Shown piece by piece: positions 1-64,000 of a stretch of 64,000 bases of DNA. The notes beneath the pieces are model-generated. The model did not search any database, was not told the origin of the DNA, and saw nothing but the letters and a program-made list of their open reading frames with translations. The DNA comes from Phycisphaerae bacterium (GTDB taxonomy: Bacteria; Planctomycetota; Phycisphaerae; Phycisphaerales; UBA1924). The stretch spans positions 1,054,001 to 1,118,000 of the forward strand of contig JAUIES010000001.1 in assembly GCA_030429705.1 (NCBI GenBank), in the 5' to 3' direction. The position numbers and the translations under genes are program-made. Position 1 is the stretch's first letter. Every line of letters starts with the position of its first letter.

Positions 1-79
1 CCTGCATCGAAACTGTCAACCCGCCAGTAAACTCAGCCTTCCCAGTTCCCGCATTTTGCGCTGATGGTGCATTGGTCAT
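1..79 (-). CDS. Partial CDS cut by the window edge, divergent from the HxlR regulator
   Basis: A reading frame begins with ATG at 79 and runs leftward out of the window. Only 26 codons are visible, beginning MTNAPSAQNAGTGKAEF. A good Shine-Dalgarno sequence (GGGAG, about 84-93 on the minus strand) sits just upstream of the ATG. The frame faces away from the regulator at 191 across a palindromic promoter region, so it is probably the regulator's target. HxlR-type regulators are often divergent from the oxidoreductase or stress gene they control. Too little protein is visible to name a family. Confidence 0.55.
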   Translation of the reverse strand, partial: MTNAPSAQNAGTGKAEFTGGLTVSMQ

Positions 80-123
80 CGTGGTCTCCCTGTGTGAGGT
101 GGTTTCGGATACGCTGTTATCAC

Positions 124-162
124 TTGTAACCGTAAAGTATAGTAACTATACTTTGCGGTCAA
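124..162. promoter_or_regulatory. Divergent promoters with a perfect 21-bp palindromic operator
   Basis: Positions 134-143 (AAAGTATAGT) and 145-154 (ACTATACTTT) are perfect reverse complements around A144. The right arm contains a rightward -10 TATACT (147-152), preceded at 17-bp spacing by TTGTAA (124-129). The left arm contains a leftward -10 TATACT (141-136), with TTGACC (162-157) upstream at a short 15-bp spacing. A dimer bound here would cover both -10 elements at once, so the HxlR protein encoded at 191 would repress itself and the gene at 79. HxlR-family operators are typically AT-rich inverted repeats of this size. Confidence 0.75.
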
Positions 163-190
163 GTCGATTCTCAAAACACAACACAAACTC

Positions 191-739
191 ATGTCATCGT
201 ACTTCAACCAACCGAGTCGGGCTGTCGCCCTGTTTCATCGACGATGGACCGTCCCAATCCTCGCCGAACTGCACCGTGACAACGGCGCCAAGTTTGTCAC
301 GCTCGCCCACAGACTGGGTGTGTCGCGCAGTGTGCTCACGGACACACTCGATGGTGCGATCGAAGACGGCTGGGTCATCCGCAACCCCGGTTACGGCCAT
401 CCATTGCGCCCAGAATACATCCTCACCAAACAGGGCCGAGCATTGGGACCGGGCTCACTCGGACTCTGGACACGCATGCAGCAACACGAACTCGAATCGG
501 TCGGCCTGCGCAAATGGTCCGTCCCCATCCTCCTCACACTCCGCGACGGCCCGGCTCGGTTCGGACAGATCCGCTCACAACTGCGCGGCGCCACCGACCG
601 AGCCCTGAGCCAGGGTTTGCAAACACTGGGGGGGAGTTCACTCATCGTACGCAATCCGAGCGACAAGACGACCACATCATGGACCTACGCTCCCACTTCA
701 ACTGCGAAAGACCTGATCCGCCCGCTGTCTGCTGCGTAG
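191..739 (+). CDS. HxlR-type winged-helix regulator with two tandem HxlR-like domains
   Basis: This 182-aa protein is probably a dimeric DNA-binding repressor. The first winged helix (about residues 8-85) has RRWTVPILAEL, a recognition region GVSRSVLTDTL, and a wing ending in YILTKQGR. The second half (about 100-180) repeats the pattern with RKWSVPILLTL and an RFGQIRSQL helix. Classical HxlR proteins of about 110 aa have one domain, so this is a tandem duplication. There is no cysteine, so a YodB-style thiol switch is unlikely. The palindrome at 134-154 is its likely operator. The ATG at 191 has no clear Shine-Dalgarno. Confidence 0.8.
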   Translation: MSSYFNQPSRAVALFHRRWTVPILAELHRDNGAKFVTLAHRLGVSRSVLTDTLDGAIEDGWVIRNPGYGHPLRPEYILTKQGRALGPGSLGLWTRMQQHELESVGLRKWSVPILLTLRDGPARFGQIRSQLRGATDRALSQGLQTLGGSSLIVRNPSDKTTTSWTYAPTSTAKDLIRPLSAA

Positions 740-763
740 ATATCTAGTGGTATCGGCGATCAA

Positions 764-827
764 CGGTGGCATGGGCGAACATCGGTGGCATGGGCGAACG
801 CCGGTGGCATGGGCCTCTGGCCCGTGC
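764..827 (+). repeat. Family B repeat: three 19-bp units, the last forming a hairpin
   Basis: CGGTGGCATGGGC occurs at 764, 783 and 802, giving a 19-bp period. The first two units continue with GAAC; the third runs into GGGCCTCTGGCCC (811-823), a perfect 5-bp hairpin. The reverse complement of the third unit matches the right arm of the element at 50417-50489 in about 20 of 22 positions, so this is a dispersed family. It lies between the regulator and the membrane-protein gene starting at 845. Confidence 0.8.
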
Positions 828-844
828 GAAATGAAGGAGCAGCC

Positions 845-2152
845 ATGGCTTCAAGGAACAGCATGCGAACTCGATCGCGAGCATTGATTGCACTCGCGTT
901 TTTGACAGCGACCTGCAGCGTGGCGAGTGCGAACCCGGGCACGGCTATTGTGTTCCACACCGCGGCGTACCTCGTCTTCGGGAATGCACTGATCGCGCTT
1001 GTGGAGTTTCTCATCGCGCGAAAATTTGGCACGGCAAGGCCCAAAGCCATCGGCCTCTTCTTCGCCGCCAACTATCTCTCCGCCTGGGTCGGCGTTCTCG
1101 CCCTCGCTGTTATGGATCCTGGTGCTGCGTTGATGAGTTTGACGCCAGACCCCGTTCAAGCAGCGATCGTCGGAGCCATCTTTACGCTGGCGGTCATGGC
1201 AGTGCTGACCATCGCCATCGAGTGGCCATTCTTCTGGTGTGTGATCCCCCCCGAATTGCGCACCTTCAAGCGCGTGGCCAAAGTCTTTATTATGGCCCAT
1301 GTCGTGTCCTACACCGGCCTCGCGATCTACTACCTCCCGACCGCCAACCTGAGCCTGCTGACCGATTATCGCGTCGTCAACAGCCCGGCTGAGGTCATCA
1401 CTGCGGAGAACCCGCCGTGGGTGTACTACATCACGCTTGATAACTCGGAGGTACGACGCATTCGGGCCAATGGCGAAGATGACGAGTTCGTCCACACCGG
1501 ACGCGACAATGAACGGTGGCGAATCGCAGCGATTGAAACGAAGCTTGATCACTTTGAACTCGGTGTCATCGACGATGACACCTATCAAAGTGATCGAAGC
1601 AGGTCGCTCCGCGATTCACCGATCTGGCCACCCCGATACGAGGTCATATCCTCCAACATCGGTGAAGCTGCTTCGATCTTTGGCGATCTTGAAAGCGTGC
1701 CATTGATGGATCGCAACGCGCCTAGCGGTCTCAGTCGATACCGTGGATTGGAACTGAATTGGAGACTCTTCTACGCCGACGGTGCCGATCTGCGACCGTC
1801 GGCAGAGCGAACCACAACCTACAAATGGTTTGCCCAGCCGTACTACGGCATCACCTTAGTGACGGCCAATGGACGAAAGGAAATCGATCTCCTCTCCGGC
1901 ATAACCAGACGGGCGTGCACACACAGCAGTGTCTCCGCGCTCCCCGGCGACAATCTCGTTTGGGAGATGTCATTTTCTGGCGATATATCAAGTGCCATGA
2001 GTTCGAACGACCCACGAGCCATTTATGTCATGTCAAACAAACTGAATCGCATCGCCCGCCTCGTGTATGGCCGAAGCCCGATCGTGGCCTACGAAACCGC
2101 ACCAGAAGGCTGGCGAAACCCGCTGGATCAATTCCGGAAGTTGGATCCGTAG
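845..2152 (+). CDS. Membrane protein of unknown function with a large soluble C-terminal part
   Basis: I do not recognise the family. The 435-aa protein begins with a basic n-region and a hydrophobic stretch (about residues 10-27, ending VASA), followed by three to four further membrane segments up to about residue 165, including VGALALA-like and VLTIAIEWPFFW stretches. The remaining 270 residues are soluble, rich in Asp, Arg and Trp, and show no recognised motif. I chose the ATG at 845 because AAGGAGCAGCC precedes it; an in-frame GTG at 785 lies inside the family B repeat and is unlikely to be used. Confidence 0.6.
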   Translation: MASRNSMRTRSRALIALAFLTATCSVASANPGTAIVFHTAAYLVFGNALIALVEFLIARKFGTARPKAIGLFFAANYLSAWVGVLALAVMDPGAALMSLTPDPVQAAIVGAIFTLAVMAVLTIAIEWPFFWCVIPPELRTFKRVAKVFIMAHVVSYTGLAIYYLPTANLSLLTDYRVVNSPAEVITAENPPWVYYITLDNSEVRRIRANGEDDEFVHTGRDNERWRIAAIETKLDHFELGVIDDDTYQSDRSRSLRDSPIWPPRYEVISSNIGEAASIFGDLESVPLMDRNAPSGLSRYRGLELNWRLFYADGADLRPSAERTTTYKWFAQPYYGITLVTANGRKEIDLLSGITRRACTHSSVSALPGDNLVWEMSFSGDISSAMSSNDPRAIYVMSNKLNRIARLVYGRSPIVAYETAPEGWRNPLDQFRKLDP

Positions 2153-2163
2153 CAGGTGGGCAA

Positions 2164-2203
2164 AACTATTGGTTCAAGAGCAACCAATAACAGACCAATA
2201 GTT
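2164..2203. terminator. Hairpin between convergent genes
   Basis: AACTATTGGT (2164-2173) pairs perfectly with ACCAATAGTT (2194-2203), with a 20-nt loop that holds a further ACCAAT. The right arm overlaps the last codon of the nuoF gene. It sits between two convergent stops and is a plausible two-way terminator, although neither side has a long T run. Confidence 0.5.
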
Positions 2204-3608
2204 ACCCCTTCGTGCTCGCCCCAACCGTCATCTTCACCGGCACATAACTCGGCGAGACCTTGGCTTCGAACTCTTCATGGAACTTGTTCATGATCGTCCG
2301 GACAGCCCAGTTGTGGCCATCCGCGAGGCCACAGATCGTGGTCCCGGGCATGGTGCCCATGCTGGTCGAGATCTCGAGTGCGAGGTCGAGGTCTTTGGTC
2401 TTGGCATCGCCTTCATCGATCTTGCTGAGCAGTTGGAAGAGCCACCCCGAGCCTTCGCGGCAGGGTGTACATTGCCCGCAACTCTCGTGCTTGAAGAATC
2501 GGCTGATGTTGCGCGCGACCGCGACCATGTCGGTGTCTTCATCGAAGACGGTCGGGCAGGCGGTGCCGAGGCCAAGGACATTGTATTTTCGACCAATATC
2601 GAAATCGAGTTCTGCGTCGAACTGATCCGGACCGAGGATGCCCATGGAGACCCCGCCGGGGATCGCACCCTTGAACTTCTTCCCGCCGCGCATGCCGCCG
2701 CAGTATTTCTCGACGATGGTCCGCAGCGGAATGCCGAGTTCAAATTCGTAAACGCCCGGGCGTTCGACATGCCCGGAGACGCCCATGAGTTTGGTTCCGA
2801 AACTGGGCGGGCCGCCGATGCTGCTCTCGACCCCTTGCTCACAGAACCACTCCGCACCGTTTTCCAGAATACTGGGCAGGTGGGCGAGTGTTTCGACATT
2901 GTTAATGATGGTGGGCCTGCCGAAGAGGCCTTTGATCGCGGGGAACGGCGGCTTGATGCGTGGCCACCCGCGCTTGCCCTCGATCGCTTCGAGCAAACCG
3001 GTCTCTTCGCCGCAGATGTATGCTCCGGCGCCACGATGCACATAACAGTCGGCAACGAATCGTTGGCCACCGGTGTTCGCGTCCGAGTTGATCAAGCCCT
3101 TGTCACCAAAGATGCCGTGCTCGTACGCCTCCTTGAGCGCGTTCTCGAGCACATGGGCCTGGTGGTGGTATTCGCCGCGGATAAAGATGTGGGCTTTGGT
3201 GAGTCGGCAGGCATACATGCAAATCGCAATGCCTTCAAGCATCAGATGCGGGTCAAAGTCCATCAACAGGCGGTCTTTGAAAGTGCCTGGCTCCGACTCA
3301 TCCGCGTTGATGGCTAGATAGCGTTCCTTGACCTCTTCACCCTCACCAACTTTCGGAAGGAAGGTCCATTTGAGACCGGTCGGAAACCCCGCTCCGCCTC
3401 GCCCGCGCAGGTTCGATGACTTCACCTCGTCGGTGACTTCATCCGGCTTCATGGCGAGCGCCTTGCGCAGGCCGACATAGCCCCCGGTCTTGACATATTC
3501 GTCGTACCCGACGATATGTCGATCCTTCATCTCGCCGAAGGGTGGTGTGGGAATGCGCTTGCACAGCACATGCTCGTTCAGGGTGTTCTGATAGGTCTTC
3601 TTTGGCAT
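2202..3608 (-). CDS. nuoF: NADH-quinone oxidoreductase subunit F
   Basis: The 468-aa protein is the NADH- and FMN-binding 51-kDa subunit of respiratory complex I. The glycine-rich GRGGAGFPTGLKW is at about 69-81 and the FMN/NADH loop NADESEPGTF at 101-110. The [4Fe-4S] N3 ligands are CGQCTPC (Cys377, 380, 383) plus Cys426 in TTICGLADG. Length and order fit the family. The ATG at 3608 follows a GCGAGAGA Shine-Dalgarno-like stretch; a longer frame upstream lacks similarity. No other nuo gene is nearby, so nuoF is split from the rest of complex I here. NAD-dependent hydrogenase or formate dehydrogenase diaphorase subunits share this fold and cannot be fully excluded. Confidence 0.9.
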   Translation of the reverse strand: MPKKTYQNTLNEHVLCKRIPTPPFGEMKDRHIVGYDEYVKTGGYVGLRKALAMKPDEVTDEVKSSNLRGRGGAGFPTGLKWTFLPKVGEGEEVKERYLAINADESEPGTFKDRLLMDFDPHLMLEGIAICMYACRLTKAHIFIRGEYHHQAHVLENALKEAYEHGIFGDKGLINSDANTGGQRFVADCYVHRGAGAYICGEETGLLEAIEGKRGWPRIKPPFPAIKGLFGRPTIINNVETLAHLPSILENGAEWFCEQGVESSIGGPPSFGTKLMGVSGHVERPGVYEFELGIPLRTIVEKYCGGMRGGKKFKGAIPGGVSMGILGPDQFDAELDFDIGRKYNVLGLGTACPTVFDEDTDMVAVARNISRFFKHESCGQCTPCREGSGWLFQLLSKIDEGDAKTKDLDLALEISTSMGTMPGTTICGLADGHNWAVRTIMNKFHEEFEAKVSPSYVPVKMTVGASTKG

Positions 3609-3679
3609 GGATTCTCTCGCTGGGAGCAGATGGTAGGGGCTGCCCGCCGTCAGGGTGGGCAATCCCGCACTCGATCAAA

Positions 3680-4513
3680 TCATCGCCCGAATCGAGTCTT
3701 CGAAAACGGCGTACCAAAGTCGGGCGGCTCGCCCCGCGAACGAGGCCACGCCAGCACATCGTGTGACTTGCTCGCTGTCCGGATCGCAGCATGAACCGCC
3801 TCCGCGTCGTTCAGCCACGAGCCCTGTTCGACCAGATCCAGATCACGGATCGCGTAGCCGGTTTCAATCAACATGCCGAGCGCGTCGAATCCGCGATCGT
3901 CGCCACCGACCTCCATCAAGACACTCGGCCGGTGTTCGTCGAGGACCTTGGCCCCGCCACGCAACACCGACGCTTCATGCCCTTCGACATCCATCTTGAT
4001 AAATCCGATGCGTCCGACCCAGGAAAGATCAAGATCATCGAGGCGATCGATGGCGATCGTCTGCCGAACGAGCCTCGCGCCGCCGGATCGCAGCCGAGCG
4101 TCGTCGTCATCGACAGCGACGAAGGCAGATCCGTGTCGAGGTCGGCCGTCGTCGCGCAACGGCACATAGATGGCTGTCGAACCCGCCTGTTCGCCGAGCG
4201 CGTTCGGCACGATCCGCACGCGACCGGCAAACCGGGACGCCGGACAAATGATCGCCAGATTGAACGCCAAAGGCTCGAACGCCAACACGCGCGAACCCGC
4301 ACGAGCCAATTCCAAAGCAAACCGACCGTGATTGGCACCGATATCGAGGCATCCACCATCGGCGGGGATGAACGGCTGCAACAACCGCACTTCCGCCCGA
4401 AACTTCGGGTGCAGCATCACCCGCCAGATCTGTCGAATCCGCTCGATGCCGCTGCGCAGTGACGGCGGATATCGATCAAGAACCTCGACAGTGTTCGGTG
4501 GCGTGCCTTCCAT
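3680..4513 (-). CDS. FkbM-family SAM-dependent methyltransferase
   Basis: This is a 277-aa class I methyltransferase. Motif I reads LDIGANHGRFALELA, and the acidic end of the next strand is the E of LAFEPLAFN. The FkbM signature FIKMDVEGHEASVLRG follows in the second half. FkbM proteins O-methylate sugars, glycolipids or polyketides; the acceptor here cannot be inferred. I chose the ATG at 4513 because a TACAGT hexamer (4527-4522) ends 8 nt upstream, which suggests a leaderless transcript; a TTG at 4531 is the alternative. Neighbours give no pathway context. Confidence 0.8.
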   Translation of the reverse strand: MEGTPPNTVEVLDRYPPSLRSGIERIRQIWRVMLHPKFRAEVRLLQPFIPADGGCLDIGANHGRFALELARAGSRVLAFEPLAFNLAIICPASRFAGRVRIVPNALGEQAGSTAIYVPLRDDGRPRHGSAFVAVDDDDARLRSGGARLVRQTIAIDRLDDLDLSWVGRIGFIKMDVEGHEASVLRGGAKVLDEHRPSVLMEVGGDDRGFDALGMLIETGYAIRDLDLVEQGSWLNDAEAVHAAIRTASKSHDVLAWPRSRGEPPDFGTPFSKTRFGR

Positions 4514-4551
4514 CGGCTGGCACTGTATCAACTTGCGGAAACCGAATCGGC

Positions 4552-5040
4552 TCAGCGTGCAACCCAGGGCGGAAGCGAGCCGCGATACCGTTGTTCCCCC
4601 GGCGCGCGCGGAATGCCGCCCGGTCCGCGGTCGTTCTCGTCAAACCGCACTTCCTCGCGACTCATGACCAGATCACCGCCGGTGCCACGCACACGCAGAA
4701 TGAAAGGCCCGGGCGGTTCGAGTTGGATCCAGTATGGGTTGTCTTCGTCGAAACCGACCGGCACCAATCGAACCACGACACCCGTGTCACCCGGCACCAC
4801 CGGACGATACAACGCAATCGTCGTGGACTCACCCGGAGCAACCGTCCGCACGGTGTCTTCCCACTCGATCGACGCTCGCGCCGGGTCAACATCGCCATCG
4901 ACCCAGCCGTTCACACGTAACTCGGTCGTTGAGCTGTTCATGACGCTGATGCTGGTCGTCGTCCGCTTGGTACAACCCATGGGAATCGCCACCAGGGCAA
5001 GTGTGCACAGGAGGGCCAATGGTCGCATGCTTCTGTTCAT
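4552..5040 (-). CDS. Putative lipoprotein of unknown function
   Basis: The 162-aa protein has a signal peptide with hydrophobic core PLALLCTLALVAIP and a lipobox-like end IPMGC, so it is probably lipidated and exported. The mature part is a small beta-rich domain (VMNSSTTELRVNGWVDG, VVRLVPVGFD) with no family I recognise. The ATG at 5040 has an excellent AAGGAG Shine-Dalgarno. The start overlaps the stop of the gene at 5037-5300 by four bases (ATGA), so the two are translationally coupled. Confidence 0.65.
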   Translation of the reverse strand: MNRSMRPLALLCTLALVAIPMGCTKRTTTSISVMNSSTTELRVNGWVDGDVDPARASIEWEDTVRTVAPGESTTIALYRPVVPGDTGVVVRLVPVGFDEDNPYWIQLEPPGPFILRVRGTGGDLVMSREEVRFDENDRGPGGIPRAPGEQRYRGSLPPWVAR

Positions 5041-5300
5041 CGTTGATCTCCTTGCGGGTCGCATGACTCGGGCGAATGTCCCGGCTTTTGCTTCGGCCTG
5101 CGTTCAAACTCTATCTCTTCAATCACGGTCCTGCGAAGCGTGACCGGCCCGTCTGGTGTTTCGCGGGTTTCTTGCTCAACCTGTCTCGAAATTTCCTGCT
5201 TTGTCGGGTCAGATTTGGCTCCCGCGACGATGTGCCCAAAAAATCTGCCAAGATTGCGCATCAAACCGGATTGGGGGTTCTCTGACGAGGTCATCATCAC
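5037..5300 (-). CDS. Small charged hypothetical protein
   Basis: An 87-aa soluble protein, rich in Glu and Arg, with a helical N-terminal third (LMRNLGRFFGHIVAGAK) and a beta-like segment VTLRRTVIEEIEFERRP. No family is recognised. GTG at 5300 and two ATGs at 5297 and 5294 are consecutive possible starts. Its stop overlaps the downstream lipoprotein start (ATGA at 5040), which supports it being a real gene in a two-gene unit. Confidence 0.5.
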   Translation of the reverse strand: MMMTSSENPQSGLMRNLGRFFGHIVAGAKSDPTKQEISRQVEQETRETPDGPVTLRRTVIEEIEFERRPKQKPGHSPESCDPQGDQR

Positions 5301-5357
5301 AAGTCTATCGGACGAACCTCGACAATTGCCCGATCCGTTTCACAAACAGCACGATAC

Positions 5358-5386
5358 TTGGGAGCGACCACCCGATTTGATACACT
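5358..5386 (+). promoter_or_regulatory. Putative sigma-70-type promoter
   Basis: TTGGGA (5358-5363) and TACACT (5381-5386) are separated by 17 bp. Transcription would begin near 5393, giving a leader of about 27 nt that carries the GGAGAG ribosome-binding site before the ATG at 5420. Confidence 0.45.
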
Positions 5387-5419
5387 GCGTGACTGGGGGC
5401 GATTCCACTGGGAGAGAAC

Positions 5420-7699
5420 ATGCTGAAACGATTTGTGTTTGCCGTCACCGGTCTTGTCAGTCTGTGTGCGGGGACCGCGCACGCCACCTGGTCTATTTTG
5501 ATCGTCAATCCAACGACGGGTGAAATCGGCGTTGCGTCGGCGACTTGTCTGACTGACCTCGATCTCCGCGAAATCACCCCGATGCTCGTTGCTGGCATGG
5601 GCGGACTGACCGCTCAGTCCGCTGGTGACATGCGAGGCGTCAACCGAACCTTCGTGCGCGACCGCATGATCGAAGGTATCGCGCCAGCCGATATCCTGCC
5701 ACTATTACAGGTCTTCGACCCCGGGCATCAGAGCCGACAGTATGGCATGCTCGATGCGCTGGGTCGAACCGCGACATTCTCCGGCGCGAGTAATGGCCAA
5801 TGGGCTGGGGGGGTCACAGGACAGACCGGCGATCTGTATTACGCGGTTCAGGGCAATGTCTTGACGGGCGCTCCAGTTGTTGCCATGGCCGAGCAAGCCA
5901 TCATCGCAACGCCCGGCGATTTGCCAGCCAAACTCATGGCCGCCATGGAAGCGGCACAAAGCATGGGTGGTGACGGCCGATGCTCGTGCCTGCCGACACA
6001 ACCCGAAGCCTGTGGCTCGCCGCCGCCGAAGTTTGAAAAATCGGCCGATATCGGTTACATGCTCGTCGCACGACTCGGCGATTTCTCCGCTGCCTATGGC
6101 GTGTATGACGCGGGGGGGCTGCCATGGACCGTTGCTGTCGTCGATGTTGACAGCGACGGCAAACCTGATGTTGTCGCCGGCCTCGAATCAAACCCGAGGC
6201 TCACAGTCCTCCGCAACATCACCCCCGCAGGCAGCGCGATGACCGTGCTCACCGAAGTCAACCGGTTCGATGGCCCGGCATCACCACGCGCGATCCTCGC
6301 GGGCGAATGGACCGGTGACGCGCATCAGGACTTCATTGTCGGTTCGGCATCCGGCACCCAATTCACGGTTATGGCTGGTGACGGAGCCGGCGGCTTCACC
6401 GTCGACCGCACAGTTGAAGCAGGCTTCGCACCAGACGCGCTCATCGCGTTTGCGGGAGGCATTCTGGCGACCGGATCGTCAACGACTGAACTAGCTCTTT
6501 TCAACCCGAGCAACAACTGGGCCCGCGAAGCAGACACGGTCCTCACCGGGCATACACGCGCCATGGTAATCGATCCGGCTGATGCAAACGCACTTTTCTG
6601 CGCGTTCGGCCCTGAAGAACGCGTCGTGCGCGTCACATTCGATGGCTCATCATTCACGGAAACAACCGATATCGCTTTGAGCATCGACCTTGTTGACCTC
6701 AAAGCGGGTGATGTCAATGGCGACGGCCGCACCGACCTCATGGCTGCCTCCGCGAGTGATCGCATCGGGGCGCTCCTGATCGATGATGGCGTAGGCGGCT
6801 ACACACGACAAGACTTCAACACCGGCCGTATCGGTCGTAATGCGCTGATGGCTGACTTTGACGGGGACGGTGATATTGACCCCGGCATGTATACCAATGG
6901 CCAGGCGCAACTCTTCATCATGCGCAACGACGACAACACAACCTACACCATGGAATCTGAAAAAATCATCGGCCGTGGGCCTCGTTTTGCCACCACACAT
7001 GACATGAATGGCGACGGTCTTGAAGACATCGTCACCGGCGGGATCTCGGCTGGTGGTGTCATCATCGGTGATAACGCAGGCGGGCGATTCGCTGAGGTTC
7101 CTGGAACCGGCGCAGGTGATTTCTTCCTCGAACTCAACATTGCTGACGCGTCGCGGCAAGACCCTGATCCAGTCTTTCAACTGCGCGAACAATTCGATCT
7201 GTGGCGAGCGGACCTCATCGGGGTCGTTGATGCCGTCCAGTCATCAGCGGCGCTCGACACCATCGCGGTCCCCGTCGGTTCACCGCAGGTTGTCACACTC
7301 AACATGCATCTTCGCGACTGGCAACTCGACCCGGTGATTGGCTCGGTCAACCTGCGTATTGAGCGGACGGACGATTCAGATGGTGTCGGCACCATCTCCG
7401 CGATTCAAGATCTGGGTGGGGGTCACTATCGAGCGACGATCACCGCAGGCGCAGAGTCTGGTGAAGACACGCTCAACATCATTGCAGATGCCGGCGATCG
7501 CACTGTTATCCTCACGCCCAAGCCGGTGTTTCGCGTGACCGAGGCCGCTGGAGACTTTGACGGCGACGGCGTGATCTCGTTCTTTGATGTCCAGGCGTTT
7601 CTCGCTGCATTCTCCGCCGGAGACCTCGCAGCCGATCTCAACAACGACAACACGCTCGACTTCGCCGATGTGCAATTGTTTCTGAACCTGATCAGTTGA
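5420..7699 (+). CDS. Secreted DUF1028 / FG-GAP repeat protein with C-terminal dockerin-like module
   Basis: This 759-aa protein has a signal peptide (ending AHA), then a DUF1028 domain (about residues 20-235) that opens TWSILIVNPTTGEIGVAS in the style of Ntn-hydrolase-like DUF1028 proteins. FG-GAP/VCBS-type Ca-binding repeats follow, each with a DxDxDGxxD pattern (DVDSDGKPD, DVNGDGRTD, DFDGDGDID, DMNGDGLED). The last 55 residues form two EF-hand loops, DFDGDGVISFFDVQAFL and DLNNDNTLDFADVQLFL. The same module ends the subtilase at 9529-11487, so both may attach to the same surface partner. GGAGAG precedes the ATG. Enzymatic activity is unknown. Confidence 0.8.
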   Translation: MLKRFVFAVTGLVSLCAGTAHATWSILIVNPTTGEIGVASATCLTDLDLREITPMLVAGMGGLTAQSAGDMRGVNRTFVRDRMIEGIAPADILPLLQVFDPGHQSRQYGMLDALGRTATFSGASNGQWAGGVTGQTGDLYYAVQGNVLTGAPVVAMAEQAIIATPGDLPAKLMAAMEAAQSMGGDGRCSCLPTQPEACGSPPPKFEKSADIGYMLVARLGDFSAAYGVYDAGGLPWTVAVVDVDSDGKPDVVAGLESNPRLTVLRNITPAGSAMTVLTEVNRFDGPASPRAILAGEWTGDAHQDFIVGSASGTQFTVMAGDGAGGFTVDRTVEAGFAPDALIAFAGGILATGSSTTELALFNPSNNWAREADTVLTGHTRAMVIDPADANALFCAFGPEERVVRVTFDGSSFTETTDIALSIDLVDLKAGDVNGDGRTDLMAASASDRIGALLIDDGVGGYTRQDFNTGRIGRNALMADFDGDGDIDPGMYTNGQAQLFIMRNDDNTTYTMESEKIIGRGPRFATTHDMNGDGLEDIVTGGISAGGVIIGDNAGGRFAEVPGTGAGDFFLELNIADASRQDPDPVFQLREQFDLWRADLIGVVDAVQSSAALDTIAVPVGSPQVVTLNMHLRDWQLDPVIGSVNLRIERTDDSDGVGTISAIQDLGGGHYRATITAGAESGEDTLNIIADAGDRTVILTPKPVFRVTEAAGDFDGDGVISFFDVQAFLAAFSAGDLAADLNNDNTLDFADVQLFLNLIS

Positions 7700-7704
7700 G
7701 GGAA

Positions 7705-9201
7705 TCAATCAGCCGAAACACACCGACCATCTGCCCACGCGCGTAGTCGTGCAACCTTCTCAGCCATCGTCACCGAAAGGGGCGGGCTCCCTTCGATCGC
7801 TGCCTTGACATGTTCAGTCGTGGGCTCTGCCTTGTCCGCAAACGCCCGGTGCATGGCGCTCATGATCGCCTGTTCGATTTCGGCTCCGCTGAACCCATCG
7901 CTCGCCTCGACGAGCGCCTCGAGATCAAACCGGGACGGGTCGCGTTTGCGTTTGCGCAGGTGAATAGTCAAAATCTGGCGTCGTGCTTCTGGACCGGGCA
8001 AATCGACAAAGAAAATCTCGTCGAATCGGCCTTTGCGGAGTAACTCGGGCGGCAGAGCTTCGATGTTGTTCGCGGTGGCGACCAGAAACACCGGCGCGGT
8101 GTGCTCCTGCATCCAGGTCAGCAAAGTCCCGAACATGCGCTGACTGAGCCCGCCGTCGGTCGATTGGGCAGCCGCCGATGCAAATGCTTTCTCGATCTCA
8201 TCGATCCAGAGGACGACGGGCGCAATCGCATTTGCCTGTTGAAGTGCTGCTCTGAGCCTCCGTTCAGATTCACCAACGAAACGATCGTACAGCGACCCCG
8301 TATCCATGCGCAGCAATGGTCTTTGCCATGCGGTCGCAATCGCTTTGGCACACAGACTCTTGCCAGCGCCCTGAATCCCGAGCATCAGGACCCCGCGCGG
8401 CGGCACGAGCCCGAATGCTGCGGCATCATCGCTGAACGCACCCTCGCGATGCCGAAGCCACGCTTTGAGGTTGTCGAGGCCTCCGACATCGTCGAGTGAT
8501 GTCGGCGATTCGACATACTCGAGCATCCCCTCGTGCGACATCAGCCGCCGCTTGCTCGCGAGCACATGGTTGATGTCATCAGCGTCCAGTCGGCGGTCCG
8601 CAGAAACCACATCATGCACGATCTGTTCAGCCTGCCGAAGAGGCAACCCCGCGAGGTTCTTGACGATCATTTGATACTGACGATGTGTCAGTTCGATCTC
8701 GATCGGCTTGGACCGATGGATGTCTTTGAGTGTCTGGCGGATCATCGCCTCGATTTCGGCATCCGTCGGCAAGCGCATCTCGAACGGCGTCGTGTGGGCA
8801 GCGATGACCGCTGGCAGGTTTTGGCTGTGGTCGATCATCACGACATGCGAGTTTGTTCGTCGAGCCGACTCGATCAACTCGCGCAGCGCGCGCAGTGCAT
8901 GCGGGTCTCCCAACTGATCGCCGATATCAAAGAGCATGTGCACCGCTGGAAGATCGCGTCGGGTGAGCCAGATGAGACCGGCTGCGGGATTGGTCGTGTC
9001 TGTCACCGCCGGCTCGTTGGACAATGGCGTGCGCACGCCGTGCAGCAGCGACCACTCAGATAACCAGTGCCCGGATTTCTGACACCAGTCCTCAACCAGC
9101 CGCCTTGCCTGGGTTTCTTCGTGTGTGACGATGGAGATCGCCGGGTGCTTGGCTTTGAGGAGTGCGTCCAGTCGCTCGTGGTCGGTCTGGGTACCCGGCA
9201 T
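7705..9201 (-). CDS. Ycf46-like AAA+ ATPase
   Basis: A 498-aa cytoplasmic AAA+ protein. The N-terminal 240 residues (opening with the ISIVTHEETQARRLV pattern) resemble the degenerate first module of Ycf46-type ATPases. The C-terminal AAA domain has Walker A GIQGAGKS (275-282), Walker B VVLWIDEIEKAF (329-340), a sensor-1 VATANN and an arginine-finger region GRFDEIFFVDLP. Ycf46 proteins occur in cyanobacteria and plastids and are linked to carbon-limitation responses; the role here is unknown. The ATG at 9201 has a strong AGGAGGG Shine-Dalgarno. Confidence 0.82.
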   Translation of the reverse strand: MPGTQTDHERLDALLKAKHPAISIVTHEETQARRLVEDWCQKSGHWLSEWSLLHGVRTPLSNEPAVTDTTNPAAGLIWLTRRDLPAVHMLFDIGDQLGDPHALRALRELIESARRTNSHVVMIDHSQNLPAVIAAHTTPFEMRLPTDAEIEAMIRQTLKDIHRSKPIEIELTHRQYQMIVKNLAGLPLRQAEQIVHDVVSADRRLDADDINHVLASKRRLMSHEGMLEYVESPTSLDDVGGLDNLKAWLRHREGAFSDDAAAFGLVPPRGVLMLGIQGAGKSLCAKAIATAWQRPLLRMDTGSLYDRFVGESERRLRAALQQANAIAPVVLWIDEIEKAFASAAAQSTDGGLSQRMFGTLLTWMQEHTAPVFLVATANNIEALPPELLRKGRFDEIFFVDLPGPEARRQILTIHLRKRKRDPSRFDLEALVEASDGFSGAEIEQAIMSAMHRAFADKAEPTTEHVKAAIEGSPPLSVTMAEKVARLRAWADGRCVSAD

Positions 9202-9528
9202 GTCAAAGCCCTCCTGATCAGCGGTCCGTCAATGCGTGTCTATCTCAACACTCTATTTCAACTTGTCGAAACCGGCGGAGCAAACTTGCGTATTGGCATG
9301 CGTCCGTTCATTCGCCGTTTCGGCGCGTTCATTGATTCGATCATTGCGATCGTTGATTTGTTTGGAGTTTAGTACATTTGACCATCCAACTCGCTGGTGA
9401 GCGTCTTCGGACCTCAACCCAGCGATATGCGGAGGGCTGCAACGGTCGCCCGGGTGATTCGGAGGGGATCGCCCGGGCGCCGGCCCCCCGCTTTGAGTGG
9501 TTCTGCCAAACGGACGAAGGTTCTGCCA

Positions 9529-11487
9529 ATGGTGCGTTTCGACCCAGCCCGACTTGAGTTCCGTCACCGATCCTTGCGCTGCGCGTCGGCTGTCCTGTGC
9601 CTCACACTGAGCGCCGGTGCGGCGTGCGCTTTCGGACCTGATGGGGTCCAGCCTCAGATCAAGTCGATTCTCGCTCCGGGGCGCGCCATCACAGGCGTGG
9701 TCGTGAACGGGCAGGCGACTCGCTCGCGCTTGCTTCAATACGAACCCGATGCGTTGCGCGGTGCGGTGCCCACGATCTATGAGATCGGTGCGCGGGTCAT
9801 CGTGGATGGCGAACTACACGAGGTCCGCCGAGCCGCAGGGCCGGGTGTACGCCTGCGCCGAGCAGCGACCAAAGGCTTCGTCCTCGTCGAGACGGACACG
9901 GTCGATCATGCAATCGAACTCGCAAACCGGCTCGCACAACACCCGTTGTTTGGCTCGGTCGAGGTCGATCTGCAGCCGCCGCGAGCGGAGCGCTCGCCCA
10001 GCGACCCCGCGTTTTTCGTGCAATGGCCACTCCGCAATAACGACAACGCGAACGCCGATGTCAACGCGGTCGACGCGTGGGACCTCGGTTTCACTGGTGC
10101 CGGTGTCACGGTGGGTGTGATCGAACTCGGGTGGCAGGTCGATCACCCTGATTTGGCAGCGAATTTTGCCAGCGATGCTTCGATGCCGCCGAGTATCGTC
10201 ACGACGCACGCGACACAGGTCGCCGGCGTGATCGCTGCTGACAACGACAACGGGCAAGGCGGCGTTGGGATCGCCTATGACGCAGGTCTTTCACGATTGA
10301 TCTATGGGCTCGCCAGCGACACGGCGAATGCCTTCCTGTTTCGCAATGACCTCAACGATATTAAAAACAACTCGTGGGGACCGACTGACAACGGACGCAT
10401 CACCGTGATGTCTGCGATCGAGCACGCCGCCCTCGTCGAAGGTGTGACCCTCGGTCGAGGCGGACTCGGCGAGATCTATGTGTGGGCGGCTGGCAACGGC
10501 GGCCTCGATGATCGCGTCGATTACGACCCGTACGCGTCAAGCCGATACACCATCGCCATTGGAGCGATCGGCAATCTGAACATGCGAGCCGATTACAACG
10601 AAATAGGCTCATCGATGTTCGCGGTGACTTATTCGGATGGCAACGAGCTGGGTGTCTTCACCACATCAAACAACAACGGTTATTCATCGAACTTTGGTGG
10701 CACGAGTGCTTCGGCTCCACTTGCAGCAGGCATGATCGCACTCATGCTTGATGCAAACCCGAACTTGTCCTGGCGCGATGTGCAACACATCATCGCTGAC
10801 ACCGCATGGCAGGTTGACCTGGCTTCGGAAGGGTGGGCTGTCAATGGCGACGGGCGAAACATCAGCGAAGATTTCGGGCTCGGTGCGTTGGATGCACACG
10901 CACTTGTCGTCGCTGCCCAAGGCTGGACATCGGTTGCTGATGAAGTCATCGCCGATAGCGGTGTTGTCTCGGTGAGCCAGACCATTCCGGATGACGACTT
11001 TGCAGGTATCACCGTGACAATCCCGGTGACAGATCAGGTGAAACTTGAGTCAGTCGAACTCCGGCTCAATGTCGATACTGACTATGTCGGAGACCTGCAG
11101 ATCACACTTGTGAGCCCAAGCGGGACGACCAGCGTGTTCACAACATCGCGCGTCGATCCGACTGACGATCTCGTGGATCACATTTTCACCACCGTTCGTT
11201 CGTGGGGTGAAGACGCAGCCGGGCTCTGGACCGTCAATATCGCAGACCGCCGAGCGACCAATATCGCGGACTGGGTTGACGCTCGGATCATCGGCTATGG
11301 CACCGCGACGACCGGTGGCTGTGCGGTCGACCTCACCGGTGATGGCATCGCAGACTTTGGCGATGTCCAGGCATTCTTGTCGGCGTACCACACGCAAGAC
11401 CCGATCGCAGATTTCAATGCGGATGGCCAGTTCGATTACTTCGACCTGCAGGTCTTTCTCAACCTGTTCTCAGCCGGATGCCCGTAG
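9529..11487 (+). CDS. Secreted S8 (subtilase) protease homologue with P-domain and dockerin-like C-terminus; catalytic Asp replaced by Glu
   Basis: The 652-aa protein has a signal peptide ending ACA (about residue 34), a propeptide-like region, and a subtilase domain from about 165. His227 lies in THATQVAG, the oxyanion Asn is N323 in AAGNGG, and Ser393 lies in GTSASAP. At the catalytic Asp position the protein has Glu199 (VGVIELGWQVDHPDL; codon GAA at 10123-10125). A proprotein-convertase P-domain follows (about 480-595), then two EF-hand loops like those of 5420-7699. The ATG at 9529 follows GAAGG. It may be inactive, or active with Glu. Confidence 0.82.
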   Translation: MVRFDPARLEFRHRSLRCASAVLCLTLSAGAACAFGPDGVQPQIKSILAPGRAITGVVVNGQATRSRLLQYEPDALRGAVPTIYEIGARVIVDGELHEVRRAAGPGVRLRRAATKGFVLVETDTVDHAIELANRLAQHPLFGSVEVDLQPPRAERSPSDPAFFVQWPLRNNDNANADVNAVDAWDLGFTGAGVTVGVIELGWQVDHPDLAANFASDASMPPSIVTTHATQVAGVIAADNDNGQGGVGIAYDAGLSRLIYGLASDTANAFLFRNDLNDIKNNSWGPTDNGRITVMSAIEHAALVEGVTLGRGGLGEIYVWAAGNGGLDDRVDYDPYASSRYTIAIGAIGNLNMRADYNEIGSSMFAVTYSDGNELGVFTTSNNNGYSSNFGGTSASAPLAAGMIALMLDANPNLSWRDVQHIIADTAWQVDLASEGWAVNGDGRNISEDFGLGALDAHALVVAAQGWTSVADEVIADSGVVSVSQTIPDDDFAGITVTIPVTDQVKLESVELRLNVDTDYVGDLQITLVSPSGTTSVFTTSRVDPTDDLVDHIFTTVRSWGEDAAGLWTVNIADRRATNIADWVDARIIGYGTATTGGCAVDLTGDGIADFGDVQAFLSAYHTQDPIADFNADGQFDYFDLQVFLNLFSAGCP

Positions 11488-11536
11488 CCAAAAGCACGAA
11501 GCGCTACCAACGACTGCTGCATGACTAGAGTCTGGC

Positions 11537-12451
11537 GTGACCAGTCTTTCGTCCAATGCGAGACCGAATCGCTTCGTCGTGATGGCGCGCGATATCAAAC
11601 TTGCACATTCCATTTTTGCCCTCCCGTTTGCCATTCTCGCTGCCTTTCTCGCTGCACCATCCAATCTTTCGCCATCGAGTCTTTCGGGACGACTCGGTCT
11701 CATCGTCCTGTGCATGGTCGCTGCCCGCACCTGGGCCATGCTGGTGAATCGGCTCGCCGACCGAAGGATCGATGCCCGGAACCCCAGAACCGCGTCAAGA
11801 GCCTTCGCTGCGGGCACGCTCAATGCGCGCGATGGATGGGTCATGCTCTTGGCGAGCGCACTTGTGTTTGTGATCGGAGCGGGCGGGTTCGGCGTGTTCT
11901 TTGGCAACTGGTGGCCGGCTGCACTGGCGATACCGGTACTCGCTTGGATCGCAGCCTATTCGTTCACCAAAAGATTCACCTGGTTGTGTCACATCATGCT
12001 CGGGGGGGCTCTGGCAGCATCACCCCTCGCAGCTGGTCTCGCCATGCAACCGGCGTATCTGGTCGAGTCCTCAACACTTTGGTGGCTCGCAGGCATGGTG
12101 GCGCTGTGGGTCGCCGGGTTCGATGTCATCTACGCGCTGGCTGATCTTGAATTTGATCGATCTGCCAATCTGAGGAGCATTCCTGCTCGATTTGGGTGGG
12201 GCGGCGCAGTCTGGATCAGCCGCGGGCTTCATGTTGTAGCCTTCGCTGCGCTCATTATGGTTTGGCGTGCGGATGGTCGGCTGGCACTTCTCACCGGTGT
12301 TGCGATCGCCATCGTGGGCGGACTCTTGATCGCTGAGCATGTCACACTCGCCAAACGCGGGCAGCGCGGACTCCACATGGCGTTCTTCACGATCAACGGC
12401 ATTGTCAGTTGCGTGCTCGGTCTCGCCGGATCGATCGATGTGCTGTTCTAA
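11537..12451 (+). CDS. UbiA-family prenyltransferase (4-hydroxybenzoate polyprenyltransferase-like)
   Basis: This 304-aa integral membrane protein transfers a polyprenyl chain to an aromatic or other acceptor in quinone biosynthesis. The first Asp-rich motif is NRLADRRIDARNPRT (71-85) and the second DLEFDRSANLRSIP (starting Asp203), each binding Mg-pyrophosphate. About eight to nine hydrophobic segments are visible. The menaquinone/ubiquinone subfamily cannot be decided: the SIPARFG ending of motif 2 is like the UbiA/MqnP group. I chose GTG at 11537 because TAGAGT (11526-11531) ends 5 nt before it; ATG at 11582 is the alternative. Confidence 0.85.
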   Translation: MTSLSSNARPNRFVVMARDIKLAHSIFALPFAILAAFLAAPSNLSPSSLSGRLGLIVLCMVAARTWAMLVNRLADRRIDARNPRTASRAFAAGTLNARDGWVMLLASALVFVIGAGGFGVFFGNWWPAALAIPVLAWIAAYSFTKRFTWLCHIMLGGALAASPLAAGLAMQPAYLVESSTLWWLAGMVALWVAGFDVIYALADLEFDRSANLRSIPARFGWGGAVWISRGLHVVAFAALIMVWRADGRLALLTGVAIAIVGGLLIAEHVTLAKRGQRGLHMAFFTINGIVSCVLGLAGSIDVLF

Positions 12452-13356
12452 GAACCACTTTGCAGTTGCAGGTCCGGCGATGCATTGGCTGATGGGCAGT
12501 CCTGTGGCACGATGTACAGCCCGTTGTCACGAGCGATCGCCAACACTTCGGCAAGGAATGTTGCCGCTTCTGATTCATTCATGTCTTCCGGCGAAACCTC
12601 GATCTGCCCGGTCGCAGCATCCGCTTTCACATCAAACTTCCATGTCGAACGCTTGAATGCGTTACCCGAACCCGTGCCCAGAGGTTGATAGAACTTTGAC
12701 GCTGCCAACTTGTCATGCCGCACCATGATCACTTCCCAGGTGCTCGGTTCATTGAACTCGAACAGTTCTGACGGGTACAGACTACCGGAGTCAATCTGCA
12801 AGCCCGAATCACAGTCGGTCGTCAACGCTTGATTGCCGAGTTGCATTGCGTTGCGGACGAGAAACAGTTGAATCTGGTCGCCATGCCGTCGAACGATCGC
12901 GGTCGTGCCCACCGATCCGGCATCAATGTTGCGCACCCAGATCAGAGGCCAACGAAAAGTGATGAACGCAAACCCGCGATCAACCTGTAATGCGGGGCCA
13001 TCTTCACCTTTTCGGCGTTCAAGATCAAACTCGACTGAAGCACCCAGATCAGTCTCGACACCACACAGCACATGCATCTCGAGCGTTTTGTTCTCGACCG
13101 TCGATGCATACTGCACGCACCAATGCTCGATAGAGTCCTTCCAGTTAGCGCTCGCAGGCCAATCGATTGTGTCGAGCGTGTCGGTTCCAAAGACACCGCC
13201 ACCGGTCCAAACTTTCGAATGCATGTCCTGAGCGACATGTGTGCAATCGCCGAAGCCCATGCCGCCAGAGAACGCACAGCCAGTCAACAGCAAAAGAGGA
13301 GAAACCACTGCACACGCCCGTCCGAACAGGCTGCTGCTCCGAAACACCTTGTGCAT
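12448..13356 (-). CDS. Putative lipoprotein, paralogue of the gene at 13386-14174
   Basis: A 302-aa exported protein with signal core VSPLLLLTGC (lipobox LTGC). The family is unknown, but it clearly shares a central block with its upstream neighbour: FITFRWPLIW-x3-IDAGSVGTT here and FMTFSWPLIW-x3-IDAGSIGTT there, followed in both by an isoleucine- or leucine-rich strand and an Asn-rich turn. Both end with a helix and then GLY. I favour the ATG at 13356, since the ATG at 13368 overlaps a TACCAT hexamer (13372-13367). The 3' end overlaps the convergent UbiA gene by 4 bp. Confidence 0.6.
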   Translation of the reverse strand: MHKVFRSSSLFGRACAVVSPLLLLTGCAFSGGMGFGDCTHVAQDMHSKVWTGGGVFGTDTLDTIDWPASANWKDSIEHWCVQYASTVENKTLEMHVLCGVETDLGASVEFDLERRKGEDGPALQVDRGFAFITFRWPLIWVRNIDAGSVGTTAIVRRHGDQIQLFLVRNAMQLGNQALTTDCDSGLQIDSGSLYPSELFEFNEPSTWEVIMVRHDKLAASKFYQPLGTGSGNAFKRSTWKFDVKADAATGQIEVSPEDMNESEAATFLAEVLAIARDNGLYIVPQDCPSANASPDLQLQSGS

Positions 13357-13385
13357 CTCTTGAATCATGGTACTTCAACCTGCCA

Positions 13386-14174
13386 TCATGGAAGTTCGTA
13401 GAGCCCTTGCAACGACGCGCAGTCGAGCACCTTCTGCAAGAATGAATCGTCCGCGACTCGAATGTGGCCGTTCAGGTTCTTGGTAATCCGAAGCGACTTT
13501 GCTTCGATAAATGTCACTTTCTCGACCTTGCCTTGCGCATCGCGCCGAAGGGCATAGCGGTGACGAACCGCTTGATAACCCTTCTGAACACCAACGCATT
13601 CGCCGCTCGACTGTCCTTTGATGCGAATGTACATATGACTCTCGGCATTCGTACAGCCCGGCGGGCGAGAAATCGGATCCGGGTTCTTGGTATCGAGTTT
13701 GTTCGAGATGAGATAGATGTCGGCACGGTCCGCCTGGTTATGCATCACAGAAGTCGTTCCGATGGACCCCGCATCGATGGAATCCATCCAGATGAGTGGC
13801 CACGAGAAAGTCATGAACGCCCACGAACCGGTTCCGACCTCCACCCCTGGGCCTTCTGGATACTGAATGTTCGATGTGTTTTCCGGCGCGTTGCGTTTCG
13901 TCAGCGTGATGCCGCTGCTGCGCCCCGAAGCGCCATACAACATCTCCATGGTTTTGGGTTTGCCTTTTGATGTCTGAAACTCAACCTTCTGACGGCGATC
14001 ACTGGTGGGTGCGGTCGTCGACAGCGGTGTGTCCTGACTCGCAGGCTTCCACACGATCGTTGCCTGTGATGTCACGGTGCACACAGGTTGCTCGATCACA
14101 CGCGTGTTCAGTTCTGGCGCGAGCGCCAAGCCCTGAATCAACCACCCGAGCACAATCATCCAGATGAACAACAA
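13386..14174 (-). CDS. Membrane-anchored paralogue of the lipoprotein at 12448-13356
   Basis: A 262-aa protein with one N-terminal hydrophobic segment (LLFIWMIVLGWLIQGLALA) and a soluble domain. It shares the WPLIW-x3-IDAGS-x-GTT block and overall layout with the downstream gene, 30 bp away, so the two form a tandem duplication of unknown function. I chose TTG at 14174 because AAGGAG lies 6 nt upstream; GTG at 14207 and ATG at 14159 are alternatives. A lipobox is absent, unlike in the neighbour. Confidence 0.58.
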   Translation of the reverse strand: MLFIWMIVLGWLIQGLALAPELNTRVIEQPVCTVTSQATIVWKPASQDTPLSTTAPTSDRRQKVEFQTSKGKPKTMEMLYGASGRSSGITLTKRNAPENTSNIQYPEGPGVEVGTGSWAFMTFSWPLIWMDSIDAGSIGTTSVMHNQADRADIYLISNKLDTKNPDPISRPPGCTNAESHMYIRIKGQSSGECVGVQKGYQAVRHRYALRRDAQGKVEKVTFIEAKSLRITKNLNGHIRVADDSFLQKVLDCASLQGLYELP

Positions 14175-14246
14175 ATGGAACTCCTTCAGAACACCACACG
14201 AAGCCACAGCGTATCCGACTGGCCCACTGCGTGCAGTATTGCTCGT

Positions 14247-16577
14247 TTACAACTCGAGTGGCTTGGGATAGAGAGCCGCACTCCCCCCAGCAATGACTAA
14301 AGCAAGAATGCCCAGAAGTGGCACAAGGACAACAGATTGCCATTGAAACGCAAGTACACCCGCGAGCAATGCCAGCCCGCTGAGAGTGATCACACCGACA
14401 CCGGCCCAGAGAAATCGGCGTCGTGTTGGAAGGAAGAACAGAACCGCCCCAACGAATCCACCCACCAGAATCTGCTCCAATGCGCCGCGTTCGCCAGGAC
14501 CTCGCACGACACGGCCGTCAAACTGCTGATCAAGCCAACTTGCCCACAAGTGTCCCTTGTGCAGTTGAGAGCCATCAGACAAGATGACCCGATCGTAGTT
14601 CGGACGCAGATCTATCATCACAACGACTTGCCCTGCGACCCGTGCTCTCAGTTCGGCTATCGGCATCGTCAGTACTTCTGTCATGCGTAGTGTCGTCGGG
14701 TCGCCGTTCTGCAGTGCCCACGGTGCAACATTCACCGCTGCGTTGACCACCGTGTCGCCTTGCATGATGCCCTGGCGAAAGTCAGAACTCTTGTGATCGC
14801 CGGCTTCGGTGTATGGCACGCGCAGACCGTTCACACCACGATGGAGGATACGACCCGAGTCATCCTGCCCGATGAACGACACCATGACAAACCCGTCTTC
14901 GATGGAAAGTGTGTAGTTCTGATCAAACCCATGCGACGCGATATATGCAGCCAGTCCAAACGAGGGGAACACATCACCCGTTCGTCTCGGGCGCATTGCA
15001 AGGCGAACAGCAAATGTATCTCCGTTCTGAGAAGCGCTAAATGCCCCCCACCGAGCGATGCCGGCAATGTCCTGATTGATATTGCCAAGGCCCGTGCTAT
15101 ATTCGGTTTCATATCCTCTCGGCAAAAATGTTGTTGTCCCGACAACAGTCTCGATTTTCTGCTTGCGGAGCGCTTCAACGCCTTCAACAATGAACGATGC
15201 TCGATCGTTCGAGATAAATGCGAAATCAACAGCCACACTGCGCGGCTGACATTCGGCGAGTCGTTGCAGTGCGGCACCAATGACCGGCCGCATGCGTGTC
15301 GCCGGATTCGGATCGTCCTTCAGATCGGGCAAGTCGATCCCCGCCGAACCGGCAGCGCGTTCAATGTCTTCGAGGCCGATGACCGCCACATGGTCATATC
15401 CAACACTTGGTGTTGGCGTCAACGACAGCAGAAAACCGGCGTAGGCGCTTGCAAGCCCGACCTCGCGGTAGAGCAGCCGTGGACCGACGAGCATCGTGAC
15501 CGCGACAGCCAACACCCAGATCACCGCTGCCGAAGCAATCGGTTCGCGGTGCCCGACGCGGCTGAGCCATCGCCGTGTTCGATAGACGGCTGTCGCGGGT
15601 GTCGCTTCGATCGATCGCCCGTCGAGCAATCGCTCAAGATCAAGTGCCACTGCTTCCGCCGACTGGTACCGACGCTGGCGCGTCTTGGCGAGCATTTTCA
15701 AGATGATCGTGCGCAGGTCTCGCCCGATCGCTTCACGGGTCGTCACGCGCGTCGGTTCGGTCGGCTGCACTTCGCAAATGACCCGGATCGCTTCGGGCAA
15801 AGGCACGCCACTGACCTTGTAAGGCATGCGCCCACAGATCAACTCATAAAACAACACGCCAAGGGCATACACATCCGTCCGGCGATCGATCAGGTCGTTG
15901 CGGCGCGACGCCTGTTCGGGCGCCATATACGGCAGCGTGCCAGGTACATTGCCGTCGAGCGTGACAAAAGCAGTTGCATCAAATCGCTGATCGAGATTCT
16001 TCGCGACACCGAAATCAATCACCTTCGGCTCGCCATACGCATCCACGAGCACATTACTCGGTTTCAAATCTCGGTGCACAATCCCGCATTCATTTGCGTG
16101 ATGCACCGCCCGGCAGACCTTGATCAACATGCGCAACAAATCATCTGTTGCCAGTTGCGAGGCTCTGTCTTTGATTGTCACTGCACCGGGAATATATTCC
16201 ATCGCGATGTAGGGTGTATCAATACCCCCCACCTGCGTCGTGCCAGCATCGTAGACCTGAGCAATATTCGGGTGCCGGGTCTTCGCGAGCAGGCGGCCTT
16301 CCTGACGAAACCGCTCGACCGCCTCAGCGCCGGCAAGGTCTGTCCGCATCACTTTGATCGCAGCTTCAGCCCGCGTTTCTTCATGCACCGCACGAAATAC
16401 CCGGCCCATCCCCCCGCCATCGATCAACTGCCCGATGATGTAGCGACCAACGCGCTCCGGCAATGTCGAAAGTGAAACCGCTGCTGTCGCATCAATGGGG
16501 ATCGTGGTTTGGTCGCTGGTTTGTGTTTCGTCGTAAGGCGAACTGCTCGATGAATCATCAGGCGGAGTCTGAGACAT
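14247..16577 (-). CDS. Ser/Thr protein kinase with extracytoplasmic CHASE2 sensor domain
   Basis: The 776-aa protein joins a cytoplasmic PknB-type kinase to a sensor. The glycine loop is LIDGGGMGRV (51-60), the ATP lysine K75 (AAIKVM), the catalytic loop HRDLKPSN (168-175), the Mg loop DFG (188-190), and the activation segment ends PGTLPYMAPEQ. A membrane segment follows at about 365-385. A CHASE2 domain (about 390-690) has the typical RSVAVDFAFIS core, and three further membrane helices end the protein. Ser/Asp-rich residues 1-35 could be autophosphorylated. The ATG at 16577 follows AAGGGGGG and overlaps the purK 3' end by 20 bp. Confidence 0.9.
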   Translation of the reverse strand: MSQTPPDDSSSSSPYDETQTSDQTTIPIDATAAVSLSTLPERVGRYIIGQLIDGGGMGRVFRAVHEETRAEAAIKVMRTDLAGAEAVERFRQEGRLLAKTRHPNIAQVYDAGTTQVGGIDTPYIAMEYIPGAVTIKDRASQLATDDLLRMLIKVCRAVHHANECGIVHRDLKPSNVLVDAYGEPKVIDFGVAKNLDQRFDATAFVTLDGNVPGTLPYMAPEQASRRNDLIDRRTDVYALGVLFYELICGRMPYKVSGVPLPEAIRVICEVQPTEPTRVTTREAIGRDLRTIILKMLAKTRQRRYQSAEAVALDLERLLDGRSIEATPATAVYRTRRWLSRVGHREPIASAAVIWVLAVAVTMLVGPRLLYREVGLASAYAGFLLSLTPTPSVGYDHVAVIGLEDIERAAGSAGIDLPDLKDDPNPATRMRPVIGAALQRLAECQPRSVAVDFAFISNDRASFIVEGVEALRKQKIETVVGTTTFLPRGYETEYSTGLGNINQDIAGIARWGAFSASQNGDTFAVRLAMRPRRTGDVFPSFGLAAYIASHGFDQNYTLSIEDGFVMVSFIGQDDSGRILHRGVNGLRVPYTEAGDHKSSDFRQGIMQGDTVVNAAVNVAPWALQNGDPTTLRMTEVLTMPIAELRARVAGQVVVMIDLRPNYDRVILSDGSQLHKGHLWASWLDQQFDGRVVRGPGERGALEQILVGGFVGAVLFFLPTRRRFLWAGVGVITLSGLALLAGVLAFQWQSVVLVPLLGILALVIAGGSAALYPKPLEL

Positions 16578-17682
16578 GACACCCCCCTTTTTCAACCAGG
16601 CATTCAACCTCGCGAAGTCTGGCATCGCGTAAGGCCGCTGTCTCGGCACACACCGTCACATGACCGACTTTCCGCCCGTCGCGCGGCAACTTGCCGTACG
16701 CGTGGAACTGGGCACCTTCACACGCCAACTGCTGTTTGAACTCACCAACAGTCCCGATGAGATTGACCATGCCAGCGTGCCCACGCGAGTCGGTTGAACC
16801 AAGCGGCAAACCCATCACTGCTCGAACATGATTTTCAAACTGACTCGTCACAGCACCCTCGATCGTCCAATGGCCCGAGTTGTGCACGCGCGGCGCAAAC
16901 TCGTTAACCAGGTACTGTCCATTGCAGTCAAACACCTCGACCGCGACAACACCGACATAGTCCAACGAAGACAACATGGCTTCGACCGATTGTCGCAGGT
17001 TGTTCAATGCCGAGGCATCGACCTCAGCAGGTGCACGAGAGGTGTGCAGTATCCCATCAACATGCACATTCTCGGTCGCTGCATAGTGGCGCACTTCGCC
17101 GGTACGACCTCTCACCATCACAAGCGACAACTCACGCTGAAAACTCACGGCTTCATCCAGGAGTGCCGCCCGCTGGCCGATGCGTTCCCATGCGCCCGGT
17201 ACATCACTGGGTTCACGAATCCACGCCTGCCCTTTACCGTCATACCCAAATCGGCGCGACTTGAGGATCGCCGGGCTGCCCATGGCACGCAAAGCAACTT
17301 CAATCTCTTGCTCGTTCGTCACCGCCCCGTCACGAGGAGTCTGCAAGCCCGCCTTGCGAAACGCCTCGCGTTCGTGCAATCGGTCCTGCGCCTGTGCGAT
17401 CGATCTCGCATTCGGATAGAACGGCACCCGGTCTTGCACAAAGGTGACAGCGTCGATGGGTACATTCTCAAACTCGACCGTCGCAGCATCGAGTCCTTCA
17501 CAAAACCGGGCCAACGCACCCTCATTGTCATACGCACCAATCACCAACTCCGCGACATCGCCGGCACACGCTTCAGCCGATGGATCGAACACACGGGTGC
17601 GCACACCGAGTCGAGCCGCAGCCATCGCAAGCATGCGACCAAGTTGCCCTCCACCCATCACCCCAAGCACTTGCTGACTCAT
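16558..17682 (-). CDS. purK: 5-(carboxyamino)imidazole ribonucleotide synthase
   Basis: PurK is an ATP-grasp enzyme that carboxylates AIR with bicarbonate in purine synthesis. The 374-aa protein opens with [19 protein letters not shown], the typical nucleotide-binding start, and continues with the ATP-grasp elements [28 protein letters not shown] and [17 protein letters not shown]. The start ATG overlaps the purE stop (ATGA at 17679-17682), so the two are translationally coupled. Its 3' end runs 20 bp into the kinase gene. Confidence 0.95.
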
Positions 17683-18167
17683 GCTGTCGGATCCGTATCA
17701 GCGAGAATGCGCTCCGTCTGCGACGACCGATGCTGTTCGATTGCTTGCTGAAAGGCGGGATGCGATCGCGCCACGATCGAGGCTGCAAACAACCCGGCGT
17801 TGGTTGCGCCTGCCCTGCCGATGGCGAAAGTTGCCACCGGTACGCCTGCGGGCATCTGCACGATGGAAAGCAACGAATCTAGCCCGTTGAGCGCACGGCT
17901 CTGGACCGGAACACCAAGCACAGGCAGCGTCGTTTTCGCAGCCACCATCCCCGGCAGATGGGCTGCCCCTCCCGCACCAGCAATGATCGCGAGCAGTCCA
18001 CGGTCGATCGCGGTCTCGGCGTACGCAAACATCGCATCGGGCGTGCGGTGAGCACTAACCACCTTCACCTCGTGAGGAATGCCCAGCGTCGTCAAGGCTT
18101 CGACAGCAGCGGACATGGTCTCCCAGTCCGACTTTGACCCCATGATAATCCCAACCAATGGCTCCAT
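17679..18167 (-). CDS. purE: N5-carboxyaminoimidazole ribonucleotide mutase
   Basis: A 162-aa PurE, converting N5-CAIR to CAIR right after PurK. The signature [12 protein letters not shown] starts at about residue 7; [11 protein letters not shown] and [15 protein letters not shown] form the rest of the active site. Length is normal for class I PurE. GGAG lies 7 nt before the ATG, and the purK start overlaps the stop codon. A palindrome sits in the short 5' leader. Confidence 0.95.
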
Positions 18168-18183
18168 CGCTTCACTCCACGCT

Positions 18184-18203
18184 GTTCGATCGAACGCAGT
18201 CTA
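18184..18203 (-). promoter_or_regulatory. purE -10 element and palindrome in the leader
   Basis: On the minus strand TAGACT (18203-18198) is a good -10 hexamer 30 nt before the purE ATG, though no clear -35 is visible. Just downstream lies the perfect palindrome GTTCGATCGAAC (18184-18195), at the expected transcription start. A protein bound there could block transcription, but nothing identifies the regulator. Confidence 0.4.
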
Positions 18204-18259
18204 CACCGATCTGCGAGACCCATCCTTGACGAGCGCATCAGCCGGGATATCAATTCGCT

Positions 18260-18529
18260 GTGAGAGACCCAAACCACATCCTTGTCGAGTTCTGCGAGCG
18301 CAATGTCAATCGTGCAACACGCGCCTTGCTTATTGAACTCACAGACCGGCCCGATGTCACGATCAGAGCTCGTGGCTGCATGTGCCGGTGCACACAGTGC
18401 TTTGACACCCCATACCTGCGAATCGATGGCCGAGACATCGAAGGACCGACCCATCGCAGCATCATCGAAGAGTATCTTGGTGCAGCCCCGTGCGTGTCTA
18501 GCGTTCGCCCGCCAATCGCCGAACCGTAA
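18260..18529 (+). CDS. Small Cys-rich protein resembling DUF1450
   Basis: An 89-aa soluble protein. The first strand VEFCERN carries Cys12, and a cluster Cys40, 42, 44 and 47 (GCMCRCTQC) lies after a helix. This spacing (an early Cys, a helix, a strand, then several Cys before a strand such as YLRIDG) resembles DUF1450/YuzB-type thioredoxin-fold proteins and [2Fe-2S] ferredoxins of that fold. Metal or Fe-S binding is an inference. It starts with GTG at 18260. It is divergent from purE and its 3' end overlaps the convergent ABC permease by 32 bp. Confidence 0.6.
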   Translation: MRDPNHILVEFCERNVNRATRALLIELTDRPDVTIRARGCMCRCTQCFDTPYLRIDGRDIEGPTHRSIIEEYLGAAPCVSSVRPPIAEP

Positions 18530-20354
18530 AATCAAAGTTGCGAACCATGTTCGCCCGAATGCCATAGACCACGAAAATGTAAATCGCGGTGGCAATCGCA
18601 GCGCCAAATACCATGGCAATACGAGCCGAAGCAAGCCCGCCGCCGCCGCCGACGGTTTCTGTCAGCGCGTTTCCAGGATCAATCATCGCATAGAGCTGCG
18701 TCACGGGTGTCATCGATGCGAGCACAGGCCCGAGCACCGAGATCTCAGAACCCGCCTGCCAACCGCACAACCCAAGTGTGCCCCCGACCACGCCCACGAC
18801 ACCAACAGTCGCGACAACGCTACTCAATGTCCCTCGGCTCTTGAGTGACCATTGAAGCCCAACCATCACACAAAACGCGGTAAAACTGAGGACGACGGGA
18901 AGGGCGAGTATGCCAGCTTCGGGCAATATGACCGGTACTGCCGGGCTTACGCCAGACGATGGGACGATGACACCGCCCTCGCGTCCAAACCCGCCGAGCA
19001 ACACATAACCGCCAGCAAGCAGCAGCGTCCCAACAGGAACCATGATCATCGGCACCAGGTACGCCACAAGCCCGCGCAACTTGCCCATGAGGTACATGCG
19101 AGGCGTGATCGGTGTTGTCAGCAGAAGGTCAAGCGTGCCATCCTCGCGCTCTCGGCTGATTGCGGTCGCAGCCATATTGATCCCGACCAGCATCACCACC
19201 GCAATCTCCATCCAGACCGTCGACAACAACGCCAACTGAAAGGTGTCGTGATTGAGCGAACCAAAATGGAAGGCTGTCACCAACCCGATCGCAAAAAGAC
19301 CACCGATCGCGAGGAATGAGAATCGAGCAAGAATTCGGCTGAAGGTCGCATTGCGGGCAGACGCTTCACGCCACGCGATCGGATTGTGTGACACGGTGCG
19401 CGGCGGCCTGTGCTCGGCTTGTACTGCGCCCAGACCCATCACACGCCGATACCACGGCGCTTTGCCCGTCGCGCCACCCGAACGCACCAGTCCACCGAGC
19501 CGAACCGTAATGGTGCTCGCTGCAAGGAGCGCAACACTCGCGCCAGAACTCAACACGCACCACGCGGTGACCGGGCTTTCGAGCATGAACCCGCGAAGTC
19601 CCGCGAGCGAACCCGGCTCGGCTCTTGGATACGAACTTGGGTTGAGAAGAGCATGTAACGCTAAAAACGGGTTGAGCCCGGTCATCAGCGTGACACCTTC
19701 GCCGCCCTCACCCGCACCAAACCCGGCTGTCCGAAGCCACACATCGAGCGCCGCCGTCACGGACACATATGCCACAACCGCGACATAAAACGCGAACACC
19801 GCACGCTTACCTACAAGCCGACTCACCGCCAGACCGATGGCAACTGTGCCCACCAGGAGCGCAGCGCACCCCGCAATGAGGTAACTCACAAAGATCGATG
19901 TCCCCGGAACCCCGCCAAAGAACTGCGTCATCGCGAACAGGGGAAGTGATGCCAGCAGGAGCGCCAGCACGAAGAACAATCGGCCGAACAGATTACCCAG
20001 CACAATCTGAGCCTGACTCAAAGGCGTGGTCAGGAGAATGTCCCAGGTCTTGGCATCGGACTCCTGGGCGATCGCAGAAGCCATAAAAACGGGCGAGAGA
20101 ATACAGATCAGAGCAATCTGCAGATACGCGATCCAGGTGAAACTGCGTGCACCGCTCTGGGCCAACTCTCGATAATTCAGCGCGCTCGAACTGGTCGTCA
20201 AAAGCAGAAGCCACAACAACACCAGCACCAGAACAGCCAGGTACGCCGAGCGGATGTACATGTGCTTGGTCCGCCGAGACCCGTTCTGCACCAGGCGCAC
20301 CGCAATCGGATTGGTCGGTCCGAGTCCAAGAATCCAGCGCAGCACAACAGGCAT
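18498..20354 (-). CDS. Double-length ABC-2 type permease
   Basis: The 618-aa protein contains two similar ABC-2 membrane modules. In the first, SDAKTWDILLTTPLSQAQIVL precedes a helix bundle; in the second, SREREDGTLDLLLTTPITPRMYL does the same. About twelve membrane segments are visible. Such fused permeases act with a separate ATPase, but none is adjacent, so the substrate is unknown. The ATG at 20354 has no Shine-Dalgarno; TAGCAT (20366-20361) ends 6 nt upstream, suggesting a leaderless message. It is divergent from the sigma factor gene. Confidence 0.82.
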   Translation of the reverse strand: MPVVLRWILGLGPTNPIAVRLVQNGSRRTKHMYIRSAYLAVLVLVLLWLLLLTTSSSALNYRELAQSGARSFTWIAYLQIALICILSPVFMASAIAQESDAKTWDILLTTPLSQAQIVLGNLFGRLFFVLALLLASLPLFAMTQFFGGVPGTSIFVSYLIAGCAALLVGTVAIGLAVSRLVGKRAVFAFYVAVVAYVSVTAALDVWLRTAGFGAGEGGEGVTLMTGLNPFLALHALLNPSSYPRAEPGSLAGLRGFMLESPVTAWCVLSSGASVALLAASTITVRLGGLVRSGGATGKAPWYRRVMGLGAVQAEHRPPRTVSHNPIAWREASARNATFSRILARFSFLAIGGLFAIGLVTAFHFGSLNHDTFQLALLSTVWMEIAVVMLVGINMAATAISREREDGTLDLLLTTPITPRMYLMGKLRGLVAYLVPMIMVPVGTLLLAGGYVLLGGFGREGGVIVPSSGVSPAVPVILPEAGILALPVVLSFTAFCVMVGLQWSLKSRGTLSSVVATVGVVGVVGGTLGLCGWQAGSEISVLGPVLASMTPVTQLYAMIDPGNALTETVGGGGGLASARIAMVFGAAIATAIYIFVVYGIRANMVRNFDFTVRRLAGER

Positions 20355-20360
20355 CAGACA

Positions 20361-20398
20361 ATGCTACACCGCTGCCTCTCGCAGGATGCAGATACCAT
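20361..20398. promoter_or_regulatory. Divergent -10 elements between ABC permease and ECF sigma gene
   Basis: TAGCAT on the minus strand (20366-20361) lies 6 nt before the permease ATG. TACCAT on the plus strand (20393-20398) lies 7 nt before the GTG at 20406. Both spacings predict leaderless transcripts starting at or near the first base of each start codon. This argues that the sigma gene begins at 20406, not at the ATG at 20361 inside the leftward hexamer. Confidence 0.45.
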
Positions 20399-20405
20399 CG
20401 CTCCA

Positions 20406-20999
20406 GTGTCTGATCAAGCGAACACAGCTACGGACGAACAACTGGCTGCCCAAGCGGCTCGCGGCGACCACAGCGCCCAAGCCGAACTCGTCCGTCGATT
20501 TCAACAACCAGTCCTCAGCCTGTGCTTCCATCTGGTTGGTTCGCAACACGCCGAGGACCTCGCACAAGATGCCTTGCTTCGCGTCGTCACGAAAATCGAA
20601 ACCTTCAGTGGCGAGAGTGCTGTCGGCACCTGGATCTACCGTGTAACGACGAACATATGCCTATCACACCTGCGCCGTTCGCGCCGATCGCCCGTGCGAG
20701 GCTCGATAGACGCTGAAACATCTCCACAAATCGAGGAACACAATGAAGGTTCGAGCGTCCAAATGAATGAGGGGTTACCCGCTGTTCGTCGTGCTCTCGA
20801 CGAACTTTCGGGTGATCAGCGTGCGATTCTGGTGCTTCGTGATGTGCGAGGCTTGGAGTATGAACAACTGACCGAGGTGCTCGATATCCCGATCGGCACC
20901 GTGCGAAGCCGACTTTTTCGTGCCAGAAAAAACCTGGCAGCCGCTCTGGAACGAATCGAATCAAACGACAGCAACCCGCCTTCCAAGACTGAGCCATGA
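20406..20999 (+). CDS. ECF-family RNA polymerase sigma factor
   Basis: A 197-aa sigma-70 family protein with region 2 (AELVRRFQQPVLSLCFHLVG, then HAEDLAQDALLRVVTKIETF, and the promoter-melting segment GTWIYRVTTNICLSHLRR) and region 4 (ALDELSGDQRAILVLRD, EVLDIPIGTVRSRLFRARK). No regions 1 or 3 are present, which is the ECF layout. GTG at 20406 is favoured because TACCAT ends 7 nt upstream; ATG at 20361 is possible. The stop overlaps the next gene (ATGA), the usual arrangement for a sigma/anti-sigma pair. Confidence 0.88.
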   Translation: MSDQANTATDEQLAAQAARGDHSAQAELVRRFQQPVLSLCFHLVGSQHAEDLAQDALLRVVTKIETFSGESAVGTWIYRVTTNICLSHLRRSRRSPVRGSIDAETSPQIEEHNEGSSVQMNEGLPAVRRALDELSGDQRAILVLRDVRGLEYEQLTEVLDIPIGTVRSRLFRARKNLAAALERIESNDSNPPSKTEP

Positions 21000-22036
21000 G
21001 CATTCTCGACACACTCACCACTGATCAGGAATCACTCGTCATCGATGCGATCGAAGGCGAACTGCGCCCTGAATATGAGCCCATGCTCAAGCAGTTGCTG
21101 GCGACCAATCCTGGTCTCGATGTCGAGATCGCTCGCCTGACCCAGACTCGGTCACAGATGCGGGCGCTCGAGGTCACGATCGAGCCGAATGCCGGGTTTG
21201 TGCCCCAGGTCATGGCAAGGCTCGAAGAAGCCACAGCACCGTTGCAACTCCGTCACATGGATGCACCAGTGCGCTCGCATCGGTCCTGGATCCCTGCTTC
21301 GGCGGCTCGCCCGCTTGCAGCAGCTGCAGCGGTATTGATCATCGCAGCACTCGGCTTCTCGTTCTTTGGCGACGGTTCGAACAACACGACCACAACGCCC
21401 GGTCCATTGGCTGACAATTCCCCCGACGACCTCCCAATCGCGCCACACGACTTCATCCCGCAAACACCGGAAGCCATCGCGGTGGCTCAGGCGGAAGCAG
21501 AATCGCGGTCGTTTGAAGCCGCTGAACGCGTCTGGACAGAAGTCGCCGAGGCCGAACCAACGCTCGCTGAAGCTGTTGAACTGCTGGCAGCCGGTCGTTT
21601 GGTTATCCGAGGCCTCGCACCGCAACCCGACATCGCGCGGGCAGGTGCTGCGTCGATTGCTCAAGGGCTCGATTCACAAAGCAATGCCTGGGCGTTCGTC
21701 AATCCGCTCAACCGAGCGTCCATGGCCCGGTTTGAACCACAATTGACCGACAGCCCGGTTTTTGCCGTCGATGAGCCAACCGGCCTTCGCGTTCAGTTGC
21801 CGCAGCCTCGCACGGTGTCAGCGTGGTCTGCAGAGATTGCGATCGATGCTCCAGCACTTGCTTCAATCGTCCACAATCTGCGAGAACTCGGGCTCCGCGT
21901 TCGGTTTGAAGCCATTGAAACGCCATTTGCGTCTCAGCCTGATCTTGAATCTGCGATTTGGTGGGACGAATCACCCGAATCGTGGCGCTCAACTTCGATG
22001 GCTCCGGTCATCATCGACGCACTTGACCGTCCATAA
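20996..22036 (+). CDS. Putative membrane anti-sigma factor
   Basis: The 346-aa protein is called from its four-base overlap with the ECF sigma gene and its topology. A cytoplasmic helical N-terminal part (about 1-100) precedes a single membrane helix (PLAAAAAVLIIAALGFSFF, about 103-121) and a periplasmic part of about 225 residues. No HxxxCxxC zinc motif is present in the N-terminal part, so it is not a zinc-binding ZAS domain. The periplasmic part is rich in Ala and Glu and has no recognised sensor fold. Confidence 0.6.
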   Translation: MSILDTLTTDQESLVIDAIEGELRPEYEPMLKQLLATNPGLDVEIARLTQTRSQMRALEVTIEPNAGFVPQVMARLEEATAPLQLRHMDAPVRSHRSWIPASAARPLAAAAAVLIIAALGFSFFGDGSNNTTTTPGPLADNSPDDLPIAPHDFIPQTPEAIAVAQAEAESRSFEAAERVWTEVAEAEPTLAEAVELLAAGRLVIRGLAPQPDIARAGAASIAQGLDSQSNAWAFVNPLNRASMARFEPQLTDSPVFAVDEPTGLRVQLPQPRTVSAWSAEIAIDAPALASIVHNLRELGLRVRFEAIETPFASQPDLESAIWWDESPESWRSTSMAPVIIDALDRP

Positions 22037-22054
22037 GACCCTCGCAACAACCAC

Positions 22055-22408
22055 TCAGTTTGCAAACTCCTGGGCATCGAGTTGCCGTTGGTCGGCTTGT
22101 CGATATCGCATGTGGATCACAGGCAATAGCCCACCCATAAGAACAGCCAGCCCTGCGCCAGGGAGCGCGAAGACTGCCCAGACATAGTTCGGTTGGCCGT
22201 CGATCAAAGCGTAGACCCCCGTCCCGAGCAGGCCGAGGCCGACGATGATCCCGAGGTAAAAGATGCCGAGGACGAGTGGTTTTGCTTTGCCAAGAGCCGC
22301 CAATGGACCTCCGACACCGCCTCCGATCGCCCCGAAGAACACGCCGATGCTGCTCCCCAGGATGCCTCCGATCAATCCAACTGACTGCTCATCAAACCAC
22401 GGGTTCAT
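22055..22408 (-). CDS. Small membrane protein coupled to the DUF2089 regulator
   Basis: A 117-aa protein with about three to four hydrophobic segments (LIGGILGSSIGVFFGAIGGG, then VLGIFYLGIIVGLGLLGTGV, then VFALPGAGLAVLMGGLLP), glycine-rich throughout. Its ATG overlaps the stop of the DUF2089-like gene (ATGA at 22405-22408). DUF2089 genes often precede small membrane proteins; the function is unknown. Confidence 0.6.
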   Translation of the reverse strand: MNPWFDEQSVGLIGGILGSSIGVFFGAIGGGVGGPLAALGKAKPLVLGIFYLGIIVGLGLLGTGVYALIDGQPNYVWAVFALPGAGLAVLMGGLLPVIHMRYRQADQRQLDAQEFAN

Positions 22409-22752
22409 GACTTGTCTCCTTGTGCGTTTCCGTTTTCGTGTGTGATCGATCGTTTTTCAGCAAGCCCGACGATCCGTCGCGCGGTCTCCACATTCATGGT
22501 GCCGCGCCGAATCTGGTCGGCGAGGTATTCACGAAGCGGGTCCGCAGGCCGACCGTCCACAATGCTCCGGAGCCTCTCGATCACTTTGTCGAGCCGATTC
22601 CGAATCGTGGGGTAACTGACTGAATACACCTTGGCAAGGCCTTTGAGAGAACCGGATTCCAACACCAGATCAACCACAAACGCCTGATCTTGCTCAGACA
22701 ACTGTGAAAGCGGTGACTGCTGTTGATGACTGTGTTGAAGGTCAGCATTCAT
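22405..22752 (-). CDS. DUF2089-like helix-turn-helix protein
   Basis: A 115-aa protein whose centre, LVLESGSLKGLAKVYSVSYPTIRNRLDKVIERL, has the Gly-Ser-Leu-Lys plus SYPTIRNRLD helix-turn-helix seen in DUF2089 proteins; these usually also have an N-terminal zinc ribbon, which is absent here. The ATG at 22752 follows AAGGA. An inverted repeat (22787-22834) and two copies of TAATGTTCAA (22752-22761, 22814-22823) upstream are candidate self-binding sites. Confidence 0.65.
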   Translation of the reverse strand: MNADLQHSHQQQSPLSQLSEQDQAFVVDLVLESGSLKGLAKVYSVSYPTIRNRLDKVIERLRSIVDGRPADPLREYLADQIRRGTMNVETARRIVGLAEKRSITHENGNAQGDKS

Positions 22753-22786
22753 AATGTTCAATCCTTGTTTCACATCATACAATATC

Positions 22787-22834
22787 GATCAACAATGTCA
22801 AGAATATGATAAATAATGTTCAACTTTGTTGATC
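22787..22834. promoter_or_regulatory. Inverted repeat between the DUF2089 gene and pdxJ
   Basis: GATCAACAA (22787-22795) is the exact reverse complement of TTGTTGATC (22826-22834). The 30-bp AT-rich spacer includes a copy of TAATGTTCAA (22814-22823) that also occurs at 22752-22761. The site lies in the only strongly AT-rich stretch between the two divergent genes and is a candidate operator or pair of half sites. Confidence 0.45.
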
Positions 22835-22869
22835 TCATCAGATCTCCTGATTCCGATCTACAATCCGGC

Positions 22870-23634
22870 ATGATCCAACTTGGTGTGAACATTGATCATG
22901 TCGCTACAGTGCGGCAAGCGCGCTACCCCGGCCAACCGGACCTGGGGGAACCCGATCCGGTGCGGGCTGCCCACGAAGCGGAACTGGGTGGAGCCGACGG
23001 CATCACCATTCATCTGCGTGAAGACCGTCGTCACATCATGGACCGCGATGCAGAACTCCTGCGCCGACTCGTCAAGGTCCGCCTCAATCTGGAAATGGCG
23101 GCCACAGAAGAGATGTTGGCGATCGCGACCAGGCTCGTTCCTGACACCGCGATGCTTGTTCCTGAAGGCCGCGCCGAAGTCACGACCGAAGGCGGCCTCG
23201 ATGTCGTCGGACAACGCGCGGCGATCACAGACGCGGTCTCCGTCCTGCACGATGCCGGACTCATCGTTTCGGCGTTCGTGGATGCTGATCCTGATCAGAT
23301 CGATGCGTGCCACCAGGCCGGGTTTGATGTGTGCGAAGTCCACACCGGTCCATTTGCGCAGCTGCACGATGTGTGGGGCGGCGACCTGCGCCGGTCAGAA
23401 CTGGCTGAGGAACTGGAACGGGTCGCAAACGCTGGCAACCTCATCCGCGAACACGGCATGCGGTTCAATGCAGGTCACGCGCTCAACTATCACAATGTCG
23501 GACCCATCGCGTCGCTCCCGGGGATCAGCGAACTGCACATTGGTCACGCCATCGTCAGTCGAGCGGTGTTCGTCGGCCTGCGAGAAGCGGTCCGCGAGAT
23601 GAAGCGCCTCATGCAAGAAGCGGCCCGATCCTGA
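22870..23634 (+). CDS. pdxJ: Pyridoxine 5'-phosphate synthase
   Basis: PdxJ condenses 3-amino-2-oxopropyl phosphate with deoxyxylulose 5-phosphate to form pyridoxine phosphate. The 254-aa protein opens LGVNIDHVATVRQAR and has the family blocks GADGITIHLREDRRHI, NLEMAATEEM and FNAGHALNYHNV. Length matches a TIM-barrel PdxJ. I chose ATG at 22870: TACAAT (22859-22864) ends 5 nt upstream, which suggests a leaderless message. An ATG-proximal extension from 22816 has no family similarity. Confidence 0.95.
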   Translation: MIQLGVNIDHVATVRQARYPGQPDLGEPDPVRAAHEAELGGADGITIHLREDRRHIMDRDAELLRRLVKVRLNLEMAATEEMLAIATRLVPDTAMLVPEGRAEVTTEGGLDVVGQRAAITDAVSVLHDAGLIVSAFVDADPDQIDACHQAGFDVCEVHTGPFAQLHDVWGGDLRRSELAEELERVANAGNLIREHGMRFNAGHALNYHNVGPIASLPGISELHIGHAIVSRAVFVGLREAVREMKRLMQEAARS

Positions 23635-23645
23635 CTTCGGTGCTG

Positions 23646-25313
23646 CTAGCGACCGCGAGGCCTCACACGCCCGCGCATCACCTTTGGCGGCAACTTGGAG
23701 GGCACCACCCCGCCTGGGAACTTGGCTTTGAGTTCAGCGTCTGACATCTCGGCTTTGGGTGGCGGTGCGTCGGCTTCGTAGCGACTCTTCTCTTCCTTCT
23801 TCGCGCCTTCAGGCATCACCACCTGATACGGCTGATTCGGATTTTCATCTCGCCAATCGTCCGGTCTCGGCCTTGCCTCAAAATCGGGATAGTCCATCAT
23901 CGGGATCTCGGCGTTGATGAGCAGTTCGATCTGAGTCAACAGGCCGCCTTGAGCAGGTGTCACCAGACTCCACGCGATGCCTTCGCGCCCGGCGCGAGCG
24001 GTTCGCCCGATGCGGTGGACATAGAGATCTGGATCTTCCGGCAGATCAAAGTTCACCACATGGGTGATGCCGTCAACATCAAGGCCGCGGCTGGCAAGGT
24101 CAGACGCCACGAGCACGGTCAATCGCCCCTGACGCAATCGATCCATGGTCTGATTGCGTTTGCCCTGACTCATGTCGCCGTGAATCGCATGTGACTCGAT
24201 GCCCTTGCGGTCGAGGTAGCGTACTAGATCGTCCACAGTCCGCTTCATACGGCAGAAGACGAGTGTGAGTGCTGGCTCTTCGTGCGTGAGAAGGTGCGCC
24301 AGCAGCCTCTTTTTATCCCAAGGCGGCACCGTCAGGTATTTCTGCTGGACCATTTCAACGGTCAGTGAGCCCGCTGACACGACCAACTTTTCAGGATCAG
24401 TCATGTATCGGCGTGCGAGGTCTTCGATCTCGGGTGAGAGCGTCGCTGAGACAAACACCGTCTGGCGTTCTTTGGGGCACTTGCCGAGGAGCCGACGGAT
24501 ATCGTCACGGAAGCCGATGTCGAACATGCGATCGACTTCGTCGAGGACTGCGAACCGCACGCCACTGAGCGTGAGGTATCGGCGTTCGATCATGTCGAGC
24601 AGGCGTCCTGGCGTACCGACAATGATTTCTGGCCCTTTTTCCAATTTTTTGACCTGTGTCGAGATGCTCTGCCCGCCATAGACGGCGACACAAGTGATGC
24701 CGGTCAGTCGCCCGAGTTCGGTAAAGTCCTGCTGAATCTGGATCGCCAACTCGCGCGTCGGTGCCAGGATCAACCCCTGAAAAGGCACCCCTGCTTCTGC
24801 CTGGTGCAACACGGGCAGTACAAAAGCCGCTGTCTTGCCTGTTCCGGTCTTGGCTTGCCCGAGGACATCGCGCCCGGTCATCGCGAGCGGCACGAGTGTT
24901 GCTTGAATCTTGGTCGGATGCATGAAACCGGCTTCGGTACAGGCTTGTACGACGAGATCACGCAGCCCCAGATCGGCAAAGGACTGATTCACATCAAAGA
25001 CATCTGCATCCCAATGTTCACGCTGCGCCCGTTCGCGCTGTACGGGTTCTGCGGTCGGGTCTTCAAACTCACCTTCGCGGTCGCGTGGGGGTCGACTCTG
25101 ACTCTCGCCATCACGACGACCACCTCGACGCCGACTGCGTTTGCGCGGTGCGCTCTCATCGGATGATGGTGTGGACGACCCACTTTCAGACGGTGCGCCT
25201 GATTTTTCGCCGGACCTACGCCGACGACGACGGCGTTTCTTCTTTGATCCATCGCCTTCATTTGGAACAGAATCAGGTGCCTCATCACGCACAGGCTCGG
25301 CAGAATCAGTCAT
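23646..25313 (-). CDS. DEAD-box RNA helicase (DEVD variant)
   Basis: The 555-aa protein carries a basic, disordered N-terminal tail (KKKRRRRRRRSG and similar, about residues 20-85) before a standard helicase core. The motifs present are a Q-motif region, AKTGTGKT (motif I), PTREL (Ia), SAT (III), and HRIGRTARAG (VI). Motif II reads DEVD (codons at 24542-24531), not DEAD. Only the third position changes, so the metal-binding Asp and the catalytic Glu are kept. It is probably active in RNA remodelling or ribosome assembly. The ATG at 25313 follows GGAG. Confidence 0.88.
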   Translation of the reverse strand: MTDSAEPVRDEAPDSVPNEGDGSKKKRRRRRRRSGEKSGAPSESGSSTPSSDESAPRKRSRRRGGRRDGESQSRPPRDREGEFEDPTAEPVQRERAQREHWDADVFDVNQSFADLGLRDLVVQACTEAGFMHPTKIQATLVPLAMTGRDVLGQAKTGTGKTAAFVLPVLHQAEAGVPFQGLILAPTRELAIQIQQDFTELGRLTGITCVAVYGGQSISTQVKKLEKGPEIIVGTPGRLLDMIERRYLTLSGVRFAVLDEVDRMFDIGFRDDIRRLLGKCPKERQTVFVSATLSPEIEDLARRYMTDPEKLVVSAGSLTVEMVQQKYLTVPPWDKKRLLAHLLTHEEPALTLVFCRMKRTVDDLVRYLDRKGIESHAIHGDMSQGKRNQTMDRLRQGRLTVLVASDLASRGLDVDGITHVVNFDLPEDPDLYVHRIGRTARAGREGIAWSLVTPAQGGLLTQIELLINAEIPMMDYPDFEARPRPDDWRDENPNQPYQVVMPEGAKKEEKSRYEADAPPPKAEMSDAELKAKFPGGVVPSKLPPKVMRGRVRPRGR

Positions 25314-25408
25314 ACAGGTCTCCAACGCGGAGCGAGGACTGCACCAAGTGTGCTGTCCGGGCGTCGCTCGCTACCGGTTTCACAGGAAGAATAGCGCCTC
25401 GTCAGCCT

Positions 25409-26191
25409 TCAATCGCCTGAACGCTCTAGCAGCATCATGTGCTTCATGAGTGCACCGGCTGCGGACGACCCCGCTGCGAGCCACCCCGCCCTCCCATCGC
25501 GCCACCCTTGTTTGGCGATGATCTGCTTCATGAAGGCCCCCGGGGGCGACACCAGCAGTCGCCATCGGCTGCCTCGTTTGCCAGCTGCATACATGCTGTC
25601 TGCAGCGATCCGGGAGAGCGCAATCTGCTTCGCCAGATGCTCAGCGAAGGTCTCAAACGACTCGTGGCGAAGCGTTCCGTGCAGGTCTTCCACTCGGCCG
25701 GTGTCCGCGTCGAGATACAGTTTGTCGTGTGGATCGAGACCCCCCCATTTCGCTCGACCAGACTGAATATCACGCTGGCGCACCAGCCGAAGCCGCCACT
25801 CCGGCTGCCAGACATGGTTCAGAAAACGACCGCGATACCACACTTTGCGGTTGACACGAGCTCCGCCGACAGCGTCGTCGTCCTGCTCAATCAAGGCTCG
25901 AATCGAGGCGGCCAGGTCTGGCTCGACCGGTTCGTCAGAGTCGAGATGCAACACCCAGGGCTGTGAGCAGGCTTCGAGCGCCATTTGTTTGGTCGCGATG
26001 TGCCCTTTCCACTCGGTTTCGATGATGTGGACGCCATGCTCGCGTAACAGGTCGAGCGTGCCATCGGTCGAACCGGAGTCAACCGCGACGATCTCAGTCG
26101 CCAGTCCGGCGACCGATTCGAGAACGCGTGACATCGTGTCACGGTTGTTCTTGCAGACAGTTGCAACGGAGAGTGGTAAGGCCATCTGCAT
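25409..26191 (-). CDS. Family 2 glycosyltransferase, WaaE/KdtX-like
   Basis: A 260-aa GT-A fold enzyme, probably acting on LPS core or another glycolipid at the inner face of the membrane. AVDSGSTDGT (36-45) and the DSD motif in HLDSDEP (81-87) bind the nucleotide sugar; the lysine-rich TKQMALE helix following WKG is typical of WaaE-type beta-1,4-glucosyltransferases. The two ATGs at 26191 and 26185 are both possible starts. It is divergent from a WaaP-like kinase gene. Confidence 0.82.
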   Translation of the reverse strand: MQMALPLSVATVCKNNRDTMSRVLESVAGLATEIVAVDSGSTDGTLDLLREHGVHIIETEWKGHIATKQMALEACSQPWVLHLDSDEPVEPDLAASIRALIEQDDDAVGGARVNRKVWYRGRFLNHVWQPEWRLRLVRQRDIQSGRAKWGGLDPHDKLYLDADTGRVEDLHGTLRHESFETFAEHLAKQIALSRIAADSMYAAGKRGSRWRLLVSPPGAFMKQIIAKQGWRDGRAGWLAAGSSAAGALMKHMMLLERSGD

Positions 26192-26247
26192 GATCGTCCG
26201 GCGCTTTGCGCTCGCGGTCAAACTCAAACCCACTACAGTTGTGCATC

Positions 26248-27090
26248 GTGCCCAAACCACCAACACGCCAACTCAGTGTCGTTCGCTATGCGCAAGGCTG
26301 GGGTTACGCCGCTCGCGAATGGGCTGTCGCGCTCGATCAAGTGCATTGGGGATCAACGGACAATGACTCGGCGACCTGCCTCAAAGGCACAGCGAATGAC
26401 AGGGCAACCGTGTGGCGCAGCACAATCAAACTCGGTCACAGGCCGACTGCAATTGTGCTCAAAGTCGAAACTCTCACCAACTGGCGGGCCGTGGTCGGGT
26501 CATATCTGGGACTGACGAAGGCTCATCGACAATGGCGCGGCTCGCGACGCTTGCGAAACCACGGGATCGCGGCTGCCCGAGGCTGCGCATTGCTTCGAGG
26601 ACGCGACGACTCAGGGCTGTGTGAGGCTTTGGTGCTCGAATATATCGCCGACCAAACCCTTCTCGAACAGTTGGCCCGACCTGATTTATCGATCTCGATG
26701 CAGCACAAGTTGGCGCGAGCGGTTGGTCGATATCTTGCTCGCATGCACCTCAATCATCTCGTGAATCGTGATTCCAAACCGTCGAACCTGATGGTCCAAT
26801 GGAACGACGGCGAACCAAAACTAACGGTGATCGACACCGTCGCAATCTCGCGTGAACGACCAGCAGACCATGATCGCAGTCTCGAACGGATGATGCGAGA
26901 TTTGCTCCTCGAACCGATCGGGTGTGGCTACGCACCTCGACGATCGATCATGATGCGGGCTTTGCGTCAATGTGCTGTCCGCCTCGGGGTGCGATCTCAA
27001 CCGGATTGGTGCAAGGCTCGATGGGAGCGCGTCAGCGCGTTGATCGCTGAGCACGGCGATCCGACGCCGCGCGACAATCCACTTGCATGA
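26248..27090 (+). CDS. WaaP/RIO-like lipopolysaccharide or small-molecule kinase
   Basis: The 280-aa protein has a kinase-like fold. The nucleotide-binding lysine is probably in AIVLKVE (about 73-79), the catalytic loop reads VNRDSKPSNLMVQ with Asp and Asn kept but His replaced by Asn, and the metal-binding Asp is in LTVIDTV. This matches the Kdo/WaaP/InaA group better than PknB kinases, and the neighbouring WaaE-like gene supports an envelope role. GTG at 26248 is favoured since TACAGT (26234-26239) ends 8 nt upstream; a TTG at 26206 overlaps nothing useful. Confidence 0.65.
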   Translation: MPKPPTRQLSVVRYAQGWGYAAREWAVALDQVHWGSTDNDSATCLKGTANDRATVWRSTIKLGHRPTAIVLKVETLTNWRAVVGSYLGLTKAHRQWRGSRRLRNHGIAAARGCALLRGRDDSGLCEALVLEYIADQTLLEQLARPDLSISMQHKLARAVGRYLARMHLNHLVNRDSKPSNLMVQWNDGEPKLTVIDTVAISRERPADHDRSLERMMRDLLLEPIGCGYAPRRSIMMRALRQCAVRLGVRSQPDWCKARWERVSALIAEHGDPTPRDNPLA

Positions 27091-27105
27091 CAAGTTTCTG
27101 TAAGG

Positions 27106-27381
27106 TCAGTCTTCACCGAATCCGTCGGCGACCAACTTCGCGAGCGCTCGCACACACGCTTTCGCATCGACACCAGTCGCAGTCACTTCGAGTTCGGTCC
27201 CTTTCGTGGCGGCGAGCATCATCATTTCCATGATGGATTTGCCGCCGACGCGTTCGTCACCTTTGCTCACCCAGACCTCTGAGGCAAAAGAGGACGCAAG
27301 ATCGACAAACTCCGTCGCAGGTCGCGCGTGAAGACCGAGTCGATTGACAATGGTCACCTTGACGGCCGCGACCTCGCCCAT
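27106..27381 (-). CDS. ptsH: HPr phosphocarrier protein
   Basis: A 91-aa HPr. The active-site histidine is H18 in GLHARPA, and the regulatory serine region reads KSIMEMMML with Ser49. The gene follows ptsN and hpf on the same strand, as in the rpoN-linked nitrogen PTS operon, so it may be an NPr-like regulatory protein and not part of sugar uptake. No enzyme I or sugar permease is in the window. Confidence 0.93.
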   Translation of the reverse strand: MGEVAAVKVTIVNRLGLHARPATEFVDLASSFASEVWVSKGDERVGGKSIMEMMMLAATKGTELEVTATGVDAKACVRALAKLVADGFGED

Positions 27382-27412
27382 TGCATATCCCTCATCCGTA
27401 TCAGAACGCCAA

Positions 27413-27889
27413 TCAGCCGGTCAACAACTGGTCATCTGCTTCCTGCAAGAGCGTGACGACTTCGTCGACTGATGATGCCTGACGAAGAAAACGCCGAAAG
27501 GTGTCTTTGCGAAGGTTTTTGAAGATTGTTTCCATCGCTTGCAAATGATCTTCCGGGCTGTTCTCCGGGCTGAGCAGCAAGAAGATCGAATAGACCGGTT
27601 GCTTGTCGAGTGCGTTGAAGTCAACACCCTTCGGGCTGAGCCCGACCGCTGCGACAAGCCCGGTGAGTGCCGGATGTTTCACATGCGGGACCGCGACGCC
27701 TCGCCCGAATCCGGTCGAACTCATTTTCTCGCGATCCAGAACTTTTTTGATGAGTTCATCACGAATCGACGCGCTCGTCGCACCCGACGCGACGAGGCTG
27801 TCCATCAACTCGGCGATGACATCGTCGCGTTCCTGGGATTGCAGTTCGGGAACGATGGCTTCTTGTTTGACCAGTGTGCTGAGTTTCAT
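27413..27889 (-). CDS. ptsN: PTS EIIA-type protein (PtsN-like)
   Basis: The 158-aa fructose/nitrogen EIIA domain carries the phosphorylatable His69 in VAVPHVKHP. Other family blocks include REKMSSTGFGRGVAVPH and LLLSPENSPEDHLQAM. It lies 31 bp upstream of ptsH and 26 bp downstream of hpf, all on the minus strand. In proteobacteria this protein regulates potassium transport and nitrogen metabolism; targets here are unknown. Confidence 0.9.
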   Translation of the reverse strand: MKLSTLVKQEAIVPELQSQERDDVIAELMDSLVASGATSASIRDELIKKVLDREKMSSTGFGRGVAVPHVKHPALTGLVAAVGLSPKGVDFNALDKQPVYSIFLLLSPENSPEDHLQAMETIFKNLRKDTFRRFLRQASSVDEVVTLLQEADDQLLTG

Positions 27890-27915
27890 TCTTTATCTAA
27901 CTGGGCGTATGCCCC

Positions 27916-28221
27916 TCAAGACCGTTTCGAGGTCTTCAGTTTTTCCTTGAAGTCAGTCAGCTGACGCTGGCTTTTCGAAATCGCTCGATCAACGGTGGCG
28001 TACAGATCGTCTCCCTCACAGTGAGAGACGAACGCTTCGTGTTTTTCGACATCCACCACAAACTCGACGCGATAAATGTGGTTGTGGTCCGGCTTGGAGA
28101 CGGTGCTTGTAATCAACTGTGTCCCGTCAAAGTACCGAAGCAATCGTTCGGCCTTTGACTCAATATAGTTTCGAATCGCATCCGTGATCTCAAACTGTCT
28201 TCCAACAACATCGATGCGCAT
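27916..28221 (-). CDS. hpf: Ribosome hibernation-promoting factor, short form
   Basis: A 101-aa HPF/YfiA protein that binds the 30S decoding centre and stabilises inactive ribosomes. It opens IDVVGRQFEITDAIRNYIE, followed by the VEFVVDVEKHEAFVSH strand and a DLYATVDRAISK helix. It lacks the C-terminal dimerisation domain of long HPF. AGAGGAG precedes the ATG. It is the first gene of the hpf-ptsN-ptsH run, consistent with a stress or starvation unit. Confidence 0.92.
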   Translation of the reverse strand: MRIDVVGRQFEITDAIRNYIESKAERLLRYFDGTQLITSTVSKPDHNHIYRVEFVVDVEKHEAFVSHCEGDDLYATVDRAISKSQRQLTDFKEKLKTSKRS

Positions 28222-28319
28222 GGATTCTCCTCTTCATTCAGAATACCAAAGACGCGTTCATTCACCTGCAACAAAGAGCATATGCCCTTTTGGGTCATAG
28301 GCCCAGTATCGCAACACCA

Positions 28320-29279
28320 CTACACCTCCGGATCATCGGTCCGATCAGGGCTGTCCGCCACCTGAGCTCGTTCATCCGGGATCAGATTCGATTCGGCCGC
28401 AGCAGCAGGCACGACCGCCACAGTCCCTTTTTCCAGTGGCTTGGCAACCACGCCCTGATTCTTCCGATCTGGTGCCAACACGCCGGCTGTCAACACAAAC
28501 CGCAATGCCTGGTCGACGGGAATATCGACCACACGCACATTTTCGCGCTTGAGGTTGATCGTGAACCCAGTAAACGGCGTGGGCGAGGTCGGGATGAATA
28601 CGCTGACCGCGTCGCCTCCGGTCGCATCGTCGACAGCCTGCAACGAGTCACCGGTCAGGAACCCCAAGGTCCATATATCTTTACTCGGGTACTCGACGAG
28701 CACGACCGTGCTGAACGCCATCGCTTTCTCGCCGAGAATCAGCTCCACCACTTGTTTGACATGCGGATAGACCTGCTTGAACCCCGGCACCGCTGCAATG
28801 AGTCGTTCGACGCGCAGGTAAATCTGTCGGCCAAAGAAGTTCCCCAGAAGCAAGCCCGCGAGGTAGATCAACAAGATCGCCAGCAACAACCCAACGAACT
28901 GCAGGTACCACTGCGCACGCCAGAACTCACTCAATCGTTCGCGTCGTAGCGTCCTCGTCATCGCCTCACGACTGGACTCCACCGCTTCATCACGCGCGAC
29001 CGTGTCTTCGGGCAGATTGCCATCTTTGGCGAGCCGAGCACGAATCTGCTGGTCCGTCACAATGAACCACTCAGGCGATTTTTCTTCATCGATGACGCGA
29101 GGCATGACCCACACCGTCACCCCGCGCAGCCCGGCATTGATTGGCTCGGCAACATTCGTCAGGAGAAACATGAATGCCTGGTAGATGATCCACAGCGTCA
29201 CAATGGTCGGCAGCAGGATCGCGAGACCACGCCCGAAGAACAATCGGAAGTCACTATTAAAACTGTGCTGCTTCGGCAT
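28320..29279 (-). CDS. DUF502 family membrane protein
   Basis: The 319-aa protein starts with GRGLAILLPTIVTLWIIYQAFMFL, the characteristic first helix of DUF502 proteins, and has a second membrane region at about 120-150 (FVGLLLAILLIYLAGLLLGNFFG). The conserved core follows: VPGFKQVYPHVKQVVELI, VVLVEYPSKDIWTLGFLTG and FIPTSPTPFTGF. The C-terminal 60 residues are variable. The ATG follows GAGGGAC. Its function is unknown; homologues are widespread in bacteria and plants. Confidence 0.85.
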   Translation of the reverse strand: MPKQHSFNSDFRLFFGRGLAILLPTIVTLWIIYQAFMFLLTNVAEPINAGLRGVTVWVMPRVIDEEKSPEWFIVTDQQIRARLAKDGNLPEDTVARDEAVESSREAMTRTLRRERLSEFWRAQWYLQFVGLLLAILLIYLAGLLLGNFFGRQIYLRVERLIAAVPGFKQVYPHVKQVVELILGEKAMAFSTVVLVEYPSKDIWTLGFLTGDSLQAVDDATGGDAVSVFIPTSPTPFTGFTINLKRENVRVVDIPVDQALRFVLTAGVLAPDRKNQGVVAKPLEKGTVAVVPAAAAESNLIPDERAQVADSPDRTDDPEV

Positions 29280-29346
29280 TGTCCCTCGTGGCCCTTACTT
29301 CAGAATTCTTCGGTGCTGCCAACCGGTTCTTTCGCATCGATCAGCC

Positions 29347-30927
29347 TCACGAATTGCTGTCATCAAAATAGGCATCGGCATCGTTCGGCTGATCATCCAA
29401 AAGTGCTTCAAGATCCAACGCCTGCACATCAAAACCGATTTCAGACTCATCAGTCGGATGCAGGAATCCCTTCCCGCCGCGCTTGCCATTCTCTTTGGCA
29501 GCGATCTCTTCCGCACGACGACGGCTGCGATAAATCAACCTGATCGGTACCTCTTCAAACGGTAACTCTTCACGGATCCTGTTCATCAAGTACCGCTCAT
29601 ACTGATGATCGAACATGCCGGGTCGGTTCACGACAAGAACAATTGTCGGCGGATTGGTGCGGACCTGAGCAGCGTAGTAAATCCGCGCGTGATGCCCGAG
29701 TTTATCCGTGGGTGAACGCCGTTCGAGAATCCCCTGCATCGTTCTGTTCAGTTCGCCTGTCCCGACACGCGTCGAGGCTTGCTGTTGCAGATCAAATGCA
29801 ACTTCGAGCACCCCACCGACATTCAACCCCTCTTTGGCGGACATGAACGCAATGGGTGCGAAACTGAGGCCGCGCAGTTCGCGGCGAATGTACTTCTCGT
29901 AGTCTTCAACATTGATCGGTTTCCCGGTCGGACCCGCTCGTCCCTGAACAAGATCCCACTTGTTCACGACGATCAGAACCGGCTTGATCGACTCGACCAC
30001 GAGTTGAGCGAGTTGTTCATCCACCTGGCTCACATCGGCGGTCGCGTCAATCATGAGCAACACAACCTCAGACCGAGCGATCGCGCGCTTTGATCGATCG
30101 AGCGCGTACCACTCGATCTGATTCTGAAAACTCTTCTTCCGACGCAAGCCGGCGGTATCAATCGCCAAGATACTTCGGCCGTCCAATTCAAACCGCACAT
30201 CAATCGCGTCGCGGGTGGTTCCCGGTATCTCTGACACGATCACGCGATCTTCACCGGCGAGTCGATTGACCAGCGTGCTCTTACCAGCGTTACGCTTACC
30301 CACGATCGCCAAACGAAGGTCGGCTGCCGGCTCTCGAATATCCGTAAACGGCAACAGCGTCCACAGGCGATCAATCAGATCGCGGCGGAAATAGTTGCTC
30401 TTCGATGAACAGATCATCGGTTCGCCGAACCCGAGTCCGGCGGCTTCAAATGCGTGCGCTTCCCACTTGGGCCCATCGACCTTCGTCGCGACCACATGGA
30501 CCGGCACTGTTTCACCGCCCTGGCGTTCGCCGAGCCGCTGCTCGCGAAGCAATTTCGCAATCTCCCAGTCGGCGCTGGTCACACCTGCCTGCGCATCGAC
30601 CGCGAACAGAATCAGATCGGCACCAGAAACCGCAGATGCGATCTGCGATTCGATGTCCTTGGTCAGTGTTGAGAGGTCGGAACCGATCTCGTCATAGCGG
30701 CCATCTTCTGCCACATACACGCCATATCCGCCCGTATCGGTCAATTCAACGGGTTTGGGTCTCTCGCGCCCGTTGGGGCTTGGCAACTCAACCACCACAG
30801 ACACACGATCACGCGTCACACCGGGAGTCGGGTCGACGATCGAGACCCGTTCGCCCGCGAGCATGTTCAATAGTGAACTCTTGCCGACATTCGGCCGACC
30901 AACAATTGCTATCCGTGGAACTGGCAT
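29347..30927 (-). CDS. der: Ribosome biogenesis GTPase Der (EngA)
   Basis: The 526-aa protein has two tandem GTPase domains and a C-terminal KH-like domain. The first has GRPNVGKSS (10-18), DTGG and TKVD; the second has GKRNAGKST (210-218), DTAGL and NKWD. It supports 50S assembly. It is somewhat longer than most Der proteins, with an insert around 130-150 and an acidic C-terminal tail. TAGGAT (30940-30935) ends 7 nt before the ATG with no Shine-Dalgarno, suggesting a leaderless message. Confidence 0.95.
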   Translation of the reverse strand: MPVPRIAIVGRPNVGKSSLLNMLAGERVSIVDPTPGVTRDRVSVVVELPSPNGRERPKPVELTDTGGYGVYVAEDGRYDEIGSDLSTLTKDIESQIASAVSGADLILFAVDAQAGVTSADWEIAKLLREQRLGERQGGETVPVHVVATKVDGPKWEAHAFEAAGLGFGEPMICSSKSNYFRRDLIDRLWTLLPFTDIREPAADLRLAIVGKRNAGKSTLVNRLAGEDRVIVSEIPGTTRDAIDVRFELDGRSILAIDTAGLRRKKSFQNQIEWYALDRSKRAIARSEVVLLMIDATADVSQVDEQLAQLVVESIKPVLIVVNKWDLVQGRAGPTGKPINVEDYEKYIRRELRGLSFAPIAFMSAKEGLNVGGVLEVAFDLQQQASTRVGTGELNRTMQGILERRSPTDKLGHHARIYYAAQVRTNPPTIVLVVNRPGMFDHQYERYLMNRIREELPFEEVPIRLIYRSRRRAEEIAAKENGKRGGKGFLHPTDESEIGFDVQALDLEALLDDQPNDADAYFDDSNS

Positions 30928-31001
30928 ATCAGGGATCCTACGGCGAGGAAAGACCGTGCGAAGGGCAACTCGGCTCAGTCAGGGTCGTATTGTCAAACAA
31001 C

Positions 31002-32387
31002 ATGTCTGGACACCCTTCAGTCAGGTTGTTGCTTTGCCTCGTTCTGACGCTGACCCGCGCCGTCCGGGCGGGTGCCTCTGACCCTGACCCGCCGCAGACG
31101 GACGCAACCCCGATCGCGGTCCTGTCGATTCACCCTGATTATCCGTCACATGCGGACTTGCAGCCGGTCATCAGGGCCATCGGTGATGCCCGCATTGTCG
31201 TGCTTTCGACCGCAACCGAAGGCGACGGAGCAGCCCATTGGGCGCGCACGCGCCTTGCCACGGCGCTGCTCGAACAAGCCGATTTCAGCGTCCTGGCGTT
31301 TGAAGCCGGGTTCTATGACTGCCAGGCGATGAATGCTCAGTTCGCAGCCGGGACCGATGCATCACTCTGCCCGGCGGTCGGCCTTCCGCCACAACTGGCG
31401 CGGTCGGGTTATTTCGAGGCGCTGCACCGATTCGTCTGGAAGAGTTACTTCAAACCTGTACCAGTCGAAGTCTGCGGGTTCGACTATCAGTTCACGGGCA
31501 AACGAACCGATCGACAACTCCCACGCGATCTGCTCGAATACCTCGGCTCAATCGACCCGCATCCACTCACCAAAGATCTCAGGCGAAAGTACCTCACTGT
31601 CCTCGAACGACTGACCGAAGCCAAAGAAAACGGCGACGATGCCGGGCTCGTGCGATCGTGGCAAGAGACACACGAGTTGCAACGCGTTCTTCAAGACAAC
31701 CGCGATGCTCTGATCGAGTCGACCAGCTCGAAGCGATTTCAGATCTGGGACAAAATCCTGGCCGACATGATTCGCTACGCGGAAGAACACCTTGCTTTTG
31801 AGGGTGAGAAGCCATTCCCACTCAATGAATCATCGCGGCAAAAGCACATGGGTGAGCGGCTTGTCTGGATCGCCAACGAGCTGTATCCCGATCGCCGTAT
31901 CATCGTCTTTGCAGGTACGCTGACCGCTTTGAGCGACCCGACGGCTGTGCAGGTCGAACCGAGCAACGCGTTGTTGGAGGGATTCACATCTGCGGGACAA
32001 GCCTGGCGTTCGTCCTTTGGCGATGATCTGTACACCATCGCGTGTACTTCAAAACGAGGCATCTCAGGCTGGATCGACGGACCCGGTTTCCCGATCACTG
32101 ATGCACTGGTCGGTTCGGTCGAGCATCAACTGGCAGCGGCTGGTGATCCGTTCGTGTTCGTGTCCCTTCGTAATATCAGCGACCCGTGGTGGCAACGCCC
32201 GCGACAAAGCACCATGCTGGGGCTCAATCGGCTCCTGGCGTTGCATGAATCGGCTGAACCCGCGCAGCGCGTCCGAGCTGTTTGGCCGAAGCAGGTCGAT
32301 GCCCTCTTGTTCATTGATCAGATGTTCCCCAACCATTGGCAGGCGAAACCACCCGAGGACGCTGTCCATACCGTGAATATCGAATGA
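31002..32387 (+). CDS. Exported erythromycin-esterase-fold protein lacking the catalytic motifs
   Basis: A 461-aa protein with a signal peptide (VRLLLCLVLTLTRAVRAGAS). The layout matches the erythromycin esterase/succinoglycan family: FSVLAFEAGFYDC, then VCGFDYQFTG and an ERLVWIANEL helix. But the family's GExxHG motif reads STATEG (residues 69-74), and the AHNxH motif reads AGTLTAL (304-310). The catalytic Glu and both His are thus missing, so hydrolysis by the known mechanism is unlikely. TATTGT (30988-30993) ends 8 nt before the ATG. The stop overlaps miaA (ATGA). Confidence 0.7.
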   Translation: MSGHPSVRLLLCLVLTLTRAVRAGASDPDPPQTDATPIAVLSIHPDYPSHADLQPVIRAIGDARIVVLSTATEGDGAAHWARTRLATALLEQADFSVLAFEAGFYDCQAMNAQFAAGTDASLCPAVGLPPQLARSGYFEALHRFVWKSYFKPVPVEVCGFDYQFTGKRTDRQLPRDLLEYLGSIDPHPLTKDLRRKYLTVLERLTEAKENGDDAGLVRSWQETHELQRVLQDNRDALIESTSSKRFQIWDKILADMIRYAEEHLAFEGEKPFPLNESSRQKHMGERLVWIANELYPDRRIIVFAGTLTALSDPTAVQVEPSNALLEGFTSAGQAWRSSFGDDLYTIACTSKRGISGWIDGPGFPITDALVGSVEHQLAAAGDPFVFVSLRNISDPWWQRPRQSTMLGLNRLLALHESAEPAQRVRAVWPKQVDALLFIDQMFPNHWQAKPPEDAVHTVNIE

Positions 32388-33328
32388 ACCACCGTGTGCG
32401 CATGCCAATCATCGTTGGTCCGACGGCGGGCGGCAAAACCGCGCTGGCGGTGCGCGTTGCGCACTTGTGCGCCCGCAATCACGGACAACCCGGCGAAGTC
32501 ATCAGTGCGGACTCTGTACAAATCTATCGAGGCCTGGACATCGGATCTGCCAAACCAACCGTTGCTGAACAGGATGGCGTGCCTCACCATCTCATCGATA
32601 TTGTCGAACCGAATCAGCCTTTCACAGTTCATGATTGGCTCCGGGCTGCTGAACGCAAGATCGAGGAGATTCGATCGAAAGGCAACACGCCCATCATCGC
32701 AGGTGGAACCCATCTGTACATCAAGGCTCTCCTCGACGGTCTTTTTGATGGCCCAGAGCAAGACCGCGCCTTGCGTGATTCACTCATGGCGCAGCCGCTC
32801 GCCGATCTGCGAAATCGACTGCAAGAGGTTGATCCGGCCGCCTGTGAACGGATCCACCCGAACGATCGCAGGCGAACAGTCCGGGCGCTCGAGGTGTTTG
32901 AACTGACCGGTACACCGATCTCAGACTTGCAAAAGCAGTGGGATTCTGACCGGCCTCGAAATGATGACCGTCGCGTATTCGGGTTGCGTTGGTCAACCGA
33001 AGCGATTAACAGCCGAATCAACCATCGCGTCCGTGAGATGATGGCTGCCGGGCTTGAAGGCGAAGTAGGGCGCCTGCGACCGAATCTGGGGCCTCAAGCA
33101 GCCGAAGCGTTGGGGTATAAACAGATTATCGCTGTGTTTAATAACCAAACAACACTCGAAAATGCGGTCGAACGGATCAAGATCGACACGCGCCGATTCG
33201 CGAAGAATCAACGGACCTGGCTCAAACGCCTGGCTCTCGACCCGCGATTTTCATGGGTCGACATGGACGACGCAGACTTGCTTGGTTCCGCGCAAGTTAT
33301 TGTTGACAAGTGCCTTATGTTTGAATGA
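32384..33328 (+). CDS. miaA: tRNA dimethylallyltransferase
   Basis: MiaA adds a dimethylallyl group to A37 of tRNAs that read UNN codons. The 314-aa protein has the P-loop GPTAGGKT (12-19), SADSVQIYRGLDIGSAKP, HHLIDIVEP, IIAGGTHLYIKALLDG and the tail ARMKR-like RRFAKNQRTWLKR. The ATG at 32384 overlaps the preceding stop (ATGA), so translation is coupled. miaB or hfq are not adjacent. Confidence 0.95.
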   Translation: MNHRVRMPIIVGPTAGGKTALAVRVAHLCARNHGQPGEVISADSVQIYRGLDIGSAKPTVAEQDGVPHHLIDIVEPNQPFTVHDWLRAAERKIEEIRSKGNTPIIAGGTHLYIKALLDGLFDGPEQDRALRDSLMAQPLADLRNRLQEVDPAACERIHPNDRRRTVRALEVFELTGTPISDLQKQWDSDRPRNDDRRVFGLRWSTEAINSRINHRVREMMAAGLEGEVGRLRPNLGPQAAEALGYKQIIAVFNNQTTLENAVERIKIDTRRFAKNQRTWLKRLALDPRFSWVDMDDADLLGSAQVIVDKCLMFE

Positions 33329-33340
33329 GCGTTCTCCGGT

Positions 33341-33358
33341 TCACGGTATCCACCGTGA
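33341..33358 (+). terminator. Weak hairpin after miaA
   Basis: TCACGGT (33341-33347) and ACCGTGA (33352-33358) form a perfect 7-bp stem with loop ATCC, 13 nt after the miaA stop. There is no T run, so termination would need Rho or be inefficient. Confidence 0.3.
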
Positions 33359-33466
33359 GATCATTGAAGTCAGCCGATCTAGGCATCCGAGAGAATGCTG
33401 AAGACCGGGCACTTGACAACCCGCGTAGGGTGGTCTTCCCTCAAGACCAGACCCGACAGGAGCCAC

Positions 33467-36208
<2,742 letters not shown>

Positions 36209-36277
36209 GTTGTACACAGTCGAACTGACTCAACGCGCAAACTGGCGCAACGGCGCAGGATGCGCTATTGTCTTGCT

Positions 36278-37201
36278 ATGACCGCGTCGAAGAAAATCAC
36301 ATCCCGACGCGCGCCCCGACCAACGCACAAAGTGACGCAGTCGGAAACCGGTGTCGACGCGCGCATCTGGGTTGGCGATTGCCGTGACCTGCTGCCGAAG
36401 ATTCCCGAAGTGCGCGATAGCAAACTCGATCTGGTTTTCGCTGACCCCCCCTTCAACTGGGCCCGGGCCTACGACGAGTGGGATGACAAGATGCACGACG
36501 ACGACTATCTCCAGTTCACCTACGACTGGCTCGACCTGTGCATCAATGGCCTCAAGGCGACGGGTTCGCTCTGGGTGAACATTCCTGACGACTGGGCCGC
36601 CGAAATCGTGATGCACCTCAAGCAGCGTAAACTTTCGATGGTTAACTGGTGCATCTGGCATTACCGATTTGGGCAAAACACGACGGGCCGATTCATCAAC
36701 TCCAAGGTCCATGCGCTCTATTTTTCCAAGCACCCCACCAAGCGCACCTGGAACCCCGAGCCCGTTCTTGAAACCTCGGACCGACGAGCGATCTACGCCG
36801 ACAAACGCACCGAATCGAAACGAGACGGCATGCCCGCAGGCATGCGCGTGCCCATGGATGTGTGGTACGGCAAGAATTTCGGACGCATTCAGGGCAACAA
36901 CCTTGAACGCCGGCACTATCACGACAACCAACTGCCCGAACTCTACCTTGAACGCGTAATCGCTTGTTCATCAAACCCTGGTGACCTTGTGCTCGATCCA
37001 TTTGTCGGTAGCGGCACCACCGGCGTTGTCGCGCACGCGCTCGGCCGACACTTCATGGGGACAGAGTTCAGCGCACAAAACGCGAAGTTCGCAACCGAAC
37101 GAATCAAACTCGGACCGATCCGCGAACTTGGTCAAAGCCAGAGCACATCCACCGCGATCTTTGAACATCGCCGCAAAAGTCAACGCGCACCAACCCGGTG
37201 A
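36278..37201 (+). CDS. Orphan site-specific DNA methyltransferase (N4/N6 type)
   Basis: A 307-aa amino-methyltransferase with motif IV DPPF (56-59) early and the SAM motif DPFVGSGTTG (240-249) late, the beta-class order shared with CcrM. The target-recognition region lies between (about 100-215). No restriction gene is nearby, so it is an orphan. It may mark DNA for replication, repair or gene control, or guard against a restriction system elsewhere. TATTGT (36266-36271) ends 6 nt before the ATG at 36278; an ATG at 36260 is possible. Confidence 0.85.
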   Translation: MTASKKITSRRAPRPTHKVTQSETGVDARIWVGDCRDLLPKIPEVRDSKLDLVFADPPFNWARAYDEWDDKMHDDDYLQFTYDWLDLCINGLKATGSLWVNIPDDWAAEIVMHLKQRKLSMVNWCIWHYRFGQNTTGRFINSKVHALYFSKHPTKRTWNPEPVLETSDRRAIYADKRTESKRDGMPAGMRVPMDVWYGKNFGRIQGNNLERRHYHDNQLPELYLERVIACSSNPGDLVLDPFVGSGTTGVVAHALGRHFMGTEFSAQNAKFATERIKLGPIRELGQSQSTSTAIFEHRRKSQRAPTR

Positions 37202-37221
37202 GCACCTGATTTACAAAAGAA

Positions 37222-37269
37222 CGGTCCGCCCGAGGCACACGCATCAGATGCGTCGACTCGGACGGACCG
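37222..37269 (-). terminator. Two-part hairpin between convergent genes
   Basis: CGGTCCGCCCGAG (37222-37234) pairs with CTCGGACGGACCG (37257-37269), with one mismatch. Inside, ACGCATC (37239-37245) pairs perfectly with GATGCGT (37247-37253). On the minus strand the hairpin is followed by TCTTTTGTAAA, so it best fits termination of the exported-protein gene at 37296-38033. Confidence 0.75.
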
Positions 37270-37295
37270 AGAGAGAAACCGATATGTCCCTTCGC

Positions 37296-38033
37296 TTAGC
37301 GACGACGACGCGTCATGGCCATGCCGCCAAGAGCGAGCAAGGCTGCCGAACCTGGCGCGGGCACGAAGGTCAGGTTGTCGAGCGCGCCCGAACCTGAGAA
37401 GTCAATGTCCAATGAAAGAACTGATGAAGCATCAAAGCCGGCATCTTCTGATGCGGTGGCTGTCGCGCCGCCCTCACCCAACTGGTCGGCCAGCGTGGTG
37501 AGGTCGAGGGTCTGGAACCCGACGGGGTTGATGTTCACTTCGTTGGTCCAGTTGTCAGGCACTTCATAGACGCGGGTCAAGCCGTTGATGTCGGTCAGGG
37601 TCACGGTGGTCGCGGCGCCGCTATCGATGTCGATCAGATCAATCGAGCACAGCCCGACCGCTGCGTTGAAATCGAAAGTGATTACGCCACCGTTCGCTTC
37701 GTCATCGGGTGAATCGAAAATGCCCGGCGTGGTCTGGGTCGATCCCAGTTCCTGCAAGATCAGCACATTGCCAAGGTTGACGAGCAAGTCAATGTCTTCA
37801 GCACCCGAGTTCGGACCCGCGGGGTTCGAGTCAAAGGCCGCTGCACCGTCGTTGCTGCCACTGGTTGAAATCGTGAAGTCGACGAAGTACTCATCACTTG
37901 AGATGTCCTGGCCGTTGACAATCGCCAGGCCGTTGTCATCAAAAGAAAAATCAACGGTTGTCACACCGGCTGTCGCAGCCGACGCAAACAAACCACCCGC
38001 CGCGAGGGCGACGACCAAACTCTTGGAACGCAT
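37296..38033 (-). CDS. PEP-CTERM-like exported protein
   Basis: A 245-aa protein with a signal peptide (SLVVALAAGGLFASAATA), a beta-rich Asp/Thr/Ser-rich body, and a C-terminal sorting signal: VPAPGSAALLALGGMAM followed by TRRRR. Canonical PEP-CTERM signals read PEP; the PAPGS form is typical of Phycisphaerae-like sequences and is probably read by an exosortase or related sorting system. It likely binds sugar or matrix at the surface. AGGAGAG precedes the ATG at 38033. A promoter and a terminator both fit a single-gene unit. Confidence 0.78.
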   Translation of the reverse strand: MRSKSLVVALAAGGLFASAATAGVTTVDFSFDDNGLAIVNGQDISSDEYFVDFTISTSGSNDGAAAFDSNPAGPNSGAEDIDLLVNLGNVLILQELGSTQTTPGIFDSPDDEANGGVITFDFNAAVGLCSIDLIDIDSGAATTVTLTDINGLTRVYEVPDNWTNEVNINPVGFQTLDLTTLADQLGEGGATATASEDAGFDASSVLSLDIDFSGSGALDNLTFVPAPGSAALLALGGMAMTRRRR

Positions 38034-38136
38034 CGTGTCTCTCCTGTTGTATGTCTCGTGCGAAGGTCTCCCAACCTCGGCACTTTGTCTCTCTGCTTTC
38101 TCACCGTCCGATCGAATAACAAATCGATCTCGGTCC

Positions 38137-38165
38137 AGAGTACAACCACCCCAAAAGGGGGTCAA
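38137..38165 (-). promoter_or_regulatory. Strong sigma-70-like promoter of the PEP-CTERM-like gene
   Basis: On the minus strand TTGACC (38165-38160) and TACTCT (38142-38137) are spaced by exactly 17 bp. The spacer includes CCCC and GGGG flanking a TTTT, so it could fold. The predicted leader is about 95 nt before the ATG at 38033. Confidence 0.65.
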
Positions 38166-38324
38166 CGGGTGTTTTGAACTTTGCCAATGAAATTTCAGAA
38201 TAAGTCTGAATAGAACAGTATTTCTGATTATGCCGAAGTGTTATCGGGTGTTTGCGGTCTGATCTTGCGGGACCAATGACACCACAACAACCACAACGGG
38301 TGGTTTCGACCCTCGCTGGCGGCC
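38166..38324. other. AT-rich intergenic stretch without a gene
   Basis: Together with the promoter and leader beside it, this makes up the 291-bp gap between 38033 and 38325, the longest in the window. It is unusually AT-rich for this sequence. TTCAGA (38194-38199) and TCTGAA (38205-38210) form a 6-bp inverted repeat with a 5-nt spacer, a possible regulator site upstream of the promoter. I see no coding frame. Confidence 0.4.
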
Positions 38325-39857
38325 CTATGCCACGATGTGGGCAGGCATCGGCATCTCGTCCGTGATCTTCTGCTGCTTAGGCTTCGCGTCGTTCGGGTCG
38401 TCCATCGTCAACAGGTACATCTCCTCATTGAGACGCATCTGCAGATGCACGGGTCGTCCCCAGACCACACGCAGGCTTCGCAGCACCTCGGCCGCTTTGC
38501 CCGCATCGACCTCGAGCCCGCCGAACTTGTGGGCAAGGTAGAGTTCGCCTCGATTGAGGTAGTTGCCGTCGGCCACATACATGAAAGGCTGACCCATGTT
38601 CGTCAGTTGATACAGCATCGTCTGCTTGATGCGGTCAAAGTCGCGGCTCACGATCTTCGCTTCGCCTGTATTCGGGTCACGCTTGTACTGATACATCTTG
38701 TGACGATCAACAAACTCGGGCGTGAGAAACTCATCGATGAAATTCACATCGTTGTAGATGCGGCGAATCTCGAAGATCTTCTCGCGCCCCTTCATTGAAC
38801 CATCGTCAAAACGCTCTTTGGCGCCGAGACTGTCAAGACGCTCCCACTCGGCCCCGTGCTGCCCCTTGTCCCATCGGCGCTCGATGTCCTTGAACATCTC
38901 GACCCCGATTTTGTACGGGTTAAACCCCCCCGGAGCCATGAACACCACGCCCGAGTGCTGCTCGGCATAGTCAATGATCTCGCTGGCTTCGAGGAAATGT
39001 TCAGTCATCAACTTGCTGTGCCAATAGGTCGCCCAGCCCTCGTTCATGACCTTGGTCTGCCCTTGCGGCGCGTAGTAGTATGATTCGTCACGGACGATAC
39101 TCAGGATGTCAGACTGCCAGTCTTCGAGTTGAGCGTTTCGCAACAGGAACAACAACACATCGCGCGTCGGTTCTCTCGGGAACTGGTCCTGCTCGCGTTC
39201 GCGTTTTTCAGCGTGGGCTTCGCGCTGCCTCGATATCTCGGAAGCGGGATTGATGAACGGATCCATATAGTCTTTGGCTGGCAAACGATCAGGTTTAAAC
39301 TTCCCCCCCACCTCGTCGCCGCTCTCGCGTTTGACAAACACACTGTGCGGATCGATCAAGTGCTCGATCGACAGACAGATATCAATGAACTTTTCGACGC
39401 GCTCACTGCCCTGGCGTTCGATGTGCCGTCGCACGCGGGTCGCGTGGTTGGCCATCTCGTCCATCATTTTCCGGTTGGTCTTGCTGAACCAGTTGTTGCA
39501 TTTGAAGAAATCGGAGTGACCGTACACATGGGCCATCACGAGTTTCTGATCGGTGACGCTGTTCGACTCTTGCAGATAGGCATAGCACGGGTCGTTGTTG
39601 ATGACCATTTCATAGATTCGGCCCATGCCATAGGCATCGCGCTTGCTCAGTTTTTCATATTCCATCCCCCACTTCCAGTGCGGGAAACGGATGGGGAACC
39701 CGCCGTAGGCAGCGATCTGATTCATCGTGTCGAAGTCGAGAACCTCGTACACAACTTCAAAGAAATCGAGCCCATACTCGATGGCCTTGGCCCGGATGGC
39801 TTCCATGTGCCCCTGGAGCTCGGGCGACAGTTCAGTTGTGGTCCGCGAGAATGACAT
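38325..39857 (-). CDS. SpoVR family protein
   Basis: The 510-aa protein matches SpoVR/YcgB: FFEVVYEVLDFDTMNQIAAYG, GGFPIRFPHWKWGMEYE, then YAYLQESN and MAHVYGHSDFFKCNNWF, and the DVLLFLLRNAQLEDWQ block. In many bacteria it forms a three-gene unit with the kinase PrkA (YeaG) and YeaH, and it is linked to sporulation cortex in Bacillus and to stress in others. Neither partner is next to it here. Molecular function is not established. Confidence 0.92.
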   Translation of the reverse strand: MSFSRTTTELSPELQGHMEAIRAKAIEYGLDFFEVVYEVLDFDTMNQIAAYGGFPIRFPHWKWGMEYEKLSKRDAYGMGRIYEMVINNDPCYAYLQESNSVTDQKLVMAHVYGHSDFFKCNNWFSKTNRKMMDEMANHATRVRRHIERQGSERVEKFIDICLSIEHLIDPHSVFVKRESGDEVGGKFKPDRLPAKDYMDPFINPASEISRQREAHAEKREREQDQFPREPTRDVLLFLLRNAQLEDWQSDILSIVRDESYYYAPQGQTKVMNEGWATYWHSKLMTEHFLEASEIIDYAEQHSGVVFMAPGGFNPYKIGVEMFKDIERRWDKGQHGAEWERLDSLGAKERFDDGSMKGREKIFEIRRIYNDVNFIDEFLTPEFVDRHKMYQYKRDPNTGEAKIVSRDFDRIKQTMLYQLTNMGQPFMYVADGNYLNRGELYLAHKFGGLEVDAGKAAEVLRSLRVVWGRPVHLQMRLNEEMYLLTMDDPNDAKPKQQKITDEMPMPAHIVA

Positions 39858-39944
39858 GGCTATTGCAGGTTTATCGGCTCATTGCCCTGCTGTCTGTACG
39901 ATCGGCGGCGCGGATCTGTTCGCGAGTACCAACCTGACGACCGC

Positions 39945-40379
39945 TCAGTCAACGATCCAGAAGAACACGATCACGCTGACAAGCGAACAAATCGCTGATG
40001 CAGCGATGATTGCCGACTGTGTCACGCCACCCCGTTCGCGTAGCCACCGCCGATGTCGAAGTACCCACACCAAGGCAGCACCCAGCACACAACTGAACAA
40101 TGCGACCGACCACAGATCACGAAGCCCGGGGAATCCTCGCATTCGCATCGCCCACAAACCCCAAGCGAGAATGAACAGATTGAAACCGATGCCGGATGAA
40201 AGTGCGACGAGTGTGGCAATGAAGACACCAAGCCGTGGATCCTCGAGCCCCACCTGCAGCACCAGATCGGCGCCGCACTCTGGGCACGCTGTTCCGGTCA
40301 AGCCTCGCAGGTTGTACTTGCAGCCCGGACACGGAATGTCCTGTTCGGCGAGGTAACTGATGAGGAATTGATCAGCCAT
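39945..40379 (-). CDS. Zinc-ribbon membrane protein
   Basis: A 144-aa protein with an N-terminal zinc ribbon, CPGCKYNLRGLTGTACPEC, of the CPxCxYxLRGL kind common in Planctomycetota, followed by four hydrophobic segments (including LGVFIATLVALSSGIGFNLF and AIIAASAICSLVSVIVFFW). Its start overlaps the end of the DciA-like gene by 8 bp, so the two are coupled. Function is unknown. Confidence 0.7.
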   Translation of the reverse strand: MADQFLISYLAEQDIPCPGCKYNLRGLTGTACPECGADLVLQVGLEDPRLGVFIATLVALSSGIGFNLFILAWGLWAMRMRGFPGLRDLWSVALFSCVLGAALVWVLRHRRWLRERGGVTQSAIIAASAICSLVSVIVFFWIVD

Positions 40380-40743
40380 GACGATGCGCCGCTGTGTCCA
40401 CCCGCACTCTTCTCACCGACGCTGAGCATCGTTGCAGGAGCGCCTGTTGCCCCCCCCGTTTGAGCCAGCGTTCGAGGGTATACCGGAACGCGGGGCCATC
40501 GACCTCGAGGCGCAGGGTGCCGCGCACCACGCCGGTCGGTCTCGCGTGGTCGACCAGTTCGGGCGGGGCGAGTTCGTACCATGCCTCCGCCAGTTGCCCG
40601 GTCGCCCGTACGCGTTTTTCGAGTTCCTTGCGGACCTTTTCGACCTCGCCGCCCATGACGGGCGCCCAGTTGGGTTTGACTCGGCCTGATCGAACTTTGC
40701 CCAGGCGGGTGATCAGAGTCGCGATAGTCGGGTCCGGTTTCAC
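40372..40743 (-). CDS. DUF721/DciA-like protein
   Basis: A 123-aa protein whose core EVEKVRKELEKRVRATGQLAEAW, followed by YELAPPELVDHARPTGVVRGTLRLEV-type strands and LLQRC, resembles the DUF721 fold. DciA proteins with this domain load the replicative helicase DnaB in bacteria without DnaC. The similarity is moderate. GTG at 40743 is the start; TAGACT (40755-40750) ends 6 nt upstream and no Shine-Dalgarno is visible. Confidence 0.6.
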   Translation of the reverse strand: MKPDPTIATLITRLGKVRSGRVKPNWAPVMGGEVEKVRKELEKRVRATGQLAEAWYELAPPELVDHARPTGVVRGTLRLEVDGPAFRYTLERWLKRGGQQALLQRCSASVRRVRVDTAAHRHG

Positions 40744-40749
40744 AGCCTC

Positions 40750-40771
40750 AGTCTACACGCGGTGATACCAT
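40750..40771. promoter_or_regulatory. Divergent -10 elements between the DciA-like gene and an ABC ATPase
   Basis: TAGACT on the minus strand (40755-40750) ends 6 nt before the GTG at 40743. TACCAT on the plus strand (40766-40771) ends 9 nt before the ATG at 40781. The stretch GATACCATCGCT here is identical to the one before the sigma gene (20391-20402). Both genes lack a Shine-Dalgarno, so leaderless transcripts are likely. Confidence 0.45.
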
Positions 40772-40780
40772 CGCTGCACC

Positions 40781-41875
40781 ATGTCGACGACCATCACCAT
40801 CAACAATCTGAGCAAGACCTATCGAAGCCGCCAGGAAGGTGTCACCAAAGCGGTGGACGAGGTCAGCCTCGAGATTGAACCGGGCGAGCTGTTTTTCCTG
40901 CTCGGTCCTTCTGGCTGTGGCAAAACCACGCTTCTCCGCATGATTGCAGGCTTCATCGACCCGACGGGCGGTTCGATCGCTTTCAACGGGCAGGATGTCA
41001 CGCATACCCCGGCCAACAAGAGGGATACGGGGATGGTCTTCCAGTCGTACGCCCTTTGGCCTCATATGACTGTCGGGCAGAATGTCGGGTTCGGGCTTGA
41101 TGTCCGAGGCATCAAAGGCCAGGACAAGACCAAACGCGTCACCGAAGCCCTCGAAGCGGTCCAGATGGGGCACCTCGCCGACCGCAAACCTACCCAACTT
41201 TCGGGGGGTCAACAACAACGGGTTGCGTTGGCGCGGGCTTTGGTCGTTCGGCCTCAGGTTTTGCTGCTTGATGAGCCGCTGTCGAATTTGGATGCCAAAC
41301 TACGGGTTGAATTGCGATCTGAGATCCGACGCATCTGTAAAGACTCGGGCATGACGACCGTCTATGTGACGCATGATCAAAAGGAAGCACTCAGTATGGC
41401 CGACCGGATCGCGATCATGCGATCAGGCAAGGTTGTGCAGATCGGCGACCCCCCCACACTCTATCGTGAGCCTCAGACCGCGTTTGTTGCGTCTTTCTTA
41501 GGCGAAACCAACCTGGTCGATGCAGTGGTTCAGGAAGTTGGCGAAACAAGTGTCATGCTGGAGACAAAGTTCGGCAAGTTCGCAGCCAAGCGCCTCCAGA
41601 CACACGCACAACTAACTGCGAAACAAGAGGTTACGGTTTCCATGCGGCCCGAATCGTTGCGTGTTTCGGCCGACAAAGATAGTAGTTTGTTTGGTGGCAC
41701 AATTCGTCGGAGCACCTATCTGGGTGATCTTTCGCATCATGTGGTTGATCTGGCGGATGGGGTTGTGGTCGATGTTGCGGAGGTCAATCCGAGGCCGCGC
41801 CCCGGTACGGCTGTCGGCGCTCACATCAGACTCGGGATCAATCCTGAAGATGTGTCAATTCTTCGACCGGAGTAG
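40781..41875 (+). CDS. ABC transporter ATP-binding protein (PotA/FbpC type with TOBE domain)
   Basis: The 364-aa protein has Walker A GPSGCGKTT (42-50), the signature LSGGQQQR, Walker B LLLDEPLSNLD, and a C-terminal TOBE-like regulatory part (about 240-364). This architecture serves importers of iron, spermidine, sugars or glycerol phosphate. No permease or binding protein is adjacent; an iron-type binding protein begins at 63526, 22 kb away, and could be a partner. The 3' end overlaps the convergent histidine kinase gene by 38 bp. Confidence 0.88.
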   Translation: MSTTITINNLSKTYRSRQEGVTKAVDEVSLEIEPGELFFLLGPSGCGKTTLLRMIAGFIDPTGGSIAFNGQDVTHTPANKRDTGMVFQSYALWPHMTVGQNVGFGLDVRGIKGQDKTKRVTEALEAVQMGHLADRKPTQLSGGQQQRVALARALVVRPQVLLLDEPLSNLDAKLRVELRSEIRRICKDSGMTTVYVTHDQKEALSMADRIAIMRSGKVVQIGDPPTLYREPQTAFVASFLGETNLVDAVVQEVGETSVMLETKFGKFAAKRLQTHAQLTAKQEVTVSMRPESLRVSADKDSSLFGGTIRRSTYLGDLSHHVVDLADGVVVDVAEVNPRPRPGTAVGAHIRLGINPEDVSILRPE

Positions 41876-42644
41876 TGACCATTGCATCAGTGACGGTTGG
41901 CAACATGATCGATGCGGTGGTTCCAACGCCCGGCATTGAGGTGAATTCGAGTGTGCCACCCGCATTGGTCACGAGGTATCGGCAGAGAGCCAGACCAAGT
42001 CCCGTGCTTCCTTTTCCGCTGACAAAAGGCTCACAGATCTTCGTCTCCATGCCAGCCTTCAAGCCGCCGGCATCGTCCGTGATTGTAATTCTGGTGTGTT
42101 GATTGTTCCTCGTGGAACACACACGCATGGTGATGTGCACTCGCTCTTGACCAGCTTCAATGGCGTTCCTGACGAGGTTCTCGAAGACATGCTTAAGAGC
42201 GCATCGAGAAATCGAAGTCACGCAATCGATATCAATCTGCGTTGAGATACTCGTGTCGGTCTCTGCAATGAGGTCCGCCAGTTTGTTGCATGAGCCTGTC
42301 CAGGCATCAACCACAGAAGTCCGCTCCGGTCCTTTCGAACTGAGCCCGAGGATCAGGTCGGATAGTTGGGCAAGATCACACGCAGCATCGCTAATACGAG
42401 ATAGGGCGGTTCTTACCAGTGTGAGGTCTTTGGGGTCGCGCGATGCAGCTTTGGTGTATCCGATGATGGGAGTGAGTCGATTTCGGCACTCATGGGCAAA
42501 GAACGAAGCCATCAAGCCCATGGTTGCCAGGCGAGTGTGCTGCTCTATGTCATTCGGGAGGCTGGACACCAACGATTGCGCACGATCGATCTCTGACAAG
42601 AGTCGTTGTTGTTCGGGCGCGTCATTCTGATAAGACTCAGCCAA
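41838..42644 (-). CDS. Soluble sensor histidine kinase
   Basis: The 268-aa protein lacks membrane segments. The phosphorylated His51 lies in SFFAHECRNRLTPIIGY; the GHKL ATPase has the N box HVFENLVRNAIEAG, G1 DDAGG and G2 GSTGLGLAL. The first 40 residues form a helical linker with no obvious sensor, so it may act with a partner. No response regulator is adjacent. The start is TTG at 42644, with GGAGA about 8 nt upstream. Confidence 0.85.
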   Translation of the reverse strand: MAESYQNDAPEQQRLLSEIDRAQSLVSSLPNDIEQHTRLATMGLMASFFAHECRNRLTPIIGYTKAASRDPKDLTLVRTALSRISDAACDLAQLSDLILGLSSKGPERTSVVDAWTGSCNKLADLIAETDTSISTQIDIDCVTSISRCALKHVFENLVRNAIEAGQERVHITMRVCSTRNNQHTRITITDDAGGLKAGMETKICEPFVSGKGSTGLGLALCRYLVTNAGGTLEFTSMPGVGTTASIMLPTVTDAMVTTPVEELTHLQD

Positions 42645-42688
42645 GGGAGGATCTCCGCTTCTCCCATCGGCTGAGTCATGGGGTCACT

Positions 42689-43126
42689 TCATTCCTTCGT
42701 TGGAATCTCAGACACCCATTCGAGATGATGTGCCGGTGGTCCGGCTGCTAACCAGGCTTTGGCTGCAGGTGGCCGAATGTCAGTATCAACGATCGACGCG
42801 AGATCGATCCAATCGAATGCAATCTTCGGTTCGATGCTCTCGATCGCGGTGCCCGGCTGAAGTTCCATGAGGAACACGATGTTCAGCTCGTGGTGGTGAC
42901 GCTTTTTCGTGTCGAATTCGCCTTCTGACACAAACACGCAAGGCCCGACATCAACTTCCACCCCTGCTTCTTCCATCATCTCACGGGCGAGTGCGTCTGT
43001 GGCGGATTCACCAAATTCGACATGCCCGCCAGGCAGATAATTGTACGCCTGCTTGATATGACGGCAGAGCAACACTTTGCCATCTCGAATGCACAGCCCG
43101 CGCGCAATGACTTCAATCTCGTTCAT
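42689..43126 (-). CDS. NUDIX hydrolase
   Basis: A 145-aa pyrophosphohydrolase. The Nudix box is complete: G at 34, E at 40, and REMMEEAGV (48-56), matching Gx5Ex7REUxEExGU. The rest is a short beta-alpha fold with variable ends, and the substrate cannot be read from sequence. AAGGAGA precedes the ATG. It is divergent from parB. Confidence 0.9.
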   Translation of the reverse strand: MNEIEVIARGLCIRDGKVLLCRHIKQAYNYLPGGHVEFGESATDALAREMMEEAGVEVDVGPCVFVSEGEFDTKKRHHHELNIVFLMELQPGTAIESIEPKIAFDWIDLASIVDTDIRPPAAKAWLAAGPPAHHLEWVSEIPTKE

Positions 43127-43147
43127 TCAATCTCCTTGATGTGTTTT

Positions 43148-43175
43148 TTGCTCTTGACCCGTGATAGTGTAGGAT
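43148..43175 (+). promoter_or_regulatory. Putative parB promoter
   Basis: TTGCTC (43148-43153) and TAGGAT (43170-43175) are spaced by 16 bp, with transcription expected near 43182. The short leader carries the ACAGGAG ribosome-binding site before the ATG at 43194. Confidence 0.35.
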
Positions 43176-43193
43176 GACTTGACAGGAGCAGAC

Positions 43194-44132
43194 ATGACCA
43201 CGAAACCCACGAAGCGGCCTAAACGACTTGGTAAGGGACTCAGTGCACTTGTTCAGTCTGCACCGGTGCAGGTGCCAACTTCAGCTGAGCCTGAGCCATC
43301 ATCGGAAAATACCACATCAACGCAAGACCAAGCCGGGCTGATTCAAGTCGCAGTGGGGGATATCACGCCCAGCCCGTATCAACCTCGTCAGTCGTTTGAT
43401 GAGACTGAACTTGAACAATTGGCTCAGTCGATTCGTCAAGCGGGGCTTATTCAACCAATCGTCGTGCGGAATACCAAACATTCTACGAACTCTTATGAGT
43501 TGGTTGCTGGTGAGCGGCGATGGCGCGCTGCTCGTTTGGCAGGGCTGACCGAACTTCCAGCCATCGTCGTGGCGCTTTCGGAACACGAGGCAGCCCAGTG
43601 GGCTTTGATCGAGAACCTGCAACGCAAAGACCTGAATGCGATGGAGCGCGCCAACGCTTTGCGCGGACTGTGCGAGCAGTTTGGGCTCTCGCATCAGGAA
43701 GCTGCCGAGCGGGTGGGGCTTGATCGATCGACGGTGGCGAACCTTATCCGCGTGACCGAGTTGGCCGAGCCGATTCAATCCCTTCTAGCAGCGGGGTCGC
43801 TCACGATCGGACATGGCAAAGCGTTGCTTGCGATTCCTGATCTGGACCATCGCCTCAAACTAGCTGAGCGGGCTTCGTCAGAAAACTGGTCGGTGCGAAG
43901 ACTCGAACAAAGCGGCCGAAAGCAACCCGAATCAGACGCAGCACCAAATGCCCGCGTTGCTTCACCAACCCTGGTCGATCTTGAACGGCGACTAAGCGAG
44001 CACCTGGGTACGCGTGTTCGCATTTCAACAACCCGAGACGGCACGCGCGGCAAGGTCTCGCTTGAGTTCTATAGCCTGGACCATTTCGATGGTTTGCTGA
44101 CCAAGTTCGGATTTGTTGATAACGAGGGCTGA
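43194..44132 (+). CDS. parB: ParB-family chromosome partition protein
   Basis: The 312-aa protein has the ParB nuclease-like CTPase domain (SPYQPRQSF; GERRWRA at 106-112, the CTP-binding box), and a helix-turn-helix (SHQEAAERVGLDRSTVANLI). It opens with the ParB-type RLGKGLSALV. The C-terminal dimerisation segment is present. CTP-switch clamps of this kind load at parS sites. No parA is adjacent and I did not find an obvious parS. ACAGGAG precedes the ATG at 43194. Confidence 0.92.
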   Translation: MTTKPTKRPKRLGKGLSALVQSAPVQVPTSAEPEPSSENTTSTQDQAGLIQVAVGDITPSPYQPRQSFDETELEQLAQSIRQAGLIQPIVVRNTKHSTNSYELVAGERRWRAARLAGLTELPAIVVALSEHEAAQWALIENLQRKDLNAMERANALRGLCEQFGLSHQEAAERVGLDRSTVANLIRVTELAEPIQSLLAAGSLTIGHGKALLAIPDLDHRLKLAERASSENWSVRRLEQSGRKQPESDAAPNARVASPTLVDLERRLSEHLGTRVRISTTRDGTRGKVSLEFYSLDHFDGLLTKFGFVDNEG

Positions 44133-44331
44133 ACACCCCATATTGTCGTGGCGTGCGTTCACGGCGATGCGAGGCTCATTCATATCTATTCATCAGCGGA
44201 TGTTTGTGTCTTTCAATACAAGTGTCACGACACCGTTGTGTCTGATGCCTATATTACATCCTCAAAATTGCGTACATATCCCTTGAACGAGTTGTACTGT
44301 TGTACATCGATAAAATGAAGAAGGAAATCCT

Positions 44332-44835
44332 GTGGCCAAGAAAACTGCGAAGAAGCGTGGGCGTCGCCCGAGTCTCAACAATTTCTCACTGTCTGATTTA
44401 CAAGCAGAACTTGCACGCCGGGCATCCGAACTTGGCAAACTGGTTGCGGAGCGCAACGAACTGGCAGCACGCGTTGATGAACTTGATGCCCAGATCGGCA
44501 TGCTTCGCGCGATGCAAGGGGGGGGTCCTGGCAAATCAGTGAGTATCACCAAGACCGGCAAGAAGCGAGGACGCCCGGTTGGTAGCAAGAACAAGAAAAA
44601 GTCGGCATCCAAGTCGGCATCTGGTCGCAGTCGGCCGAAGAATTCGATGAGCCTTGCAGACTCCCTTGCCAAACTACTCAAGAACAAGACCATGGGCGTG
44701 ACGGAAATCGCAGCGGCTGTGCAAAAGGCGGGGTACAAGACCAATGCTGAGAATTTTCGAACGATCGTGAATCAGACTTTGATTCGTGAAGATCGTTTCA
44801 AGAAGGTCTCGCGCGGGCAATACACCGCTGCCTGA
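44332..44835 (+). CDS. AT-hook protein with coiled coil and C-terminal winged helix
   Basis: A 167-aa basic protein. Lysine-rich N-terminus (2-13), then a coiled coil of about 40 residues (18-60), then an AT hook GKKRGRPVGSKNKK (76-89), then a lysine/serine linker, then a winged-helix-like domain (about 105-167) ending RFKKVSRGQYTAA, which resembles HARE-HTH. It is likely a nucleoid-associated or gene-silencing protein. GTG at 44332 is preceded by AAGGA. A perfect-stem terminator follows. Confidence 0.7.
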   Translation: MAKKTAKKRGRRPSLNNFSLSDLQAELARRASELGKLVAERNELAARVDELDAQIGMLRAMQGGGPGKSVSITKTGKKRGRPVGSKNKKKSASKSASGRSRPKNSMSLADSLAKLLKNKTMGVTEIAAAVQKAGYKTNAENFRTIVNQTLIREDRFKKVSRGQYTAA

Positions 44836-44873
44836 TGGCGCGGGATTTGCGCGGCTGTCGTTATCGGATGAAC

Positions 44874-44912
44874 CGGGGCTGAGGGACTTGTTTCCTCAGC
44901 CTCGCTTTTGTT
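44874..44912 (+). terminator. Rho-independent terminator after the AT-hook gene
   Basis: GGCTGAGG (44877-44884) and CCTCAGCC (44894-44901) form a perfect 8-bp stem, extendable by a CG pair beyond a mismatch, with a 9-nt loop and CTTTTGTT after it. It lies 40 nt past the stop at 44835. Confidence 0.7.
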
Positions 44913-44980
44913 CCGGATTTGAGAAAGTGGGGTGCGTGTGTGGCCGATGCTGACTGTGGTCAAACATTGGAGATCGTCGC

Positions 44981-45862
44981 ATGGGCACAACCGCCGAACA
45001 AAAAGAACAGGTCGTCTCGGCTGCTATTCGTGAAATCAGCCACATCGCCACTCTTCCCGAAATCACGCTGAAGATCATCGATCTTGTCGAAGATCCGAAG
45101 TCAACAGCTCAAGACCTCAACAAAGTGATCTCCAACGACCCCGCGTTGTGTAGTCGCATATTGAAGGTCGTGAACTCGAGTTTCTATGGATTGCCCGGGC
45201 AGATCGGTTCGATCAACCGCGCGATCGTCATGCTTGGGCTGAACGCGGTCAAGAACATCGCCATCGCAGCGAGCCTGGCGAAGTTGTTTCGAGGCGGGGA
45301 TCTCACGCCCGACTTCTCAGCACGCAACCTATGGAATCATGCCAATCAGGTGGCGGCTGCGAGCAAGATGATCGCGGACCACTTGAAACTTGGTCTCGGC
45401 GACGAGGCATTCCTGGCGGGCTTGATTCATGACCTTGGGTTGATGGTTGAGATGCAGTTCGACCGCAACGCCCTCATCGAAGTCTTCCAGGCACTCGGGC
45501 CTGGTCCGGACGGCGCGCCGCTCAGTGATATGTTGGCAGTTGAAGAGTCAGTCTTCGGTGCTGACCACCAGGACTTCGGCTTGGCGCTGTGCAAGAAGTG
45601 GAAGTTCCCGGACACCTTCCAGCGTGTGACGGGTTTCCATCATCGCCCGCTCGATCTGGCTGCCGAAAACCGAACGATTACCACCATTGTCTATGTTGCG
45701 GACCGCATGGCCGGCGTTCTCGATGGTGGATTCCGTCTTGACCTGCCGAGCCTTGAAATCTCGGCAGAAGTTCTCGATGCCATCAAGCTGACCCGTGAGG
45801 GTGTCAACTCAATCGCGGAAAACCTCGAAGAGATGGCCAGTTCGCTTGGCGGCGAAGAATAG
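44981..45862 (+). CDS. HDOD domain signalling protein
   Basis: The 293-aa protein contains one HDOD domain (about 15-215), an HD-related fold that usually lacks the phosphohydrolase metal ligands. The core reads LPEITLKIIDLVEDPKSTAQ and the DPALCSRILKVVNSSFYGLPG block, and LAGLIHDLGLMVEMQF keeps an HD pair. HDOD proteins take part in c-di-GMP or other signalling and motility control. GGAG lies about 8 nt before the ATG. A strong terminator follows at 45889. Confidence 0.85.
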   Translation: MGTTAEQKEQVVSAAIREISHIATLPEITLKIIDLVEDPKSTAQDLNKVISNDPALCSRILKVVNSSFYGLPGQIGSINRAIVMLGLNAVKNIAIAASLAKLFRGGDLTPDFSARNLWNHANQVAAASKMIADHLKLGLGDEAFLAGLIHDLGLMVEMQFDRNALIEVFQALGPGPDGAPLSDMLAVEESVFGADHQDFGLALCKKWKFPDTFQRVTGFHHRPLDLAAENRTITTIVYVADRMAGVLDGGFRLDLPSLEISAEVLDAIKLTREGVNSIAENLEEMASSLGGEE

Positions 45863-45888
45863 TCTGGCGTTCCAATTTGTTGTCAACT

Positions 45889-45928
45889 GAGCGGGCGTTC
45901 CGATGAACGCCCGCTCGTTTCTTTTTGG
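45889..45928 (+). terminator. Perfect 12-bp-stem terminator after the HDOD gene
   Basis: GAGCGGGCGTTC (45889-45900), loop CGAT, and GAACGCCCGCTC (45905-45916) form a perfect stem-loop followed by GTTTCTTTTT. An ATG at 45903 lies inside the hairpin, which shows that it is not the start of the ClC gene. Confidence 0.9.
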
Positions 45929-45989
45929 TCGATCGATCTCTCGAATCATGGCGATCGCACTCGGTCGGGTCATACGCTCTTCAACTCTT

Positions 45990-47822
45990 ATGTCACGCAT
46001 CGCCCCCCTGAAGAACCTCACGCGGATTCTCGCAGAGCAAGATACCGCGCTCATTGGGATGGGCGCGATTATCGGTACATTGACCGGACTTGGGGCGCTC
46101 GGTTTTGCCGCAGTCCTTCATGAGTTTGAAAACCTCGTCGCCATGTTCTACGACGGCACGGTGGCCGGGCCGGCGTGGGTCTGGTTGATTATTGTTCCGA
46201 TGGTTGGGATGTTCGTTTCGGGCGTGCTGATCTATCTGTTTGCTGCAGAAGCCAAAGGGCACGGGGTGCCTCAGGTGATGGCAGCCATTATTCAAAAGGG
46301 TGGCATCATTCCGCTTCGTATCGGAGCGGTGAAGGTCGTTGCATCCATATTGACGGTCGGAAGCGGTGGATCAGCCGGGACGGAAGGGCCAATTGTGCAG
46401 ATCGGTTCGGTCATCGGATCGTTCGTTGGACAGAAGTTGCGGATGGATCGTCAGAAGATGATGACCTTCGTCGGTTGCGGGGCTGCAGCGGGCATCAGTT
46501 CAATCTTTAACGCGCCAATCGCGGGCGTGTTTTTCGTTCTTGAGATTTTATTGCGTGATTTTTCGATCCGGACCTTCACGCCGATTGTCGTGAGTTCTGT
46601 ATTCAGTGCCGTCACGACGCAGTCGATTCTCGGTAAAAACGAAGCGATTTTTCCGATTGACCGCGCTCTCGAACACACCAAGTTCGCGGTCATCGAGTTG
46701 CCGTCTTTCTTGCTGCTCGGAGCGGTGTGTGGATTGGTCGCGGTCGGGTTCAGCCGCGTCCTGCACGCGTTTGAGGATTTTTATGAGAGGCTTCCTATAC
46801 ACGCTTTGCTCAAGCCCATCACGGGTGCATTGGCGATCGGTATCCTCGGCATCTCATTCCTCGAGATCACCAAGGCCTACGGCGCGAGCGGCGAACTGAC
46901 CTACCACCCGGCGGTGTATGGGAACGGGTATCACACCATCAGGGCGCTGTTGGACACCACAACCTATACCGGCTCAGCGGACGCTGTGTTGCCGGCTGCA
47001 ATCTCGCTCATGGCATTGCTGGTCGTGTTCAAGTGTGTTGCAACCAGTTTGACGCTTTCGTCGGGTGGTTCGGGCGGCGTTTTCGCACCGAGCCTGTTTC
47101 TTGGAGCAGCAACAGGCGCGTTGATCGGTGCCGGGCTCGATCAACTCGGACTGCTCACTGCGGGCTCGTCACCTGCTTCCTATGCATTGGTCGGCATGGC
47201 TGCAGTCGTCTCGGCGACAACGCACGGGCCATTGACCGCGATCCTGATCCTGTTCGAAATCACGCGCAACTATTATGTTGTGCTTCCGATCATGTTCGCT
47301 GCGGTTGTGGCGACGGTGGTGAGTCAGTTGATTGATCGCGATTCGATTTACACAGCCAAACTGCGACGGGCGGGCGTCCTGCTCGGGTCATCGCGTGATC
47401 TTGTGTTGCTCCGGCAGATTCCGGTGTCGAGTGTCCCGCGGACACCGCTCCCCCCCGAGCCTGTGTATGCGTCCGACCCACTGAGTAAACTCATCACCAT
47501 TCACGCGCGATACAGCGTGCCCGATTTCGTTGTTGTTGATCAAACTGACAAGTATATCGGCATGGTGACTGGCGCCGATATTCGCACGGCGCTCATCGAC
47601 CGTGAAGCGATTCCCCTGTTACTTGTCGCAGAACTTGTGCGCAGCGACCTGCCGACTGTTGTTGTCAATGAGAGCCTCGATACCGTGCTCGACAAGTTTG
47701 CAGAGCATGATGTCGCGAGCCTGTGCCTGCTTGACCCGGCAGCCCCCGATCGACCACTCGCGCTGATCAGCCGAACGAGCGTGATGAAGCGCTACCAGGC
47801 TGCCTTGGAGGAGCGCGTGTAA
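45990..47822 (+). CDS. ClC-family chloride channel or chloride/proton antiporter with CBS domains
   Basis: The 610-aa protein has about ten to eleven membrane helices and ends with a pair of CBS domains (about 475-605). The selectivity segments are GSGGSAGTEGP, with the gating Glu retained in TEGP, and SGGSGGVFAPSLFLG, the GxFxP motif. The first reads GSGGS where many proteins have GSGIP. ATG at 45990 is favoured because TACGCT (45973-45978) lies 11 nt upstream; ATG at 45948 is the alternative. It is followed with 1-bp overlap by a small gene. Confidence 0.88.
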   Translation: MSRIAPLKNLTRILAEQDTALIGMGAIIGTLTGLGALGFAAVLHEFENLVAMFYDGTVAGPAWVWLIIVPMVGMFVSGVLIYLFAAEAKGHGVPQVMAAIIQKGGIIPLRIGAVKVVASILTVGSGGSAGTEGPIVQIGSVIGSFVGQKLRMDRQKMMTFVGCGAAAGISSIFNAPIAGVFFVLEILLRDFSIRTFTPIVVSSVFSAVTTQSILGKNEAIFPIDRALEHTKFAVIELPSFLLLGAVCGLVAVGFSRVLHAFEDFYERLPIHALLKPITGALAIGILGISFLEITKAYGASGELTYHPAVYGNGYHTIRALLDTTTYTGSADAVLPAAISLMALLVVFKCVATSLTLSSGGSGGVFAPSLFLGAATGALIGAGLDQLGLLTAGSSPASYALVGMAAVVSATTHGPLTAILILFEITRNYYVVLPIMFAAVVATVVSQLIDRDSIYTAKLRRAGVLLGSSRDLVLLRQIPVSSVPRTPLPPEPVYASDPLSKLITIHARYSVPDFVVVDQTDKYIGMVTGADIRTALIDREAIPLLLVAELVRSDLPTVVVNESLDTVLDKFAEHDVASLCLLDPAAPDRPLALISRTSVMKRYQAALEERV

Positions 47823-48229
47823 TGCCGGGTGGTTGGGTGACTTGGACGGTTTTGCTGGTGGTGGGGGACTTTTTCTTTGTCTTGCTCATCATGCGTGCGA
47901 CGATTGGGCAGACCTTTCGAACGCTTGCTGATCGCTATCCTGCGACGCAAGCCGGTCCGCATGCTGTTCGGAAGAACTTTCAGTCGTTTCGGTTTGGGCT
48001 TGTCAATGCCGGGCTGAGCGTGCATGTCGAGGTTGACGATACCCATTTGCATCTGAAGCCGGCACGGTTTTTGCGATGGGCGGGTGCGGTTGACAGCAGC
48101 ATTCCCTGGGAGGCTGTCCAGCCGGGCAAGAGACACGGCAAGTATCGCAAAGCCAGGATCGATGCCACCTCGTTGATCGGCCCTTCGTGGGCGCTCGATC
48201 TGGCCGAGTCGGCAACCACGCCAGATTAG
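47822..48229 (+). CDS. Small membrane-anchored protein of unknown function
   Basis: A 135-aa protein with one N-terminal membrane helix (TWTVLLVVGDFFFVLLIM) and a soluble, His/Arg-rich beta domain (LSVHVEVDDTHLHLKPARFL). Its ATG overlaps the ClC stop by one base (TAATG), so it is probably made with it. No family is recognised. Confidence 0.55.
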   Translation: MPGGWVTWTVLLVVGDFFFVLLIMRATIGQTFRTLADRYPATQAGPHAVRKNFQSFRFGLVNAGLSVHVEVDDTHLHLKPARFLRWAGAVDSSIPWEAVQPGKRHGKYRKARIDATSLIGPSWALDLAESATTPD

Positions 48230-48246
48230 CTTCCTATTCTTCATTC

Positions 48247-48885
48247 ATGTCAGCACTCAAATATCCCGGGCGGTTGCCGCATGTGGCGTACCTATCGACC
48301 CTTGCCGTCCTTTGTCTCATGCTTGGCGGGTGTGCGTCCATCTGGGAGCGAACTTACGAACCACGGGCCGAAGCGTTGACTGATCGCATCAGCCGCAGCG
48401 ATGATGTCACGGTTCGCAAGGTACCCTGGAGCAGGTTGGAAGCAACGCTGACCGAGTTATCAGAAGCGCAAGCCGACCGGGACATTCACTGGGACGAATG
48501 GCCGGATGCTGATCGACAGGCTGCCGACGCGGTGCTCCTGCGCGGGCTTCAGGTTTCGGAAGATCCATCATTGATCGAAGTGTTGGGCCGAAGTTCATTC
48601 AAGAGCACGGACCGGTTAAAGCCAACCGATGGCTCACTCGAACGGTTTGCAGCAAAAATCGGCGCGACCTACGCGATCTGGAGCAGCAAGGTCTTGGGCA
48701 AGACCGACAAGATTGTGCAAGAACCCGTTCGTGAGTCGGGATTCCGCCCGATTCGGTACTACGACCGTAAACGAGGCCGATATGGGACGCGGTACGAATA
48801 TGACGACTGGACGACTTATGTGCCGGTGGTGATCGAGGCGGATGAGACCGCGTGGGTCGTGTATTACTTGCGCCATCGCCAGTGA
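48247..48885 (+). CDS. Putative lipoprotein
   Basis: The 212-aa protein has a signal peptide and lipobox LGGC (LSTLAVLCLMLGGC), then a soluble domain with YWAIWSSKV-like and Tyr-rich segments (YYDRKRGRYGTRYEYDD). No family is recognised. TATTCT (48235-48240) ends 6 nt before the ATG at 48247 with no Shine-Dalgarno, suggesting a leaderless message. Confidence 0.6.
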   Translation: MSALKYPGRLPHVAYLSTLAVLCLMLGGCASIWERTYEPRAEALTDRISRSDDVTVRKVPWSRLEATLTELSEAQADRDIHWDEWPDADRQAADAVLLRGLQVSEDPSLIEVLGRSSFKSTDRLKPTDGSLERFAAKIGATYAIWSSKVLGKTDKIVQEPVRESGFRPIRYYDRKRGRYGTRYEYDDWTTYVPVVIEADETAWVVYYLRHRQ

Positions 48886-48945
48886 GTCAGGGCCTATTGT
48901 GTCCTTGCATTCGACCCGATAGTGGGGTTGAACCGGAGGATTTCG

Positions 48946-49956
48946 ATGCCCGACTACTCAAAATTGATCGATGCCGGCCGCGAAGCGGTCACGCTCGCCA
49001 GCACCGTCTGCCGCCAGGTGCAGGCATCACTCGATGATGTCCGCGCGATCACGAAAGACGACAAGAGCCCCGTCACCGTCGCCGACTTTGCGAGTCAGGC
49101 GATCGTGGCATATGTCCTCCGCGAGCGACTCGGTGATGTCATTCTCGTCGCTGAAGAAGCCAGCGCGTTCCTGCGTGAAGACGATCATGCAGCCCATCTT
49201 GAGGCGACGCTGGCAGCGGTTCGCGAGGTGTGGCCTGAAGCGACAGCTGACGAAATGCTCGAGGTCATCGACATCGGCGCGGGGGACACCAGTCATCATT
49301 CATTCTGGACCCTCGACCCGATCGATGGCACCAAAGGTTTCCTTCGTAATCAGCAATATGCGGTTGCGCTCGGGTTCATCGAAAACGGCGCACCCACGAT
49401 CGGGGTGATGGGCTGTCCAAACCTGCCCAAAGATCTTTCTGAGCCTCTGGATGAGCCCGATCCCAACGGCTGTCTGTACTTCGGCATGCACAACGAGGGC
49501 GTGTATGAAGCGCCGTGCGATGATGCAACCGCTGACCCTATCCGCCTGACGCGGCTCGACCACGAAAAGGGTGACCCGATTCTGGTTTGCGCATCAGTTG
49601 AAAAAGCCCACTCGAATGTCAGCGATACCGACCGCATCCTCGAGATCATCGGCGAAGAGTCGGACCTCGTGCGTCTGGACAGCCAGGCCAAGTACGCGGT
49701 CGTCGCTCGTGGGCAGGCGGATGCCTACCTGCGGCTCCCAACGCGGAAGGGGTATGTCGAGCGGATCTGGGACCACGCTGCGGGCGCGCTTATCGCGGGC
49801 GAAAGCGGGGCACCGGTGACGGATATTAATGGCAACGCCCTCGATTTCAGCCACGGCCGAGGACTGGAGAAGAACAAAGGCATCGTTTCGGCCCCGCCTC
49901 GTATTCATGGACTGCTGATCGGGGCGATCCGCGAACTGGGCATCGGGCAGGATTGA
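48946..49956 (+). CDS. 3'(2'),5'-bisphosphate nucleotidase / inositol-phosphatase family (CysQ/HAL2-like)
   Basis: A 336-aa Li-sensitive phosphatase-fold protein. The metal-binding residues are in EEASAF (about 70-75) and DPIDGTKGF (124-132), with a C-terminal WDHAAGALIAGESGAPVTD segment typical of the family; the N-terminal DKSPVTVADFASQA matches HAL2-type PAP phosphatases. It probably degrades PAP from sulphate assimilation. ACCGGAGGA precedes the ATG at 48946. An inverted repeat of family A follows the stop. Confidence 0.85.
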   Translation: MPDYSKLIDAGREAVTLASTVCRQVQASLDDVRAITKDDKSPVTVADFASQAIVAYVLRERLGDVILVAEEASAFLREDDHAAHLEATLAAVREVWPEATADEMLEVIDIGAGDTSHHSFWTLDPIDGTKGFLRNQQYAVALGFIENGAPTIGVMGCPNLPKDLSEPLDEPDPNGCLYFGMHNEGVYEAPCDDATADPIRLTRLDHEKGDPILVCASVEKAHSNVSDTDRILEIIGEESDLVRLDSQAKYAVVARGQADAYLRLPTRKGYVERIWDHAAGALIAGESGAPVTDINGNALDFSHGRGLEKNKGIVSAPPRIHGLLIGAIRELGIGQD

Positions 49957-49957
49957 T

Positions 49958-50047
49958 TCAACGAGCCCCGACCGTGAGGGAGGGGGCCTGCTCAAGTGCT
50001 TGTTCGACCCATGTGAAGAACCCCCTTGCTCACACGCGGGGCTCGTT
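49958..50047. repeat. Family A repeat, inverted pair (copies 1 and 2)
   Basis: One copy runs 49958-49986: TCAACGAGCCCCGACC followed by GTGAGGGAGGGGG. A second, imperfect copy in reverse runs 50021-50047, its reverse complement reading AACGAGCCCCGCGTG followed by TGAGCAAGGGGG. Thirty-four bases separate them. They begin two bases after the CysQ-like stop and could fold into a large hairpin that ends transcription. The same unit occurs at 53868-53975 and inside carB. Confidence 0.85.
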
Positions 50048-50103
50048 ATCGGATTGGGAGACCGTTGCTGGCGCTGCGGGCTCGTTGAGCCCTAGGATTG
50101 TGT

Positions 50104-50406
50104 ATGCCGACTTATGTCTATGAAGTTCTCGACAAGAAAGATGGCGAGGGAACGGGCGAATATTTCGAGGTCGTCCAGCCCATCACCGACGATGCGCTCG
50201 AAAAGCACCCCGAGAGCGGCAAGCCCGTTCGCCGTGTGCCACAGGCTGTCAATATCGCGGGCAAGTGGTCGGACATGAAGTCCAAGAGCGCGCTCTCCAA
50301 CAAGAACCTCGAACAACTCGGGTTCACGAAGTATGAGAAGCGGGGCGATGGCTACATGGAGCGGGTCGCGGGCAAGGAAGGGCCACGGACAATCTCGGCG
50401 GATTGA
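50104..50406 (+). CDS. FmdB-like small protein without zinc-binding cysteines
   Basis: A 100-aa protein that begins MPTYVYEV, the FmdB-family opening, and continues EYFEVVQPITDDALEKHP and GKPVRRVPQA in family register. FmdB proteins have a CxxC...CxxC zinc ribbon (with a YxCxxCG and CPxCG pattern), but no Cys is present: the usual CP-x-CGG is HPESGK here. It keeps the fold-like sequence without the metal site. TAGGAT (50093-50098) ends 5 nt before the ATG. The family B repeat follows the stop. Confidence 0.7.
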   Translation: MPTYVYEVLDKKDGEGTGEYFEVVQPITDDALEKHPESGKPVRRVPQAVNIAGKWSDMKSKSALSNKNLEQLGFTKYEKRGDGYMERVAGKEGPRTISAD

Positions 50407-50416
50407 GGGAGTCATC

Positions 50417-50489
50417 TGGTGGCACGGGCATCTTGCCCGTGTGTTGGTGGGAGCCTGTTCTTCGCTCGGGCCAGAGGCCCAAGCCACCA
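50417..50489. repeat. Family B repeat with terminal inverted repeats and two inner hairpins
   Basis: TGGTGGC (50417-50423) pairs with GCCACCA (50483-50489). Inside the left side CACGGGCA-TCT-TGCCCGTG (50423-50441) is a perfect hairpin; inside the right side GGGCC-AGA-GGCCC (50468-50480) is another. The right side matches the reverse complement of the unit at 802-824. It lies between two convergent stops (50406 and 50500). Confidence 0.82.
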
Positions 50490-50499
50490 AGGGATTGCG

Positions 50500-51927
50500 T
50501 TATTTCACGCGCGCCGGAGGCACATGTGAACAGTCTTTATCATCTTTCAGAAGCGATTCGGGCACATAGGTCGGGGTGATGGCGAGGAGGACGGCGAGGA
50601 TGGCTGTACTCTGTGAGTTGATGTGGACCACATCGAAGGCGCTGACGAAGAGGAGGCCGAGCAGGGCGAAGCCGGGGCCCGCTGCGTACGAGCCGAGGGT
50701 GGCACGGGTGAGCCCTGAGAAGGCGTTCCAGAGGGCACTGATGACGAACAGCGCTGCTATGAACAGGCCGACGAGCCCGCTGGTGGCCGCGATCTGCAGC
50801 AAGGCGTTGTGGGCGTGGTGATGGACCGATCGCTCGGCGAGATCAACCTCGGCTGTTTGTAAATGTTCAACAACCCAGTCGTGATACCCGCCTGCTCCGA
50901 CGCCTCCGATCGGGTTTTCGAGGAATGCTTCGACCGCCCAGCCGCCCATCGCGATACGCGCGCCGGTGGCGCTGGTGTAGTTTTCGCCTGAGAGGGCTTG
51001 TGCGATCTCGATACGGGCTTCGTCGACTCGGCCTGCGATCTGGCTTCGTAGCGTGATGCCGGCGATGGTCGTGAAGAGCGCGAGTGCGCCAACCACAACG
51101 AGCAACACCTTTCGCTGGCGACTGACGAAAACGGCGACGCAAAGCGTGACACCGATCAGTGCGATCGCAGCCAGCCAACCCCCCCTTGTCCCTGTTGCAA
51201 GGAGCGCAACGAGTGTGATGCCGCTGCACCCAAGGCCGATGAGGCGTGTGCGGCCGGTGCCCATGATGGCGGCCGGCAGGTGCAGCCCGAGCGCGGCGGT
51301 GAGGAGCGTGCCGGCGATCGCCGGGTCCCACCAGCCGGAGAGGCGGTCGCGCTCGCGCACCCAAGGGAACCAGGCTTCACCCTGCCAGATGAACTGACTC
51401 AGTTGAGCGACATGCCCGGCGAAAAACCCGACAGCCAAAAACAAAAGCCACCGATGGCGCCACTCGATGCTCGGCCAAAGCAGAAGAATGAGCAACGCCC
51501 AACGCGTGCTTCCGATTTCGTTGAGTCCTTGATTCACATCGGGCGACCACGCCAGCGTCACGAACTGCCAAATGACCCAGATCAGGATGATCAACGGCAC
51601 CGGCTGACCGAGTGAATGGACCCAGGTCTTCCAGGTTTTCGGGCTTCGCAAGAGGAAAAACCCGAGCAGGAAAAGGATTGCGATCTCGCTGATCGCGGTC
51701 GGTCCGGGGAGGCACGCGAGCACAATTCCGGCGATGAGGCCGTGGGTCCAAACGCCTCGCGGAACGCGCTTCCGTTGTTCGTCAAAGGCGGTTTGAGTAG
51801 CGTCTCGATTGATCCACGGACCGTTCAATACCCAAACTGTTCGTCTGAAAATGGACCTGCAGACCCCGCGCTCGGGCTGATCGGGCGGGTTTGGAACAGA
51901 ATTGGCCGATGAAAGGTCAACCGACAT
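50500..51927 (-). CDS. O-antigen ligase / Wzy-type polymerase family membrane protein
   Basis: The 475-aa protein has about eleven to twelve hydrophobic segments and the Wzy_C pattern: GTRGGWLAAIALIGV, then a long periplasmic loop with HHHAHNALLQIAATSG and ENPIGGVGAGGY. Such proteins join O-antigen or other glycan to a lipid. TACCGT (51941-51936) ends 8 nt before the ATG without a Shine-Dalgarno. A family B repeat lies just past the stop. Confidence 0.82.
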   Translation of the reverse strand: MSVDLSSANSVPNPPDQPERGVCRSIFRRTVWVLNGPWINRDATQTAFDEQRKRVPRGVWTHGLIAGIVLACLPGPTAISEIAILFLLGFFLLRSPKTWKTWVHSLGQPVPLIILIWVIWQFVTLAWSPDVNQGLNEIGSTRWALLILLLWPSIEWRHRWLLFLAVGFFAGHVAQLSQFIWQGEAWFPWVRERDRLSGWWDPAIAGTLLTAALGLHLPAAIMGTGRTRLIGLGCSGITLVALLATGTRGGWLAAIALIGVTLCVAVFVSRQRKVLLVVVGALALFTTIAGITLRSQIAGRVDEARIEIAQALSGENYTSATGARIAMGGWAVEAFLENPIGGVGAGGYHDWVVEHLQTAEVDLAERSVHHHAHNALLQIAATSGLVGLFIAALFVISALWNAFSGLTRATLGSYAAGPGFALLGLLFVSAFDVVHINSQSTAILAVLLAITPTYVPESLLKDDKDCSHVPPARVK

Positions 51928-52086
51928 GAATGTTCACGGTACCAATCGGAAGAAGGAAGTTGGCAGGCTGATGACACGATCCAGATCCGTCACGGCATCG
52001 TATCTTTGTCAGGATCGAACAATTCGGAGTGAATTCGGGTTGGATATTTCGTAGGCTAGTGGTGATTCAACGCAGAAGGAACAGAC

Positions 52087-53847
52087 ATGCACGACATTCA
52101 ACGCGTTCTCAAGGCAGCCAGTTGGCGACTTTTTGTTGTCGATTGTTTGCGCACCGGCGTGGTGATGGCATCCATCGCGGTCGGCATGTTGTTTCTGCTG
52201 AAGGTGTGCGAGAAGTTGGGTCTGGCTGCGTTCGACTGGTCGCTGCTGTTCATGATGGCTGCAGGTGCAACCGCCGTCATGGCGATCGTCTGGGCGTTTC
52301 TTCGGCGATCGCGTGGGTTGCAGTTGGCTCAGGAAGTCGACGAGCGAGCCGGTCTTCGCGAAGCGATCAGCACCGCAATGTGTGTCGATGGCAAGCAGGA
52401 CGGGTGGTCGCGCGCGGTGGTCGAAACCGCTCAGGAACGCGCCCGTCGTGTCGTGGTGCGCGATGTGGTTCCGATCGAAACGCCGCGGGCATGGCAGACA
52501 CCGGTCATCCTCGGGCTGGCGCTGTTGACCATCTGGTGGCTGCCGCAGTACGACCTGGCGGGACTCATCGCGAAGAAAGACGAACAAGAGCAGAAGAAGC
52601 ACGAAGTGCAGCAGGTGATGGCTGAGGTCAAAGTTGATGAGCAGAAACTCGAAGAGTTGCTGCGAAAGGCTGGCATTGATGACGGCACCGGCGACGAAGA
52701 ACCGGCGGTTGATCCACAGCAACCCGAGCCGAACAAGGTCGAAGAGATCCGTCGCAGTGCATTGAAGAAACTCACCAAACTCGGCGAACAGTTGAAAGAA
52801 AAGCAGGAGAGCGTCGAGTCGCAGAAACTCGAAGCCATGCAGAAGCAACTGCAGCAGCTACGCACACCGGGTGATGGGCCGATGACCGATTTTGCCCGGA
52901 GTCTGGCGCGTGCGAACTTTTCCGAGGCCAAGGAAAAACTCGAGGCCGCCGCCGAAGAACTCGCTCAGGGTGACATGAGCGACGAAGACAAGGCCAAGGC
53001 TGCCGAGCAACTCGAGAACCTCAAGCAACAACTCGAATCGCTTGCGGAAAGTAGCGAAGCGATGGAAGAAGCGTTGAAAGAAGCAGGCATGAGCGCCGAG
53101 CAGGCTGCGGAAGCTGCATCGAGCCCGGAGAATCTGCAAAAGGCAATGGAGCAGATGGAGAACATGAGCGCCGAACAGAAAGAGGCACTCCAAAAGATGG
53201 CGCAGTCGCAGAGTCAGGCGTGTGAAGCCATTGGCAACATGGCCGGCGCCATGGGTCAGATGGCCCAGAGCATGAGTCAGGAAGGGCAAGACGGTCAGGC
53301 TGGTTCGAGCAGTATGTCAGAGCAACTCAGCGCCATGGAAGCCGCCCAGCAGGAAGCACAGAACCTCTCGGCAGCCATGGGCGAGTGTCAATCGCAGATG
53401 AGCAAACTCGGTCAGAGTATGGCTGGTGATGGGAAGGGCGGCCCTGGCGAGTGTTTCGGCGAAGGGCAAGGCCAGTTCGCTGAAGGCGATTCATCGAAAT
53501 CCGGCAACGGCATGGGCGGCCCTGGTCGAGGCAATGGGGGGGCGATGGACTCTCAGGCGACCGACTACCAGATCGAACAGATCAAACAGCAGGTCGCCAA
53601 CAACGGCGGGCCGATCATCAGCGAGACCGTGGTCTACGGCGCTCAGGTGCGCGGCGAATCAAACGCGACCTTCCAGTCTGCTGTCACGCAGGCTCGGGCG
53701 GTGAGTTCGGAAGCCCTCGAATCGAAGGTTGTCCCCAAGCAGTACGCGGGCGCGATTCAGCACTACTTCGGACGGCTGGAAGCGGTCGCCAAGGCGAAGT
53801 CGGGTGGCGAAGAAACACCTGCGAAAGAGCCCGAGAGCAAAGACTGA
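52087..53847 (+). CDS. Long coiled-coil membrane protein (DUF4175-like N-terminus)
   Basis: A 586-aa protein. Two membrane helices near the N-terminus (about 20-42 and 46-72) are followed by a conserved-looking region QLAQEVDERAGLREAIS and a further helix (ILGLALLTIWWLP). Residues 165-390 are an almost unbroken charged coiled coil; 390-500 are Gln/Met/Ser- and Gly-rich. No catalytic motif is visible. The N-terminal pattern resembles DUF4175 proteins, with moderate support. It may be a large envelope scaffold. AGAAGGAACAG precedes the ATG. Confidence 0.6.
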   Translation: MHDIQRVLKAASWRLFVVDCLRTGVVMASIAVGMLFLLKVCEKLGLAAFDWSLLFMMAAGATAVMAIVWAFLRRSRGLQLAQEVDERAGLREAISTAMCVDGKQDGWSRAVVETAQERARRVVVRDVVPIETPRAWQTPVILGLALLTIWWLPQYDLAGLIAKKDEQEQKKHEVQQVMAEVKVDEQKLEELLRKAGIDDGTGDEEPAVDPQQPEPNKVEEIRRSALKKLTKLGEQLKEKQESVESQKLEAMQKQLQQLRTPGDGPMTDFARSLARANFSEAKEKLEAAAEELAQGDMSDEDKAKAAEQLENLKQQLESLAESSEAMEEALKEAGMSAEQAAEAASSPENLQKAMEQMENMSAEQKEALQKMAQSQSQACEAIGNMAGAMGQMAQSMSQEGQDGQAGSSSMSEQLSAMEAAQQEAQNLSAAMGECQSQMSKLGQSMAGDGKGGPGECFGEGQGQFAEGDSSKSGNGMGGPGRGNGGAMDSQATDYQIEQIKQQVANNGGPIISETVVYGAQVRGESNATFQSAVTQARAVSSEALESKVVPKQYAGAIQHYFGRLEAVAKAKSGGEETPAKEPESKD

Positions 53848-53867
53848 TCAAACGAACGAAACATGAT

Positions 53868-53975
53868 TCGACGAACCCCGACCGTGAGGAAGGGGGTTTT
53901 TCATTTTTGTCATTGCAGATCTGGCAATGAACACACCGCACGACAGCCCCCTCTCTTATGGTCGGAGCTCGTTGA
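53868..53975. repeat. Family A repeat, inverted pair (copies 3 and 4)
   Basis: Copy 3 runs 53868-53896: TCGACGAACCCCGACC then GTGAGGAAGGGGG, followed by TTTTTC. Copy 4 runs 53947-53975 in reverse: CCCCCTCTCTTATGG then TCGGAGCTCGTTGA. Between them CATTGC (53911-53916) and GCAATG (53924-53929) form a small hairpin. The pair sits between convergent stops (53847 and 53991) and probably ends transcription from both sides. Confidence 0.82.
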
Positions 53976-53990
53976 TGCAGGGTGGTGGTT

Positions 53991-57608
<3,618 letters not shown>

Positions 57609-57718
57609 GGCGCTCCCTGAACTGGGCACACCCATGAGCGGGTGCGCAAACTCAACGAGTTTAGGCGTACAACACTTGAAAACGCACAGCCGAGTCACCG
57701 GTCGTCAAAGAATCATCG

Positions 57719-57748
57719 TTGTGCCGAATCGGTTCAGCCGTGTAGACT
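57719..57748 (+). promoter_or_regulatory. Putative ruvC promoter
   Basis: TTGTGC (57719-57724) and TAGACT (57743-57748) have 18-bp spacing. The -10 element ends 6 nt before the ATG at 57755, so transcription should begin at or next to the start codon and the message may be leaderless. Confidence 0.45.
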
Positions 57749-57754
57749 CCTGTC

Positions 57755-58273
57755 ATGCGTGTTGTCGGGATTGATCCAGGGCTGCGATTAACAGGGTACG
57801 GCTGTGTGGCCGGGCAACCGGGACGGCCGGAACTTGTTGAAGCAGGTGTGTTTCGGCTAGTAGCCAAGGGTCCGCTCCGGTCGATATCCGCCCGACTGGT
57901 CGAACTAAGCAAAGACCTGGGTGAAGTGCTTGATCGACTCGAGCCGCAAGCCGTGGCTGTCGAAGGTCTTTTTACGCACTACGCCCATCCCACCACGGCT
58001 GTGGTGATGGCACACGCACGCGGGGTCGTCCTGCTCGAGGTCCAATCACGCGGGCTCAGGCTCATCGAACTCAAGCCGGCAGCAGTGAAAAAGTCGATCA
58101 CCGGAAGCGGACGGGCCGACAAAGCCCAGATGCAACGGGCTGTTCAGCACCTGTTTTCATTGCCAGAACCACCCGATCCACCCGATGTAGCTGACGCATT
58201 GGCGATCGCGGTGTGCGGCGCCGAGCGATTGGCAACCGGGGCAGAAGCCATCAGATTCGCCATCGAGCAATAA
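57755..58273 (+). CDS. ruvC: Holliday junction resolvase RuvC
   Basis: A 172-aa endonuclease of the RuvABC complex. The acidic catalytic set is present: Asp7 (VVGIDPGLRLTGYG), Glu70 (AVAVEGLFTHY), and Asp144/Asp147 (PPDVADALAIAVC). Length is normal. ruvA and ruvB are not adjacent. It is divergent from carB and has no Shine-Dalgarno. Confidence 0.95.
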   Translation: MRVVGIDPGLRLTGYGCVAGQPGRPELVEAGVFRLVAKGPLRSISARLVELSKDLGEVLDRLEPQAVAVEGLFTHYAHPTTAVVMAHARGVVLLEVQSRGLRLIELKPAAVKKSITGSGRADKAQMQRAVQHLFSLPEPPDPPDVADALAIAVCGAERLATGAEAIRFAIEQ

Positions 58274-58274
58274 G

Positions 58275-58730
58275 TTATCGTTCGAGTGGCACTGAGCCTT
58301 TCAAACCGACCGCCGGGCGGCGCAATCGGTTGTCGTACAGCGTCTCAGCAAATGGGCCGGGGTGAAGGTATTCGATCGACCCGGTGATGCCGATGCTGTT
58401 GATCTCGCTCACGACGAGATCGTTTGGAAAGGCAGCGAGCACCTCCATGTTGACTCGGCCGTAGCGAGGCAGAGCGATCTCCGCCGATCGTTGTCCCCGA
58501 AAGATCTGAACGCCATCAGCAGTTACGCGGTACTGCGCATTGCGAAGATGCACTTCATGGTCATTTGCGTTTTCGCCCTGAATGGTGAGCGCGATGACCT
58601 GCCCGTCGTCAGATTGTTCCACGGTTCTTGCTGACACGAGTTCAAACCGTGGCGCAAGATCGCCCGCCGAGCACCCCGAGAGGAACCAGCCGACGAGCAC
58701 GAGAAAGACGATGAGCACTGTTTTCTGCAC
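58275..58730 (-). CDS. Putative lipoprotein
   Basis: The 151-aa protein has a signal peptide (TVLIVFLVLVGWFLSGC) with lipobox LSGC, then an all-beta-looking domain (IALTIQGENANDHEVHL, RYRVTADGVQIF-like strands) suggestive of an LEA-2 or immunoglobulin fold, without proof. GTG at 58730 is favoured since TACCCT (58741-58736) ends 5 nt upstream; an ATG-like extension to 58760 is possible. Confidence 0.55.
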   Translation of the reverse strand: MQKTVLIVFLVLVGWFLSGCSAGDLAPRFELVSARTVEQSDDGQVIALTIQGENANDHEVHLRNAQYRVTADGVQIFRGQRSAEIALPRYGRVNMEVLAAFPNDLVVSEINSIGITGSIEYLHPGPFAETLYDNRLRRPAVGLKGSVPLER

Positions 58731-58773
58731 GCAAGAGGGTACACCGGCACGCGGCAGCACGCCAGTCGCTCGA

Positions 58774-59211
58774 TCAGTCCACGGTCGAGAGTGTCACCCA
58801 CTCTTTTGTGTCGTACCCGAATTCGGCAAGTTCGTGGGCAGCAACCGGGGGCGCGTCGATGTAGCTGGACCACTGGAATGTCAACCACGCCAGCACGCCA
58901 CAGCAGACCCAAGCGCCAAACTCCGCGGTCCAACGCTTGCGAATTGTGTATAAGATGCCCACCGTCGTCAGCACGCTGCCGACCTTCCACGCGACCAGCA
59001 GCCCGACGGACTGAGAGTGCATGATGGCCCGCGCGAGCGGATTGCCCTCCGCGAATGACCCCTGCGTGACATAGAGGACGGTCAGGTACAAATCGGCAAG
59101 GCTGAGAAGGACCACCACGAACAGCGCGAGCAGCACCCGTCGGTGACGGCTTTGTAACCGCCTGTGGGTCTTGGGGCAAAGATCGGCTTGTGACGGACAA
59201 AGAGTCGTCAT
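58774..59211 (-). CDS. Small DUF5658-like membrane protein
   Basis: A 145-aa protein with about three hydrophobic segments. VVVLLSLADLYLTVLYVTQG, then the EGNPLARAIM motif and VAWKVGSVLTTVGILYTI match the layout of DUF5658 proteins. The N-terminal 25 residues are basic and cytoplasmic. The function is unknown. Its ATG is 104 bp from the divergent PQQ-repeat gene. Confidence 0.65.
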   Translation of the reverse strand: MTTLCPSQADLCPKTHRRLQSRHRRVLLALFVVVLLSLADLYLTVLYVTQGSFAEGNPLARAIMHSQSVGLLVAWKVGSVLTTVGILYTIRKRWTAEFGAWVCCGVLAWLTFQWSSYIDAPPVAAHELAEFGYDTKEWVTLSTVD

Positions 59212-59314
59212 GATTGTGGTTGTTCGGCAGGCTCAAGTCAGATCTTGAGAGAACCGACCCCCGATCGGCGTGGTACAGTAGTTTGGGGGTCGGATTGCGC
59301 CCGTGGGATTGGTC

Positions 59315-62300
59315 ATGAGCCTGTGCTGCGGCTTTTTAAGGACTTGGACACTTCATTTGCGTTATTTGCTGATCATCGCATGCTTGAGTTCGATCGCCTT
59401 CGCCCAGGTCACGACGCCCGAAAACCCGGCGTATGTCGACGACTCGACCGCTGCTCGCGATGTACTTGACCGGATTGACGACCTGCAACAGCAAGGCAGT
59501 ATGGCTGAAGCCATTCGGTCGATTCAGTCGCTCCTCGATGAAGAAGGCACCCGCGTGTTGGCTGTGCGTGGCTCTCCCGACCTTTTCCGATCGGTCCGGT
59601 CGGCTGTCCACGAGCGATTGTTGCGTGACGAAGACCTGCTCGATGCCTATCGCACCAGCACCGAGCCGGACGCGAAGAAACGAATGGAGCAGGGCGCCTT
59701 TGTTGAGGTCGCTCAATCCCGGTTTCTCACGCCGAGCGGGTTCGAGAGCGCTTTGCGTGTAGCCCAGATGCAGTTAGAACGGGCCGCGTTTCATGCGTCG
59801 CTGATGACACTCGCCGAACTGGAACAGCACCCGTCGTTCGCATCTCGGAAGAGCGAGGCTGCCGCTCTTCTGCGCCTTCTTGCGCCCTATCTGGATGACA
59901 CCCCAGCCGATCTGCTCGATCGCTGGCAAGTACCGCAGGATTTGGCGCCAGTTGATCGCCCCCCCGGGCTCGACCCGGTTGTGGTTGATGCCACACACAC
60001 CGGGCGCGCGACACGCCTTGATGGTTTCATCCCGCGGCCGCTCACAAGCGCTGACCTTTCGCCCTTTGAAGAAGAGGTGCTCTCGGAAGACGAAATTCGG
60101 TTCAATAGCCGTCGGTCGGTTCCAAACCGCAGCCCCTTCGGCTGGACGCTGCCCACGGTGGTTGGCGATGTGGTGTACACCAACGATACTGATCACATCA
60201 CCGCGTGGGATCGGTTCACACTTCGTGAACTCTGGCAGGTCCGGCGCATGGACCAGACCGAAGACAACCTGTTCTCGCAGCGTGACATTCGGCGTCGTCA
60301 GTCTCGTCGCATTGAAGACTCATCAGAAATCACCGTGGTCAACGATCGTTTACTCGCGGTGACAGGTCTTGCTGTCGGCGGCACGCGCCAGGGCGATGCC
60401 CGACTGCATTGCTTGAATCGGCAAACTGGCGAAGTGCTCTGGTCGGTGAGTCCGTCGTCGCTCGACAGCCCGCTCGAGGGCGCCAGCATTCGCGGGCCGG
60501 CGGTCGTCAGCGAAGGCACTGTGGTGGTCGCACTTCGAAAATGGGCTCGCGAACGCCGCACCGTCAGTGTGTACCTGGTCGGCCTTGATCTCGAGGATGG
60601 CTCGTGGCGATGGTCTCGACTCATCGGTTCAGCAGGAGCGTTGCCGTTTCAAACTGCTGGTCGTTTTCCTGAACGCGTCACCGTCGATCGCGGCGTGGTG
60701 TACCGGTGCGACGAAATGGGAATCGTGGCAGCCATCGAAGCAGACTCCGGTCGACCGCGATGGGTACACCGGTTCGAGTCGTTCGCGCTCTACGACAACG
60801 ATGTGCGACCGCCCTGGACAAGTTCCGGTCCGCTCGTGCGTCAGAACGATTTGATCACGATCGAACCGAGCCGCGAGCGACTCGTCATGCTCGATCGTAC
60901 GACTGGCGAGATCATTGATTCCCTGCCCGCGAGTCGCTTTGCAAGCCCGGATTACCTCATCCGAGCGGGTGACAAGCTCGTCGGCGTGGGTTCACAACAG
61001 ATCGCCTGGATAGATCTCGACGCATTCCCAAATGGGCGCGTCGGTGTCAGCGATCAAATGTCGAGCCCGCCGATCGTCGGTCGGGTGGCTGTCGCAGGCG
61101 ACGAGCTCATTGTGCCGCGCGATGGGCTGATGACTTCGATTCACATTGAAACCCGCGCGATGCACACGCGCGAGATCGACCAGCCGGGCAACCTCATCGC
61201 GCTGGATGGCCAGATCCTGGCAACCGACAACGCCAGACTGCACAGTTACATGGTGTGGGATGTCGCGTCTCAACTCCTGCAGGAACGACTCGATGCCGAT
61301 CCAGACAACCCCGCACCCGCAGCCACACTTGCAGAACTCGCCTACCGCGCCCAGCGTTTTGACCAGATCGTCGAGCCTGTTGATCGCGCCCTGGCAGCGA
61401 TTCGCCGAGATCCTGATGCGCATGAAAGCACGCGACGCAGCTTGTTCGTCTCCGTCTTGAGCATGGTCGATCCGTCAACTGCTCCGCAGGCCGAACTTGG
61501 CGCCGAACCTTCGGCCGACCCCGTCGTCAATGATGTTCGTTTGCTCACCACGCTGACGGACCGACTCGAGGCACTCGCCGAATCGCCCGAAGAGATGGTT
61601 TCCCATCGACTGGTTCAGGCGACGCTGCGCGAAAGCGTTCGTGATGTGCGAGGGGCCATCGAGTCGTTGCAGGGCATACTGCGTGATGCCTATATGGCTG
61701 AATCGTTCTGGCGGGGGGGTCAACTCACGATCAGGGCAGACCTGGAAGCAACACGCCGCATTCGTCGGCTCCTCGGTCAACACGGCTGGGGTGCGTACGC
61801 CGACTTTGAGCGAGAGTCACAGGCCCAATATGCACTGGTCGATGCGACGGCGCGTGCAGAGGATTGGCAGCGCCTGGCGCGCATCTATCCATTTTCAACG
61901 CTGACACCAGCGTTCTGGTTGGCTGCATCGGAACGGGCCGACCCACAGTCTGCGTCCCGGGTGTTGCAAAACGGCGTTCGATCACTCGAGTCGTTGCACG
62001 CGCTGGGCGCACCGATCGACCCAGAGGTTGCCAGCGAACTGTTCGGTCGCGCTGCACAGTCGCTGGTCGCTGACAAACGCATTGGTGAAGCGCACGCCCT
62101 TGTGCAGAGCCACTTGCGCACTTTCCCTGATCTCGTTCCAACGGTCAGTGGCACTGTGCTGGCACTTGACGACTTGTTGGGCTCATTCAACACGCAGACT
62201 TCGACACACCGCCGCGCTCGACTCGGGCTCTCGGTTGCGACCAATGATCGTCCGACACTTGAGCAAGGCCGGGTCCTTGTTGCAGCCATGAACGGCGCTC

Positions 62301-63505
62301 GCCCCGCACCCTCGCACAAAGCCCTTTTGGCTTCCCCCTCCGGGCGGCTCATTCGTCTCCTCGCTTTTGATCGTGAGGGCAACCTCGGCGAACAATGGGT
62401 CCGTGATGCACCTTTCGAACCCATTTTGCTGGAAATGACAGATGATGAAGCGCTCGTCGCCTGGCTCGACCCGCAGGGCATGCGATTTGAAAGCATCGAT
62501 CTTGCCGATGGCGAAACACGATGGACCGCTCAGCCGCTGATCCCTGCTGATGTGCGCAATGGCGTCAACCGCGGTTCGTTCCTCACAGGTTTTGTTACCC
62601 CCCTCGAAGGTCGTGTCCTTTCTGACCAACTTCTCGTTGCGGGCGACGATCGGCTGCTCGCGATCACCGAGCGCACTGGCAGAATCGTAACACTCGATCG
62701 AACCAGCGGGCAGGTTCTGTGGAACGGCCAGACCAACATCCAACGCGTGTTCGACATTGCTCTCGGCTCGGGCATGCTCATCGTTGGCGGGACGGCACCC
62801 GATGCTGCTGATAACTGGAAGACAGCACTGATCACCCTGGATGCCCGCACCGGGGAGGTCGCGAGCCGACTGGACGACGCACCTGGTGCTGTACGCTGGC
62901 TTCGAATCGGTGACAGCCGCCATCTCATCGCCGGTCTCGATCGCGGACTGGTGTGTCTTGACCTCAACGAGAGCCAGGTGCGATGGATGCTCTCGGAAGA
63001 CCCGGCACTCTCTTCGGTTGATGCATGGGTGTTCGACGATCAACTGCTTGTCCTCGATCAAAACCGATCGTTGTGGCGTGTTGATATCCCGTCCGGCCGG
63101 CTGATCAGACCCGAAATGGAATCGCGCGGTCGACTCACCGATCGAACAGGTATTCAGGCAGAACTGGTCCACGGCAACATGGTGTTTACAAGCGGATCTG
63201 GCATGTTGATCTATGACACCCACGGCGAACTTGTCGGCATCGATGTTTTTGACACCGTCGGCATGTTGGTGCCCAGTGAAGCCGGTCAGTCGATCACAGC
63301 CGTGGTCGATTCCTCACCGATTCAAAGCCCGGATGGACTGAGCAGTTACCTCTTGTACTTGATCGCGAATGAATCCGGTCGGCTCATCGCGTCTTACCCG
63401 ATTCGGGCGCATGCAACCCCCGAAGTTGTGCGCTTGCTCGATGGCAAAATCCTGATCTCGGCGGGCGAAGCGACACTCATCGTCAACGCAAACCCTGAAC
63501 AGTAA
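59315..63505 (+). CDS. Large exported PQQ-like beta-propeller protein
   Basis: The 1396-aa protein has a signal peptide (LRYLLIIACLSSIAFA). Residues about 30-220 are helical (TPR-like). A PQQ-like propeller follows (about 220-630: HCLNRQTGEVLWSVSP, VVAIEADSGRPRWVHRF, LVMLDRTTGEI), then a helical middle, then a second propeller (about 1000-1390: VTLDRTSGQVLWNGQ, ITLDARTGEVASRL). No haem or quinone-binding residues for dehydrogenase activity are clear, so it may be a scaffold like BamB. ATG at 59315 is one start; GTG at 59303 is another. The next gene starts 20 bp later. Confidence 0.8.
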   Translation: MSLCCGFLRTWTLHLRYLLIIACLSSIAFAQVTTPENPAYVDDSTAARDVLDRIDDLQQQGSMAEAIRSIQSLLDEEGTRVLAVRGSPDLFRSVRSAVHERLLRDEDLLDAYRTSTEPDAKKRMEQGAFVEVAQSRFLTPSGFESALRVAQMQLERAAFHASLMTLAELEQHPSFASRKSEAAALLRLLAPYLDDTPADLLDRWQVPQDLAPVDRPPGLDPVVVDATHTGRATRLDGFIPRPLTSADLSPFEEEVLSEDEIRFNSRRSVPNRSPFGWTLPTVVGDVVYTNDTDHITAWDRFTLRELWQVRRMDQTEDNLFSQRDIRRRQSRRIEDSSEITVVNDRLLAVTGLAVGGTRQGDARLHCLNRQTGEVLWSVSPSSLDSPLEGASIRGPAVVSEGTVVVALRKWARERRTVSVYLVGLDLEDGSWRWSRLIGSAGALPFQTAGRFPERVTVDRGVVYRCDEMGIVAAIEADSGRPRWVHRFESFALYDNDVRPPWTSSGPLVRQNDLITIEPSRERLVMLDRTTGEIIDSLPASRFASPDYLIRAGDKLVGVGSQQIAWIDLDAFPNGRVGVSDQMSSPPIVGRVAVAGDELIVPRDGLMTSIHIETRAMHTREIDQPGNLIALDGQILATDNARLHSYMVWDVASQLLQERLDADPDNPAPAATLAELAYRAQRFDQIVEPVDRALAAIRRDPDAHESTRRSLFVSVLSMVDPSTAPQAELGAEPSADPVVNDVRLLTTLTDRLEALAESPEEMVSHRLVQATLRESVRDVRGAIESLQGILRDAYMAESFWRGGQLTIRADLEATRRIRRLLGQHGWGAYADFERESQAQYALVDATARAEDWQRLARIYPFSTLTPAFWLAASERADPQSASRVLQNGVRSLESLHALGAPIDPEVASELFGRAAQSLVADKRIGEAHALVQSHLRTFPDLVPTVSGTVLALDDLLGSFNTQTSTHRRARLGLSVATNDRPTLEQGRVLVAAMNGARPAPSHKALLASPSGRLIRLLAFDREGNLGEQWVRDAPFEPILLEMTDDEALVAWLDPQGMRFESIDLADGETRWTAQPLIPADVRNGVNRGSFLTGFVTPLEGRVLSDQLLVAGDDRLLAITERTGRIVTLDRTSGQVLWNGQTNIQRVFDIALGSGMLIVGGTAPDAADNWKTALITLDARTGEVASRLDDAPGAVRWLRIGDSRHLIAGLDRGLVCLDLNESQVRWMLSEDPALSSVDAWVFDDQLLVLDQNRSLWRVDIPSGRLIRPEMESRGRLTDRTGIQAELVHGNMVFTSGSGMLIYDTHGELVGIDVFDTVGMLVPSEAGQSITAVVDSSPIQSPDGLSSYLLYLIANESGRLIASYPIRAHATPEVVRLLDGKILISAGEATLIVNANPEQ

Positions 63506-63525
63506 AAGTTGGTTGGAGTCGATTC

Positions 63526-64000
63526 ATGCGTGCCTTGATCTTCAGTCTCGGGATTGTTCTCTTGACGCTCGGTTTTGTTCTCGGCTGCCAACGAACACCC
63601 GGCACAACACCAAGTGCAGGTGAGGTGGTTCTCTATTGCAGTGTCGATGATGTGCTTGCCCGGCAAGTGGTCGAGGTCTTTGAAAAGGAAACCAACATCA
63701 AAGTACGGTTCGTCGGCGATAACGAAGCCAACAAAACCACCGGCCTCGTACAGCGGCTGATGATGGAAAAATCGAACCCGACGGCTGACATTTGGTGGTC
63801 GAGCGAGCCCTTCGGGACGATTCAACTTGCTCGCGAGGGCATCCTCGAACCATATGTATCGAACGCAACTGAAAACTCTATAGAGGGGGGTTGGCCTGAG
63901 GAACTTCGGCGCGCGTCCTGGTATGGATTCGCGCAGCGCTGCCGCGTGATTGCTTACGCGCCCGGTCGCGTGCAGACCCCGCCGCGCAGCCTCGTCGAAC
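63526..64000 (+). CDS. Iron(III)-type ABC substrate-binding lipoprotein, cut by the window edge
   Basis: The first 158 residues of a periplasmic binding protein are visible. A signal peptide with lipobox LGC (IVLLTLGFVLGC) precedes VVLYCSVDDVLARQVVEVFEK and NPTADIWWSSEPFGTIQLA, the FbpA/Fut-type pattern of the type 2 binding-protein fold. GGAG lies 8 nt before the ATG. It is 20 bp after the PQQ-repeat gene. The FbpC-like ATPase at 40781 could be its partner, but the permease is not in the window. Confidence 0.75.
   Translation, partial: MRALIFSLGIVLLTLGFVLGCQRTPGTTPSAGEVVLYCSVDDVLARQVVEVFEKETNIKVRFVGDNEANKTTGLVQRLMMEKSNPTADIWWSSEPFGTIQLAREGILEPYVSNATENSIEGGWPEELRRASWYGFAQRCRVIAYAPGRVQTPPRSLVE

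Follow-up and report, generated by a model that had tools for sequence, protein, structure and literature searches.

An Ere-like gene between der and miaA

The window analysed here is a stretch of 64,000 nucleotides from the Phycisphaerae bacterium contig JAUIES010000001.1. At positions 31002..32387 of its forward strand lies an open reading frame for 461 amino acids, whose translation belongs to the erythromycin esterase (Ere) family and whose product we consider below as an Ere-fold pseudoenzyme. PF05139 (Erythro_esteras) was the sole Pfam match of this 461-aa product at E≤0.1, with an E-value of 1.4e-24 and 87.9 bits for a cut-off of 26.4. The score against the NCBIfam EreB equivalog, NF000209, was 23 bits, far from its cut-off of 750. 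The first 24 residues (31002..31073, forward strand) are hydrophobic and read by eye as a probable signal peptide. A hydrophobic stretch likewise begins the four close relatives presented below, and the protein is probably exported.

The gene is flanked by der, encoding the EngA GTPase (29347..30927, reverse strand, PF01926 and PF14714), which is divergent and separated from the start of the ere-like frame by 74 bases, and by miaA, encoding tRNA dimethylallyltransferase (32384..33328, forward strand, PF01715, 1.1e-80), which is followed by topA. The link to miaA through an ATGA, already pointed out in an earlier note on this DNA, is real: stop and start codons overlap at 32384..32387 of the forward strand, and they do so in all five members of the clade described below. 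When positions 30850-33500 were scanned for promoters and terminators, nothing resembling a sigma-70 site came up, and the terminators did not rise above chance. On the other side of der, the reverse strand of the window encodes at 27106-29279 a DUF502 protein (PF04367), then three small genes resembling, by eye, those for HPF, a PTS IIA protein and HPr. All four genes also adjoin der in each of the related genomes of the clade.

Loss of catalytic residues

Four close relatives, from genomes G078, G032, G079 and G113, are 42-47% identical to the window protein over their full length, and score 59.1 to 78.3 bits with PF05139. Together with the window genome they make a set of five members spanning three genera. 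To place the catalytic residues, we relied on EreC. In the mechanism proposed for it (PMC7979712), H50 is the base, E78 and H289 are its partners holding the water, E47 orients H50, and R261 is the transition-state arginine. The same paper reports, from earlier mutagenesis, that a change of E78 abolished activity and that a change of H50 or H289 cost about 1000 fold. It also cites a later view in which H289 and E78 serve substrate specificity, not catalysis. The loss of H50 in the clade is independent of that view.

The EreC chain and the numbering of the paper are offset by 20, as judged from H50 and E78, which puts R261 on the Arg of the RDxxM helix; this mapping was made in the present analysis. 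The EreC crystal sequence carries H289N, and reads AHNNN where relatives read AHNxH, which means that H289 is the second His of the motif. The alignment included 20 intact relatives from the same order, all of which have canonical residues at the five catalytic positions. This set leaves out G082, truncated where its contig stops, as well as G087, in which the site is lost too, and the remote canonical proteins G009 and G010i; G082, G009 and G010i all have GExxH.

Against these 20 intact relatives, both motifs are replaced in the window protein, as had been claimed from its sequence. The former motif I, GExxHG, is now STATEG (residues 69-74, 31206..31223, forward strand), with Thr70 at the E47 position and Glu73 at the H50 position. 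The former motif II is AGTLT (residues 304-308, 31911..31925, forward strand), with Thr308 as the H289 equivalent. For this second motif the claim stands for the essential His, H289, and has to be corrected for the first one, which is already Ala in 16 of the 20 intact rows, so that the proper motif for comparison is A-x-x-x-H. The intact relatives with this Ala are found among loci L050-L066 and L068. The first His of AHNxH thus seems dispensable in several branches, in which GExxH and the last His stay, as far as these alignments tell. The variant W(A/G)ANYH was seen in three remote proteins (L098, L100 and L102, from Chryseobacterium and Flavobacterium).

The check proposed in the earlier note, a search for further members with these replacements, had a positive outcome: the pattern was found again in the four other genomes. 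His is absent from both positions in all five proteins: the H50 position reads E, P, P, A and P, and the H289 position is Thr in 5/5. The E47 position has Glu in three of the five. The active site is nevertheless not lost as a whole. Glu101, the E78 equivalent (31302..31304, forward strand), is kept in 5/5, and Arg279, the R261 equivalent (31836..31838, forward strand), in 4/5, the exception being G113 with Ile. New clade-specific invariant residues were present too: His187, His456 and Thr308 are invariant in the clade, and not one of the 20 intact rows has the same residue at the corresponding position. An alignment that would restore the site was sought; none of those made here puts a His back at the H50 or H289 position of the window protein, and the Glu equivalent to E78 is in place. 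By its residues the window protein is not an Ere-type esterase; by descent and fold it is within PF05139.

Predicted fold and comparison with known proteins

AlphaFold2, run with a 17-row alignment, gave for the window protein a model with a pLDDT of 89.1 and a pTM of 0.88, in which residues 13-33 are under pLDDT 50. When the five clade members alone were used, the pLDDT fell to 46.3, with values of about 70-89 in most of residues 171-260; the fold claim thus leans on homology to intact relatives. The predicted fold is the two-lobed Ere fold. A helix at 104-115 follows the Glu101 strand in the model, and residues 163-268 match helical bundles; they are taken as the counterpart of the EreC four-helix minor lobe on the basis of this model. 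In EreC, 9 of the 38 residues that form the pocket come from that lobe, and the catalytic residues all lie elsewhere (PMC7979712).

With a single protein as query, phmmer found nothing related among solved structures, and profiles were needed to reach them. Foldseek of the model returned only BcR135, BcR136 and EreC at E≤0.001, and the VIA Z of the model was 37.0 with BcR135, 36.0 with BcR136, 31.3 with EreC (6XCS) and 13.3 with ChaN. BcR135 and BcR136, two Bacillus cereus "succinoglycan biosynthesis" proteins (PDB 2RAD, 3B55 and 2QGM; Z of 37.0, 36.9 and 36.0), have the same two-lobed fold and are the nearest solved structures by profile. Like the window protein they are chromosomal and have a hydrophobic N-terminus, but they keep GExxHG and HNxH, whereas it has neither histidine. 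They are reported to cleave p-nitrophenyl butyrate (PMC6109786). EreA, EreB and EreC share with the window protein the PF05139 family, the fold, and the E78 and R261 equivalents. It differs from them by lacking the H50, H289 and E47 equivalents, by its probable export, and by an identity of only 14-16% in structural alignment.

The structure comparison, whose list of families need not be complete, also recognised the fold of the major lobe in entries for ChaN, HopBA1 and Pasteurella toxin. For ChaN, the Campylobacter jejuni haem-binding protein (PDB 2G5G), the likeness extends over 200 residues. According to PMC7979712, ChaN has the same fold, binds haem, and has no minor lobe. Its haem binding is a precedent for a binder role in such a fold. 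The lobe missing from ChaN is the part with the strongest new conservation in the window clade, and sequence evidence for haem binding was not found in the window protein.

Distribution of the family and of the loss

The window protein was used as query on 61 relatives and 400 genomes of the order, and the PF05139 profile on 163 genomes of the family. With the clade alignment the search was widened to 397 genomes at class level and 392 at phylum level (E≤1e-25 for the phylum). These searches yielded the four close relatives. The loci collected held 71 distinct homologous genes, three of them partial, and GExxH was present in 65 and absent from six, namely the five of the clade and that of G087. 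GExxH was also present in 10 of 11 further relatives (8 of the 13 phylum matches outside the family, and three from the class search). Family counts are lower bounds, as the whole-genome PF05139 search misses some remote members, such as the G087 protein, to which hmmscan gives 1.6e-11. A contig scan with the single protein as query found no relative, and with the alignment it yielded nine loci, corresponding to three clade members and six remote Ere proteins. A plasmid search with a Vibrio relative, aimed at an EreA/EreB reference, produced two Priestia records at 22% identity.

The G087 gene (L091:1210-2736, forward strand) encodes a PF05139 protein with Leu, Asp, Pro and Gln at the E47, H50, E78 and H289 positions, so that only R261 is kept. 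It stands on a very long branch, and one clade uniting it with the five was not rejected (AU p 0.105); a separate origin of its loss is thus not supported. The exception among the 11 further relatives, encoded by genome G867 (L127) from another family of the phylum, has lost part of the site: GTPSYG replaces GExxHG, and the H289 position is still His. Judging from G087 and G867, such losses may have happened more than once in the phylum.

Phylogeny and chromosomal site

In a maximum-likelihood tree of 26 proteins, the five members form one clade with 100/100 support. The five genomes come out together, again at 100/100, in a tree of concatenated der, miaA and topA, and the branching inside the group matches that of the ere tree. 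Because the two trees agree, the clade has most likely inherited its gene vertically. In this three-gene tree, a contig of metagenomic origin titled "Cyanobacteria bacterium CYA N2_1" (L095, RHKP01000018.1) fell with the Phycisphaerales, and its label is probably wrong.

The order der, ere, miaA, topA is found in all five clade members. It is also found, with intact genes, at 6 of 21 other loci, in genomes G006, G067, G132, G076, G073 and G021. These intact Phycisphaerales and Planctomycetota proteins, with GExxHGDG and A-x-x-x-H, are direct relatives of the window protein. In G021 (L050), two tandem Ere-like genes, both intact, lie between der and miaA. One of these copies is sister to the clade without histidines, at 94/87, which is not firm support, and the other groups with the remaining intact genes of the der-miaA site. 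In at least eight genomes (G151, G150, G149, G080, G186, G185, G075 and G002), der and miaA are head to head with 47-88 bases between matched ends, leaving no space for ere. The der-miaA site is old, and its occupation patchy. Being shared with intact relatives, it makes the coupling with miaA say little on function.

Purifying selection

All five frames are open over their full length. For the closest clade pair, G032/G079, the NG86 method, used for all values below, gave dN/dS = 0.136/0.758 = 0.18. Four intact pairs gave 0.25, 0.28, 0.21 and 0.30, and in the G032/G079 genome pair the values were 0.07 for der and 0.17 for miaA. Deeper clade pairs gave 0.28-0.46, at dS values near or above 1, that is, saturated. 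When the G032/G079 comparison was split into six regions, one of them motif II, each gave between 0.11 and 0.21, so that no region appears recently relaxed in this pair. The protein is under purifying selection.

Where conservation has moved

We then compared the clade with quintets of intact relatives of matched divergence, each realigned (60 of 380 eligible). These quintets overlap, and the regions compared were chosen after a first look. Two regions are far more conserved in the clade than in intact relatives. One is a helix past the Glu101 strand, with the pattern YDCxxMNxQFAAGT (residues 105-118, 31314..31355, forward strand): over residues 105-120, 12 of 16 positions are invariant, compared to at most 4 of 16 in the 60 controls. 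The other lies at the beginning of the helical minor lobe, is rich in Arg and forms helices in the model (residues 169-206, 31506..31619, forward strand); 22 of its 38 positions are invariant, compared to at most 10 of 38. R168, R171, R175, R194, R195 and R203, in or just before the lobe, are all invariant.

Elsewhere the balance differed. None of the six positions of the motif I core (69-74) is invariant, for a control mean of 0.80. Motif II and its strand (298-310), with 6 of 13 for a control mean of 0.40, are not below controls. Residues 346-420 are less conserved (5 of 75, for a control mean of 0.18). In total, 115 positions are invariant in the clade, compared to 64-124 in control sets. 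A scan by 16-residue windows against 100 of the 380 quintets, biased in that gapped columns count against controls (a bias absent from the regional comparison with 60 quintets), showed the clade exceeding every control in windows 96-129, 156-237 and 444-459, and falling under all of them only at 264-279; over motif I, the clade was below the mean and within range.

Probably an exported binding protein, possibly a modified enzyme

We favour, with a probability of roughly 0.6, an exported pseudoenzyme that goes back to an Ere-like esterase of the Phycisphaerales, has kept its place on the chromosome and now binds something. The pseudoenzyme reading is supported by the loss of the H50 and H289 equivalents in five of five members when they are present in 20 of 20 intact relatives, by the grouping of these members in one clade and at one locus, by selection, by the shift of invariance to residues 105-120 and 169-206, by the predicted fold and by the precedent of ChaN. 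A more detailed version could go either way: that of a vertically inherited pseudoenzyme branch of the Ere family, acting as an exported binder of a ligand or partner, which arose in place at the Phycisphaerales der-miaA site and whose conservation moved away from the catalytic motif, to an Arg-rich helical lobe.

In such a scheme, hydrolysis by the Ere mechanism would be gone with the two histidines that hold and activate water. A small molecule or a partner would be bound instead, probably in the cleft between the lobes and outside the cytoplasm, and the contacts would be made by the newly conserved helix past Glu101 and by the Arg-rich segment that opens the helical lobe. The lineage may have started from a tandem pair such as the one in G021, of which one gene was lost and the other took on a new task.

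Several observations weigh against this reading. A pure binder need not keep Glu101 and Arg279, and these persist; the fold model is poor without intact relatives; the deeper pairs reach dN/dS values of 0.28-0.46, though at dS near or above 1; the motif II strand is conserved like controls, and windows over motif I stay in the control range; the G021 sister relationship, at 94/87, is not firm; and H289 and E78 serve specificity in the later view cited above. The persistence of the two residues leads to the strongest competing explanation, which we regard as possible though clearly less probable: a re-tooled enzyme, whose cleft would catalyse another reaction, or would still carry out the old one to a small extent, by means of Glu101, Arg279 and the new His187, His456 and Thr308. 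The clade invariance of these three last residues is in its favour. However, the H50 position varies among the five members, G113 does without Arg279, and a new short motif of catalytic appearance, combining several invariant polar residues, was not seen in the old site. These findings agree with the earlier proposal, in which the pseudoenzyme either binds something or has a changed active site, and do not choose between its two halves.

It is far less probable that the gene persists solely to lead translation into miaA, its protein being irrelevant. The ATGA overlap directly upstream of miaA in 5/5 members is what such a role would look like, but selection acts on the amino-acid sequence, and in at least eight genomes of the family miaA lies next to der without ere. 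Decay after loss of function is at least as improbable: the lost catalytic positions and the upper values of the deeper pairs would agree with it, but the frames are open and full length across three genera, the closest pair is at 0.18 when intact pairs are at 0.21-0.30, and the count of invariant positions is within the range of controls. Regulation of a second, active Ere protein made by the same cell, a common pattern among pseudoenzymes that the two tandem copies of G021, both intact, might recall, is likewise very improbable, since two different profiles found a single homologue in each of the five clade genomes (91-97% complete), PF05139 and two alignments found no second one in the window genome, and a weak second PF05139 place in G113 turned out to be a false match, a coiled-coil-like protein to which hmmscan assigns no PF05139.

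Implications

In the literature on erythromycin esterases that we searched, mostly open-access papers, and including inactive or pseudoenzyme forms and Planctomycetes or Phycisphaerae, no account of dead Ere proteins was found. The role of BcR135 and BcR136 is itself called a hypothesis in PMC6109786. An annotation by name alone would make the clade members erythromycin esterases, and they could then pass for resistance genes, a role for which their residues give no support. The der-miaA locus offers a natural before-and-after series, with intact single copies, an intact tandem pair, and copies without the histidines, and this series allows the change from a hydrolase to a likely binder to be tested. 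To our knowledge, little is settled about what chromosomal Ere-like proteins do in nature; a protein that is unable to turn over the ligand in its cleft may make this ligand easier to trap.
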